From: an uncultured Spirochaetaceae bacterium
GTDB taxonomy: Bacteria; Spirochaetota; Spirochaetia; Sphaerochaetales; Sphaerochaetaceae
DNA: 48,507 nucleotides
Assembly: GCA_944392975.1 (NCBI GenBank)
Contig: CALXYN010000012.1
Location: forward strand, 1-48,507
Reading direction: 5' to 3'
Each line of letters begins with the position of its first letter. The first letter of the stretch is position 1. The position numbers were made by a program, and so were the translations under genes. Of the stretch, positions 1 to 48,507 are shown one piece after another. A model generated the notes under the pieces. It did no database searches and was not told where the DNA came from. It worked only from the letters and a program-made list of their open reading frames with translations.

Positions 1-1627
1 CTTCATCAAAAGCCCAAGGTACTCTGTATGAAGAACTTCCATGAAGTCTTGAGTGGGAGGAGAGAAGACCGAAAGCTACCCAGCGTTTGAAGAGATCCGG
101 AGTAGTGTTGTCCTCAAAACCTCCGATATCGTGACTCCAGAATCCGAAGCCTGAGAAAGCAAGGGATAATCCTCCTCTGAGCGTTTCAGCCATGGAGATA
201 TACGAAGCGACGTTGTCGCCGGCCCAGTGCACTGGAAAAGCCTGACTTCCTATTGTGCCAGAACGTGTGAACACGATAGCGTCTTTTCCTTTCTTCTCTT
301 TCTGGAGTTCGAATACAGTCTTGTTGTATATGTATGTGTAATGGTTATGCATTGTGACTGGATCTGATCCGTCATACCACACAACATCTTCCGTCGGTAT
401 ATTCTCTCCGAAATCTGTCTTGAAGCAGTCGACACCCATGTCTGAAAGTTTTTCGAGGTAGCTCTGGTACCATTTGCGTGCTGCCGGATTTGTGAAATCC
501 ACAATAGCCATACCTGCCTGCCACACATCACACTGCCATACGCTTCCATCCTTGCGTTTCAGAAAGTATCCATTCTTCTTGCCTTCATCAAACAGCCTGG
601 ATTTCTGTGCAATGTAAGGATTTATCCAGACGCTTACCTTTAAACCATGTTCATGTAATTTCTTTAATAAACCTTCCGGATTCGGAAACATTCTTTTATC
701 CCACAGAAAGTCTGTCCATTGAAATTCTTTCATCCAGAAACAATCGAAATGGAACACGGAAAGAGGTATGTCATTTTCTGCCATCTTGTTGATGAATGAC
801 ATGACAGTTTCTTCACTGTAGTCTGTTGTAAACGATGAAGAGAGCCAAAGGCCAAATGACCACTTTGGTGGCATTGCAGGGTACCCCGTGATAGAGGCAT
901 ATCTGGAAACAATCTCCTTTAGACTGTCTCCTGCGATGACACAGTATGAGAGTCTCTCTCCTGGTACGGAAAACTGCGCACATTCTGCAACTTCGCTTCC
1001 CATTTCAAAGGATACCTTCCCATAGCTGAGGACAAAGATTCCATAGTTCTTAGAAGATACGAAGAAGGGAACGTTCTTGTGGGACATCTCGCTTGAACAT
1101 CCGCTGTCAAGGTTCCACATCTCAACCTTCTGCCCGTTCTTCACAAATGATGTAAAGCGTTCGCCAAGACCGTAATATGTCTCTCCGATATCTGTGGTAA
1201 GGTATTCTGCCATGAAGTTTCCATTCGGTGTTGTCATATAACCAGAGAGTCTGGAAAAACGCTTGGTGATATCTTTCCCCTTGTATGTGAATGTGAGATT
1301 TCCATCTCTCACCTCGGCCTTCAGATCGCCAGAAGCAAGGAAATCATTTCCAATTGCTGTTGCATCCCCAGAAGGAATTAAAGGAAATGGCTTTTCTTCA
1401 TTCACTCCCTTGTGATGGTAGACATCTACACGGAGTATGTTTTCGCTTATTGCAGAAATTTCTGTCGTTATGACAGGATTATTTAGTGTGTCATTACGGC
1501 AGGAGATGGGGTAGGTAGAAGCGTAAAGCGAGAGTTTCCCATCGCTTTCTTCGCATTCAAAACAGTTCTTTTCTGAATAGAGTGTGACACCATCATCAAG
1601 ATGCCAAAAACCATTTCTGAATCTCAT
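1..1627 (-). CDS. yicI: Alpha-xylosidase, GH31, YicI-type (3' end outside window)
   Basis: The 542 visible residues run without interruption from the ATG at 1627 to the window edge, about 70% of the usual ~770 residues of YicI. The N-terminal beta-sandwich comes first, then the (beta/alpha)8 barrel with HFDCFWMKEFQW (about 293-304), WINPYIAQKS (about 334-343), the nucleophile motif KTDFGE (Asp405) and the general acid region PVHWAGDN (Asp471). These match E. coli YicI closely. The family removes alpha-linked xylose from the non-reducing end of xyloglucan-type oligosaccharides such as isoprimeverose. No signal peptide is seen, so it should act in the cytoplasm on imported oligosaccharides. An AAGGAGAA ribosome site precedes the ATG, and the gene starts 13 nt after the GH28-like gene, which suggests one transcript. 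Another GH31 specificity is possible but the YicI motifs are strong. Confidence 0.93.
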   Translation of the reverse strand, partial: MRFRNGFWHLDDGVTLYSEKNCFECEESDGKLSLYASTYPISCRNDTLNNPVITTEISAISENILRVDVYHHKGVNEEKPFPLIPSGDATAIGNDFLASGDLKAEVRDGNLTFTYKGKDITKRFSRLSGYMTTPNGNFMAEYLTTDIGETYYGLGERFTSFVKNGQKVEMWNLDSGCSSEMSHKNVPFFVSSKNYGIFVLSYGKVSFEMGSEVAECAQFSVPGERLSYCVIAGDSLKEIVSRYASITGYPAMPPKWSFGLWLSSSFTTDYSEETVMSFINKMAENDIPLSVFHFDCFWMKEFQWTDFLWDKRMFPNPEGLLKKLHEHGLKVSVWINPYIAQKSRLFDEGKKNGYFLKRKDGSVWQCDVWQAGMAIVDFTNPAARKWYQSYLEKLSDMGVDCFKTDFGENIPTEDVVWYDGSDPVTMHNHYTYIYNKTVFELQKEKKGKDAIVFTRSGTIGSQAFPVHWAGDNVASYISMAETLRGGLSLAFSGFGFWSHDIGGFEDNTTPDLFKRWVAFGLLSSHSRLHGSSSYRVPWAFDE

Positions 1628-1640
1628 CTTTTTCTCCTTT

Positions 1641-3194
1641 TCAGCATATTTCAGAATTTTCTACATCATCCGTTTTTAGTATCGGACGAGTATTCATTGT
1701 TCTTGGTTTTACTGTGACATTATCGAGTTTGATGTTCTTTGCATGGCGGATATAGAAACCATATGAAGGCATGTCGCCAAGAGCATTGGATTCAGGGTAA
1801 TCCCTGACATTCTCCCTGATTTCTGGAAGTATTGTCAGAATCTCCTTGTTGTCCAGATACTCTGCACATAGATTGCTGATTGTCACATCCTCAATATATC
1901 CAGTATAGCCATTCTCATCCTTGAATCCTGTAATGATGCAGGGCGCTTCCATATCTTCGGCTTTCACATTCTTGATTGTGATCCCCTTCACGCTACCACC
2001 ATTTTCCTTTGCTTTTCTGTCCTCGTCTGAGAGATAGCCGAATTTGTTGCGCTTGCAAAGGGAAATGAATACAGGTACCGAAATATTTTTCATAGTGATG
2101 TTTTCAAGATGGATATCTGAGATATTCGAGCCGTCTGCTGATTCAATGGAGATTCCTGAAACTCCGCCTGGGAAGATATCGGGGAGCATGAATGTACAGT
2201 TTTTGCAGCGGACATTCTTTATATCAAAATAAGTTTCAGTACCGATTTTGAAGGCGTTCATCACGGATATAACTGTTGCATCCTCTATTTCTACATCCTC
2301 TGTGGCACCCATCTTCATCTCAGCGTTCTCGACATTGATGCTGTCATGACCCTGAACCATCGGGGCCTTGACGCAAAGACCATCGTCAGCGGTGCTTACA
2401 AAAACATGCTTCACCTTCACATGTTTTGAGGCCATGATATCAATTCCATCTGTATTTGCAACATGCCTGTTGTTATCTATCACTATGCTCTCAATAGAAA
2501 TATCCTCTGACATGTCGATGGAAAGGCTCCAGTCTAGAGAGTCCCTGATGATAATGTTATGGAGGCTTACATTCTTTGATCCACGAACCCAGACTGTATA
2601 CATCGGACGCTGTATATTCTCCTTGCCTTCATTCCATTTATCTTCAGCGTATCTGATCCTCTCTCTATATTTGAAACGTGTTGTATCTGATGGAGATCCC
2701 ATCGGATCTTTCAGTATGGGAGGAAGTTTTGTATAACCCAGCGGCTGGACAAGCGGTCTTTCGTGTGGAAGATAGACAAAGTATTCTCCATTTGCATTAA
2801 TCCTTCCGCCTCCGCAAATCGTCACATTTTCTTCATCCACAATTTTGATGAAGGCATCTGAGAACATCTTGAGATTCTTTGAAGCATTAAGGGATGCCCC
2901 TGAGGCGATGAAGAGTGTTGTGTCCGAATGAATTGAAAGAGTTCCGGTTGTGTAAGCTCCGCCGGTAACAAGGACGATGCCTTTTTTGCCTACAGCTTCA
3001 TCAAGTGCTTTCTGAATAGCATCTGTTGAAAGTACTCCGGCTTCAGCTGTTGCGCCATAGTCGCGGATATCGAAGATGGTACCTGCCGGGATTTTTTCTT
3101 CAGATATGTAAAGATGATAGGGAATGTCTGTATAGTAGTCTCCCTCATAGATGATTCCGTTTTCTGGGAAAGTAGGGGTGTCGTATATTTTCAT
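1641..3194 (-). CDS. GH28-like right-handed beta-helix glycoside hydrolase
   Basis: The protein has 517 residues. The early segment FDIRDYGATAEAGVLSTDAIQKA is typical of the pectate-lyase/GH28 superfamily, and the body is a series of parallel beta-helix turns. NTDGID (about 248-253) and TADDGLCVK (about 268-276) correspond to the two GH28 acidic motifs. Where classical polygalacturonases have a GHG-SIGS motif, this protein has NAFKIGTET, so the catalytic His is not evident. Such variants are common in gut bacteria and their substrates are mostly untested. There is no signal peptide, so it should act in the cytoplasm, probably on a small plant-derived saccharide. The start has a strong AAGGAGAG site. 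It is followed after 13 nt by the alpha-xylosidase. GH28 membership is well supported; polygalacturonase activity is not. Confidence 0.82.
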   Translation of the reverse strand: MKIYDTPTFPENGIIYEGDYYTDIPYHLYISEEKIPAGTIFDIRDYGATAEAGVLSTDAIQKALDEAVGKKGIVLVTGGAYTTGTLSIHSDTTLFIASGASLNASKNLKMFSDAFIKIVDEENVTICGGGRINANGEYFVYLPHERPLVQPLGYTKLPPILKDPMGSPSDTTRFKYRERIRYAEDKWNEGKENIQRPMYTVWVRGSKNVSLHNIIIRDSLDWSLSIDMSEDISIESIVIDNNRHVANTDGIDIMASKHVKVKHVFVSTADDGLCVKAPMVQGHDSINVENAEMKMGATEDVEIEDATVISVMNAFKIGTETYFDIKNVRCKNCTFMLPDIFPGGVSGISIESADGSNISDIHLENITMKNISVPVFISLCKRNKFGYLSDEDRKAKENGGSVKGITIKNVKAEDMEAPCIITGFKDENGYTGYIEDVTISNLCAEYLDNKEILTILPEIRENVRDYPESNALGDMPSYGFYIRHAKNIKLDNVTVKPRTMNTRPILKTDDVENSEIC

Positions 3195-3208
3195 CGAGCT
3201 CTCCTTTT

Positions 3209-3246
3209 GAAATAAGAATACCCTTCCTGAAACAGTCCAGGAAGGG
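3209..3246 (-). terminator. Terminator of pyk
   Basis: A perfect 9-bp stem (CCCTTCCTG with CAGGAAGGG, 3221-3229 and 3238-3246) with an 8-nt loop is followed on the minus strand by the T-rich tail TATTCTTATTT. It lies just after the pyk stop codon. Only about 14 bp separate its tail from the GH28-like start, so the downstream genes probably rely on readthrough or a promoter inside pyk. Confidence 0.82.
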
Positions 3247-3272
3247 CAGGTTCTAACATAGATGTGGTATAT

Positions 3273-4691
3273 TCATATTTTTGAGATCTGCATTGAGTCT
3301 GCATATCTGAAACCAGGGATGGATCCTGAGATGATTACCACAAGATCGTCATCTGCAACTGCCTTGGATTTCAGTGCAAGATTGATGGACTGGTCTCGCA
3401 TTTTCACAACGTCATCTGTAAAAGGTGCCAGAAGCGGAGTGACTCCGTAGGCGAGTTTCAGCTGCCTTGCTGCTTTTTCATCTGTGACACAGACTATGAT
3501 TGGGCATTCCGGGCGGAACGCGGATGTCAGCCATCCGGTTCTTCCTGTTGCTGTCATACAGATGATTGCTTTTGCTCCAAGGGAGAACGAGGCTTCAACA
3601 GCGGCGCTGGAAATTGTTCCTGGAATATCGAGAACAGCATTGGAAGCCTGATTCTGGAAATAGCACTGACGGTAATCAATCTGCTTCTCTGCAAATTCCG
3701 CGATATCTGACATGGTCTTAACAGCTTCGATAGGGTATTTACCGGCTGCTGTCTCTCCGCTGAGCATTGTGCATGTGGTGCCGTCGAAGATTGCATTTGC
3801 AACATCTGACACTTCTGCTCTTGTCGGTCTTGAGTGTTCTGTCATGGATTCAAGCATCTGCGTTGCCGTAACGACAATCTTGCCAGCTTTCGTACATTTT
3901 GAAATCATCATCTTCTGAATGACAGGTAGTTCCTTGAATGGAATTTCCACTCCCATGTCTCCACGTGCGACCATGATTCCATCTGCAACGCTGATTATCT
4001 CATCGAGGTTATCGATACCGCTTCTGCATTCGATCTTTGCTATTATCTTGATCTTTTCGCCGCCATTGACGTTCAGAAGTTTTCTCATCTTCCTCACATC
4101 TTCTGCCGTACGTACGAAAGAGGCTGAGACATAATCCACATCCATCTCGATTCCGAAAAGCAGATCCGATCTGTCTGATTCGGAGATGAAGGGCTGGTCG
4201 ATATCAACACCTGGAATATTTATTGACTTGTGGTTTGAGATTTTCGAAGTGTTATTGACACGGCAGACAACATCCGGACCGTTGATGGCTGTTACTGTAA
4301 GAGAACAGAGACCATCATCAATAAGAATCGATGTTCCGATTTCCACATCTTCAGCAAGGTATGGATAGGTTATGGATACTCCGGTAGCATCTCCTTCTCT
4401 GTTTTTGTCTGCAGAGAGCGTGAACTCTGTACCTTCTTTCAGTACTACAGAGCCATTCTTGAATTCCCTTGTCCTGATTTCAGGACCTTTTGTATCCAGA
4501 ATAAGGGGAATATTTACACCCATCTTGTGGGCAACACGGCGGACTCTGTCTATTCTTACCTTATGTTCTTCATGTGAACCATGAGAGAAATTAAGCCTTG
4601 CAGCATCCATTCCGTTCACTATCAGGGCTTTCACCATTTCATCGCTGTCTACAGCAGGCCCAAGTGTACAAATGATTTTTGTTTTTCGCAT
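3273..4691 (-). CDS. pyk: Pyruvate kinase
   Basis: This 472-residue protein catalyses the last step of glycolysis, phosphoenolpyruvate plus ADP to pyruvate plus ATP, in the cytoplasm. The N-terminus KTKIICTLGPAVDSDEMV, the ARLNFSHGSHEEH motif (about 32-44), LDTKGPEIRT in the barrel, KIECRSGIDNLDEI with the catalytic Lys, and the signature MVARGDMGVEIPFKELPVIQK are all present, followed by TATQMLESM. The length is that of short bacterial enzymes without the extra PEP-utiliser domain. The ATG is preceded by GAGGAAT and a TATAAT box at 4710-4715, giving a leader of about 12 nt, so this gene has a short but conventional ribosome site. It ends in a strong hairpin terminator and appears to be its own transcription unit. 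Confidence 0.97.
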   Translation of the reverse strand: MRKTKIICTLGPAVDSDEMVKALIVNGMDAARLNFSHGSHEEHKVRIDRVRRVAHKMGVNIPLILDTKGPEIRTREFKNGSVVLKEGTEFTLSADKNREGDATGVSITYPYLAEDVEIGTSILIDDGLCSLTVTAINGPDVVCRVNNTSKISNHKSINIPGVDIDQPFISESDRSDLLFGIEMDVDYVSASFVRTAEDVRKMRKLLNVNGGEKIKIIAKIECRSGIDNLDEIISVADGIMVARGDMGVEIPFKELPVIQKMMISKCTKAGKIVVTATQMLESMTEHSRPTRAEVSDVANAIFDGTTCTMLSGETAAGKYPIEAVKTMSDIAEFAEKQIDYRQCYFQNQASNAVLDIPGTISSAAVEASFSLGAKAIICMTATGRTGWLTSAFRPECPIIVCVTDEKAARQLKLAYGVTPLLAPFTDDVVKMRDQSINLALKSKAVADDDLVVIISGSIPGFRYADSMQISKI

Positions 4692-4709
4692 AGATTCCTC
4701 AATACCCTG

Positions 4710-4715
4710 ATTATA
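4710..4715 (-). promoter_or_regulatory. -10 box of pyk
   Basis: A perfect TATAAT on the minus strand puts the start of transcription near 4703, about 12 nt before the pyk ATG, with GAGGAA inside this short leader. No convincing -35 at 16 to 18 nt spacing was found. Confidence 0.6.
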
Positions 4716-4792
4716 AAAAGAAAAAGAATATCAGTCATCAACGTGCAATGAGGAGAATATTGGAAATCCTGCAATAAAAGTATGTAATATGT

Positions 4793-4815
4793 GAAAAAAG
4801 GCCGGTTGCCCGGCC
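4793..4815 (-). terminator. Terminator of the NUP-like gene
   Basis: GGCCGG (4800-4805), loop of 4 nt, CCGGCC (4810-4815). On the minus strand the stem is followed by a run of six T. It lies 14 bp after the stop codon of the gene at 4830-5846 and is a textbook intrinsic terminator. Confidence 0.9.
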
Positions 4816-4829
4816 TCTTTCATTCTTTA

Positions 4830-5846
4830 TCAGAGAGTTCCGTCAAGGATTGCATCAACAACGATGCGGCCGACCTTGAAGTTGTTTTCCATGGCTGTCG
4901 CAAAGATGTCTGCAGCTTCAATGCTATCTTCATCAGAGAGGGAATCATCAACAATTCCGGCCCAGAGGTTTTCAGGATTTGTGCCATTCATGAATACATC
5001 CATGTTGACCGAATCCCTGATGACGATGTAACGGTCAAGCATTCCAAGTCTGTCGAGAGCGACTGCAATCGCATTGTCTTCCATCTCGGACATAGCATAT
5101 GGGTCTGGTGCGCCATAAGTTTCCGTCATCAGTCTTGCATTTGCCTCGTCAAAATTTCCTTTCCAGTAGTTGTCACCTGTAACGGTGGTTCCAAGCAGAA
5201 CCTGAGGATCTCTTACAGCCCATTCTTCGCCAGGGAAGGCAGCTTCCATGAAAGCTCTTGTCTTTTCGGTGGTTTCAATTTCCGTATCCTTCACAAGGTC
5301 ATATACCTTGCTGACAAGATCCTGATTGAGAATCTTGTGTGAGACATCGTCATAGGATGCATCATGGAACCATGTTGTATCTGAAGGTATTGTCATTTCT
5401 CTCGGATCTGCATGGTGCCCAAGATCGTAATCAATGGTTGCAGACATTACGAAAACATCTCCCATGACTGTGTATTCTGTAGCTGTTCCACCGCAGCCTG
5501 TGCTGATGATATAGGCATCAGAGAAATCGAAACGCGGATCAAGAAGCACTGTTGTAGCACTCATTGCTGCATTGATCTTGCCCATTCCGGTAACATACAG
5601 AGCAACTCCGTCTTTCACATATAGCTTGTGTCCAGGAAATCCTCCGACTACATCATATTCCTCTCCACCTTCGAGGTATTCTTCATAGTAGTACTGAGCT
5701 TCTCCGGGGAAATCGCCACCCATCTCTCCGTTTTCGAATTTAGGCAGGATCAGGACCTCGATTTTCTCTGGTTCTTCGACAGATGCTGCCATCAGTGGAC
5801 AGACAGCTGATACGATAATCAACGCTGCAATGATTACTTTTTTCAT
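4830..5846 (-). CDS. Exported purine nucleoside permease (NUP)-family protein
   Basis: The second ATG (5846) is preferred over 5849 because AGGAGG lies only 2 nt before the first. The 338-residue protein begins MKKVIIAALIIVSAVCPLMAAS, a clear Sec signal peptide, so the mature protein is exported. The mature part matches the NUP family, which is related to nucleoside phosphorylases: LPKFENGEMGGDFPGEAQYYYEEYL, a GMGKINAAMSATTVLLDPRFDFSDAYIISTGCGG region, DYDLGHHADPREM, and the C-terminal VIRDSVNMDV segment. Fungal members are linked to purine nucleoside transport; bacterial members are little studied and may bind or cleave nucleosides outside the cytoplasm. It is monocistronic with its own promoter and terminator. 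A purine salvage cluster lies about 12 kb away in the window, but no direct link is visible. Confidence 0.82.
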   Translation of the reverse strand: MKKVIIAALIIVSAVCPLMAASVEEPEKIEVLILPKFENGEMGGDFPGEAQYYYEEYLEGGEEYDVVGGFPGHKLYVKDGVALYVTGMGKINAAMSATTVLLDPRFDFSDAYIISTGCGGTATEYTVMGDVFVMSATIDYDLGHHADPREMTIPSDTTWFHDASYDDVSHKILNQDLVSKVYDLVKDTEIETTEKTRAFMEAAFPGEEWAVRDPQVLLGTTVTGDNYWKGNFDEANARLMTETYGAPDPYAMSEMEDNAIAVALDRLGMLDRYIVIRDSVNMDVFMNGTNPENLWAGIVDDSLSDEDSIEAADIFATAMENNFKVGRIVVDAILDGTL

Positions 5847-5865
5847 CATAGCCTCCTGTGGGCAG

Positions 5866-5892
5866 ATTATAGTAGCAATAAATATTAGTCAA
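5866..5892 (-). promoter_or_regulatory. Promoter of the NUP-like gene
   Basis: On the minus strand TTGACT (5887-5892) and TATAAT (5866-5871) are separated by 15 nt, a slightly short spacer. Transcription would begin near 5859, just before the AGGAGG site at 5852-5857. Confidence 0.65.
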
Positions 5893-6112
5893 TTGCTTAT
5901 TCTTACAGAAATTATCTCTGACAAAAACGTATTGTTGCATTATGTTTCAGTAATTAATGCCGAGGATAAAAAACGAGTAAAAATAATAATGAATCCAGAA
6001 AAATAATTGTTTTTGACTTTTACAAAATTTAAAAAGAATTGCTTATTTTCTTGAACTTCTATTTGTTGTGTTGTTCACTTGTCTCTGAATATTGATTTCG
6101 AGGATAGGGAAA

Positions 6113-6937
6113 ATGCTGAAACAGGAAGTGACTAGAATCTGCGACAGAACCTGGTGTATTAGCGAATTCAGACTCGTGAATACATTCTTAGTGGAAGGTG
6201 AAGAGAAAGCTGCAATGATTGATACAGGCTGCGGACTGGGGAATATAAGGGAAATAGCTTCTTCCATCACGTCGCGCCCTCTATCGGTTTTGCTAACGCA
6301 TTCTCATTCTGATCATGTGGGCGGTATCTATGAATTCAAGGATTGCCCGATTTACATGAGTTCCCGTGACACAGATGAGAAAATCTTCGGTATGGAAACG
6401 GATAACACTTTCAGACGGATGTATGTCGAGACAAGAGGAAAAGCATGGTTTCCGGGTCATGAAGAGGAGCTTCTTAGCCTTATCCCTGAAGAAGAGCCTG
6501 ATTGCAGCTTTGATTTTGCTGATATAGATGACGGCTCCTTTATTGATCTTGGACATCGTGTTCTTGAATGCATCCTCTCTCCCGGTCATACCAAGGGCAG
6601 CATCTGCTACCTTGATAAGACTACGAGAATTCTTTTCAGTGGTGACACGGTAAATAACAGCATCATTCTTGCAAGGCAGCCTGCAGATGGCACGGCCTTG
6701 ATCGAAAGGTATCGGAAAACACTGCAGAAGCTCTGGAACAGGGAAAAAGAGTTTGATGCACTGGCTATTGGGCACGGCAGCGCACCAATAGATAAGGACA
6801 TCATCTATGATTATCTTTGCCTTTGTAATGGCCTTCTGGATGGTTCTCTTAAAGGACGATATGAGGAAAGAGGATTCAGAAGAGGAGATGTCGCAAGACT
6901 GGGAAAGGCCGAGCTCTGGTATCAGTGCGATAATTAA
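6113..6937 (+). CDS. MBL-fold metallo-hydrolase
   Basis: The ATG at 6113 is chosen because AGGATAGGG lies 4 nt upstream; an in-frame TTG at 6092 has no such site. The protein (274 residues) has the metallo-beta-lactamase fold: THSHSDHVGGI (HxHxDH at 63-68) binds two metal ions, LSPGHTKGSICYLD supplies the next His, LFSGDTV the bridging Asp, and AIGHGS near the C-terminus the last His. No signal peptide is seen. It belongs to the large group of small cytoplasmic MBL hydrolases (glyoxalase II and related thioesterases or phosphodiesterases), but the substrate cannot be read from the sequence. It stands alone, divergent from the NUP gene; the pentose operon downstream has its own promoter. Confidence 0.9.
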   Translation: MLKQEVTRICDRTWCISEFRLVNTFLVEGEEKAAMIDTGCGLGNIREIASSITSRPLSVLLTHSHSDHVGGIYEFKDCPIYMSSRDTDEKIFGMETDNTFRRMYVETRGKAWFPGHEEELLSLIPEEEPDCSFDFADIDDGSFIDLGHRVLECILSPGHTKGSICYLDKTTRILFSGDTVNNSIILARQPADGTALIERYRKTLQKLWNREKEFDALAIGHGSAPIDKDIIYDYLCLCNGLLDGSLKGRYEERGFRRGDVARLGKAELWYQCDN

Positions 6938-6952
6938 GCGTTTTCTTTTTGC

Positions 6953-6998
6953 TTGACTATCCATCAATCTGGTTCATACTGAGTGTGTGTACGTACAC
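6953..6998 (+). promoter_or_regulatory. Promoter and LacI-type operator candidate of the pentose operon
   Basis: TTGACT (6953-6958) is followed after 16 nt by CATACT (6975-6980). Directly downstream, at 6987-6998, lies a perfect 12-bp palindrome GTGTACGTACAC with a central CG, the symmetry of LacI-family operators. Placed at the expected start of transcription, it would block initiation. The operon's last gene encodes a LacI-family protein, the natural candidate to bind it. Confidence 0.6.
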
Positions 6999-7012
6999 GC
7001 ATAGGAGGAAAG

Positions 7013-8494
7013 ATGTTTTCCAATATACCGGAAGTTAAGCTTGGAATGATTGCGGTAAGCCGTGACTGCTTCCCGATTTCTGTATCGGACGGAAGAAGCA
7101 AGAAAGTCGTCGAGGAATGTGCAAAGCTTGGTCTTGATGTATTCCTTGCACCTACCATTGCAGAAAATGAATGCGACGCCATGAAGGCTGCAGGAGAGGT
7201 GAATGCAGCTGGATGCACGGCACTTGTCGTATTTCTTGGAAATTTCGGTCCAGAGACTCCTGAGACAATAATTGCAAAATCTTTTGATGGCCCTGTGATG
7301 TATGTTGCCGCTGCAGAGGAGCATGGTGACAATCTTATCAACGGCAGAGGCGATGCATACTGCGGCATGCTCAACTGCTCATATAATCTCGGCTTGAGAA
7401 AGATTGCAGCATACATTCCGGAGTATCCGGTGGGTGATGCTGCTGACTGTGCACGCATGATTGCTGAGTTTGTGCCGGTTGCAAGAGCCATTATTGGAAT
7501 TCAGGGCCTGAAAATCATTACATTCGGTCCACGTCCTCAGGACTTCTTTGCATGCAATGCCCCGATCAAGGGACTTTATGATATCGGTGTGGAAATTGAG
7601 GAGAACAGCGAGCTTGATCTTCTTGTATCTTATCGTGAGCACGCAGGCGATAAGCGTATTGATGATGTTGTAAAGGATATGGCAAATGAACTCGGTACTG
7701 GTAACGCATATCCTGATCTGCTTCCACGCATGGCACAGTTCGAGCTTACGCTTCTTGACTGGGCAGAGAACCATAGAGGTGCCAGAAAGTATGTTGTATT
7801 TGCAGATAAGTGCTGGCCGGCATTCCCCAAGGAGTTCGGTTTCGAGCCATGCTATGTCAACAGCCGTCTTGCCACACGTGGCATTCCTGTAGCTTGTGAG
7901 GTAGATATCTACGGAGCTCTCTCCGAATTCATTGGAACCTGCATTACAGGTGCACCTGTCACACTTCTGGACATCAACAACACTGTTCCTAAAGATATGT
8001 ATGAAAGCGATATCAAGGGCAAGTATGATTATACGCTGCAGGATACATTCATGGGATTCCACTGTGGAAATACTCCGTTCTGCCGTCTCTCTGACGGTGC
8101 TGTTAAGTATCAGCTCATTCAGAACAGGATCCTTGAAAATGGCGATACTCCTGATTTCACAAGAGGAACGCTCGAGGGAGATATCGCACCGGGAGAGATT
8201 ACATTCTTCCGTCTCCAGAGCAATGCAGATACAACCCTTCAGGCATATGTCGCAGAGGGAGAGATCCTTCCAGTGGCAACACGCTCTTTCGGTGGTATCG
8301 GTATATTTGCAATCCATGAGATGGGAAGATTCTATCGCCATGTGCTTATTGCAAAACATTATCCGCACCATGGGGCAGTGGCTTTCGGACATGTTGGTAG
8401 AGCACTCTATGCAGTACTTTCGTATCTTGGAGTGAAGGATATTTCCTTCAATCAGCCGAAGTCCATGCTTTATAGTGACGAGTGTCCGTTCTGA
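7013..8494 (+). CDS. L-fucose/L-arabinose isomerase-family protein (COG2407 type)
   Basis: The start at 7013 follows AGGAGGAAAG; the in-frame GTG at 6983 lies inside the operator region and is rejected. The 493-residue protein resembles the L-fucose/L-arabinose isomerase family, with an N-terminal Rossmann-like part (GMIAVSRDCFP, a hypervariable substrate region) and a C-terminal metal-site part containing LLDINNT and GFHCGNTPFCRL. It is not the classical AraA. Family members interconvert aldoses and ketoses with a bound divalent metal. The next two genes encode an FGGY kinase and an AraD-type epimerase, so the most likely reaction is L-arabinose to L-ribulose, with D-arabinose or L-fucose as alternatives. 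It is the first gene of a four-gene operon in which the spacing shrinks to 9, -1 and 2 nt. Confidence 0.82.
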   Translation: MFSNIPEVKLGMIAVSRDCFPISVSDGRSKKVVEECAKLGLDVFLAPTIAENECDAMKAAGEVNAAGCTALVVFLGNFGPETPETIIAKSFDGPVMYVAAAEEHGDNLINGRGDAYCGMLNCSYNLGLRKIAAYIPEYPVGDAADCARMIAEFVPVARAIIGIQGLKIITFGPRPQDFFACNAPIKGLYDIGVEIEENSELDLLVSYREHAGDKRIDDVVKDMANELGTGNAYPDLLPRMAQFELTLLDWAENHRGARKYVVFADKCWPAFPKEFGFEPCYVNSRLATRGIPVACEVDIYGALSEFIGTCITGAPVTLLDINNTVPKDMYESDIKGKYDYTLQDTFMGFHCGNTPFCRLSDGAVKYQLIQNRILENGDTPDFTRGTLEGDIAPGEITFFRLQSNADTTLQAYVAEGEILPVATRSFGGIGIFAIHEMGRFYRHVLIAKHYPHHGAVAFGHVGRALYAVLSYLGVKDISFNQPKSMLYSDECPF

Positions 8495-8503
8495 GGAGGA
8501 AAT

Positions 8504-10066
8504 ATGACAGGAGCAGAGTGCATCAGAGAAGGAAATGCCGTTCTTGGAATCGAGTTCGGCTCCACCAGAATAAAGGCAGTTCTCATTGACCAGAATGCAA
8601 AGCCTATAGCAACCGGTGCATATGACTGGGAAAACAGATTTGAGGATAATATCTGGACGTATACGAGGGAGGATATTCTTTCTGGTCTGAAAGGTGTTTA
8701 TTCTGATTTGTCACACTCTGTCCAGAAAGAGTATGGCGTCAGGATTGAGAAACTGAAAGCCATGGGTGTTTCTGCAATGATGCACGGCTGCATTGAGTGC
8801 GATGAAAACTATAATTTTCTCTCTCCATTCAGGACCTGGCGCAATACGATAACAGCTGCAGAATCAGAGGAGCTGACAAAACTCTTTGATTACCCGATTC
8901 CTCAGCGCTGGACAATAAGCCACGTCTTGAAGGACATAAAGGATGGAAAGAGTTATCTGAAAGATGTGAAGCATGTCTTTACTCTAGCTTCCTATGTTCA
9001 TTTCCTGCTGACAGGAGTCAAGGCAATAGGCATCGGAGATGCATCCGGTATGTTCCCTATCGACTTCGAGAACAAAAAGTTCTCAGACAAAGCGGCAGAG
9101 ACATTCATTTCATCCTATGGCTATGATATCCGTCCGCTCTTTCCGGAAGTGAAGCTTGCCGGTGAGATGTGCGGTACGCTTACAGCAGAAGGTGTTGCCC
9201 TTCTCGATGAGAGTGGTACATTGCAGCCGGGTATTCCTTTCTGTGCACCAGAAGGGGATGCCGAGACTGGTATGGCCGCAACGAATACCGTAAAACCGAG
9301 AACTGGTAATGTTTCTGCAGGTACAAGTGCGTTTGCAACTATTATTCTTGAGAAGCCACTTTCTAGGGCTTATGGCGCAATAGACATTGTCTCTACTCCG
9401 GATGGATACCCTGGAGCCATGGCTCACAGCAATAACTGTACGGGTGATTATGATGGCTGGATTTCCCTTTTCGCAGAAGTCCTGAAAATGATGGGCACTG
9501 ACGTGAAGAAGGGCAAGCTTTATGACATGCTTCTCCGCTCAGTCTTCAATGCAGATAAGGATGCGGGAGGTATCATAAGCTACAATTTCATTTCCGGAGA
9601 ACATATCGTAGGTCTGGAAAAAGGCGTGCCAATGGTTCTTCGCGACCCAGAGAAACCAATGACAATAGCCAATTTCATGCTTTCGCTGCTTTACTCTTCG
9701 CTTTCCTCGATGCGTATCGGCCTTGATATGCTTGAAAAGGAAGAGGGAGTGAAGGCTGACCTTCTGATCGGGCACGGCGGATTCTTCAAGACAAGTGATG
9801 TCGGCTTGAAGATACTTTCATCTGTCACTGGCGTAAGGTCTGCAGTGATGTCAACGGCAGGGGAAGGTGGTGCATGGGGCGCAGCTCTTCTTGCCTCGTA
9901 TATCGGTTCTGATAAAAAGCTCTCTGACTATCTCGATGAGATTTTCAGCGATGCCGACATGGAGGTGTCAGAGCCTGATAAAGATGATACAGCAGGCTAT
10001 AACAGTTACTTAGTCTCTTATGAGAAAGGACTTGCAGTGGAACGTAAGGCTACGGAGGTGTTCTGA
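8504..10066 (+). CDS. FGGY-family carbohydrate kinase (probably L-ribulokinase role)
   Basis: The 520-residue protein has the actin-like FGGY kinase fold: the N-terminal phosphate motif [15 protein letters not shown] (about 15-29), a central substrate region [30 protein letters not shown] (phosphate 2 loop) and, near the C-terminus, [11 protein letters not shown] (adenosine loop) followed by [12 protein letters not shown]. It should phosphorylate a ketopentose or ketohexose with ATP in the cytoplasm. FGGY sequence alone does not give the sugar; its place between a COG2407-type isomerase and an AraD-type epimerase argues for L-ribulose. GAGGAGGAAAT precedes the ATG, 9 nt after the isomerase stop, and its stop overlaps the araD start (TGATG). 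Confidence 0.87.
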
Positions 10067-10755
10067 TGCTTGAGAGACTGAAAGAAGAAGTGCTGGAGGC
10101 AAATCTCCTGCTGCCGAAATATGGTCTTGTCGTATTCACCTGGGGAAATGTCTCTGCTTATGATGCTGAGACAGGACTTGTGGTCATTAAGCCTAGCGGA
10201 GTCGATTACGACTCGATGAAAGCTGATGACATGGTTGTTGTGGATCTTGATGGAAAGGTCATTGAAGGAAGCCTCAGACCTTCCAGTGATACACCGACGC
10301 ATGTCTATCTTTATTCGAAATTTCCCGAGATTAAAGGTATTGTTCATACTCATTCAACGTGGGCTACATCCTGGGCTCAGTCTGGACTTGCTCTTCCTTG
10401 TTATGGAACGACCCATGCAGATTATTTCTATGGAGACATTCCAATAGCCAGAGGACTTACAAAAGCTGAGGTAGAGAGCGAGTATGAGAAGAACACAGGT
10501 GTTGTGATTGAAGAGGCTTTCAAGGATCGCGATATCATGGCCTCTCCTGGTGTCCTCTGCCGCAATCATGGGCCATTTGCTTGGGGAAAGAATGCTGCAG
10601 AAGCCGTGCATAATGCCGTTGTCATGGAGGAATGTGCAAAGATGGCTGTAATTGCGAGGATGATTAACCCGGATATCCAGCCGGCGCCACAGTACCTCAT
10701 GGATAAGCACTATTTCCGTAAGCATGGCAAAAATGCTTACTACGGCCAGAACTGA
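10066..10755 (+). CDS. araD: L-ribulose-5-phosphate 4-epimerase-type aldolase
   Basis: The 229 residues match the usual 231 of AraD. Seen in order: [10 protein letters not shown] (about 24-33), [12 protein letters not shown] (about 44-55), the phosphate-binding [13 protein letters not shown], the zinc ligands in [32 protein letters not shown], and [10 protein letters not shown]. These are the class II aldolase/AraD motifs, and [10 protein letters not shown] is typical of true L-ribulose-5-phosphate 4-epimerases rather than fuculose aldolases. The product, D-xylulose 5-phosphate, enters the pentose phosphate pathway. The gene is translationally coupled to the kinase and followed after 2 nt by the regulator. 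This is the best clue that the operon handles L-arabinose. Confidence 0.9.
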
Positions 10756-10757
10756 TT

Positions 10758-11783
10758 ATGATTACCATCAAGGAGATTGCTGAGAAAGCTGGGGTTTCTC
10801 CTGGAACCGTGGACAGGGTTCTTCATAAGCGAGGACGGGTATCGCGGAAGAATGAGGAGAACATCAGGCGGATAGCTGAGGAGAACGGCTACGTTCCTAA
10901 TCAGCTGGCTCGGCGTCTCCAGCGCAAAGGCAATCTTGTATTCGGTGTCCTGATTCCCTATCCGAACACCGAATATGGTTATTGGCAACAGGTTATGGAT
11001 GGAATAGAAGAGGCGCGCAAGGAGATTGAAGTACTCGATGCTTCCATTGTCTATTCATTTTTTGACCGCCATGACAAATCCAGTTTCCTGAACGCCGCTT
11101 CTGCACTTTTTAAGAACAATGTCACTTCATATATTGTGGCTCCTACTATTCCGGATGGAATGAGAGAGCTTGCTTCATTGCATCCTGAAGTCCCTTATGC
11201 TTTCATCGATTCATCCCTTCCTGATCTCTCTCCATTCTGGGGCTTTGCCCAGGATCCTGTCGCGGCTGGGCGTACAGGTGCTCGTCTGATGTGTCTTTCT
11301 CATGAACCTCTTGAGCGCGTCATCGCGCTTCAGACCCATAAAGGTGCTTTCAATGAGGAGATGAGAGCAAAGGCGTTTACTGCGGCTTTATCCTCCTTCA
11401 GCCCTGATACAGTTGTCGACAGTATCTGTCTGGAAGATGGCGAGGAGATGGAGACAGTTCTTCGAAAAATTCTTGGCAAAGCAGCCTCTTTTGGTATCTT
11501 CATCGTTAATGATCAGGCTGCTATACTCTGTAAGCTGCTTGAAAAGATGGGCGTACTTGAGAAAGCCCGGATTATCGGTTTTGATCTCTCCGTAGAGAAT
11601 AGGAAACACCTGCAGAATGGAGAGATTTTCTCAATCATAGGACAAAGGCCACGAACGCAGGGACATGATGCTGTAATGGCGATGTTCAACCATTTTACGT
11701 TGTCAGCTGCCAACGGCAATCTTTCCGCCCCCGTGGATATTTATATCAAGGAAAATATCCCGGAGAGCGAACACTGGCTCTGA
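10758..11783 (+). CDS. LacI-family transcriptional regulator of the pentose operon
   Basis: The 341-residue protein begins with a LacI helix-turn-helix: TIKEIAEKAGVSPGTVDRVLHKRG (about 3-26), then the hinge helix region NQLARRLQRKG. The rest is a periplasmic-binding-protein-like sensor domain starting at LVFGVLIPYPNTEYGYW. The TVDRVLH form of the recognition helix marks a sub-group found with sugar operons of Firmicutes and spirochaetes. The gene starts 2 nt after araD, so it is made from the operon it most likely controls; the palindrome at 6987-6998 is its proposed site. Its effector would be the pentose or an intermediate. It converges with the MATE gene, leaving only 3 nt between the stop codons and no visible terminator. 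Confidence 0.93.
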   Translation: MITIKEIAEKAGVSPGTVDRVLHKRGRVSRKNEENIRRIAEENGYVPNQLARRLQRKGNLVFGVLIPYPNTEYGYWQQVMDGIEEARKEIEVLDASIVYSFFDRHDKSSFLNAASALFKNNVTSYIVAPTIPDGMRELASLHPEVPYAFIDSSLPDLSPFWGFAQDPVAAGRTGARLMCLSHEPLERVIALQTHKGAFNEEMRAKAFTAALSSFSPDTVVDSICLEDGEEMETVLRKILGKAASFGIFIVNDQAAILCKLLEKMGVLEKARIIGFDLSVENRKHLQNGEIFSIIGQRPRTQGHDAVMAMFNHFTLSAANGNLSAPVDIYIKENIPESEHWL

Positions 11784-11786
11784 ATA

Positions 11787-13163
11787 TTATATTCTGAAAC
11801 CTTCCTTCATTCTCTTTGCAAGAATCTTTCCGAGGGAGAGATGGACTATCGTGGTGCCAATTACGCATGCAATGATATCGGAAATCGGTTCTGAGAAGAA
11901 TGCGGAAGATGCTCCAAAAATCATTGGCAGGATGAGGGATGCAAGGAAAAACGTTATTTTCCTTGTCAGTGACAGTGGCAGTGATATCTTGATCTGTCCT
12001 AAAGCCGTCATCATATCGACATTGACGTACTGGAATGACAATGGAATGATCATGCACTCGAATATGAGCATGTAGCGTGCAGAGAGTTCGAGTATCTGAG
12101 GATCGGAAGAGAAGAGCGTTGCAAACAGCTCTGATCCGAAAATTGTGAAGATGAACATCACGACTGTGTATCCTGTGATGAGAATCTGCAGATTTCTTAT
12201 GCTCCCTTTTACCCTGTCTCCGAGCCCTGCTCCGAAATTATAGCTGACAAGGCCCTGGCATCCTGCCGTCATTCCTCCCATCGGGTAGGTTACGAGAATA
12301 TGATAGCTCTGGACAATCGTTGAACAGGTGATGAGTATATCTCCCCATCCTGGACCACCGTATTTCTGAAGCATTGCATTCAGTACGACAAGCAGAAGGC
12401 TGTCTGTGGATATTATGATGAAAGAAGAAAGCCCGAATTTGATGATCTTCCCGACCTGACTGCCCATGAAGCCTTTGAAGTTCAGTCTGATCGTCGTGTT
12501 TCTGCTACGTAGTGCGAAAATGGAAATGAGCATTGACACAAACTGGGAGATGACTGTGGCAATGGCAGCACCCTTTACACCCATGTCAAAGAGGAAAATG
12601 AAGACAGGGTCGAGGATGATATTCATTAGTGCACCGGCAAGTACGGATATCATGCCTTTCTTTGACATGCCCTGGTTGATGACGAAACTGTTAAGCCCTG
12701 TGGATAAAAGCGCAAATGGCGTGCCGAGTACATACCAGCCAAGATATTCAGAGGCAAAAGGAAGTGTCACATCCGATGCTCCGAATGTCAGGAGAATCGG
12801 ATCCCTGAAAAAGAAGAATATCGGAGTGAGAATAACCGAGGCGATAAGCAGCAGATAGAATCCGGTAGTAAGAATTCTTTCCGCAATATCGTGGTCTCCA
12901 TGGCCTTCTCTCATTGCCATGATGGGAGCTCCGCCCATGCCTATGAGAGTGGCAAAAGAGGAGAGGAAGGTCGCAATCGGAGATGCAACACCTACTCCTG
13001 CAAGTGCAATGTCCCCATATCCTGCGATATGGCCGATATACATCCTGTCCACGATTGCATACAGCACATTGACAGCCTGGCCAAGTGCTGTCGGCAGAGC
13101 AAGACTCAGTACCAGAAACCAGAGTCCGTCCTTGCCCAGATCATACTTCCTGTTTTTCCACAT
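11787..13163 (-). CDS. MATE-family efflux transporter
   Basis: The 458-residue protein is very hydrophobic with about twelve membrane segments in two homologous halves, as in the MATE (NorM/DinF) family. The N-terminal segment LVLSLALPTALGQAVNVLYAIVDRMYIGHI, with its RMYIGHI motif, and the middle GMTAGCQGLVSYNFGAG loop are characteristic. MATE proteins export drugs or metabolites in exchange for Na+ or H+; the substrate cannot be read from the sequence. The ATG has no Shine-Dalgarno sequence. A TATACT box ends 7 nt before it, so the mRNA is expected to begin at the start codon. Confidence 0.95.
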   Translation of the reverse strand: MWKNRKYDLGKDGLWFLVLSLALPTALGQAVNVLYAIVDRMYIGHIAGYGDIALAGVGVASPIATFLSSFATLIGMGGAPIMAMREGHGDHDIAERILTTGFYLLLIASVILTPIFFFFRDPILLTFGASDVTLPFASEYLGWYVLGTPFALLSTGLNSFVINQGMSKKGMISVLAGALMNIILDPVFIFLFDMGVKGAAIATVISQFVSMLISIFALRSRNTTIRLNFKGFMGSQVGKIIKFGLSSFIIISTDSLLLVVLNAMLQKYGGPGWGDILITCSTIVQSYHILVTYPMGGMTAGCQGLVSYNFGAGLGDRVKGSIRNLQILITGYTVVMFIFTIFGSELFATLFSSDPQILELSARYMLIFECMIIPLSFQYVNVDMMTALGQIKISLPLSLTRKITFFLASLILPMIFGASSAFFSEPISDIIACVIGTTIVHLSLGKILAKRMKEGFRI

Positions 13164-13170
13164 GCGGATG

Positions 13171-13176
13171 AGTATA
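13171..13176 (-). promoter_or_regulatory. -10 box giving a leaderless MATE mRNA
   Basis: TATACT on the minus strand is separated by 7 nt (13164-13170) from the MATE ATG. No ribosome site is present in between or just upstream. A -35 match at 17 nt spacing (TGGAAC) is weak. If this box is used, the hairpin region further upstream is not part of the MATE mRNA. Confidence 0.55.
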
Positions 13177-13239
13177 TATTTACTCTCATCTTTGTTCCAT
13201 TGGGAAAAACATTAAAGCAAACAGGAGAGGACGGGTAAT

Positions 13240-13445
13240 TCAGAAAGTCTGCGCTTCTGTTTCTGTACTGCGGGGTATCCGTATCCGGAGTTATGGATAG
13301 CTTATAGCTATGGAGAAAGCCACCAGTGCAAGGTGGCTTGATGTGACTGGCTTTCTGAGTCAGAATTTTTACTGAGGAAATCCAAAGTCTCAGTTTGTTT
13401 CGAAAACTGCGGAAAGACTAAGCTCTTAAGTATCAGCAAAGGGTG
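13240..13445. other. Non-coding stretch rich in hairpins; unidentified
   Basis: This forms most of a 288-bp gap (13164-13451). Four hairpins can be drawn: ATAGCT/AGCTAT (13298-13312), AAGCCACC/GGTGGCTT (13318-13340), TTCTG/CAGAA followed by five T (13354-13371), and a two-part stem of AGTCT-CAGTTT with AAACTG-AGACT (13386-13419). The second, read on the minus strand and followed by TTTCT, could be a terminator for the gene at 13452-14045. I do not recognise tmRNA, RNase P RNA, SRP RNA, 6S RNA or a known riboswitch here. Only very short reading frames without ribosome sites are present. Confidence 0.4.
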
Positions 13446-13451
13446 AAAATC

Positions 13452-14045
13452 TTACAGTCCTGCAATTTCCCTCAGCTGGTTTTTTGCATTTGTGAGTGTT
13501 GCCTGATATTGTGCTTCGAGTTTCTCGAGATTCTTTCTTGCAGCTTCCATGAACTCCTTGTCGCTTTCAAATGAGAGCTTAACTTCAGTCCCATATTGTC
13601 TTGAGAGTTTTTCAGATTTCTCATCAAGTATTGGCTGGTACTGCGCTTTCATCTTTTCAAAGAGGTCTTTTCTGTGAAGCGGATACTGCTTCAGAAATCC
13701 CTCAAGTTCGTTTGCAAGTCCAATTGCCTGGGCATTGTTGTCTGTTGCTATTTCTATAAGTTTCACAGCTTTCCTAAGCCTTGAATCATCCTCATCCTCT
13801 GTCTGTGGCAGTGAGAGATTCGCTTCTGCTGTTATGATCAGGGCTTCTTTTACAGCCTTGCTGTCGAGAGCTGAAAGTCCGTCCCTGAGTTCTTTTTCAT
13901 CAATCGGCTCATCATCTGCGATGAATCTTCCTGCAAGACGGCGGGCTGTATCGACATCTGTCTTGTATTTCAGTTTATTCTTATCCATCTGGATGCTCTC
14001 TGTACGTTCGAGAGCTATTTCCCATGCGCTTTTTATTTTTCCCAT
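13452..14045 (-). CDS. Conserved hypothetical cytoplasmic protein (spirochaete-type)
   Basis: The 197-residue protein is highly charged and predicted to be largely alpha-helical, with a helical C-terminal part (about 125-190, many Lys, Glu and Gln) that could form a coiled coil. It has no signal peptide, no membrane segment and no catalytic motif that I recognise. The start MGKIKSAWEIALERTESIQMDKNKL resembles a family I associate with treponemes, but I cannot name it with certainty. The ATG lacks a Shine-Dalgarno sequence; TATATT ends 6 nt upstream, so a leaderless mRNA is likely. The gene is divergent from the TRIC channel gene, with only 21 bp between the two start codons. Coding is supported by the open frame, normal composition and the promoter position; the function is unknown. 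Confidence 0.75.
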   Translation of the reverse strand: MGKIKSAWEIALERTESIQMDKNKLKYKTDVDTARRLAGRFIADDEPIDEKELRDGLSALDSKAVKEALIITAEANLSLPQTEDEDDSRLRKAVKLIEIATDNNAQAIGLANELEGFLKQYPLHRKDLFEKMKAQYQPILDEKSEKLSRQYGTEVKLSFESDKEFMEAARKNLEKLEAQYQATLTNAKNQLREIAGL

Positions 14046-14051
14046 GCCCTG

Positions 14052-14059
14052 AATATAAC
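14052..14059. promoter_or_regulatory. Overlapping divergent -10 boxes (shared bidirectional promoter)
   Basis: On the minus strand TATATT (14052-14057) lies 6 nt before the ATG at 14045. On the plus strand TATAAC (14054-14059) lies 7 nt before the ATG at 14067. The two hexamers overlap in the symmetrical TATA core, and each predicted start of transcription coincides with a start codon. Any -35 elements would lie inside the opposite gene; I see no strong ones. Confidence 0.5.
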
Positions 14060-14066
14060 GAAACTG

Positions 14067-14759
14067 ATGAAGGCCGGCTATATGCAGTGGACGGAGAATC
14101 CCTATTTATGTAGGCTACATGCTATGGACAGCGGTATCGTCTATGCTTTTGATATCTTCGGTACAGCCATCTTTGCGATAACAGGGGCTGTTAAAGGCGT
14201 CAGGAACAGGCTTGATTTCCTTGGTGTCATCGTTTTTGCTATCACGGTAGGATGCGGAGGAGGAATGCTCCGGGATGCGCTTCTTGGTATTTTCCCGGTT
14301 GCGGTCTTCTGTGATAACGCATATGTTCTCGTCTGCATTGCCATGGGTATTCTCGTATTCCTCTTAAGTCCCAGAGCCGTAGGACGCTGGGCACTCATAC
14401 AGTATCTCGATGCAATCGGACTTGGTGTTTTCACGGCTATCGGATGCGTGAAGGCTCAGGCATTGGGGCTGGGAGCCATCGGAGTAATGACAAGCGGAGT
14501 ATTCGGTGCTGTCGGAGGAGGTGTTCTCCGCGATGTTTTCTGCCATGAGATACCAATGGTCCTGACTTCGGATTTCTATGCATCTGCCTCCATTCTTGGA
14601 GGACTTCTATTTGTCGTGCTTATTGCCTGTGGTGTTTCTGGAGACATCCTCATGTATTCAACGGCACTTTTCACTACTGTGCTGAGAATGCTTGGTTATC
14701 ATTTCAAGTGGAGACTTCCTGTTGCAAGAATGGTAGGAGAGGAGAAACGTGACAGATAA
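14067..14759 (+). CDS. TRIC-type (YadS/YicG, UPF0126) membrane channel protein
   Basis: The protein has two repeats of the UPF0126/TRIC domain, each with a glycine-rich motif followed by RD: TVGCGGGMLRDALLG and GVFGAVGGGVLRDVFC. About seven membrane segments are predicted, starting at VYAFDIFGTAIFAITGAVKG. Bacterial homologues form trimeric cation channels; some are proposed to transport small molecules such as glycine. The ATG at 14067 has no ribosome site but a TATAAC box 7 nt upstream, fitting a leaderless start. Alternatives are 14082 (weak GAAGG) and 14124, where similarity to the family begins, so the first 19 residues are uncertain. The gene overlaps the next by 11 nt, so it leads a three-gene unit with alaX and the VTT protein. 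Confidence 0.88.
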   Translation: MKAGYMQWTENPYLCRLHAMDSGIVYAFDIFGTAIFAITGAVKGVRNRLDFLGVIVFAITVGCGGGMLRDALLGIFPVAVFCDNAYVLVCIAMGILVFLLSPRAVGRWALIQYLDAIGLGVFTAIGCVKAQALGLGAIGVMTSGVFGAVGGGVLRDVFCHEIPMVLTSDFYASASILGGLLFVVLIACGVSGDILMYSTALFTTVLRMLGYHFKWRLPVARMVGEEKRDR

Positions 14760-15879
14760 GCTTTATTACATAGATGGATATCTCAGGGAAACTGAAGCGA
14801 CGGTTGTTTCCGTCACTGAGAAAGGAATCATCCTCAACCGCACTGTTTTCTATCCGGAAGGAGGAGGCCAGCCTGGAGATAGAGGCTGGTTTGGTACTTT
14901 TCATATCATTGATACCCAGAAGGATGAGGATGGCAATCCTCTGCACATCATAAAAGGAGATAAGCCTTCTGTTGGTGAAAAAGCAGTTCTCCGCCTTGAT
15001 TGGGATCATCGTTTTTTCTATATGAAGGAACACAGTGCTCAGCATCTCGTCTCAGCACTTCTTTTCTCAAAGCATGGAATAGGTACTGTTGCTGTCCATC
15101 AGGGAGAGGACTTTTTCACAGTCGAGACCGATAAGGACGATATTCCGGAAGAGGTCCTCTTATGCACAGAAGATGAGGCAAATGAGGCAATCAGAGAAAA
15201 TCATGGCATAGAGCAGAGAGAGATGAGCCATGAAGAAGCTGAGGCTCTGGGTATGAGGCGCTCCATCAAAATGGAAGGCAATGTGAAAGTTGTATTCATC
15301 AAGGATCTGGATGCCGTTGCCTGTGGTGGCGTGCATCTCCATTCGACAGGCGAGATTGGTGAGCTTCAGTACTATGGATCTGAAAGAATCAGAGGCCATG
15401 TCCGTACTATGTGGAAATGCTCAGATCTTTCAGTTGCATACAGAAGGGAAAACAGGGCAATCGTGAATGCCGCATGTTCGTGTCTTTCCTCTGAGCCTGT
15501 TTCAGTATTATCTTCCATTGAAAGAATTCTTGATGAGAATTCATTATTGAAAAGAAAACTCAAGAATGCGGAAGAGAAGATTGCAGGGCTGGAACTTGAG
15601 GCACATAAGGGCACGGCTGGTGCCGTTGTATTCGGGACATCTGTTCCTGTCTCTTCTTTTGAAGATGTTCTCTCATCTCTTGGTGAGCGTAATGCCTTCA
15701 TTATTGACGCAGATGGGCGTTTCATGTTTCATGGAACAGGGGATTTGTTTAATGACCTGAAAACAGGGCTTGCTGCTTATTCGCTTCGTGGCGGTGGGCG
15801 TGAATGGTTTTACCGCGGTTCTGTAAAAGGTCCTGTCAATTCGGTGCTGGAGGAGGCACAGAGACTTTTAAATGGCTGA
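14749..15879 (+). CDS. Alanyl-tRNA editing protein AlaX (long form)
   Basis: This 376-residue protein matches the editing half of alanyl-tRNA synthetase without the synthetase: RTVFYPEGGGQPGDRG (about 29-44), the zinc motifs HSAQH (about 96-100) and CGGVH (about 193-197), then IRGHVRTMWKCSDLSVAYR. A coiled-coil stretch (about 255-285) and a DHHA1-like C-terminal domain follow, as in the long AlaX class. AlaX proteins hydrolyse Ser-tRNA(Ala), and sometimes Gly-tRNA(Ala), formed by mistake. The start is a GTG overlapping the TRIC gene by 11 nt with GAGAGGAGA upstream, and the end overlaps the VTT gene by 8 nt, so translation is probably coupled. Confidence 0.93.
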   Translation: MTDKLYYIDGYLRETEATVVSVTEKGIILNRTVFYPEGGGQPGDRGWFGTFHIIDTQKDEDGNPLHIIKGDKPSVGEKAVLRLDWDHRFFYMKEHSAQHLVSALLFSKHGIGTVAVHQGEDFFTVETDKDDIPEEVLLCTEDEANEAIRENHGIEQREMSHEEAEALGMRRSIKMEGNVKVVFIKDLDAVACGGVHLHSTGEIGELQYYGSERIRGHVRTMWKCSDLSVAYRRENRAIVNAACSCLSSEPVSVLSSIERILDENSLLKRKLKNAEEKIAGLELEAHKGTAGAVVFGTSVPVSSFEDVLSSLGERNAFIIDADGRFMFHGTGDLFNDLKTGLAAYSLRGGGREWFYRGSVKGPVNSVLEEAQRLLNG

Positions 15880-16489
15880 AGCAGAGAAAGTGGGATCTGA
15901 GGATGACAAGGATTTGCAGGAGCACAGCGATGTGCATCTGAACTGGAAAAAGATTGCTCTTATCGGGACAATTCCGATTCTTCTGATCTTTCTTGGTTTC
16001 TTCATTGTCCTGAAGTTCATTGGAGGAGAGAATTACTCGCTTGCAGTTGACTGGTTCAATGAGAAATTCGGGCTTACAGGAATCTTCCTGTATGTCTATG
16101 TGGTTGATACCCTGATTCTTCCTCTCTCTCCGGATTTTGTATTCCCGATTGTGGCATCAATGAATCCTCTGGTAGCTATTTCCGTAATAGGAACTGCGTC
16201 GGCTCTGGGAGGAATCACATCGTATGCAATCGGTCTTCTTCTGCATAAGATTCCCTTGATAAAAAGATATACAGACAAAGCTGCGGTGAAGTGGGGTGCT
16301 TATATACGCAAGTACGGCACGTTTTTTGTTATTATCGCAGGCCTTTTCCCCCTGCCGTTTTCCACAATCTGTGTTCTGGCAGGGGCATTGAAGATGGATG
16401 GAAGAAAAGTTATACCAGCAACGCTGATCAGATATATCAGAGCAACGCTCTACTTCTTCCTCTTCCGTGCTGGCCTTTTGATTATCTGA
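15872..16489 (+). CDS. VTT-domain (DedA/YqaA-like) inner membrane protein
   Basis: The 205-residue protein has a charged cytoplasmic N-terminus (about 1-28) and five or so membrane segments. The VTT pattern is visible: LPLSPDFVFPIVASMNP, then the glycine-rich TASALGGITSYAIGLLL, then a second re-entrant stretch YGTFFVIIAGLFPLPFSTICVLAGALKM with the proline-rich turn. VTT proteins of the DedA type have been linked to recycling of lipid carriers; the specific role here is unknown. The ATG overlaps the end of alaX by 8 nt with GGAGGAGGC upstream. Its 3' end overlaps the convergent purB by 8 nt; no terminator is visible on either strand there. Confidence 0.85.
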   Translation: MAEAEKVGSEDDKDLQEHSDVHLNWKKIALIGTIPILLIFLGFFIVLKFIGGENYSLAVDWFNEKFGLTGIFLYVYVVDTLILPLSPDFVFPIVASMNPLVAISVIGTASALGGITSYAIGLLLHKIPLIKRYTDKAAVKWGAYIRKYGTFFVIIAGLFPLPFSTICVLAGALKMDGRKVIPATLIRYIRATLYFFLFRAGLLII

Positions 16490-17879
16490 TAGCTTCCTTT
16501 GCTCTTTGTATCACTATTTCAGTTCTCTTCTCGGCATCCCCTGTGTAATCATGGGCATCCAGAAGAGTCTCTATCTCATCCTCTTTGAGATATGTCCTGA
16601 TTCTCTCGTTTCTCTTGAGATTTTCCTTAAGCGGGTTGCCCCTTCCTTCCTGTACCGATGTCCATGCAGAGAGCGATTCTTCTCTGATTACTTCGTGCAT
16701 TTCCTGCCTGTCGGCACCACGCCTTCCGAGTTCCATCAAGAGGCGTTCTGTAGATGCAAATATACCGTAATCAGCCATCAGACGATTTGTGGCTGTGCTA
16801 TGGATGTTCATGCCTTTGACGATTTTTGTTTCCGTCATCAGCATCTCATCGGTGGCGATGAAGGCCTCTGGAATGAAAATTCTTCTGTTTGCACTATCAT
16901 CCAGTGTACGTTCAAGAATTGATGATGACGCATTCATCCATGCCGCCTGATACTGGCTCTCGACAATACGGGAGAGGGAGCAGATCTTTTCGGAGTTTAT
17001 CGGATTCCTTTTGAAAGGCATGGCCGATGATCCCACCTGCATTTTCCCAAACGGCTCCGAGAACTCTCCAATAGGAGGAGATTGCAGTATTCTCAGATCG
17101 AGAGAGAAACGGTGGAGTGTGGCTGCGATGGAGGAGAGAGCTGTGATGATTCTCAGATCCTGCTTCCTCGTGTATGTCTGAGTTGCTGCATCAAAGGCAA
17201 CAAGTCCCAGTTCATCCATTACCATCTTTTCAAGCTCCGCGGCCGTGACTCCTGTTCCGGAAAGAAGGACGGAGTAGCTTGCTGCAGTGCCTACCGCACC
17301 CTTCATGCCCTTTCCTTTGATAGAGTCGAGGACTCTCTTTGCATCTTCCCTGTCATCAATGAGGTCCTGGAGTGTCTGCGAGAGTCTGTACCCAATCGTC
17401 GTGATTTCTGCAGGCTGGATATGAGTAAAGGCCATTGTCGGCACTGCTTTGTACTCCTCGGCTTTTTCAAGGAGTGCCTCAATGAGTGTATCGAGACGGC
17501 TGATGGTAAGATTCATGGCTTCTTTGAAGCGTATGGCATCTGCATTATCCAGCGCATCCATGCTTGTTGCGCCGAGATGGATGATGCCTCCAGCCTTGGG
17601 GCATTCTTCTGCATATGTCCTGATTTCTGCCATCAGGTCATGATGAATTGTATTCTCAATCTCTGTAGCGCGCTCTATGTTGATATCATCCTTATGCGCT
17701 TCCAGTTCTTCAACCTGCTCCTTGCTGACAAGTCCTGCTTTTGATTCTGCTCTTGCAAGAGCTATCCAGACTCGTCTCAAAAGCTTTCTCTTGTGCTCCT
17801 CGGAAAAGATATGTTTCATGTCTTCCGAACCGTAGCGCCATGTAAGCGGACTGATATATGTGCTGTGTTTGTATTCCAT
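16482..17879 (-). CDS. purB: Adenylosuccinate lyase
   Basis: The start is set at 17879, giving 465 residues beginning MEYKHSTYISPLTWRYGSEDM, which agrees with the family; a further in-frame ATG at 17918 would place the promoter inside the gene. The fumarase/aspartase-superfamily signature SSAMPFKRNPINSE is present, as are HLGATSMDALDNAD (about 92-105) and THIQPAEITTIGYR (about 143-156). The enzyme cleaves adenylosuccinate to AMP and fumarate, and SAICAR in de novo synthesis. It lies downstream of hpt, a second PRT and purA, so this region covers IMP to AMP conversion. A terminator for purA and an extended -10 box precede it, so it has its own promoter and an expected leader of only about 4 nt. 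Confidence 0.95.
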   Translation of the reverse strand: MEYKHSTYISPLTWRYGSEDMKHIFSEEHKRKLLRRVWIALARAESKAGLVSKEQVEELEAHKDDINIERATEIENTIHHDLMAEIRTYAEECPKAGGIIHLGATSMDALDNADAIRFKEAMNLTISRLDTLIEALLEKAEEYKAVPTMAFTHIQPAEITTIGYRLSQTLQDLIDDREDAKRVLDSIKGKGMKGAVGTAASYSVLLSGTGVTAAELEKMVMDELGLVAFDAATQTYTRKQDLRIITALSSIAATLHRFSLDLRILQSPPIGEFSEPFGKMQVGSSAMPFKRNPINSEKICSLSRIVESQYQAAWMNASSSILERTLDDSANRRIFIPEAFIATDEMLMTETKIVKGMNIHSTATNRLMADYGIFASTERLLMELGRRGADRQEMHEVIREESLSAWTSVQEGRGNPLKENLKRNERIRTYLKEDEIETLLDAHDYTGDAEKRTEIVIQRAKEAIR

Positions 17880-17889
17880 ACAGCAAGAG

Positions 17890-17898
17890 ATTATAGCA
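17890..17898 (-). promoter_or_regulatory. Extended -10 promoter of purB
   Basis: TGCTATAAT on the minus strand combines the TGn extension with a perfect -10. The start of transcription would be near 17883-17884, leaving about 4 nt before the ATG at 17879 and no space for a ribosome site. Confidence 0.65.
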
Positions 17899-17901
17899 AA
17901 G

Positions 17902-17933
17902 AAAAAGGAGGAACGCATCGTTTCATTCCTCCT
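17902..17933 (-). terminator. Terminator downstream of purA
   Basis: AGGAGGAA (17906-17913) pairs with TTCCTCCT (17926-17933) around a 12-nt loop, with TTTTTC following on the minus strand. It separates the hpt-purA unit from purB and lies directly against the purB promoter. Confidence 0.78.
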
Positions 17934-18031
17934 GTATCATTACGGCCTGTTTCCATTGGAGGCCTTTTGTATTCTGTCTTGATGATATCCACCAAAGAGG
18001 AGAGCATCATCAAGAGCATGTTAATTCTTGT

Positions 18032-19318
18032 TTATTTCTCGCGGATTATAAGCTGGTCACGCTCTGGTCCTACAGAGATATAGGTGATATGAGTGTTCAT
18101 CATCTTCTCAAGAGCAAGTATGTATTTTCTTGCATTCTCCGGGAGCTCGTCCCATTTGCGGCAGCCTGTTGTGTCCGTCATCCAGCCATCGAAGGTCTCG
18201 TAAATCGGCTTTGCCTTTTCCTGAAGCCTTGTCTCCGGCAGATAGCTGTAGTATTCGCCATCAATCATGTAGCCAGTGCAGACTTTGATTTTCTCAAATG
18301 TGTCGAGGACGTCGAGCTTTGTGAGGGCGATGTCTGTGACTCCATTCATGTAGCATGCGAAATCAGCAGCAACGGCATCAAACCATCCGCATCTTCTTGG
18401 GCGTCCTGTTGTTACACCATATTCATGACCGATGTTCCTCAGTTTCTCTCCGTCTTCATCAAAGAGCTCTGTCATATATGGACCACCACCGACTGATGTT
18501 GAGTAGGCCTTCGCGACACCGACGACTTTTGAGATGCAGCGAGGAGGAATTCCTGCTCCGTTGCAACCTCCGGAAACTGTCGGGTTTGATGATGTTGTAT
18601 ACGGATAGATTCCCCAGTCATTGTCGCGCATGATTCCAAGCTGTCCTTCGAGGAGAATCTTCTTTCCGCTTTCGACAGCATCCCTGATAACAGGAGCAGC
18701 GTCGATGATATGATTACCGAATTCTTCTCTCCATGCAGCACACTTTTCAAGCATCGCCTCAAGCGTTACTGTTTCCAGTCCATAGTATTCAAGGTCTCTG
18801 TTCTTCTTTGGCAGTATGAGAGCAAGTCTTTCCTTCAGTCTTTCCTCATCCATGATGTCTGCGGCCCTGATACCCATTCTGGCAGCTTTATCTGAATAGC
18901 ATGGTCCGATTCCGCGTTTTGTCGTTCCGATTTTCTCTTTTTCGCTGCGCTTTCCTTCCTCCGCACCATCGAGTGCCATGTGGTATGGCATGATGATATG
19001 TGCCCTTTCATCGATGAATACATTGTCGATTTCAAGACCAGCTGTCTTCCTGATATCCTCAAGCTCTTCGTGCATTCTGTCGAAATTGACAACAGTACCG
19101 GCTCCGACAATATTCATTGTGTCCGGGTTGAAGATGCCGCTAGGGAGGATATGAAGACCGAATTTTCCATACTCGTTGATGACCGTGTGTCCAGCGTTGT
19201 CTCCTCCCTGGAAACGGATGACAAGCTCTGCATCGGAAGCGAGGTAATCAACGACGCGCCCCTTTCCTTCATCTCCCCACTGTACACCAACGACAGCATT
19301 TACATTATATGATTCCAT
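18032..19318 (-). CDS. purA: Adenylosuccinate synthetase
   Basis: The 428 residues are the standard length. The GTP P-loop-like GVQWGDEGKGRVVDYLA (about 7-23), FQGGDNAGHTV (about 35-45), the IMP-binding TTKRGIGPCYSDKAARMGIR, PYTTSSNPTVSGGCNGAGI and the base-specific TKLDVLDTF are all present. It joins IMP and aspartate using GTP to make adenylosuccinate, which PurB then splits to AMP. The ATG is preceded by AAGGAGG at 9 nt and overlaps the end of the phosphoribosyltransferase gene by 14 nt, so it belongs to the hpt operon. The product chain hpt (IMP), purA, purB forms a compact salvage route from hypoxanthine to AMP. Confidence 0.97.
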   Translation of the reverse strand: MESYNVNAVVGVQWGDEGKGRVVDYLASDAELVIRFQGGDNAGHTVINEYGKFGLHILPSGIFNPDTMNIVGAGTVVNFDRMHEELEDIRKTAGLEIDNVFIDERAHIIMPYHMALDGAEEGKRSEKEKIGTTKRGIGPCYSDKAARMGIRAADIMDEERLKERLALILPKKNRDLEYYGLETVTLEAMLEKCAAWREEFGNHIIDAAPVIRDAVESGKKILLEGQLGIMRDNDWGIYPYTTSSNPTVSGGCNGAGIPPRCISKVVGVAKAYSTSVGGGPYMTELFDEDGEKLRNIGHEYGVTTGRPRRCGWFDAVAADFACYMNGVTDIALTKLDVLDTFEKIKVCTGYMIDGEYYSYLPETRLQEKAKPIYETFDGWMTDTTGCRKWDELPENARKYILALEKMMNTHITYISVGPERDQLIIREK

Positions 19319-19874
19319 TTAATAAATCCTCCTTTCCCTGTTTCTTGAGTTCTGCGAACATCTCCTTCTCTTTCTCTGTCTGGTCATCGATATCCTCAGC
19401 ATCCCATGGATATTTTATCCACAGATCCTCAATCTCGAGAGCAGGGTAGTACCTTTTAATCTCTGGTGGGAATTCCACATCTTTCTTCTTCAGTTTGTTG
19501 TGCAATACGAGTACCGCAATCTCCTTTGGCTCATATGAGAGGAGTTCTCCAACGCAGTAGCCAAGGGTTGCACGCGTATCATCGACTTCGTCAATCAGGA
19601 GGACATTCTTGCCCCTGAGCTGTGACTGGACTTCATCAATCCACTGTATTTTTGTTGGATGTTCGCGATGCTTATGATCCATTCCATAATAGGAAATTCC
19701 AACGGCATATATAGGACGATTGATGAATGTTTTGATGATTCTTGCAGGAATGAATCCGCCGGAACCGATGGCAACAATCACATCGGGATCGAATGCTGAA
19801 TCCTCAATTCTTTTTGCAAGCTTCTTGATGAGCTTGTGGACAGTGTTATAGCTAACATAGAATTTATCAATCAT
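19305..19874 (-). CDS. Phosphoribosyltransferase (xanthine/guanine PRT-like)
   Basis: The 189-residue protein has the type I PRT fold. The PRPP loop is NVLLIDEVDDTRATLGYCV (about 90-108), where the usual DD.DTG.T is replaced by DEVDDTRAT, a form known from Hpt1/Gpt-like enzymes of yeast and archaea. VIVAIGSGGFIPARII (about 33-48) is the pyrophosphate loop. The C-terminal region has DLWIKYPWDAED, the base-binding WxKYPW motif found in that group. It likely converts a 6-oxopurine to its nucleotide, and so complements Hpt with another base preference such as xanthine or guanine; this is an inference. It starts 1 nt after hpt ends (GGAGAA upstream) and overlaps purA by 14 nt. Confidence 0.87.
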   Translation of the reverse strand: MIDKFYVSYNTVHKLIKKLAKRIEDSAFDPDVIVAIGSGGFIPARIIKTFINRPIYAVGISYYGMDHKHREHPTKIQWIDEVQSQLRGKNVLLIDEVDDTRATLGYCVGELLSYEPKEIAVLVLHNKLKKKDVEFPPEIKRYYPALEIEDLWIKYPWDAEDIDDQTEKEKEMFAELKKQGKEDLLNGII

Positions 19875-19875
19875 T

Positions 19876-20433
19876 TCAATTCTCCGGTATCATTTCTGCA
19901 ATGAATGGAAGCGTGCGGTGGCGCTCCTTATAATCAAGACCGTAGCCAACAACCCATACATCAGGGATTTCAAAGCCGCGGAAGCGGATATCAACAGGAA
20001 CAACATGGCGCGCAGGTTTATCAAGGAAGACTGCTGTCTCCACGGACTGGGTACCACGTGCGGCAAAGGCTTTTGTGAGATAGGAGAGAGTGGATCCGCT
20101 GTCGAGAATATCCTCGACAATCAGAACATGATGCCCTGCAAGGTTTTCTCTCGTATCCATAAGAAGCCTGACTTCTCCTCTCTTGTCTCCTTTGTTTCCA
20201 TATGAGGAAATAGCGATAAAGTCCACGATGTGTGGAATCGTAAGGTGCCGAGAGAGGTCTGCCATGAATATAAAAGACCCCTTCAGTACTCCAACGAGTA
20301 TCAGGGGTTCTTTGATATCCTGGTATGCTTTGTTGATTTCATCAGCAAGTTCTGACACACGGTGACGGATTGTCTCCTCGTCGATGAGTACGCGCCTGAG
20401 ATCGGCTGGTAGCGACGGTTTTGATTCTGTCAT
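19876..20433 (-). CDS. hpt: Hypoxanthine phosphoribosyltransferase
   Basis: The 185 residues match bacterial Hpt. Seen are LVGVLKGSFIFMADLSRHL (about 44-62), FIAISSYG for the flexible loop, the PRPP signature HVLIVEDILDSGSTLSYL (about 97-114) and the base-binding VDIRFRGFEIPDVWVVGYGLDYKERHR. It makes IMP (and GMP) from hypoxanthine (and guanine) with PRPP. GGAG lies 8 nt before the ATG. It is the first gene of the hpt-PRT-purA unit. The gap to the divergent flavin reductase-like gene is 114 bp; I found no strong minus-strand promoter there, only a weak TGCTATTCA. Confidence 0.94.
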   Translation of the reverse strand: MTESKPSLPADLRRVLIDEETIRHRVSELADEINKAYQDIKEPLILVGVLKGSFIFMADLSRHLTIPHIVDFIAISSYGNKGDKRGEVRLLMDTRENLAGHHVLIVEDILDSGSTLSYLTKAFAARGTQSVETAVFLDKPARHVVPVDIRFRGFEIPDVWVVGYGLDYKERHRTLPFIAEMIPEN

Positions 20434-20515
20434 TTCAAGCTCCAGATTTTTAATGGGATGAAATCAGTTTATCTGTGAATAGCATTTTTGAGAAGATGCA
20501 CATGAAATATCCGCA

Positions 20516-20540
20516 TGCTATAATATTTTGCATGGGAGGA
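20516..20540 (+). promoter_or_regulatory. Extended -10 promoter and ribosome site of the flavin reductase-like gene
   Basis: TGCTATAAT (20516-20524) is an extended -10. GGGAGGA (20534-20540) follows, 7 nt before the ATG at 20548, so this unit has a short but normal leader of about 17 nt. Confidence 0.65.
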
Positions 20541-20547
20541 ATGTAAA

Positions 20548-21042
20548 ATGCAGAAAGTGGGTTTTGACCAGCTGGAACTTAATCCTTTTACCGTGATAGG
20601 CAATGAAAACTTCCTGCTTACAGCAGGCAGTGCATCGGACTGGAATACAATGACTGCAGGCTGGGGTGCACTTGGCTATCTCTGGAATGAACCGTCGGCG
20701 TTTGTCTTTGTCAGAAAAGAACGCTATACACTGCAGGTGATGGAAAGATCCTCTATTTTCACGCTTTCATTCTTCCCTCCGGAAAAGAAAAGCGTCCTTG
20801 ACTTCTGTGGTTCTGTTTCCGGCCGCGATACCGATAAGGTTTCCGGGGCGGGAATAACTCCATTGGAAATTGATGGAGGTGTGGCTTTCGATGAGGCAAA
20901 TCTCATCATGACATGCCAGAAAGTCTCTGAAATCGTACTTGATGACAAGACCTTGATTGACGATGGAATAAAGAGCCTTTATCCTCAGGAGGACTGGCAC
21001 AGAATGTTCATAGGACGGATTCTGGGCGTATATATCAACTGA
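20548..21042 (+). CDS. Flavin reductase-like FMN-binding split-barrel protein
   Basis: The 164-residue protein has the split-barrel flavin reductase pattern: FLLTAGSASDWNTMTAGWGALGYLWNEPSAFVFVRKERYTLQ (about 28-69) places the FMN-contacting TMTAGWG and the strand-loop VRKERYT, and FTLSFF and DTDKVSGAG follow. Proteins of this group bind FMN and act as small NAD(P)H:flavin reductases or as unexplored flavoproteins. No partner oxygenase is visible. It lies 16 nt before the fused E1 gene, so they are probably co-transcribed, but no functional link is known. The fold is well supported; the reaction is not. Confidence 0.83.
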   Translation: MQKVGFDQLELNPFTVIGNENFLLTAGSASDWNTMTAGWGALGYLWNEPSAFVFVRKERYTLQVMERSSIFTLSFFPPEKKSVLDFCGSVSGRDTDKVSGAGITPLEIDGGVAFDEANLIMTCQKVSEIVLDDKTLIDDGIKSLYPQEDWHRMFIGRILGVYIN

Positions 21043-21058
21043 GCCGGAGGCTGCTTTA

Positions 21059-23005
21059 ATGGACGACCATATATCCCTTCTTTCATCCATGCTTCGTTCA
21101 AGATATTTTGAAGAAGCATTGGAACAGCTTGCTTCGAAAGGCCTGATTTATGGTACCTATCATCTTTCAATAGGACAGGAGGCAGTCTCTTCCGGGCTTG
21201 TATCTGCTCTTCATGATGGTGACTGGATAGTCCCCACTCATCGTTGCCATGGCTATAATGTTGCAAGAGGCTCAAGTCTTTTCTCAATGTTTTCGGAGAT
21301 TCTTGGTTCACGCCATGGACTTTGCAAAGGACTTGGCGGTTCGATGCATATGACGGATACAGAAAATTGCAATCTGGGATCTTCTGCTGTGGTCGGTTCC
21401 GGAATCGGACTTGCCGGAGGTGTTGCGTTTGCCCTCCAGAAACTTAAGAAAGAGAATATCGCAGTCGCAATCTTCGGAGATGGAGCATCTTCAAGAGGAA
21501 TCTTATATGAAGTCATGAATGCTGCTTCAATCTGGCATCTTCCGATACTCTTTCTTCTTGAAAACAATCATTATGGTATGTCTGCCTCAGCTGACAGCAT
21601 GATAGCCGCTGACGGTATATACAAAAGAGCGGAAGGTTTTCTCATTCCATCCAGAAAGATAGATGGAAATGATGTGCTTTCTGTAGAAGAGGCTGTGAGA
21701 GAAGCCCGTTACCATATTCTTTCCAGACACACTCCTTATTTCATAGAAGCGGAAACCTATAGATTCTGCGGACACAGCCGTTCGGATAAGCTGGTTTACA
21801 GAAGCAGGGAAGAAGAGGAAAAGTGGAAGAAAAAGGATCCTGTGACTCTTTTCTCAGACTTCCTGCTGCTCTCTTCTCTTGCGACAGAGGATGAACTGGA
21901 AAAGCTCAAGAATGATATCAAAAAGGAAGTTGAGGAAGCGCTGAATAAAGCTCTTTTGGTGAAGGATGAGAAACTCACGCTTCGCGAGATGGAAAAGCTT
22001 GTTTATGCACCTCATCCGGAATCTGTTTCTGAAAATGGCAAGACACATAGAGGAACATATAGAACAGCTATCAGGGAGGCTCTTGATGAGATTCTTGCCT
22101 CTGACAGCAAAGCGTATCTGATGGGAGAGGATATAGGAGTCTATGGAGGATGCTTTGGCGTCACCGGAGAACTTTGCAGGAAGTATCCTGAAAGAATTAT
22201 AGAGACTCCTGTTTCTGAAGAGGGTTTTTCCTCAATGGCGACAGGGGCAGCAATGCTGTCACTGCACCCGATTGTAGAAGTGATGTATGGTGATTTCTCC
22301 ACACTGGTATCAGATGCCTTGATAAATCATGCTGCAAAAGCGCATTTCATGTCCGGCGGGCAGCTTTCATGTCCGCTTGTACTCCGTGCTCCAATCGGAG
22401 GAATGACAGGTCATGGGCCCCAGCATACCCAGTGTCTTGAGACAATGTTCCTCGGAATTCCTGGGTTGAAGGTAGTAGCTCCTTCTGATGCATATTCTGC
22501 GAAAGCTCTTCTGAAAGCTGCCGCCAGAGATGGAAATCCCGTATTGTTCTTTGAGCATAAGGCGCTTTATGGAGAAGAAGGGGAGATTGGGGATGAACGA
22601 ACTTACCTTCCTCTGGGTAAGGCCATTGTCCATGGTTCAGGACATGACCTTCTGGTAATAGGTTATTCCAGGCCATTTGCACTGGCTCTTAAGGCACTTT
22701 CCCATCTTTCAGAAAGGATAACTTTTCTGGACCTGGCAACACTTCAGCCTCTTGATAAAGAAACCATTCTCAATGAGTTTTCCAGAATCGGGAAGGCTTT
22801 GATAGTACAGGACACGCCTCTTGGAGGAAGTGTTGCTGAAAGTGTCCTTTCCATTCTTTCTTTGTCCGATGTGTACAAACCAGGTTCTGTAAGTATTCTC
22901 CCGTCCATGCCTCTGCCTCTTCCTTGCCCAAGGGAGCTTGAAGAACTTGTGCTCACAGGAGCGGAAGAAATAAGAGATGCTGCAGAGCACCTCCTCTCCC
23001 TTTGA
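21059..23005 (+). CDS. Fused alpha-beta E1 subunit of a 2-oxoacid dehydrogenase (TPP-dependent)
   Basis: At 648 residues this is an E1 alpha and an E1 beta subunit in one chain. The alpha half (about 1-325) has GTYHLSIGQEAVSSGL, THRCHGYNVARG, GSGIGLAGGVAFALQ and the TPP motif from GDGASSRG to ENNHYGMSAS (about 143-178), then YRFCGHSRSD. The beta half (about 335-648) has YRTAIREALDEIL, LMGEDIGVYGG, ETPVSEEGFSSMATGAA, GPQHTQ and SDAYSAKALLKAAARDGNPVLFFEHKALY. Such enzymes decarboxylate pyruvate, acetoin or branched-chain oxoacids and pass the acyl group to a lipoyl E2. No E2, E3 or lipoyl gene is in the window, so the substrate remains open. The gene follows the flavin reductase-like gene by 16 nt. 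Confidence 0.92.
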   Translation: MDDHISLLSSMLRSRYFEEALEQLASKGLIYGTYHLSIGQEAVSSGLVSALHDGDWIVPTHRCHGYNVARGSSLFSMFSEILGSRHGLCKGLGGSMHMTDTENCNLGSSAVVGSGIGLAGGVAFALQKLKKENIAVAIFGDGASSRGILYEVMNAASIWHLPILFLLENNHYGMSASADSMIAADGIYKRAEGFLIPSRKIDGNDVLSVEEAVREARYHILSRHTPYFIEAETYRFCGHSRSDKLVYRSREEEEKWKKKDPVTLFSDFLLLSSLATEDELEKLKNDIKKEVEEALNKALLVKDEKLTLREMEKLVYAPHPESVSENGKTHRGTYRTAIREALDEILASDSKAYLMGEDIGVYGGCFGVTGELCRKYPERIIETPVSEEGFSSMATGAAMLSLHPIVEVMYGDFSTLVSDALINHAAKAHFMSGGQLSCPLVLRAPIGGMTGHGPQHTQCLETMFLGIPGLKVVAPSDAYSAKALLKAAARDGNPVLFFEHKALYGEEGEIGDERTYLPLGKAIVHGSGHDLLVIGYSRPFALALKALSHLSERITFLDLATLQPLDKETILNEFSRIGKALIVQDTPLGGSVAESVLSILSLSDVYKPGSVSILPSMPLPLPCPRELEELVLTGAEEIRDAAEHLLSL

Positions 23006-23029
23006 TTTTCCTCTGATAATCAATATAAT
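23002..23029 (+). promoter_or_regulatory. Promoter of pheST
   Basis: TTGATT (23002-23007) and TATAAT (23024-23029) are 16 nt apart. The -35 overlaps the stop codon of the E1 gene. A leader of about 23 nt follows and contains GAAGGAG before the pheS ATG. Confidence 0.75.
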
Positions 23030-23058
23030 CGTTCTGTATTTCCGAAGGAGCAGAGATT

Positions 23059-24597
23059 ATGGATATCGATGTGAAGAACCTGCATCCGCTGGAAGTGAAG
23101 CTTCTCAGGTATGTGAATGCCGGAGAGGATATCACGGAAGAGAAAATCATCAGCGGTCTGGGATATAAGGTAGGCCAGTGCAATCAGGCCTTCTCCTGGC
23201 TTACTACAAAAGGATGTCTTGAGGAAGTTTCCAGGACAAAGAAGACAGTCTATGAATTGACAGAGACTGGACGTTCAATGGGCGCAGAGGGCGTTCCTGC
23301 TGAGCGTATCTATGCATTTCTTAAGGAAAAAGGCGCCTTTACAATGCCTGAGATTGCAGAAGCTCTCAGTCTTGAAAAAAGCGATGTCGGTTCTGCATTT
23401 GGTCTTCTTTCTTCAAAAGGTGCACTCCGCCTCAATGATGAGAGAAAGGCAGAGGTTGCAGGAGAGCTTCCTGAAGAGATAAAGATGCAGCATGCGATTC
23501 TAGAGAAGGCAGCTGTCGATGGAAGTCTCGATGAGAGTACACTCTCAGAGGCCGAAAGAAAGGCGATAGCTCCGCTTGCAAAGAAAAGAGGTGCATCTTC
23601 TTCTCCTTTCCGTATTCAGGAACGCGATGTTGTCGTTTACAGGCTTACAGCAGCTGGTGAAGATGTAAAGGATGCTGTCATAAAGGCAAATATCACAGGA
23701 GAGGAGTTCGGAGTTCTTACACCGCAGATGATTCAGAGCGGTGCATGGAAGAACGGCTCATTCCGTCCTTATGGAATAAATGCTCCGACTTCCCGTCTCA
23801 TTCCGGGCAGAAGAAATGCTTACTCGGAGTATCTGCAGTGGGTGAAGGATAAGCTCATCTCCCTTGGCTTTGAGGAATTCGACGGACCTCTTGTAGAGAA
23901 TGAATTCTGGAATGGCGATGCGCTTTTCATGCCTCAGTTCCATTCTGCTCGTGATATCCACGATGTCTATTATGTAAAGGATCCTGTACATGCGAAGGAG
24001 ATTGAAGAACCGTGGCTCAGCCAGGTAGCCGCAACACATGAAAATGGCTGGAAAACCGGATCAAGAGGCTGGGGCTATACCTTCGATCATGAGTTCACAA
24101 GACGTCAGGTTCTCAGAAGCCAGGGTACGGTTCTCTCTGCTCATCAGCTTACAAAAGCACATATCCCTGGAAAATACTTCGGTGTTGTCCGTTGTTTCAG
24201 ATATGATCAGGTGGATGCTACCCATGGTGCTGATTTCTATCAGACAGAAGGTATTGTTATTGGAAAGGATGTGAATCTCAGAAATCTTCTCGGATTGCTG
24301 AAGATGTTTGCGGAAGAGATTGCAGGAGCAGAGGAAGTGAAATATGTTCCTGGTTATTTCCCATTCACTGAGCCTTCAATCGAAGTCCATATCAAGCATC
24401 CTGTGCTTGGCTGGTTTGAGCTTGGAGGGTCTGGTATTTTCCGTCCTGAGGTTACAGAGCCGCTTGGAATAAAGGAGCCGGTTCTCGCATGGGGACTCGG
24501 TATCGACAGAATGGCACTTATGCACCTCGGCCTTAACGATTTGAGGGAGCTTTTCACTCCGGATATTGAGAGTGTAAGGACAAGGAGGGGAAACTAA
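23059..24597 (+). CDS. pheS: Phenylalanyl-tRNA synthetase alpha subunit, archaeal/spirochaetal type
   Basis: The 512 residues exceed the ~340 of ordinary bacterial PheS. The N-terminal ~200 residues carry repeated winged-helix-like modules (LHPLEVKLLRYVNAGEDITEE and VPAERIYAFLKEKGAFTMPEIAEAL), the tRNA-binding DBD-like part typical of archaeal and eukaryotic PheRS. The class II catalytic core follows: GFEEFDGPLVENEFWNGDALFMPQFHSARD (motif 2 region), FRYDQVDATHGADFYQTEG, and motif 3 in WGLGIDRMALMHLGLNDLRELF. It charges tRNA-Phe as a heterotetramer with PheT. The gene has its own promoter, and its stop overlaps the pheT start (TAATG). Confidence 0.96.
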   Translation: MDIDVKNLHPLEVKLLRYVNAGEDITEEKIISGLGYKVGQCNQAFSWLTTKGCLEEVSRTKKTVYELTETGRSMGAEGVPAERIYAFLKEKGAFTMPEIAEALSLEKSDVGSAFGLLSSKGALRLNDERKAEVAGELPEEIKMQHAILEKAAVDGSLDESTLSEAERKAIAPLAKKRGASSSPFRIQERDVVVYRLTAAGEDVKDAVIKANITGEEFGVLTPQMIQSGAWKNGSFRPYGINAPTSRLIPGRRNAYSEYLQWVKDKLISLGFEEFDGPLVENEFWNGDALFMPQFHSARDIHDVYYVKDPVHAKEIEEPWLSQVAATHENGWKTGSRGWGYTFDHEFTRRQVLRSQGTVLSAHQLTKAHIPGKYFGVVRCFRYDQVDATHGADFYQTEGIVIGKDVNLRNLLGLLKMFAEEIAGAEEVKYVPGYFPFTEPSIEVHIKHPVLGWFELGGSGIFRPEVTEPLGIKEPVLAWGLGIDRMALMHLGLNDLRELFTPDIESVRTRRGN

Positions 24598-26297
24598 TGC
24601 CTAAGATTGAAGTACCTGAGAATATTTTCTATGAACTTCTGGGAAAGAGAATGAGCGATGATGAGCTTGTCGATATCTTCCCTGTAGCAAAAGCAGAACT
24701 TGATGGACATGATACGGATAACCACGTCATCAAAATCGAGCTCAATGATACAAACCGTCCTGATCTTTGGTCTGCAGCCGGTGTTGCCCGTGCTCTGAAG
24801 TGCTATGAAACAGGAAAGATTCCTTCCTATGAATTCTTCTCTTCTGCAGAGTGCGAGAAGAATTCAGAAGGCCGCATGATTGTAAACGACGAGAGTGTGG
24901 TCGGTATCCGCGATTACTCAATCGGCTTCGCTGCCCGTGGAAAGGTCGTGGACAATGAACTTCTTGTGAACCTTATCCAGAGCCAGGAAAAGCTCTGCAC
25001 GAATTTCGGCAGGAAGAGAAAGACCATTGCTATGGGAATCTACCGCTCGGAACTCATCAAGTATCCAGTGCATTATGCGGCAGTTGATCCGGATAAGACA
25101 AAGTTTGTTCCGCTTGGAATGGATGAAGAGCTTTCTTTAAGGGAAATCTGTGAAAAGCATCCAAAGGGAAAGGAGTATGGTCATATTGTCTCATCATTCT
25201 CACGTTTCCCATATCTTTACGATGACAACGGCGATACGCTTTCCTTCCCTCCTGTAATCAACAGTGCAAGAATTGGCGCTGTCGAAATCGGGGACTCAGA
25301 TTTCTTTATTGAGGTTTCTGGCCCAATCCTTGATGATCTTCTGCTTGCTGTTTCCATTCTCTCTTGTGATATGGCGGATATGGGATTCGAGATCCTTCCT
25401 GTAAAGGTGCGTTTTGCAAAGGATACACCATATGGAAGGGAAATCACTGTACCATATCGCTTCCAGAAGCCAATGACAGCTTCGCTTGAGCTTGTTCATC
25501 ATAAACTTGGAGAGGTTCTTTCTGAGAAAGAATGCGTGGAAGCAATGCAGAGAATGGGTGTCAAGGCAACGGTGAATGATGGCGTGATTACTGTCCAGGT
25601 TCCTGAATACCGCAATGACTTCCTTCATGGAGTTGATATCGTAGAGGATGTCATGATCGGCCATGGCCTTGCTTCTTTCGAGCCTGTGATGCCGAAGGAT
25701 TTCACAATCGGACGTCTTTCTCCTGTTGAGGAGTTCTCAAGAAAGGTAAAAGGCATTCTTGTCGGTCTTGGTTTCCAGGAGATGATGTATAACTACCTTG
25801 GCTCAAAGCGTGAATATATCGATAACATGCATGTCTCCGGTGATAATGCAGTTTTCATTGCCAATCCGATGAGCGAGAACTACGAGGTTATCAGGCCATC
25901 GATTCTTCCATGTCTTCTGGAAAGTGAGTCTGTTTCAGGACATGCTGTATATCCGCATAGCATCTTTGAGATTGGAAAAATCACCGTCAAAGATGATTCG
26001 GACAACAGTGGAACGAGGACTATCGACAGTTTCGGATTCTTCTCTTCAGATGTTGCAATCGGATACAACGATGCGGCTTCTTATATCAATACGCTTATGT
26101 ATTTCCTGAGAAAGGAGTATACGCTGAAGGAAGTTGATGGCGATCCGAGATTCATCCCTGGCCGTGCTGCCCAGATAATCTATAAAGGTGAGAGTGTGGG
26201 TATCTTCGGCGAGACACATCCGCAGGTGCTTGAATCCTGGGGCTGTTCGATGCCATCAATCATGGCTGAAATTGATCTCAATAAGCTAATGAAATAA
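24597..26297 (+). CDS. pheT: Phenylalanyl-tRNA synthetase beta subunit, archaeal/spirochaetal type
   Basis: At 566 residues this is much shorter than the ~800 of ordinary bacterial PheT; the N-terminal EMAP-like and the C-terminal anticodon-binding domains are absent. The B3/B4 editing region is seen around RDYSIGFAARGKVVDNELLVNLIQSQEKL and KRKTIAMGIYRSELI. The B5 region follows (LEVHHKLG-like stretch through VPEYRNDFLHGVDIVEDVMIGHG), and the catalytic-like domain with NPMSENYEVIRPSILPCLLE ends at GIFGETHPQVLESWG. It pairs with PheS. AGGAGGGG precedes its ATG, inside the end of pheS. Two hairpins follow its stop codon. Confidence 0.96.
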   Translation: MPKIEVPENIFYELLGKRMSDDELVDIFPVAKAELDGHDTDNHVIKIELNDTNRPDLWSAAGVARALKCYETGKIPSYEFFSSAECEKNSEGRMIVNDESVVGIRDYSIGFAARGKVVDNELLVNLIQSQEKLCTNFGRKRKTIAMGIYRSELIKYPVHYAAVDPDKTKFVPLGMDEELSLREICEKHPKGKEYGHIVSSFSRFPYLYDDNGDTLSFPPVINSARIGAVEIGDSDFFIEVSGPILDDLLLAVSILSCDMADMGFEILPVKVRFAKDTPYGREITVPYRFQKPMTASLELVHHKLGEVLSEKECVEAMQRMGVKATVNDGVITVQVPEYRNDFLHGVDIVEDVMIGHGLASFEPVMPKDFTIGRLSPVEEFSRKVKGILVGLGFQEMMYNYLGSKREYIDNMHVSGDNAVFIANPMSENYEVIRPSILPCLLESESVSGHAVYPHSIFEIGKITVKDDSDNSGTRTIDSFGFFSSDVAIGYNDAASYINTLMYFLRKEYTLKEVDGDPRFIPGRAAQIIYKGESVGIFGETHPQVLESWGCSMPSIMAEIDLNKLMK

Positions 26298-26298
26298 A

Positions 26299-26320
26299 AA
26301 ATGCCTCGTTTGAGGCATTT
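26299..26320 (-). terminator. Distal terminator of the trxA unit
   Basis: A perfect 9-bp stem, AAATGCCTC with GAGGCATTT around a GTTT loop. On the minus strand it runs straight into TTTTTATTT, so it suits minus-strand termination; on the plus strand there is no T run. Confidence 0.75.
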
Positions 26321-26328
26321 GGTAAAAT

Positions 26329-26359
26329 CGCCCTGACTCATATGAGAAAGGGCGTTTTT
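26329..26359 (+). terminator. Terminator of pheST
   Basis: CGCCCT (26329-26334) pairs with AGGGCG (26349-26354) with an inner palindrome CTCATATGAG, followed by five T on the plus strand. It may also act on the minus strand just after trxA. Confidence 0.82.
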
Positions 26360-26362
26360 AAT

Positions 26363-26668
26363 TCACAGTCCAAGCATTCTCTTGAGTGCGGCTTCGTCGC
26401 GTACTCCTACAGCTCTGTCCACAACTTCTCCATTTTTGAAAACAACGAGTGTGGGAATGGACTGAACATCAAAGTCTCCGGCAAGATCTGGATTGTCATC
26501 TACATTGCACTTGCAGATCTTTGCACCCTTGAGAGCTTCTGCAGAAGCTTCGAGAATCCTTGTCTGCATCTTGCAAGGACCGCACCATGGTGCCCAGAAA
26601 TCGAGAAGGACAGGACCTTCGGCTTTCTTTACTTCTTCTTCAAAATTAGCTTTTGTTATCTCAATCAT
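26363..26668 (-). CDS. trxA: Thioredoxin
   Basis: The 101-residue protein is a full thioredoxin fold with the active site WAPWCGPCKMQ (Cys29 and Cys32), the buried Asp in LLDFW, the cis-proline in QSIPTLVVFKNGEVVDRAVG, and a final helix ALKRMLG. It reduces protein disulfides in the cytoplasm using thioredoxin reductase, which is not in the window. The ATG follows AAGGAG at 8 nt. It lies 35 nt after the lipoprotein stop codon, so it may end the HIT-lipoprotein unit or have its own promoter. Two hairpins follow its stop. Confidence 0.97.
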   Translation of the reverse strand: MIEITKANFEEEVKKAEGPVLLDFWAPWCGPCKMQTRILEASAEALKGAKICKCNVDDNPDLAGDFDVQSIPTLVVFKNGEVVDRAVGVRDEAALKRMLGL

Positions 26669-26703
26669 GATTTAACTCCTTATTATCTGTGATTAGAAAC
26701 TAA

Positions 26704-27735
26704 TCATGGAATCAGGAACTCGGCAAGTACTGCAAATGTTCCTGTCCTATCAGTAAGGCCCATGACAGGGTAGCTTATTGCGCTGACGGGAATCAGTGCT
26801 TCTGTATAAAGAAAGTCCAGCCTTTCGTATACTGCACCATTTTTTCTTGTGATTCCGCCATCTGTTTCGGCACTGAAATGTGTCGCTCTGTAAGCATCCA
26901 GCCATCCATTTTCTTCAAGGTATGTGGACACAGGGAACTCCATTGAGGTCCTGTATCTGAATGGAGTGAAATCTATCCAGTCCTCTCCCGATGGGGATGA
27001 GGAGGAGAGTGAGAGTATTTTCTCCTTATCCGTCATTGTCTCCGCAATTTTCTGCACCTCTGTTTTTTCTGTATCATCTCCAGAGGCAGCAAGTGCCCAT
27101 GCTTCAGCCTCTTCTGCTGTTGCTGGCAGATTGTTCTGGAATGATAGGGGTGCGATTTCCACATCCTTTGTCGATGTTATGAAAAATATTGCGGTATTCT
27201 CATTTGCTGTTTTGAGAAGTGGTCGATGGAGGATTGTTCCACCTGTAAGGGTTACAGCATCCCAGCCGGATGTTTTCGCACCTGTTATCTGATTTTCGAG
27301 AGAGCCTGTGAGAATAACAAAATCTGGAGAGACATCAGCATTCGCTCCCAGAATCCGGCGAGCATCATCTTGGCTCATTGAATCGTAACCAAGCGGGAGC
27401 AGTAGTACCTTGACTGTATTGATGCCATCCACTTCGGTGCTGTTTGTATTGAGCGGAGTATAGATATGGGGGAAGGTGAGTTCTGCAAGATTTTCAGGAT
27501 ACTCATTCACATCCGCCTTTCTCTTCATTGCTGCTCTATGCTCTGCTTCTTTCCTTGCATTCTCTATCGCTTCTGCTGATTTGTTCTTGTTTTCTTCTAC
27601 GATTGCGGCATATCTGGTTTCAGGCAGTCCCGTGACCTCGGGTACCCTGATCCTGCCGTAACCATATTCTGCTGTATATACTGCACAAGATGATAAAACC
27701 AGCGCGATGGCTGCAAAGAAAAGAAAGCGCCTCAT
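26704..27735 (-). CDS. Putative lipoprotein of unknown function
   Basis: The 343-residue protein begins MRRFLFFAAIALVLSSCAVYT, a signal peptide with a lipobox-like LSSC, so it should be lipidated at Cys17 and face the periplasm or surface. A charged helical stretch (about 45-75) follows. The rest has strand-helix alternation. Near the C-terminus, YRATHFSAETDG, then RLDFLYTEALIPVSAI and LTDRTGTFAVLAEF recall the end of endonuclease/exonuclease/phosphatase proteins (RIDYI...SDH-PV), but the catalytic His and Asp are not preserved, so an inactive relative is only a guess. Its ATG overlaps the stop of the HIT gene (ATGA). Confidence 0.75.
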   Translation of the reverse strand: MRRFLFFAAIALVLSSCAVYTAEYGYGRIRVPEVTGLPETRYAAIVEENKNKSAEAIENARKEAEHRAAMKRKADVNEYPENLAELTFPHIYTPLNTNSTEVDGINTVKVLLLPLGYDSMSQDDARRILGANADVSPDFVILTGSLENQITGAKTSGWDAVTLTGGTILHRPLLKTANENTAIFFITSTKDVEIAPLSFQNNLPATAEEAEAWALAASGDDTEKTEVQKIAETMTDKEKILSLSSSSPSGEDWIDFTPFRYRTSMEFPVSTYLEENGWLDAYRATHFSAETDGGITRKNGAVYERLDFLYTEALIPVSAISYPVMGLTDRTGTFAVLAEFLIP

Positions 27736-28133
27736 ATCTTCAGCAGTTCTCCATATTTTCCCATCTCGCCATCTGCATACTTTTCCTTGTTGAATACAGG
27801 TGTTTTTCCATCTCCGGAGAATCTCGGTATAACATGAATATGAAGGTGCGGAACCTCCTGTCCGGAAGCTGGGCTGTTGTTGATCATGATGTTTGTGCCC
27901 TCAGCTCCAAGAACTTCCCTCTGTTTCCTGTCAATTTTCCTTGCCACTTCCATCATATGGGAAAGCGTCTCCATCGGTACATCTGTGAATGTCGGATAGC
28001 ACTTTCTTGATATTACAAGAGCATGTCCTTTTGAGACTGGGTTGATATCCAGGATAACAATACAGCTTTCGTCTTCATAAAGACGTGTTGACGGTATTTC
28101 GCCATTGATAATCATTTCAAATACAGTTGCCAT
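27732..28133 (-). CDS. HIT-family nucleotide-binding hydrolase
   Basis: The 133-residue protein is a typical histidine-triad protein. It begins TVFEMIINGEIPSTRLYEDESCIVILDINPVSKGHALVISRKCYPTF and reaches the active site in PHLHIHVIPRFSGD (HxHxHxx, about 99-105). Hint-type proteins hydrolyse AMP-lysine or AMP-N-linked and related adenylates in the cytoplasm. The ATG at 28133 has no ribosome site; a TAGTAT box ends 6 nt upstream, so the mRNA should begin at the start codon. It leads a unit with the lipoprotein gene (4-nt overlap) and is divergent from fusA. Confidence 0.93.
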   Translation of the reverse strand: MATVFEMIINGEIPSTRLYEDESCIVILDINPVSKGHALVISRKCYPTFTDVPMETLSHMMEVARKIDRKQREVLGAEGTNIMINNSPASGQEVPHLHIHVIPRFSGDGKTPVFNKEKYADGEMGKYGELLKI

Positions 28134-28139
28134 GGCAGA

Positions 28140-28168
28140 ATACTATCATCTGAAACGCTTTTTGTCGC
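28140..28168 (-). promoter_or_regulatory. Promoter giving a leaderless HIT mRNA
   Basis: GCGACA (28163-28168, 4 of 6 to TTGACA) and TAGTAT (28140-28145) are 17 nt apart on the minus strand. Six nt separate the -10 from the ATG, so +1 falls on the A of the start codon. Confidence 0.55.
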
Positions 28169-28240
28169 CATCTTAGGTAAAATGAAGTGGCTTTTCCTTT
28201 TGTGACAATGGAATACAAACAATTTCTGATTCTCTGCATA

Positions 28241-28269
28241 TTGCACAAGACGATGAAAATCAATATTAT
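28241..28269 (+). promoter_or_regulatory. Promoter of fusA
   Basis: TTGCAC (28241-28246), a 17-nt spacer and TATTAT (28264-28269). Transcription would begin near 28276, giving a leader of about 58 nt with GAGAGG before the ATG at 28334. Confidence 0.68.
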
Positions 28270-28333
28270 GCCAATCTGGTGGCTTTCGGCCGCTGCTGTA
28301 AATTTGAATTTTTTTACTGAGAGGTTATTTTAT

Positions 28334-30445
28334 ATGGCACATGACTTACTGGGCATGAGGAATATCGGAATCAGTGCTCATATCGATTCTGGAAAGACGA
28401 CACTCTCCGAACGTATCCTCTATTTCTGCAATAAGATTCATGCAATCCATGAAGTCCGCGGAAAGGATGGCGTTGGTGCTACCATGGATTCAATGGAGCT
28501 CGAAAGAGAGAGAGGCATCACAATTGCTTCCGCAGCTACCAACGTAGAATGGCAAGGTCATGAAATCAACATCATCGATACTCCGGGTCACGTTGACTTC
28601 ACTATTGAGGTTGAGAGATCCCTTCGTGTTCTTGATGGCGCTATTCTTGTTCTCTGCTCAGTCGGTGGTGTACAGTCTCAGTCCATTACAGTTGACCGCC
28701 AGATGAAGAGATACCATGTTCCCCGTATCGCATTTGTCAATAAGTGCGATAGAACAGGTGCAAATCCTTACAGGGTCAAGGACCAGCTTGTAGAGAAGCT
28801 TGGCCTCAATGCTGTCCTCATGCAGATTCCTATCGGACTTGAAGACAGACTTCAGGGTGTTGTCGACCTTGTTGAGATGAAGGCTTACTATTTTGATGCC
28901 GGAGCTGATGGGCTTCAGGAAAGAATCGAGGAGATTCCTGAGGAGCTTATGGCAGAGGCTCAGGCAAAGAGAGAGGAGCTTCTTGATGCAGCTTCTATGT
29001 TCTCTGATGAGCTTATGGAAGCTATCCTTGAAGATAGCGTGACGCCGGAGATGATCAGAGCAGCTGTAAGAAAGGGAACTATCAGTCTTCAGCTTTGCCC
29101 TGTTTTCATGGGTTCTGCTTATAAGAACAAGGGTATCCAGCCACTCCTTAATGGTGTTATTGACTATCTTCCAAATCCAACAGAGGTTGAGAACGTTGCT
29201 CTTGATCTTGATAACAACGAGAAGGAAGTTGTTCTCAAGTCTGACGAGAACGCAAAGCCTGTTATTCTTGCATTCAAGCTTGAGGATGGTCAGTTCGGAC
29301 AGCTTACATACATCAGAATTTATCAGGGCAAGATAAAGAAGGGTGATACTCTTCTCAATACAAGAACAAAGAAGAAGTTCAATGTTGGAAGACTTGTAAA
29401 GATGCACGCTTCCGCAATGGAGGATATTTCCGAGGCAGGATGTGGTGAGATTGCCGCTCTCTTCGGTATCGACTGTGCTTCTGGAGATACATTCTGCGAT
29501 CCATCGCTCAATTACTCCATGACAAGTATGTTCGTTCCAACCCCTGTTATCTCCCTTGCTATCAAGCCAGTGGACAAGAAGGCTGCTGACAACATGGCAA
29601 AGGCTCTTAACCGCTTCACAAAAGAGGACCCGACATTCCAGACATATGTTGATCCAGAGTCAAATCAGACAATCATCAGAGGAATGGGCGAGCTTCACCT
29701 CGATGTCTATATCGAGAGAATGAAGAGAGAGTACAAGGCAGAGGTTGAGGTCGGACAGCCAGAGGTTGCTTACAGAGAGGCTATCAGCCAGAGAGCAGAT
29801 TTCAACTTCACACATAAGAAGCAGACAGGTGGTTCTGGTCAGTATGCACGTGTTGCCGGTTATATTGAGCCGATTGTACAGACTGATCCGGATGAGCCAG
29901 CAAAGGATTATGAGTTCGTAAACGAGGTAAAGGGTGGTGCTATTCCTACAGAATACATCCCGTCTTGTGACAAGGGCTTCCAGTCTGCAATGAAGAAAGG
30001 TTCACAGGTTGGATTCCCTGTCATCGGTGTTCGCTGTGTCGTAAACGATGGTCAGTGGCACCCAGTTGACTCCTCCGATATGGCATTCCAGACAGCAGCT
30101 ATTGGTGCTTTCAAGGAAGCTTTTGAGAAGGCAAAGCCTGTTATCCTTGAGCCTATCATGAAAGTTGAGGTTAGCGGACCTTCCGAATTCCAGGGCAACA
30201 TCTTCGGTTCAATCAACCAGAGAAGAGGTATGATTGTTTCTTCCACAGAAGACAACAACCAGTGCCAGGTAATCGCAGAAGTTCCACTTTCAGAGATGTT
30301 CGGTTACTCCACAGTCCTCAGATCCCTTACACAGGGCAAGGCAGAGTTCACGATGGAAGTCGAGAAGTACGGACGCGTACCTCAGTCTGTTTCCGATGAG
30401 CTCAAGAAGGAGTATCAGGAAAAGAAGAAGGCTCAGGCAAAATAA
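28334..30445 (+). CDS. fusA: Elongation factor G (spirochaetal/mitochondrial EF-G1 type)
   Basis: The ATG at 28334 is chosen because GAGAGG lies upstream and the protein then starts [23 protein letters not shown], as in the family; the frame stays open further upstream without support. The 703-residue GTPase has the P-loop AHIDSGKT (15-22), switch I RERGITI (about 58-64), DTPGH (82-86), NKCD (136-139), domain II, domain III ([20 protein letters not shown]), domain IV ([14 protein letters not shown]) and domain V ([13 protein letters not shown]). It moves tRNA and mRNA through the ribosome after peptide bond formation. The Ser in AHIDSGKT, instead of Ala, is known from spirochaetal and mitochondrial EF-G1. 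Codon use is strongly biased, as expected for a highly expressed gene. Confidence 0.97.
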
Positions 30446-30471
30446 GCCTGTAAAAGCACTGCTTTATGATG

Positions 30472-30505
30472 TAGTCCCGGTTCTGCCGGGACTATTTCAT
30501 TTCAA
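30472..30505 (+). terminator. Terminator of fusA
   Basis: TAGTCCCGG (30472-30480), loop of 5 nt, CCGGGACTA (30486-30494), then a T-rich tail TTTCATTTCAA. It lies 26 nt after the fusA stop. Confidence 0.82.
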
Positions 30506-30620
30506 TTTGTTTTTCCTTGTATTTTTCAATCAGGAAAAAGAATTACATCCATTAAAACAGATCTCTTTGGTCATAAGCCGTCATATTCGTTCACTTTTTT
30601 GTGTTTTTCCGTTACTGGCA

Positions 30621-30648
30621 TGTTATAATTCCTTTAACAACGGAGGTG
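30621..30648 (+). promoter_or_regulatory. Extended -10 promoter and ribosome site of the P-loop gene
   Basis: TGTTATAAT (30621-30629) is an extended -10. GGAGGTG (30642-30648) lies 5 nt before the ATG at 30654. The 5' leader is about 18 nt. The stretch from 30506 to 30620 is AT-rich and holds nothing else I can name. Confidence 0.65.
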
Positions 30649-30653
30649 CAGAA

Positions 30654-31361
30654 ATGGATATCAAGGAACTTAACAGCGTAAGCCCACTTCGCGTCTTCGA
30701 GGAAGCTATCAATGGCGGTCTCGGACGCGGAAATCTCGGTGTCATAGTATCCAGACACGGAATCGGCAAGACGGCATGTCTTGTTCATCTTGCAACCGAT
30801 AAGCTTTTCAAGGGAGAGAGCGTTATCCATGTATCATTCTCGGGAAATGTCGAGCATGTAATAAACTGGTATAAGGAGGTATTCAGGGAAATATCCGAAA
30901 TGCAGTCTCTTGATGATGCTGCAATGGTTTATAATGCAATCCTCGCAAATCGTGTTGTCATGAACTTCTCACAGGAACAGGTTCCTGTGGAAAAAATACT
31001 GTCTTCTCTTGAGAGTCTTATCAATCAGGGCTCTTTTAAGGCAGATTGCGTACTCTTTGATGGATATAAACTCACAGTAGCTGATGAAGAAGATATCGTA
31101 AAAATCAAGGAATTTGCAAAGAAGATGAATATCGAGGTATGGTTCTCCGTATCTCCTGTGCGCCCTGATGTGGTATATGACGAGAATGGTGTACCTAATA
31201 CACTTGTGAAGTATTTCGATCTGATTGATGTCCTTATAGCACTCCGCTATGATGAAAAGATCGATAAGGTTATCATGACAGTTGTACGTTCGCATCATGC
31301 CAATGTGCCGAAGCCGATGCAGGTAACCCTCGATCCGAGGACGATGCTTATTTCCAAGTAA
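30654..31361 (+). CDS. P-loop (RecA/KaiC-like) protein of unknown function
   Basis: The start at 30654 follows GGAGGTG; the frame is open further upstream but overlaps the fusA terminator. The 235-residue protein has a Walker A-like loop LGVIVSRHGIGKTACLVHLA (GIGKT at 36-40, with Ser in place of the usual first Gly/Ala) and a possible Walker B strand in KADCVLFDGYKL (about 125-136). Strand-helix alternation resembles a small RecA-type ATPase. IEVWFSVSPVRPD and LIDVLIALRYDEK look like the later core strands. No membrane segment or signal peptide is present. I believe it belongs to a family restricted mainly to spirochaetes, but cannot name a function. It follows fusA, each with its own promoter and terminator. 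Confidence 0.82.
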   Translation: MDIKELNSVSPLRVFEEAINGGLGRGNLGVIVSRHGIGKTACLVHLATDKLFKGESVIHVSFSGNVEHVINWYKEVFREISEMQSLDDAAMVYNAILANRVVMNFSQEQVPVEKILSSLESLINQGSFKADCVLFDGYKLTVADEEDIVKIKEFAKKMNIEVWFSVSPVRPDVVYDENGVPNTLVKYFDLIDVLIALRYDEKIDKVIMTVVRSHHANVPKPMQVTLDPRTMLISK

Positions 31362-31372
31362 GCCAAAAGTAG

Positions 31373-31394
31373 AGGCCATCCGGGAGGGTGGCCT
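31373..31394. terminator. Shared terminator hairpin between convergent genes
   Basis: AGGCCATCC (31373-31381) pairs with GGGTGGCCT (31386-31394), 9 bp with one G-T pair and a GGGA loop. It lies between the stops of the P-loop gene and ispF. The T-runs are weak on both strands (TTATTC on plus, TACTTTTGG on minus). Confidence 0.6.
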
Positions 31395-31855
31395 TATTCA
31401 CTAACTAACACGGCTGCCTCAGCGCTTATTGCCAGCCCTTCGCCGACAGGGCCAAGGCCTTCTGCCGTCTTTGCTTTTACGGATATCCTATCTAATGGTA
31501 TTTCCATTATCCTTGACAGATTTTCACGTATGTTTTGGATATATGGCCTCAGCCTGGGCTTTTCCAGATTTACAGTTGTATCGATATTCACGATCTTGCA
31601 CTGTGTCATTATGAGTACAGCTTTAAGCATTTCCTCGCTGTTCATTCCTTCTGTTTCTGCTGCATTGTCAGGAAAATGCTTCCCGATATCATCCATGGAA
31701 TATGCGCCAAGAATTGCATCAATGATGGCATGAATAAGCACATCTCCATCTGAATGGGCTTTCTCTCCCTTGTCGTAGGGTATTGTTATACCTCCTATGA
31801 CAAGTTTTCTTCCTTCCTCAAGACGGTGAATATCACTCCCGATTCCCACTCTCAT
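31394..31855 (-). CDS. ispF: 2-C-methyl-D-erythritol 2,4-cyclodiphosphate synthase
   Basis: The 153-residue protein has the full IspF pattern: MRVGIGSDIHRLEEGRKLVIGGITIPYDKGEKAHSDGDVLIHAIIDAILGA, where Asp8 and His10 and the later His bind the metal, then DIGKHFPD, and KAKTAEGLGPVGEGLAISAEA near the end. It cyclises 4-diphosphocytidyl-methylerythritol 2-phosphate, step five of the non-mevalonate isoprenoid route. AGGGAGA precedes the ATG. The gene overlaps ispD by 23 nt, so the two are translationally coupled; in some related organisms they are one fused gene, and here they are separate. Confidence 0.96.
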   Translation of the reverse strand: MRVGIGSDIHRLEEGRKLVIGGITIPYDKGEKAHSDGDVLIHAIIDAILGAYSMDDIGKHFPDNAAETEGMNSEEMLKAVLIMTQCKIVNIDTTVNLEKPRLRPYIQNIRENLSRIMEIPLDRISVKAKTAEGLGPVGEGLAISAEAAVLVSE

Positions 31856-32648
31856 CCCATTTGTCTCCCTGCTGCAAGAGCTCTCTCATTCGCTTTGAGG
31901 CAGCTGCGCTTTTACGACCTTCTTCCCTTGCTTTCACATATTCTGCAGCTTGCTTCTCTGCATCAGGGATGTCTGTGATATATGTTATCTTTCTGTTTTC
32001 CGCGCTTCCTCTTGATACAGTACATTCATATCCGGCAGCAATGAAAACCGCTGCATCATCATCAGCTTCAAGACCAGGGAATTTGTCATAGGCATCCAGA
32101 ATTTCGTTCTTGCGGAATATCTGGGGAGTCTGCACAGTAATCAGGGACGAACGGTCAACATTCTCTGCAATCAGTCCGTCTTTGCCGAGCTTTTTCACGG
32201 CATCTGTTACTCTGAGGGCAGGAACAGCGCCTCCAGTGACAGTTGCTGCAGCAAGCGTTCTTATTATCAAGCTTTCATCGACAAAAGGTCTTGCTCCATC
32301 ATGGATGGCTATGTAATCAAAAGGAACTGAGAGGTCTCTCAATTCATCAAGCGCGTTTTTTACGGACTCTTTCCTTGTCATTCCTCCGGGGATGATCAGG
32401 AAAGGAATTGATGAAATGTCTGCCAGATCCTCGAGCGCTACAATTGTCTCGTCTTCGGAACCGGAAGGGCATGTCACGATGACAGCACTCAGCCCTGGAA
32501 CATTGAAAAATGGTTTTGTCGCTCTGTAAAGCACAGTATGCCCATCTATCGATAGATATTCCTTTTTGACATGTTCATTCACATTAGCTGAAAAGCGGGA
32601 TGATGTACCCGCTGCCGTAATTATCACTGCAAAAGGTGGTATGCTCAT
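31833..32648 (-). CDS. ispD: 2-C-methyl-D-erythritol 4-phosphate cytidylyltransferase
   Basis: The 271 residues include the CTP-binding start VIITAAGTSSRFSANVNEHVKKEYLSIDGHTVLYRA (about 8-43), GGMTRKESVKNAL, the catalytic region YIAIHDGARPFVDESLI, ALRVTDAVKKL, VQTPQIFRKNEILDAY and DDAAVFIAAGYECTVSRGSAENRKITYITD. It transfers CMP to methylerythritol 4-phosphate in the non-mevalonate route. The C-terminal ~35 residues (KQAAEYVKAREEGRKSAAASKRM...) are an extension of unknown use and include the region that overlaps ispF. The ATG overlaps the carD stop (ATGA). Its ribosome site is not obvious, so translation probably depends on coupling to carD. Confidence 0.95.
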   Translation of the reverse strand: MSIPPFAVIITAAGTSSRFSANVNEHVKKEYLSIDGHTVLYRATKPFFNVPGLSAVIVTCPSGSEDETIVALEDLADISSIPFLIIPGGMTRKESVKNALDELRDLSVPFDYIAIHDGARPFVDESLIIRTLAAATVTGGAVPALRVTDAVKKLGKDGLIAENVDRSSLITVQTPQIFRKNEILDAYDKFPGLEADDDAAVFIAAGYECTVSRGSAENRKITYITDIPDAEKQAAEYVKAREEGRKSAAASKRMRELLQQGDKWDESGNRE

Positions 32649-33133
32649 TTTTCGAGTTTGGCGAAGATTTTCTTCTTCATTTCCTCCGAGGCTATTCCTA
32701 GCACGGATGAGGTCTCATCGACAAGGATGGTAAGTGCACTGTCATACAGTTTTCGCTCCTGTACAGGAAGTTCCTTGATCTTTGAGCGCCTGTACAGGGA
32801 GTTCACAACCTGTGCAACAGCCCCCAGAGTGCCTTTCTTCATCAGTTCCTGATTCACCAGCAGCCTCTGTTTCCAGTCCATCCCTCTTGTTTCCTGTTTC
32901 TCGGAGAGCGAAGAGAGAGCTTTCTTTGCTTCCGTGGCAGACGCCAGATGCCTCAGTCCGAGAGCTGAGGCGTTATCTACGGGCAATAGCACATCCATGT
33001 CGGAAGCAGAAATCTGCACCCGATAGTATTCCTTTTCCCTTCTGGTCTCTCGACCGAGAATACAACCGACGCCCTGCATTGGATATACTACAGTGTCGCC
33101 GATTCTGAATACGGATTTTTCTGTGCTATTCAT
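32645..33133 (-). CDS. CarD/CdnL-like RNA polymerase-binding regulator
   Basis: The 162-residue protein has the CarD/TRCF RNA polymerase-interacting domain at the N-terminus: FRIGDTVVYPMQGVGCILGRETRREKEYYRVQISASDMDVLLPVDNASALGLRHLAS (about 10-65), followed by a helical C-terminal domain (about 70-160) that in CarD contacts promoter DNA. CarD proteins stabilise open complexes at rRNA and other promoters. The ATG has no Shine-Dalgarno sequence; an extended -10 TGGTAGAAT ends 6 nt before it, so the mRNA should be leaderless. It heads a carD-ispD-ispF unit. Confidence 0.92.
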   Translation of the reverse strand: MNSTEKSVFRIGDTVVYPMQGVGCILGRETRREKEYYRVQISASDMDVLLPVDNASALGLRHLASATEAKKALSSLSEKQETRGMDWKQRLLVNQELMKKGTLGAVAQVVNSLYRRSKIKELPVQERKLYDSALTILVDETSSVLGIASEEMKKKIFAKLEK

Positions 33134-33139
33134 ACAAAG

Positions 33140-33148
33140 ATTCTACCA
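33140..33148 (-). promoter_or_regulatory. Extended -10 promoter giving a leaderless carD mRNA
   Basis: TGGTAGAAT on the minus strand, with the hexamer at 33140-33145. Six nt (33134-33139) separate it from the ATG, so the start of transcription falls on the A of the start codon. Confidence 0.6.
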
Positions 33149-33222
33149 TGATTTCCGGATATCGCATCGGAAATCTGCATGATAATAGAAAAATATGGGT
33201 ACTCATTGCTATTATTTCCATC

Positions 33223-33251
33223 TTTAAATCAGTGAATGCAGAGGTTATACT
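33223..33251 (+). promoter_or_regulatory. Promoter giving a leaderless malQ mRNA
   Basis: TTTAAA (33223-33228, 4 of 6), a 17-nt spacer and TATACT (33246-33251). Seven nt later comes the ATG at 33259. No ribosome site is seen at that ATG or at the next one (33268). Confidence 0.6.
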
Positions 33252-33258
33252 CAAAAAC

Positions 33259-34776
33259 ATGGCCGATATGAATAAAAGAAAAACAGGTATATTGCTTCAT
33301 ATAACATCGCTTCCATCGGATTATGGCATAGGAGATCTAGGAGAGAATGCCTATAAATTCGTGGATTCGCTCTCCGCTGCTTCTGTAGGACTTTGGCAGA
33401 TGTTGCCAGTAGGACCTACAGGGTATGGGGATAGTCCGTATGCTGCCCGTTCTGCATTTGCAGGAAATGAGCTCCTGATTTCCCCAAGATTCCTTTATCT
33501 TGACGGTTATCTTGATCTGGACGACGTGATGGAGAAGGCTCTTCCGAAAGAACGTGTGGACTATGGTGAGGCTAGGGCTTTGAAAATGCCGATGCTCTGT
33601 CGTGCTGCAGAGACATTCCTTTTAAGCCATGGAAATGACAGAAAGGCATTTGAGGAATTCCGCAAGAGTGAAGGCTGGTGGCTTGAGGATTATGCTCTTT
33701 TCCAGGTTCTTACTGATGAATTCAATGATTCAAGATGGTTCCTTTCGTGGCCTCAGAAGCTGAAGATGCGTGACGAAGCTGCGATTGCTGAAAAAAGAGC
33801 AGAAAAAGAACATGAGATTGATATCTATGCAGTCCTGCAGTATTTCTTCTACAAGCAGTTTTCCGAACTCAAGGCTTATGCCAATGAGCATTCTGTAGAA
33901 CTTGTCGGCGATATCCCAATATTCGTTGCCGGAGATTCTTCCGATGTCTGGTCTCATAGAGAACTTCTGCAGATAGATGAGAATGGAGAACAGGAAGCAT
34001 CTTCCGGAGTTCCGCCAGATGCATTCTCGGCAGATGGCCAGCTTTGGGGAAATCCGCTCTACAGATGGGAAGAGCATGTCAGGACAGGGTTCAGATGGTG
34101 GATTGACCGCTTCAGGAAGAATCTGGAACTCTTTGATATCGTGCGGGTTGATCATTTCCGTGGATTCGAAGCTTGCTGGGAAGTCCCAAAAGGTGAGACA
34201 ACCGCAAAGAACGGAAAGTGGGTGAAGAGCCCTGGACAAGAGCTTTTTGATGCTCTTAGAAATGAACTTGGAGAGTCGCTTCCTGTCATTGCAGAGGATC
34301 TTGGTGTTATCACTCCGGAAGTGGAAGCTCTGAGAAAGAACAATGGATTTCCGGGCATGAAGATTCTGCAGTTTGCATTTGCATTTGAAGACGGAGAGTG
34401 GCAGACGGATAACGCTTATCTTCCTCATAACATTGACAGAAACTCTGTGGCGTATACAGGAACCCATGACAATAATACTACGAAGGGTTGGTATGATGAG
34501 CTTGATGATGGCATGAAGGATTATGTACGTCGCTACTTTGAATGCGGAGACGAGGAAGTCCTATGGAAGATGATCCGTTCTCTGATAGGTTCTCCTGCGC
34601 TTTTTGCAATCTTCCCGATGCAGGATATTCTGGGACTGGGAAGTGAAGCAAGAATGAATGTCCCTTCAACCTGTGGTACATCAAACTGGTCATGGAGAAT
34701 GAGGAAGGAAGATCTTGCAACACCTTCTCTTGAGGGCATAAAGTACTACTCACATCTTTATGGACGAGACAAGTGA
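33259..34776 (+). CDS. malQ: 4-alpha-glucanotransferase (amylomaltase)
   Basis: The start is placed at 33259, giving 505 residues, close to the family length; the frame is open to 33148 but that part lies upstream of the promoter. GH77 motifs are present: RKTGILLHITSLPSDYGIGDLG at the start, PVGPTGYGDSPYAARSAFAGNELLISP, GDIPIFVAGDSSDVW, VPPDAFSADGQLWGNPLY, the nucleophile region FDIVRVDHFRGFEACW, the acid/base region IAEDLGVITPEV, and YTGTHDNNTTKGWY. It transfers glucan segments between maltooligosaccharides in the cytoplasm, in glycogen or maltodextrin use. Its stop overlaps the rsmE GTG by 4 nt. Confidence 0.96.
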   Translation: MADMNKRKTGILLHITSLPSDYGIGDLGENAYKFVDSLSAASVGLWQMLPVGPTGYGDSPYAARSAFAGNELLISPRFLYLDGYLDLDDVMEKALPKERVDYGEARALKMPMLCRAAETFLLSHGNDRKAFEEFRKSEGWWLEDYALFQVLTDEFNDSRWFLSWPQKLKMRDEAAIAEKRAEKEHEIDIYAVLQYFFYKQFSELKAYANEHSVELVGDIPIFVAGDSSDVWSHRELLQIDENGEQEASSGVPPDAFSADGQLWGNPLYRWEEHVRTGFRWWIDRFRKNLELFDIVRVDHFRGFEACWEVPKGETTAKNGKWVKSPGQELFDALRNELGESLPVIAEDLGVITPEVEALRKNNGFPGMKILQFAFAFEDGEWQTDNAYLPHNIDRNSVAYTGTHDNNTTKGWYDELDDGMKDYVRRYFECGDEEVLWKMIRSLIGSPALFAIFPMQDILGLGSEARMNVPSTCGTSNWSWRMRKEDLATPSLEGIKYYSHLYGRDK

Positions 34777-35480
34777 ATATAATCCTTCTTGAAGAAAATG
34801 AGCTCTTTCTCCCCACTCAGGATGAAAGAGCAAAGCATATCAGGAAAGTCCTCCACCTCGGTGTGGGGGATTCATTCCGTGCAGGTGTCATTAACGGAGA
34901 AAAGGGAACTGCAGCAATCATTACATCTGATGATGAGGGCATTGCGCTTTCCTTCGTGCCTGAAGGCGATGGATCTTTTCTCTATCCACTTACTTTGATA
35001 ATCGCGCAGGTCCGTCCTATCTGCATGCGCCGTATCCTGAGGGAAACAGTCTCAATGGGAGTCAGAAAGCTCATCCTTCCTGTTTCTGATCTGGGAGAGA
35101 AGAGCTATCTTGGCTCCTCTCTCTATACAGAAGGAGAATACAGAAAAATCCTTATCGATGGAGCAATGCAGGCTGGAATGACTGGAGTGAGTGAAGTCGT
35201 CATCACAGAATCCCTAGAAGAGGCAATGAACAATGCCGAAGGAGATGTGAAGATCCTTCTGGATAACAGGGAAGGTGCTCTTTCCCTCTCTTCTGCAGAT
35301 CTTGCCGGAAAGAGTGTTGTCCTTGCCATAGGACCTGAGCGAGGCTGGTCAAAGCGGGAAGCTGGCTTATTCATGAAATGCGGTTATTCACCGATGCTCC
35401 TTGGAAGCCGTATCCTCAGAACGGAGACTGCAGCTGTGGGTGGAACGCTACTTGCACTTTCCCGCATGGGTTATGTATAA
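34773..35480 (+). CDS. rsmE: 16S rRNA (uracil-1498-N3)-methyltransferase
   Basis: The start is a GTG overlapping the malQ stop (GTGA). The 235-residue protein is a SPOUT methyltransferase: an N-terminal PUA-like part (ERAKHIRKVLHLGVGDSFRAG), then LIIAQVRPICMRRILRETVSMGVRKLILPVSDLGE, and the knot motifs LAIGPERGWSKREAGLF and LLGSRILRTETAAVGGTLLALSRM at the C-terminus, which bind S-adenosylmethionine. It methylates U1498 in 16S rRNA helix 44. RsmE usually shows GPEGG; here it is GPERG. Coupling to malQ seems to be a matter of arrangement, not function. Confidence 0.95.
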   Translation: MNIILLEENELFLPTQDERAKHIRKVLHLGVGDSFRAGVINGEKGTAAIITSDDEGIALSFVPEGDGSFLYPLTLIIAQVRPICMRRILRETVSMGVRKLILPVSDLGEKSYLGSSLYTEGEYRKILIDGAMQAGMTGVSEVVITESLEEAMNNAEGDVKILLDNREGALSLSSADLAGKSVVLAIGPERGWSKREAGLFMKCGYSPMLLGSRILRTETAAVGGTLLALSRMGYV

Positions 35481-35501
35481 GAATACCTATAGGAGTTTGC
35501 T

Positions 35502-36320
35502 ATGCATTGTATTGTACCGGAAGCAGAGGAAATCCTCGACAAAGAATATCCTGTCCTTGACCATGGGTTTGTGCGCCTTGTTGACTACCTTGGCTCTGAT
35601 CAGAGAATCGTGCAGAGTGCCAGAGTCAGTTATGGTGAAGGTACAAAAACATATAGACAAGATAAGGGCCTCATAAACTATCTTCTGAGGAATGACCATA
35701 CCTCGCCATTTGAGCAGGTTGTTTTCACGTTCCATGTGAAGATGCCGATTTTCGTTGCCAGACAGTGGACACGTCACCGGACAGCAAGAATGAACGAAAT
35801 TTCAGGCAGATACTCCGTCATGAAGGATGAAGTGTATGTGCCGGCGCCGGAGTGTATTGCCCTCCAGAGTGATGACAATAAGCAGGGCAGGGCAGCCGAG
35901 CCTGTTTCCAGTGAGACTGCAGAAGAAGTGAGAGCTTTGATGAGGGAGGATGGCGAGAGAGCTTTCGCAAATTACCACAAGATGCTTGATATGGGAATTG
36001 CAAGGGAAATCTCGAGAATCGATCTTCCTCTTTCCATGTATACGGAATTCTACTGGGAAATTGATCTTCATAATCTTTTCCACTTCCTGAAGCTCCGTCT
36101 TGATGGACATGCTCAGTATGAGATCAGGGAGTATGGACGCGTAATGCTTGAGATTGTAAGAAAAGTCTGTCCTATCGCGACAGAGGCATTCGAAAACCAT
36201 AAGCTCAATGGCCGCAGTTTCTCCGGTAAAGAGATGGAAGCAATCCGCATGATGCTCGATGGAAAGGAATGCCCGCTTGAGAAGAGGGAGAAGGAGATCT
36301 TCCTTGAAAAGCTCAGATAA
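35502..36320 (+). CDS. thyX: Flavin-dependent thymidylate synthase
   Basis: The 272 residues contain the ThyX signature RHRTARMNEISGRYS (91-105, form RHRxxxxNExSxRYS), RNDHTSPFEQVVFTFHVKMPIFVARQW, and the late LPLSMYTEFYWEIDLHNLFHFLKLRLDGHAQYEIREYG, with the FAD- and dUMP-contacting residues. It makes dTMP from dUMP using methylene-tetrahydrofolate and FAD, in place of ThyA. An AGGAG site precedes the ATG 21 nt after rsmE ends, so it likely belongs to the malQ-rsmE-thyX unit. It converges with the alpha/beta hydrolase, the two stops overlapping by 8 nt. Confidence 0.97.
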   Translation: MHCIVPEAEEILDKEYPVLDHGFVRLVDYLGSDQRIVQSARVSYGEGTKTYRQDKGLINYLLRNDHTSPFEQVVFTFHVKMPIFVARQWTRHRTARMNEISGRYSVMKDEVYVPAPECIALQSDDNKQGRAAEPVSSETAEEVRALMREDGERAFANYHKMLDMGIAREISRIDLPLSMYTEFYWEIDLHNLFHFLKLRLDGHAQYEIREYGRVMLEIVRKVCPIATEAFENHKLNGRSFSGKEMEAIRMMLDGKECPLEKREKEIFLEKLR

Positions 36321-36987
36321 TTGAGTTCTCGCCGGTAAGGTTGTCTATAAGAAGTCTTGCAATCTTGTCCGATCCAATGATGTAGGAACTATGGCTCTCT
36401 CCAGGCAGTATGATAAGCCGGGAGGAGGGAATGGAGGATGCGATGAATCTCGTATCCTCTTCTTTTATCATATCTTTTTCACCTGCCATCACTAGAGCAG
36501 GAACTTTTATTCGTTCAAGGTCTTCCTTCGTGATATGTGGCTCTGTGGCTATCATTCTGGCCTTCGCATCATATGTGAAAACGGAAAGCTTCGAGTAGCC
36601 AAGCCGATAAAGAAGCTTAAGGGCCTTTGGATTAGTATTTGCACCGCTTACAGCAATTGCCCTGACATAATCTGGATGTGTATAAGCAAGCATGAGTGCG
36701 GCAATTCCCCCATCGGAGAAGCCATAGACTATCGGTTTTTTCAGGTCTAAGAGGATTATGAATCTACTGACATCATCTGCAATAAGATTGTAGTGCAGTG
36801 GAGCTTTCCTGGTGCTTTCTCCATGGCACCTTGAATCAATTCTATAAACAGTGAAATGCTTTTCCAGAAGCGGAAGTGCTGTTTCGAATATCGAGATATC
36901 CTCTCCACTTCCGTGAAGCATGATCAGCGGTTCTCCGTTTCCTGAGACCTCATAGTGCAGCCTTACTTGTCCATTTTCCAGAAACAT
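36313..36987 (-). CDS. Alpha/beta-fold hydrolase
   Basis: The 224-residue protein has the alpha/beta hydrolase pattern: RLHYEVSGNGEPLIMLHGSGEDISIFE (about 9-35) with the oxyanion HG motif, YRIDSRCHGEST, the nucleophile elbow VYGFSDGGIAAL (GFSDG, Ser94), VLVMAGEKDMI for the acid and PGESHSSYI with the catalytic His. There is no signal peptide. It is most like small esterases or peptidases of the 3-oxoadipate enol-lactonase group; the substrate is unknown. The ATG has no ribosome site, while a perfect TATAAT ends 7 nt upstream, so a leaderless mRNA is expected. It is divergent from the AGE epimerase gene. Confidence 0.9.
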   Translation of the reverse strand: MFLENGQVRLHYEVSGNGEPLIMLHGSGEDISIFETALPLLEKHFTVYRIDSRCHGESTRKAPLHYNLIADDVSRFIILLDLKKPIVYGFSDGGIAALMLAYTHPDYVRAIAVSGANTNPKALKLLYRLGYSKLSVFTYDAKARMIATEPHITKEDLERIKVPALVMAGEKDMIKEEDTRFIASSIPSSRLIILPGESHSSYIIGSDKIARLLIDNLTGENSII

Positions 36988-36994
36988 GGAGAAG

Positions 36995-37029
36995 ATTATA
37001 CTACTTATTGTTCTTTTTTGCGTTATGAT
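36995..37029. promoter_or_regulatory. Back-to-back -10 boxes for two leaderless genes
   Basis: Minus strand: TATAAT (36995-37000), 7 nt before the hydrolase ATG at 36987. Plus strand: TATGAT (37024-37029), 8 nt before the epimerase ATG at 37038. The 50 bp between the two start codons hold both boxes; no ribosome site is visible for either gene. Confidence 0.55.
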
Positions 37030-37037
37030 TCTCTGTT

Positions 37038-38213
37038 ATGGAAACATTGAAGGAAATCAGAAATCGATATTACAAGGAACTGACGGAGAATATTCTTCCG
37101 TTCTGGCTTGACTACGGACTGGACAGGGTCAATGGTGGTATTTATACCGCTTTGGACAGGGACGGGTTTTTACTGGAAACAGACAAGTCTGTCTGGTTCC
37201 AAGGCAGAGCATTATGGGTGTTTTCCACTGCATATAGGATGACAAAGAAGCCTGAGTATCTGGAAGCGGCTTCAATTATCGTGAAATTCCTTGACGATCA
37301 TTGCTTTGACAGCGATGGCAGGATGTTTTTCCGTGTTACGGCAGATGGCAGGCCTGTCATCAAGAGAATCAGGTACTTTTTTAGCGAGACGTTCGCAATC
37401 ATCGGGTATGCATCTTATGCTGCCGCATCCGGGGAGAATGAATACAGGGAAAAAGCTTTCAAGCTCTATGAGAAGACAAAGATGATAAGAGACACTCCGG
37501 GTATCCTTGTTCCGAAATTCAATGTCTCTGTGCGCCCAATGCGCGGTCATGCTGATTCCATGATAATGATCAATGTGATCTCTGAACTGATGAAGGCTTT
37601 CCCGGATTCTGCTTCAGCTCTTACCAAAGAGATAGATCGTGAGATAGGGGATTGCAGAAAATATTTTATCCATCCGGAGCTTAAACTTGTACTGGAGACC
37701 GTAGGCCCTGATGGCGAGTTCCTTTCCGATCATTTTGAAGGAAGGATAATCAATCCAGGGCATGCGATTGAAGGTTCCTGGTTCATCATGGGAGAAGGGG
37801 TGAGACAGGAAAGAGATGATTATGTGAAAACAGGTCTTTCAGTCCTCGATTGGATGTGGGATCTCGGTTGGGATAAAGAATATGGAGGAGGAATCATCCA
37901 GTACAGGGATGCTCTGGGCAGAGGACTTTCGGAGTATCATCAGGATATGAAATTCTGGTGGCCTCAGTGCGAGGCTGTCATTGCCAATCTCATGGCATAT
38001 AAGATTACTGGTGATGAGAAGTACCTTGAGCATTTTCACGAGGTTGATGATTACATCTCTGCTCGTTTCCTCGACAAGGAATATGGTGAGTGGTTCGGCT
38101 ATTTCCATAGAGATGGAACGCTTGCAACTCCTATTAAAGGAAATCTTTACAAAGGTCCATTCCATATACCAAGAATGTATATGAAAGCAATTGAGATAAT
38201 TGATTCGCTTTGA
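37038..38213 (+). CDS. AGE-family sugar 2-epimerase
   Basis: The 391-residue protein matches the N-acylglucosamine 2-epimerase family, an (alpha/alpha)6 barrel. Typical segments are LDYGLDRVNGGIYTALDRDG, KSVWFQGRALWVFSTAYRM, NPGHAIEGSWFIMGEGVRQ, SEYHQDMKFWWPQCEAVIANLMAYKITGDEKYLEHFH and GYFHRDGTLATPIKGNLYKGPFHIPRMYMK, containing the His pairs and the Arg that act in epimerisation. Members interconvert N-acetylmannosamine and N-acetylglucosamine, or cellobiose and mannobiose at C2. The KGPFHIPR ending is close to the N-acylglucosamine branch. The gene ends in its own terminator just before the sugar ABC operon; a related role is likely but not shown. Its start appears leaderless. Confidence 0.9.
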   Translation: METLKEIRNRYYKELTENILPFWLDYGLDRVNGGIYTALDRDGFLLETDKSVWFQGRALWVFSTAYRMTKKPEYLEAASIIVKFLDDHCFDSDGRMFFRVTADGRPVIKRIRYFFSETFAIIGYASYAAASGENEYREKAFKLYEKTKMIRDTPGILVPKFNVSVRPMRGHADSMIMINVISELMKAFPDSASALTKEIDREIGDCRKYFIHPELKLVLETVGPDGEFLSDHFEGRIINPGHAIEGSWFIMGEGVRQERDDYVKTGLSVLDWMWDLGWDKEYGGGIIQYRDALGRGLSEYHQDMKFWWPQCEAVIANLMAYKITGDEKYLEHFHEVDDYISARFLDKEYGEWFGYFHRDGTLATPIKGNLYKGPFHIPRMYMKAIEIIDSL

Positions 38214-38219
38214 TCTTTG

Positions 38220-38248
38220 GCCGGGGAATCTTCTCCGGCAAAATTTTT
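38220..38248 (+). terminator. Terminator of the AGE epimerase gene
   Basis: GCCGG (38220-38224) pairs with CCGGC (38235-38239), extended by G-T, G-C and two A-T pairs inside, followed by AAAATTTTT. It sits 7 nt after the stop codon and just before the promoter of the ABC operon. Confidence 0.75.
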
Positions 38249-38250
38249 GC

Positions 38251-38299
38251 TTGCACTTCCGGAAAATGGTGATAGAATTTTGATAAATCGATTAATCAA
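38251..38299 (+). promoter_or_regulatory. Promoter and LacI-type operator candidate of the sugar ABC operon
   Basis: TTGCAC (38251-38256), a 16-nt spacer and TAGAAT (38273-38278). At 38280-38299, on the expected start of transcription, lies a 20-bp inverted repeat with central CG, TTGATAAATCG/ATTAATCAA, in which 9 of 10 base pairs match. This is the classic layout of a LacI-family operator, and the operon ends in a LacI-type gene (42699-43691). AAGGAG then precedes the ATG at 38315. Confidence 0.68.
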
Positions 38300-38314
38300 C
38301 AAAAGGAGCGGTTT

Positions 38315-39600
38315 ATGAGAGTTTCTATTAAACTTAGGGCCGTATGTGCACTGCTTGCACTGGTTCTGCTTGCTGTTCCTGTGATGGCACAGGGAAGTAC
38401 AGAAGGGGGGCATCCTCAGGTCCTGTTGAAATCAAAATAGCTACATGGACAGCAAATACTGACCAGATAGCACTTCTTCAGAGCTTTGTAGACGAGTTTG
38501 CTGAAAAGGAGGGCATCGAGATTCAGGCACAGTTTGAATCAATTGACTTCGGCGAATACAACACAAAGCTTTCCCTTGAGCTTCAGGGCTCTGAGGCACC
38601 GGATGTATTCTGGGTACTTGAGACATCTGCACCGGCATTTATCCAGTCCGGTCTTCTTGCAGAGCTTGATGAGGCTCTTGCTGAGTATAATCCTGATGAT
38701 TTCTCTGCAAAGGCAATGGAGCTTTGGCAGAAAGATGGAAAGACATATGCCGTTCCATTCTCAACAAGTCCGTTCTTCATTCTTTACAATGCAGATCTCT
38801 TTGCAGCAGCTGGAATTGCAACACCTGAAGAGCTTGCAGCTGAAGGTAACTGGAACTGGGATACATTCCGTGAAGCAAGCAAGGCAGTAAAGGATGCAAC
38901 AGGCGTATGGGGTTACCAGACTGTTGATGGCGGCGGATATGATGTAAGAATTCTCCATAACCTCTGTCCTATCATCCGTTCATACGGTGGCGATGCATGG
39001 ACTAGCGATGGCCAGATTCTTATCAACACACCGGAATCTGTTGCAGCTGTACAGCTTTTCCATGACATGGTTTATGTAGATGGTTCTGTTGTTCCTCCTG
39101 GAGATCAGAGCAACTTCTTCGCAGGTGCTGCAGCAATGACAGCCGCTCAGGTTTCACGTGTTTCAAACCTCGCTGAAGCTGATTTTGCATGGGGCGTTGC
39201 TCCAATGCCGGCAGGTCCAATGGGTGATGTTCCTATCATCGGACAGGCAGGAATCGGCGCATATAGCAAGGGAGACAATGTCGAGATTGCAAAGAAGCTT
39301 GTTGCTTACATGACAAGCGAGTCATGTGTTGCCCGTATGGCAGGTATCTGGCCACCAGCAAGAAAGAGCGTTCTTGAGTCTCCAGACTTCCTCGCATCCC
39401 AGCCGCTTCTCACAGAAGAGCAGATGGATGCTGCTGTCGGTTCTTCAATTGAGACAGGAAGAGTACTTCCATCTCACGTGATGTATCCGCAGATCGAAGT
39501 TGAGTCCAGAATCGTATGGGATAGGCTCTGGACACCGAATGCAGACGTTCAGGCTGTCCTTGACGGAGTAGCTGACGTCTACGCCAAGTACATCAACTAA
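38315..39600 (+). CDS. Sugar ABC transporter substrate-binding protein, frame broken in a G6 tract
   Basis: From the ATG at 38315 (AAGGAG upstream) runs a signal peptide ending LLAVPVMAQGSTEGG, which then leaves frame: at 38405-38410 six G are followed by CAT in this frame, leading to a stop. The main frame, open from 38344 to 39600, begins in mature sequence at GASSGPVEIKIATWTANTDQ (38407 onward). One further G would join them. The main part is a family 1 extracellular solute-binding protein: FESIDFGEYNTKLSLELQGSEAPDVFWVLE, WQKDGKTYAVPFSTSPFFILYNADLFAAAG and GMWNWDTFREASKAV-like stretches. It would capture a sugar in the periplasm for the two permeases. Whether the break is a sequencing error, phase variation or decay is not decided. 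Confidence 0.85.
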
Positions 39601-39617
39601 GACAACTGGGAGGAACC

Positions 39618-40517
39618 ATGCCGGATAATAGATCAAAACTTGCAAGAGGTGAGGCTATAACAGGATATCTGTTCATTCTTCCACAGATGCTTGGATTCCT
39701 GATTCTGGTTCTGGTTCCTCTTGTGATGGTTTTTGTGTATTCCTTCGAATCCCGTAACCTGCTTTTTGGCAATATGGGATTCGCAGGACTGGAGAATTAC
39801 AAGACCCTTGTGGAGGATGATCTCTTTTTCATGACGCTTAAGAACACTATCATCTTCTCCCTTGGTGTCGTTCCATTGAACCTTGTCCTGTCCCTCGCAC
39901 TTGCGCTTTATCTTGGTGCGAATGCGGCAGGTGCCAAGATTGTAAGAAGCGTCATATTCCTGCCTGTCATCACCTCTGGTGTCGCATGGGCAATTGTTTT
40001 CAAATATCTTTTCCAGGGGGGAGATGCAGGTCCGATTAATTACTTGCTGTCCTTTGTGGGGGTAGAAGGACCCAACTGGCTTCATGAGAAGGGATGGGCA
40101 ATGTTTGCCGTTGTCATATCCAGGGTTTTGAAGAACCTCGGTATGAACGTCCTTATTTTCATGGGTGCTGTGATGAATCTTCCTCAGGATGTCCTTGAAG
40201 CCGGACGTATTGATGGCGCCACTAAGCCCGTGCTTTTCTGGAAGATAAAACTTCCTCTGCTGATGCCGTCAATTCTGATGGTCACGATAGTCACTGTCAT
40301 TGGTTCTATGAGGGTCTTTGATACTATCAAACTGATGACTGATGGCGGTCCTGAGGGCTCAACGATGGTTCTTGTTTATTACATCTATCATCAGGCTTTC
40401 AAGACATTCAATATCGGGTACGCATCATCTGTTGCTGTAGTACTTTTCATGATAGTCCTGTTGCTCACTATCATTCAGTGGTCACTCAGGAAGAGGGCGT
40501 CGTACTATGAGGACTAA
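39618..40517 (+). CDS. Sugar ABC transporter permease (MalF/UgpA type)
   Basis: The 299-residue protein has about six membrane segments, starting at GYLFILPQMLGFLILVLVPLVMVFVYSF. The EAA loop that contacts the ATPase is at about 192-221: VLEAGRIDGATKPVLFWKIKLPLLMPSILMV (EAA-type with G-DGA and P-L-P). It is the first of the two permeases of a CUT1-type importer for oligosaccharides or glycosides. GGAGG precedes the ATG, 17 nt after the binding protein. The operon has no ATPase gene; a shared MsiK-like ATPase encoded elsewhere would be needed. Confidence 0.94.
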   Translation: MPDNRSKLARGEAITGYLFILPQMLGFLILVLVPLVMVFVYSFESRNLLFGNMGFAGLENYKTLVEDDLFFMTLKNTIIFSLGVVPLNLVLSLALALYLGANAAGAKIVRSVIFLPVITSGVAWAIVFKYLFQGGDAGPINYLLSFVGVEGPNWLHEKGWAMFAVVISRVLKNLGMNVLIFMGAVMNLPQDVLEAGRIDGATKPVLFWKIKLPLLMPSILMVTIVTVIGSMRVFDTIKLMTDGGPEGSTMVLVYYIYHQAFKTFNIGYASSVAVVLFMIVLLLTIIQWSLRKRASYYED

Positions 40518-41340
40518 TAAATTAGCAAAGAACATTGTTTACTATATCATTGTGGCGGTTATCATCGTATTTTTCATTTATCCATTCTGGTGGATGCTTA
40601 CGAATTCGCTGAATTCGATAAATGAGATTTTCGATAAACCGACACTTCTTCCGAAGTCATGGATGTGGCATAACTATATCGAGATATTCCAGGTGCAGCC
40701 TTTTGCAAGACATTACCTGAATACGCTTTTAGTTGCAATTCTGGGTACTGCCGGCAACGTATTCATCTCTGCTCTTTCTGGTTATGCATTCGCACGTCTT
40801 CGCTTTCCTGGCCGCTCTGCGCTCTTCATCCTTCTGCTTACAGCACTGATGATGCCGATAGAGGTAACAATTGTTCCGATGTATTTCATGATGAATAACA
40901 TCGGTGCCAATGATACGCTTGTTCCTCTCATCCTCATTCCTGCATTCTGTTCGCAGGGGGCGTTCTCTGCATTCATGCTCAGACAGCACTTCATCACGGT
41001 GCCAAAGGAGCTTGAAGAGGCTGCTAGGCTTGATGGATTGAGGCCTGCCGGAATTTTCTTCCGCATCATGCTTCCTATTTCTGTTCCAGTTCTCAGCTCT
41101 GCTGCGATTCTGGCATTCCTTTCAGTGTGGAATATGTATCTTGAGCCGCTTGTATTCGTTTCAAGCCTTGAGAAATATACGCTTCCGCTTTCGCTGTCGA
41201 ATTTCAATGATACTTATGGACTTCCACAGTGGAATCTGCAGCTGGCAGCAACCACACTTTCTGTCATTCCTGTCATGATTTTCTATTTGATATTCCAGAA
41301 CAAGATTTCGAACGCAATGGTCTCATCTGGAATGAAATGA
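40507..41340 (+). CDS. Sugar ABC transporter permease (MalG/UgpE type)
   Basis: The 277-residue protein has six membrane segments and the EAA loop ELEEAARLDGLRPAGIFFRIMLPISVPVLSS (about 174-204). The N-terminal YIIVAVIIVFFIYPFWWMLTNSLNS and the middle GYAFARLRFPGRSALFILLL are typical of the second CUT1 permease. The gene overlaps the first permease by 11 nt, with AGGAAGAGG upstream, so translation is coupled. It would form the heterodimeric channel with the preceding protein. Confidence 0.94.
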   Translation: MRTNKLAKNIVYYIIVAVIIVFFIYPFWWMLTNSLNSINEIFDKPTLLPKSWMWHNYIEIFQVQPFARHYLNTLLVAILGTAGNVFISALSGYAFARLRFPGRSALFILLLTALMMPIEVTIVPMYFMMNNIGANDTLVPLILIPAFCSQGAFSAFMLRQHFITVPKELEEAARLDGLRPAGIFFRIMLPISVPVLSSAAILAFLSVWNMYLEPLVFVSSLEKYTLPLSLSNFNDTYGLPQWNLQLAATTLSVIPVMIFYLIFQNKISNAMVSSGMK

Positions 41341-41350
41341 GGTTTTTTAT

Positions 41351-42706
41351 ATGAATACTTCTCTTGATTACGATGTCGTTATAATCGGTGGTGGTATTGC
41401 AGGCTCCCTTGCAGCTGTTGCATCTTCCAGGCATGGAGCAAAAACTCTTGTTGTTGAAGAATCTGGTTTTCTCGGAGGAAGTCTCACTGTCTGCGGCACG
41501 GGTCCAATGATGACATTCCATGCTGGAAGCATGCAGGTTATAAAAGGTCTTGGTGATGAACTTATAGAACGGCTGAAAGCGAAGAATCTCTCACCCGGGC
41601 ACACTGTTGACAGTACTGGATATACTTACACTGTCACACCTTTTGATGCCGAAGGCATGAAAAGGGAGCTTGAGCTGATGGTCACGGAAAGCGGGGCAGA
41701 GATCCTTTTCCGTGCAAAACTCATAAGCGCAGATGTGAAAGATGGCAAGGCGTATTCCGTCACGGTCTCTTCACTTGGCTGGAATTTGAAGATAAATGCA
41801 AAGGTCTTCATAGATGCCACAGGGGATGCAATACTTTTGAAGCTTGCTGGCTGTCCAGTAGAGTCTGGTAGGGCGAAAGATGGTGTCAATCAGCCGATGA
41901 CAATGAATTTCAAGCTTTCAGGTGTCGATATTCCTCATATCAGACAGCTCATGGAAGATAATGTGGAACTGTTTCCTTTCCTGAAAAAACATCCTAAAGG
42001 ATTGGAAAAGAATGCTGCAAGGCTATCATTCTCGGGTTTTGAGGACATCATGAAGCATGGTATGGAGTCTGGAGAACTCGATATAGACCGTGATATCGTA
42101 CTCTGCTTTGAGACAAACAACTTCAATGAAGTCATTGTCAATATGACACGTATTCACCATCTTGATCCGCTGAATCCTTTCGATATCTCAAAAGCTGAGA
42201 TGGAGGGAAGAAGGCAGGTATGGGAGATGTATGCATATCTGAGGAAGCATATTCCGGGGTTCGAAAATGCACTTCTTCTTACCTCCGGTCCCAGAGTTGG
42301 CGTGAGAAGTTCTGGACGTATGACCGGTGTCTATGCGATAACAGCTGATGATATTCTTTCAGAGACAAAGTTCGATGATGGTATTGCCTGCTGTGGGTAT
42401 CCAATTGATATTCACTCAGACGGAGCTGTGACAGATAGCCGGTTCCTGCGCTGGGGAGGATATTACTCGATTCCATACAGATGTCTTATAAACAATACTG
42501 TGGAAAACATCATGGCAGCAGGGCGTGACATTTCATGCACATTTGAAGCTCATGCTTCCCTGAGAGTAAGTCCATGCTGTACGGCTACCGGACAAGCCGC
42601 AGGCACGGCAGCTGCAATGGCAGTGAATGGAAATGTCTCTCCTCTGAAGGTCAATACCTGCGAATTACGAAAGGTTCTGAAAGAGGATGGAGCGATAGTT
42701 GAATAA
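41351..42706 (+). CDS. FAD-dependent oxidoreductase (PF12831-type)
   Basis: The 451-residue protein opens with a dinucleotide-binding motif DYDVVIIGGGIAGSLAAVASSRHGAKTLVVE (about 6-36), GxGxxG for FAD. FLGGSLTVCGTGPMM follows, and near the C-terminus NNTVENIMAAGRDISCTFEAHASLRVSPCCTATGQAAGTAAAMA carries the second FAD contact and a Cys pair. The family occurs in sugar-utilisation operons of gut bacteria with unknown reaction. Here it is the fourth gene of the ABC sugar operon, 10 nt after the second permease, and its stop overlaps the regulator start by 8 nt. Oxidation of the imported sugar or of a glycoside is an inference. Confidence 0.85.
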   Translation: MNTSLDYDVVIIGGGIAGSLAAVASSRHGAKTLVVEESGFLGGSLTVCGTGPMMTFHAGSMQVIKGLGDELIERLKAKNLSPGHTVDSTGYTYTVTPFDAEGMKRELELMVTESGAEILFRAKLISADVKDGKAYSVTVSSLGWNLKINAKVFIDATGDAILLKLAGCPVESGRAKDGVNQPMTMNFKLSGVDIPHIRQLMEDNVELFPFLKKHPKGLEKNAARLSFSGFEDIMKHGMESGELDIDRDIVLCFETNNFNEVIVNMTRIHHLDPLNPFDISKAEMEGRRQVWEMYAYLRKHIPGFENALLLTSGPRVGVRSSGRMTGVYAITADDILSETKFDDGIACCGYPIDIHSDGAVTDSRFLRWGGYYSIPYRCLINNTVENIMAAGRDISCTFEAHASLRVSPCCTATGQAAGTAAAMAVNGNVSPLKVNTCELRKVLKEDGAIVE

Positions 42707-43691
42707 GAGAGTAACACTTTCCGATGTGGCTGAAAGAGCAGGTGTTTCCAAGGCCACGGTATCCGCAGTCCTGAGTGGCAAGGCAGGGAAGAGCATCCGC
42801 GTAAGCGAGACCCGTATGATGCGGGTCTTCGCTGCGGCAAATGCACTGGGCTATGTCCCCAATACGGCAGCTCAGCAGCTTAAGTCCGGTGATGATAACC
42901 ATATCATCGCTGTGTTCACTTACGAGAATATGTTCCCCGCAGATCCCAAGAGCGAGTATTATCTCTTTTTTGCCGGTATCCAGCAGGAAGCGGAGAGGGA
43001 AGGCTATGATATCCTTATTCTAAATAACTGGGCAAAAGAGAAATCCAGAAGTTCCCGTATCCGTCTGGCCTCTGGTGCAATAATGATTGGTGTCACCAGA
43101 GATGACATGCATATAACAGGACTTGTGAAGCAACAGTTTCCTCTGGTATTTGTTGGAAGAAGGGAGATAGGAAAAGGACTTCCTGTTAACTTCGTCTCGT
43201 TTGATTACTTCCGCGCAGTCGATGATATTGTACGCATAGTCTCCAGATTTTCAGACCGCCTCATTTACATCTCTTCTCGGCTATCTAATGCAGAGCCTTC
43301 CGCTGATAAGAGCCTCTATCTTCATCAATCCTGCTCTGATCATGGAATTACAATAGAGGACGTGCTGATAGAGAATTCCGTTACGGAGGAAAGCCTTAAG
43401 AAAGTCCTATCCTCTAAAGTCGTCATATTTGACAGACTCTTCATCGCAGACCTCTTCACCCCAGTCTTCAAGGAACGGAACTTAGTTATCGGCAAGGATG
43501 TTTTCGGAGCTATTCTTGAGGATGACTGGACAGAATCCCACGAGGAATGGACAAGCTGGGAGAATCGTCGTATGGAGCTTGGAGCCCTTGCTGTTAAGAG
43601 ACTTATCGCGTTTCTTTCCGGAAAGGATGTTGATGCGGGAAAAATGGTGGAGATGAATGTGGTCGAGCGCCTCAGCACATCAGGTGTGTAG
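42699..43691 (+). CDS. LacI-family transcriptional regulator of the sugar ABC operon
   Basis: The 330-residue protein starts at a TTG that overlaps the oxidoreductase stop by 8 nt, with GGAG about 7 nt upstream; no ATG fits better. The helix-turn-helix is VTLSDVAERAGVSKATVSAVLSGKAGKSIRVSE (about 5-37) and the hinge follows in NTAAQQLKSGDDN. The C-terminal ligand domain begins IIAVFTYENMFPADPKSEYY. It most likely binds the 20-bp inverted repeat at 38280-38299 and is released by the imported sugar. It ends overlapping the convergent SPL-like gene by 12 nt. Confidence 0.92.
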   Translation: MNKRVTLSDVAERAGVSKATVSAVLSGKAGKSIRVSETRMMRVFAAANALGYVPNTAAQQLKSGDDNHIIAVFTYENMFPADPKSEYYLFFAGIQQEAEREGYDILILNNWAKEKSRSSRIRLASGAIMIGVTRDDMHITGLVKQQFPLVFVGRREIGKGLPVNFVSFDYFRAVDDIVRIVSRFSDRLIYISSRLSNAEPSADKSLYLHQSCSDHGITIEDVLIENSVTEESLKKVLSSKVVIFDRLFIADLFTPVFKERNLVIGKDVFGAILEDDWTESHEEWTSWENRRMELGALAVKRLIAFLSGKDVDAGKMVEMNVVERLSTSGV

Positions 43692-44927
43692 CTTATCTCC
43701 GTAAACCTTGCTGAAATAGTGTTTTTTCATGTCTTCTTCAAATTCCCTGTCACAGGAATATTCTCTGCCGAGTACTGGCAGCCATAGAGAAGGATCTTCC
43801 ATACAAAGATAGAAAAAGACATTGTTTCTGAATATTTCGCTGAAGGATGAGAATACATGCGAGAACATCTTTTGCTTCACGCTTAGAGGATAGGAGAATT
43901 TTCCTGCAGCTGGAGTGAGTTCCATTTCGAGCACCTTGCTTTCATTCCCATTCTCCCTTAAATGCCTGAGCACAGATTTTGTGAAGGTGAGAGTGCCGAT
44001 GCTGATCATGCAGATATCCTCAGGAGAGAATTCTCTTTCAATAATATCTGCAATCGATGCATACTCATCTTGCCATCCTTTGAAATAAACCATCGGATGA
44101 ATATGGAAACCGACAAGTGATCCGTTATCTCTGGCTCTTGCCGCATTCTCTATACGTCTTTCCAGACTGGCGGTGAGGTGTTCTTCCTTTTCAATTATAG
44201 TAGGTGCATTTAGCGACCATGTGAAAATCATGTTGCGAGGATACTTCTTTCCTGTGAACACATCCCTCATGCTTTTGCTTTTCAGCTCAATGATGATGTC
44301 AGGATGAGCTTTTGCAAAGACAGAAAGCGCGGATAACGTACCATAATCGTCTCCAAGAAGAATCGAATCTGAAGCCTGGCCTGTGCCAATATGCCATACA
44401 TCCGGAGAGAGGTTGAGATTCATCAGTTTTTCCTTCAGGCCAGAGACTGCATGAACCTCTTTCTCACTGTAAAATGCCTGAACAGAACAGTAGGAACAGG
44501 AGAATGCACACTGTTCTACAGGATCGATGGTCGTCAGTTTGCAGCATCTTGTTTTCTCGCCATCTACAGGACATGGACAGCGGCCAGGAACTATTGGCTT
44601 GTCAATGCCGATTGTCCTGTATTTGAGTCGCGGATTGACCGAGGGAAAGAAAGATGAGTAATCAGTTTCTCCTTTCCTGAGAGTTTCCATGTAACGCCTT
44701 TGCTGGAGTATGTAGGAATCCCCTTTTCGGCCATCTTTCCTGCTGTCTATTGCTGTGTAATCTGCAATGGAGTAGAAAGGCTTTTCCTTCCATTGCCTCA
44801 GATCAGATTCATCCTTGGCAATCTCAAGCTTCTGGCTTTCTGAGAAATGATAGCGTTTGAAGAGATTCTCAAGGGAGGTTCTCATGTTTTCTGAAAATGA
44901 TGACAATAGCTCCTGCAGTGCTGGCAT
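43680..44927 (-). CDS. Radical SAM protein of the spore-photoproduct-lyase-like group
   Basis: The 415-residue protein has the radical SAM cysteine motif EQCAFSCSYC (Cys140, 144, 147; CxxxCxxC). After it come a WHIGTGQASDSILLGDDYG segment, IIIELKSKS, MIFTWSLNAP, then HLTASLERRIENAARARDNGSLVGFHIHPMVYFKGWQDEY. This order agrees with the SPL-type proteins of the SplB family. Two Cys pairs before the motif (CPCP, CC) could bind another cluster. SplB repairs the UV product of spore DNA, but this organism shows no sign of sporulation, so the substrate is open. The start at 44927 is leaderless (TATAAT 7 nt upstream); an alternative ATG is at 44885. It is divergent from uvrC, 52 bp apart. Confidence 0.85.
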   Translation of the reverse strand: MPALQELLSSFSENMRTSLENLFKRYHFSESQKLEIAKDESDLRQWKEKPFYSIADYTAIDSRKDGRKGDSYILQQRRYMETLRKGETDYSSFFPSVNPRLKYRTIGIDKPIVPGRCPCPVDGEKTRCCKLTTIDPVEQCAFSCSYCSVQAFYSEKEVHAVSGLKEKLMNLNLSPDVWHIGTGQASDSILLGDDYGTLSALSVFAKAHPDIIIELKSKSMRDVFTGKKYPRNMIFTWSLNAPTIIEKEEHLTASLERRIENAARARDNGSLVGFHIHPMVYFKGWQDEYASIADIIEREFSPEDICMISIGTLTFTKSVLRHLRENGNESKVLEMELTPAAGKFSYPLSVKQKMFSHVFSSFSEIFRNNVFFYLCMEDPSLWLPVLGREYSCDREFEEDMKKHYFSKVYGDKLHT

Positions 44928-44934
44928 ATGGGAG

Positions 44935-44972
44935 ATTATAGCGTTGTCAAAGATGTTTAGTGAAGCTATCCT
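44935..44972. promoter_or_regulatory. Interleaved divergent promoters of the SPL-like gene and uvrC
   Basis: Plus strand: TTGTCA (44944-44949), 17-nt spacer, TATCCT (44967-44972), then 7 nt to the uvrC ATG at 44980. Minus strand: TATAAT (44935-44940), 7 nt to the ATG at 44927. The two elements lie 3 nt apart, so RNA polymerase bound to one would block the other. Both mRNAs should lack a leader. Confidence 0.68.
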
Positions 44973-44979
44973 CTCAACT

Positions 44980-46758
44980 ATGGCAGAAAGTGCAAGAGAT
45001 ATAGCTAGAAAGCTTCCGGATAACCCTGGATGCTATCTGATGAAGAATAAGGAAGGTACAGTAATCTACGTCGGTAAGGCAAAGAACCTCAAGCGGCGTG
45101 TGAATTCTTATTTTCTGCCTAACCGCAATGCAAAGACATCAGCTCTTGTAGAGAAAATCGCCAATATTGACTATGTCATCACAGGCAATGAGTATGAGGC
45201 TCTGATTCTTGAGAACAATCTCATCAAGAAATATAACCCTCATTACAACATTTTGCTGAAGGATGGGAAGAGTTATCCTGTGATAAGGATCACCAAAGAG
45301 CCTTTTCCCAGAGTATTCAAGACTCGAAGAGTGATAAAAGACGGATCAAGGTACTATGGTCCGTACCCGGATGGTTCAAGGCTGGATATCTACCTTGATA
45401 TGGTCGAGGATAATTATCCTCTCCGCCATTGTGCTGGTCCTCTGAAACCCAGAAAGACCCCATGTCTTTACTACCATATCCATAAATGCTCCGGTCCATG
45501 CATTGGAGCTATAAATGAGAAAGATTACGGGCAGTATATAAAGCAGATTGAATCCTTTCTTGAAGGTGATGACAGCTCGATGATCAGGAAAGCGGAAAAA
45601 GAGATGCAGGAGGCAGCCAAGGCTCTTGATTTCGAGACTGCAGCCAGAAAACGCGATCAGATTAAGGCTCTGACTGTAATGCAGAAGAATCAGATGGTTG
45701 AGGAATTCTCCTCTGATGACAGCCGGGACTATGCCGCAATTGAGATGCGTAGCTATCTTTGTACCATTTCAATCATGCAGTTCCGCTCGGGTCGGCTTAT
45801 CGGTAAAGCCCTTTACAGAGCAGAGTGCCTTGGTGATGAGACAGAGACGCTTTTTTCCTTTCTTGTACAGTATTACAGTGATGGTGATACATTGCCTCAG
45901 GAAATATTTGTCTCCTGTGATATCGATACTGAACTCTTGTCAAAGTATTTCAATGATGAGCTGAAATCGCCTGTTTATATCTCTGTTCCGCGTGAAGGAA
46001 AGCATTACAGAATTCTCCGCATGGCAAGTGAGAATGCTTCCCGTGATGTCGAGAAAAGGCTTAAGGAACTGGATAATACACCGGCTCTTGAAGTGCTTCA
46101 GAAAGAACTTTGCCTTCCAGTTCTTCCCCGTCATATTGAGGGTTTTGATATCGCACAGCTTTCAGGAAAGTACACAGTGGCTTCCCTGATTGTTTTCCGT
46201 GACGGCAATCCATCCAATAAGGAGTATCGTCATTTCTCGATGAAATCACTTGATGGCAAGATTGATGATTTCCAGTCGATGCGAGAGGCAGTTGGCAGAC
46301 GTTATCAGAGACTTCTGAACGAAGGAGCTGAGATGCCTGATCTGCTTATGGTTGATGGCGGAAAAGGGCAGGTAAGTGCGGCTCTTGATTCTCTCTCTGC
46401 TCTTGGTCTTGATTTTCCTGTGGTGGGACTTGCGAAGGAACATGAGGAGATCGTTTTTCCTGGAGACAGAGAATCATTGCTTCTTGAACATAGCAATCCG
46501 GGCTTGAGGGTTCTTATTGCAGTCCGCGATGAATGCCACCGTTTTGCAACATCATTCAATCAGCGGATGAGAAGCCGTGAAGCCTCTTTCTCTTTGCTGG
46601 AATCAATAGACGGCATCGGACCGGAACGATCGAAGAGAATCATGAAGACATATGGTTCAATAGAAGCAATTCTCTCTCTTTCTGCAGAGGAATTAGCAAA
46701 AGGTGCATCCATTCCTCTTCCTGTTGCGGAGAGAGTGCTTCACAAGCTCAATTTCTAG
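44980..46758 (+). CDS. uvrC: Excinuclease ABC subunit C
   Basis: The start at 44980 follows a good promoter; the frame is open further upstream but crosses that promoter. The 592-residue protein has the GIY-YIG nuclease domain (GCYLMKNKEGTVIYVGKAKNLKRRVNSYF, about 17-45), the UVR motif for UvrB contact (IRKAEKEMQEAAKALDFETAARKRDQIKAL, about 204-233), the RNase H-like nuclease (HIEGFDIAQLSGKYTVAS, then LLMVDGGKGQVSAALDSL), RDECHRFATSFNQRMRSR, and C-terminal helix-hairpin-helix repeats (SIDGIGPERSKRIMKTYGSIEAI). It makes both cuts in nucleotide excision repair. It converges with holA and shares a CTAG with it at the stops. Confidence 0.97.
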   Translation: MAESARDIARKLPDNPGCYLMKNKEGTVIYVGKAKNLKRRVNSYFLPNRNAKTSALVEKIANIDYVITGNEYEALILENNLIKKYNPHYNILLKDGKSYPVIRITKEPFPRVFKTRRVIKDGSRYYGPYPDGSRLDIYLDMVEDNYPLRHCAGPLKPRKTPCLYYHIHKCSGPCIGAINEKDYGQYIKQIESFLEGDDSSMIRKAEKEMQEAAKALDFETAARKRDQIKALTVMQKNQMVEEFSSDDSRDYAAIEMRSYLCTISIMQFRSGRLIGKALYRAECLGDETETLFSFLVQYYSDGDTLPQEIFVSCDIDTELLSKYFNDELKSPVYISVPREGKHYRILRMASENASRDVEKRLKELDNTPALEVLQKELCLPVLPRHIEGFDIAQLSGKYTVASLIVFRDGNPSNKEYRHFSMKSLDGKIDDFQSMREAVGRRYQRLLNEGAEMPDLLMVDGGKGQVSAALDSLSALGLDFPVVGLAKEHEEIVFPGDRESLLLEHSNPGLRVLIAVRDECHRFATSFNQRMRSREASFSLLESIDGIGPERSKRIMKTYGSIEAILSLSAEELAKGASIPLPVAERVLHKLNF

Positions 46759-47816
46759 AGACTCTGTTCAAGCGGAGATGAAGAAATATCAATTCTTGTG
46801 GAACGACCCTTCCTGATGATTATGTCAGCTATAAGGGAAGAAAAGACCAGACGTAGCCATTCCGTGCTGCTGTTTTTTATCTGGGCATCCATTGCCCCAA
46901 GGTATTTAATCACCCTCTTCGTGTCTTGCAGGGGATAGTTTTGGGAAGCTTTCCTGAATACTGCCTGATCACGTCCCCTGATACCTTTTGTGGAATAGAA
47001 TACAGGATAGGGGGAGAGAGCATCTGCATTATCAAAAGATTCCTTCTCGCTTATTCCTCGTCCTCTCAGTATCTCGAAACTCTCAAGCTGACGGAATTTC
47101 ATCACCAGTACTGAGAATGCTCTGACTGCAGCTTGCGAGTCCGTTGAGATAAGGGATACAGCAATTGCCTCTGCATGCTCTATATCGTTTTCTGCAATTG
47201 CCTGGAAAAGCGTGTTGCCATCTTCTCCTCTTGTCTGCAGGGAGTATCTTTCTATATCTTCTGGTAGAATTTCCCGCTTGTCCTTTTCCGCTGCATGGAA
47301 ATAGAGCGTGAGTGATGATACAAGATTCTTCATCTCCTGCGTGTTGTTATCTATGGAGAAAAGTATTTCATCCACAGCTTCCTTGCCGATATGAAAGCCT
47401 TCTTTTGCAAATTCTTTTACAATCCAGTCTCGTTTCTGGCTGTCGAACATCTCCCAGAAAAACTGTATATCAACATTTTTATCATTAGCTATCTTGGCAT
47501 TGATTCTGGATTTTGATTTCTCTGTGGACAGAATGACGAATTCTGCATCGGTAATACCGGAGGCGAGGAAGCTTATCAGGGCTTTATCGAATGTGTCCTT
47601 TCCAGTTCTGTTCTCATATTGCTTGATGATTACAAACCGAAATGATGAGAAAAGCGAGGGCTGTGAGAGAATTGAATCAAGATCCTCACCTTTGTCATCT
47701 CCGACGAAAATCAGATGCACCTCTGCATCCGGATGCTCGGCGAGAACTCTTTTCTTTTCCTCATTGAGCCAGTCTGCCTTCAGCCCTTCTTCAGGTCCTA
47801 GAAGTATGTGGTTCAT
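46755..47816 (-). CDS. holA: DNA polymerase III delta subunit
   Basis: The start is set at 47816, where AGGAGGG lies 4 nt upstream; the frame remains open to 47852. The 353-residue protein has the HolA pattern: a divergent AAA+ fold from MNHILLGPEEGLKADWLNEEKKRVL, LFSSFRFVIIKQYEN, ITDAEFVILSTEKSKSRINAK, LSVD-like helical middle, and a C-terminal collar with LFQAIAENDIEHAEAIAVSLIS and FSVLVMKFRQLESF. It opens the sliding clamp in the clamp loader. It overlaps the end of the LexA-like gene by 26 nt, so it is translationally coupled. The stop overlaps that of uvrC. Confidence 0.88.
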   Translation of the reverse strand: MNHILLGPEEGLKADWLNEEKKRVLAEHPDAEVHLIFVGDDKGEDLDSILSQPSLFSSFRFVIIKQYENRTGKDTFDKALISFLASGITDAEFVILSTEKSKSRINAKIANDKNVDIQFFWEMFDSQKRDWIVKEFAKEGFHIGKEAVDEILFSIDNNTQEMKNLVSSLTLYFHAAEKDKREILPEDIERYSLQTRGEDGNTLFQAIAENDIEHAEAIAVSLISTDSQAAVRAFSVLVMKFRQLESFEILRGRGISEKESFDNADALSPYPVFYSTKGIRGRDQAVFRKASQNYPLQDTKRVIKYLGAMDAQIKNSSTEWLRLVFSSLIADIIIRKGRSTRIDISSSPLEQSL

Positions 47817-48426
47817 AATCCCTCCTGATATGAGCAAGGATACCTGCAACAACCAGGTTATTCCTCATCACTTTTATTATTCCCATTGTGTCGTTATCGG
47901 GCCAGAGCTCTGCATATCCGATTCCAATAGGATGATATCTTCTCAGTTCCATGGGCTCTTCCTCATCTGCATATGAGGCAAGAATGATAGCATCATTTGC
48001 CGGTTCACCATCGATTTTTGTCAGTATCGCGATATCTCCGGGAATAATTCCTGCATTTCTCATTGATTCTGATGTGACACGGAATGCAAAAACAGAATGC
48101 TTTGCAAGACGGCGCTGGACAAAGAGCGTTGCCTTGTATCTTCTTTCCTCGATATCCATAAGCGATGGCTCTCTATCAAAGAAGGGGACTGATATGTTTT
48201 CCCTTTCAAGTCTTTCATCAAGAGGAAAAGAAAGCGATCTTATCTCTTTATCTCCTTTTTCAAGAAAACCCTTCCTGACCAATGCAGCAACCGCATCGCG
48301 AGCTGCATTATGGGAAAAACCGAAGTTCTTCCCGATTTCCCTCAGTGTCGGGGATTTCCCGTTTTCCATGATATAAGAGGAGATGAAAGAGAGTATTTCC
48401 CGCTGTCTTTCAGTGAGTGTTTTCAC
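47791..48426 (-). CDS. LexA-like repressor lacking self-cleavage residues
   Basis: The GTG at 48426 follows AAGGAG and overlaps the ptsH stop (GTGA). The 211-residue protein has the LexA winged helix: LTERQREILSFISSYIMENGKSPTLREIGKNFGFSHNAARDAVAALVRKGFL (about 4-55). The C-terminal S24-type domain contains VTSESMRNAGIIPGDIAIL, with the nucleophile Ser at 121. Two features differ from LexA: the AG cleavage pair in the linker is replaced by FFDREPS (82-88), and the Lys of the VKRL-type motif appears as Arg in LRRYHP (161-166). The protein may bind DNA but should not self-cleave in the normal way. It might regulate something other than SOS. Confidence 0.85.
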   Translation of the reverse strand: MKTLTERQREILSFISSYIMENGKSPTLREIGKNFGFSHNAARDAVAALVRKGFLEKGDKEIRSLSFPLDERLERENISVPFFDREPSLMDIEERRYKATLFVQRRLAKHSVFAFRVTSESMRNAGIIPGDIAILTKIDGEPANDAIILASYADEEEPMELRRYHPIGIGYAELWPDNDTMGIIKVMRNNLVVAGILAHIRRDYEPHTSRT

Positions 48427-48507
48427 TGCTCGAATCTCCTTTCAAAGAGTGATTCAAGCGCATTCATTGCCTCATTTTCATCCTCGCCTTCGCAAGTGCA
48501 GTGGATT
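48423..48507 (-). CDS. ptsH: Phosphocarrier protein HPr (5' part outside window)
   Basis: Only the last 27 codons are in the window. They read IHCTCEGEDENEAMNALESLF and end in RRFEQ, matching the C-terminal part of HPr (ISAEGEDE-A---L--L). HPr carries phosphate from EI to the sugar-specific PTS proteins, or acts in carbon regulation. The stop codon TGA overlaps the GTG start of the LexA-like gene, which suggests a ptsH-lexA-holA unit. The phospho-His and the regulatory Ser46 lie outside the window. It is too short to be found by length alone; the match of the GEDE motif and the coupling support the call. Confidence 0.8.
   Translation of the reverse strand, partial: IHCTCEGEDENEAMNALESLFERRFEQ

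Follow-up and report, generated by a model that had tools for sequence, protein, structure and literature searches.

Where two divergent promoters of Escherichia coli really have a −10 element in common, their basal activity is too low for polymerases to compete, and one side is repressed only when the other is strongly activated (PMC12825309). Leaderless genes are also already known in spirochaetes. They were predicted in 6 of 18 spirochaete genomes, where they make up 1.8–6.9% of genes (Zheng et al., 2011, PMC3160421), and a map of transcription start sites (TSSs) in Leptospira interrogans contains 184 genes at 30°C and 170 at 37°C whose TSS coincides with the start codon (PMC5243855).

The window analyzed here is a stretch of 48,507 nucleotides from an uncultured Spirochaetaceae bacterium, in which a DUF6657 gene on the minus strand and a TRIC gene on the plus strand are transcribed divergently. 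The genus of the relatives compared, Candidatus Ornithospirochaeta, which owes its name to a chicken gut study (PMC8035907), includes Candidatus Ornithospirochaeta stercoripullorum and Ca. O. stercoravium. The initial annotation described only 21 bp, GCCCTGAATATAACGAAACTG (14046–14066), between the minus-strand ATG (14045–14043) and a plus-strand ATG (14067–14069), with two overlapping −10 boxes on a common TATA core: TATATT on the minus strand (14057–14052), 6 nt from the DUF6657 ATG, and TATAAC on the plus strand (14054–14059), 7 nt from the ATG at 14067. All of these letters were verified, and the divergent orientation and the very compact promoter region are supported as well. The letters were right but one gene start was wrong, and therefore so was the architecture. 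Judging from the comparisons given below, the region very probably holds, in 78 bp, two independent back-to-back sigma-70-type promoters, a compact pair of ordinary promoters from which both genes are probably expressed as leaderless messages. No Rfam family was found in the window.

The plus-strand ORF (14067–14759, 230 aa) had been read from its 5′-most ATG. The two-repeat PF03458 (Gly_transporter) domain was recognized in it in two stretches (7.7e-40; 135 bits against a gathering score of 23.5), beginning at residue 27. In a search of 60 genomes, a TRIC homologue was found in all but one of the other same-genus genomes; these relatives align from about residue 3–20 of the long ORF, most of them from 11–20, and opposite M20 they nearly always have a start codon, MDSGIVYAFDIF or similar. 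Alignments with the TRIC chains of the PDB (best match 2e-31) begin at residue 22–27 of the query and at residue 5–7 of the chains themselves. Several genus relatives carry stop codons in the stretch before M20, many others have stops or frameshifts within 14067–14123, and the nearest relative found (L071; TRIC 95% identical) lacks an ATG at the position of 14067. Because of the onset of homology in relatives and solved structures, together with the missing ATG in L071, the start codon of TRIC is placed at 14124. The predicted gene (14124–14759, plus strand) encodes 211 aa beginning MDSGIVYAFD. On the same grounds, codons 1–19 of the long ORF (MKAGYMQWTENPYLCRLHA, 14067–14123) are a spurious in-frame extension made of intergenic DNA, in which the real TRIC promoter lies. 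In four relatives (L009, L012, L013, and L016), an ATG with an open frame does occur 17–18 bp from the DUF6657 start; we take it as chance because it is not at the position of 14067 and many other relatives have a broken frame.

With TRIC starting at 14124, the predicted intergenic region spans 14046–14123, which is 78 bp, not 21. Thus, the 21-bp gap stands as a run of letters and fails as a gene boundary, TRIC homology being found only from residue ~20–25, and the suggestion that it is one of the smallest bidirectional promoters falls with it. The plus-strand start had been placed 57 bases too far upstream, so a single tiny shared promoter is not what the region would contain.

The DUF6657 gene (PF20362; 13452–14045, minus strand, 197 aa; 38.8 bits against a gathering score of 27, 1.2e-09) presents no such difficulty. 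Its homologues align from M1 (MG[KR]I[KR]SA), all of them in the genus and most in other families of the class, and the start codon at 14045–14043 is safe by this alignment. Its −10 box, TATATT (14052–14057, minus strand), lies 6 nt before the ATG, which places the predicted TSS on the A of the start codon, and a −35-like box, TAGCCG (14075–14080, minus strand), stands upstream with a 17-bp spacer. Among 31 genus loci, 26 have TATATT, TATACT, or TATAAT at a distance of 6 or 7 nt upstream of the DUF6657 start and three more have AATAAT at 6 nt, giving 29 with a −10 box at 6–7 nt. These last three loci read TTGACA-N17-AATAAT-N6-ATG, a full consensus promoter with its expected start at the A of the ATG. 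Most close relatives, like the window, have TAGCCG, TAGCCA, TAGTCA, or a similar hexamer at the −35 position with a spacer of exactly 17, and TAG[CT]C stands at a fixed distance of 18 nt in most close relatives. On these alignments, the minus-strand −10 box is conserved far above chance.

Leaderlessness of DUF6657 is not universal: the remaining two of the 31 loci, both in distant members of the genus, have a Shine-Dalgarno site before the gene instead, and a Shine-Dalgarno-like site precedes it in most other families of the class. In a locus of another family (L143, G057), DUF6657 is preceded by TATATT-CAAATC-ATG and is leaderless by position; its leaderlessness may have arisen more than once. 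At the other end of the gene, a hairpin at 13312–13335 (AAGCCACC...GGTGGCTT), between DUF6657 and a MATE gene, is possibly its terminator.

Once the ATG is corrected, a second promoter comes into view in the TRIC direction. It consists of a −35 box, TGGACG (14088–14093, plus strand), a 17-bp spacer, and a −10 box, TAGGCT (14111–14116, plus strand), 7 nt before the ATG at 14124; this TGGACG-N17-TAGGCT (14088–14116) has its −10 box 53 bp from that of DUF6657. In TRIC upstream regions anchored at the corrected ATG, TANN[CT]T (e.g., TAGGCT, TAGTCT, TATCCT, or TATGCT) was present in 37 of 38, lying 6–10 nt before the ATG in 36 and, in the 37th (L010), also 10 nt before that locus's own ATG. TGGAC with a spacer of exactly 17 precedes the −10 box in 18 loci, and 29 of 37 loci have a −35 box matching TTGACA at four or more of six positions, whereas such a match was reached in 16 of 222 controls with shifted placement. 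The loci counted for both promoters are related sequences, not independent events, and a stronger argument than the raw counts is that the spacers stay constant despite the varying total length of the DUF6657–TRIC intergenic region (77–107 bp in most relatives, 158 bp in L006, and 39 bp in L054). In the window itself, the −35 boxes match the consensus at only 3/6 and 4/6 positions, and a generic sigma-70 scan found no site at the region at its threshold of 9/12, which is above what these boxes reach. An inverted repeat, ATGTAG-G-CTACAT (14108–14120), was considered as an operator and set aside, since it is only partly kept in relatives.

Each gene thus has its own −35 and −10 boxes with ~17-bp spacers that are conserved in relatives, and at the level of sequence the boxes are kept when the genes part. 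TRIC keeps its box in six loci where DUF6657 is not adjacent (L005, L020, L021, L022, L029, and L074), DUF6657 keeps its own in three where TRIC is not adjacent (L034, L048, and L058), and in L006, where an insertion between the promoters has brought the region to 158 bp, both are intact. A core common to both genes would be lost on such splitting. In addition, the two conserved −10 boxes are separate (14052–14057 and 14111–14116), and the predicted TSSs at ~14045 and ~14124 do not have the spacing of about 10, 18, or 23 bp of shared promoters.

The reading put forward at first, in which a pseudo-symmetric −10 core shared by both genes drives them from the 21 bp with TRIC starting at 14067, we now consider extremely improbable, although the letters exist as described, four relatives have the open ATG mentioned above, and in approximately half of the relatives some plus-strand TANNNT overlaps the DUF6657 −10 box. 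TRIC homology begins at 14124, the ATG at 14067 is missing in the nearest relative and the extension is broken elsewhere, and even in loci without an adjacent DUF6657, TRIC retains a conserved promoter of another sequence. While the minus-strand box is kept in near relatives, the plus-strand box is not: at the place of TATAAC they read TATATC, TATAGT, TATAGC, TATAAT, TATATT, or another hexamer. The last T of a −10 box is among the two bases that matter most in this element of sigma-70 promoters, and TATAAC has no T at position 6. Weak divergent initiation is possible in those relatives with an overlapping TANNNT and is not expected in this genome. The closest thing to the shared core first proposed was seen in L054, a distant genus member (G011), where TATAAT (minus strand, 6 nt before the DUF6657 ATG) and TATACT (plus strand) overlap in a 39-bp gap; a separate TAGGCT-like box for TRIC was not found in that locus.

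A mixed arrangement, in which 14088–14116 is the main TRIC promoter and the TATA core of DUF6657 adds some weak RNA in the TRIC direction as a Warman-type side activity, also seems unlikely. Several relatives do have TATAAT or TATAGT on the plus strand at this core, and in E. coli 19% of the RNAs detected arise by divergent initiation at symmetric −10 elements (PMC12825309), but the window has TATAAC as its hexamer here and lacks the symmetric heptamer TANNNTA. We regard it as very unlikely that a regulator binds the region and couples both genes, e.g., at GGCTATA/TGGAC between the −10 boxes. The middle stretch is indeed conserved in close relatives; however, the conserved letters are those of the two −35 boxes, the separation of which varies, and each promoter survives without the other. 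Two separate promoters, back to back, remain by far the preferred reading.

The initial annotation also called both genes leaderless, and this is probably right, the placement of the −10 box fitting DUF6657 and, at the corrected start, TRIC. The signature is genome-wide. Among 710 ORFs taken from their 5′-most ATG (1.12 Mb of the 2.07-Mb assembly), 77 have TANNNT at a spacing of exactly 6 nt from the ATG, whereas spacings further upstream have a mean of 14.5 ORFs each (range 7–21). None of these 77 genes has a Shine-Dalgarno-like site, vs. 51% of all genes, and their −35 positions match at no fewer than four of six bases in 29 of 77, vs. 15 of 154 shifted placements. We estimate the leaderless excess at ~9% of the ATG-start genes of this genome. 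The peak was also present in smaller genus samples (10/57 in G020 and 6/61 in G026 and G004 together); it was weak in G034 and not clear in four other families of the class. With its spacing of 6, DUF6657 falls exactly on the peak; TRIC, with 7, is one off it (26 genes at this spacing against a background of ~15). Because the distance from −10 box to ATG varies between 6 and 10 nt for TRIC in relatives, its message may carry 0–3 nt before the ATG. No Shine-Dalgarno site precedes 14045 (minus strand) or 14124 (plus strand), and both genes carry the TA-led signature. Two more minus-strand ORFs of the window have it, 32645–33133 (TAGAAT-N6-ATG) and 27732–28133 (TAGTAT-N6-ATG).

In the arrangement that we propose, two non-overlapping promoters stand back to back in 14046–14123 with their −35 boxes 7 bp apart. 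The minus-strand promoter would fire DUF6657, with a transcript start that we infer on the A of the start codon or no more than one base from it, and the plus-strand promoter would fire TRIC from a start predicted at the ATG at 14124 or 1–3 nt before it. Both messages, having no usable leader or Shine-Dalgarno site, would presumably be translated by the leaderless route. Downstream (14749–16489), TRIC overlaps an AlaX-type alanyl-tRNA editing gene (GTG start) by 11 nt, which in turn overlaps a gene resembling, by eye, a DedA-type membrane protein; TRIC would thus be the head of a probable three-gene operon with the AlaX-type and DedA-like genes.

With predicted starts ~79 bp apart, the case for mutual exclusion of the two genes at initiation is weaker than first claimed. 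If the footprint of a polymerase extends to about −55, the two would overlap here, and if it extends to about −40, they would just abut. Some interference between the two promoters is possible on this geometry, and strict exclusion at initiation is not implied. In three other sampled divergent leaderless pairs of this genome, the gap is exactly 77 bp, compared with 78 bp for DUF6657/TRIC. A preferred packing at 77–78 bp was considered and rejected: in 40 genus genomes, paired signatures at gaps of 72, 76, 77, 78, and 82 bp numbered 13, 23, 14, 14, and 12, and reversed-pattern controls 6, 2, 1, 5, and 0, respectively, so that they are enriched at every gap tested, with no peak there. The shared-core pattern CATN5TANNNTAN5ATG (17-bp gap) occurred at 96 sites vs. 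70 for its control, little above chance. These fixed-gap counts, which are mechanical, made without gene calls, and summed over tables, suggest that the genus favors paired separate promoters, not shared cores. The window contains another short divergent pair (43680–44927, minus strand; 44980–46758, plus strand), in whose 52-bp gap (44928–44979) TATAAT and TATCCT each lie 7 nt before an ATG, with the starts as annotated. A broader view, that about one gene in ten is leaderless across the genus and that divergent leaderless pairs of less than ~80 bp recur there, with abutting and perhaps interfering polymerases that let intergenic length itself tune expression, seems unlikely.

The result is mainly a correction: the choice of the 5′-most ATG hid a promoter in a false N-terminal extension and so mimicked a 21-bp bidirectional promoter. 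In choosing gene starts in this genus, ORF length serves less well than a TANNNT box 6 nt upstream, and the genome-wide leaderless signature should help to annotate these gut spirochaetes, a genus that is known for the most part through metagenomes.

Compared with the TA-led leaderless genes described previously (PMC3160421; PMC5243855), the genes here have the same TANNNT ~12 bp before the start codon and no Shine-Dalgarno site, while they are predicted from sequence only, and the ~9% found is slightly above the range of Spirochaetes, the methods being different. With the bidirectional promoters built on symmetric −10 elements (Warman et al., 2021; NAR 2026, PMC12825309), the locus shares compact divergent initiation, but here the two genes have separate −10 and −35 boxes and the predicted TSSs are ~79 bp apart, not 10, 18, or 23. 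With ordinary back-to-back divergent promoters, it shares the two non-overlapping −35/−10 sets facing away from each other, and it differs from them in being unusually short, because both genes would be without a 5′ leader.
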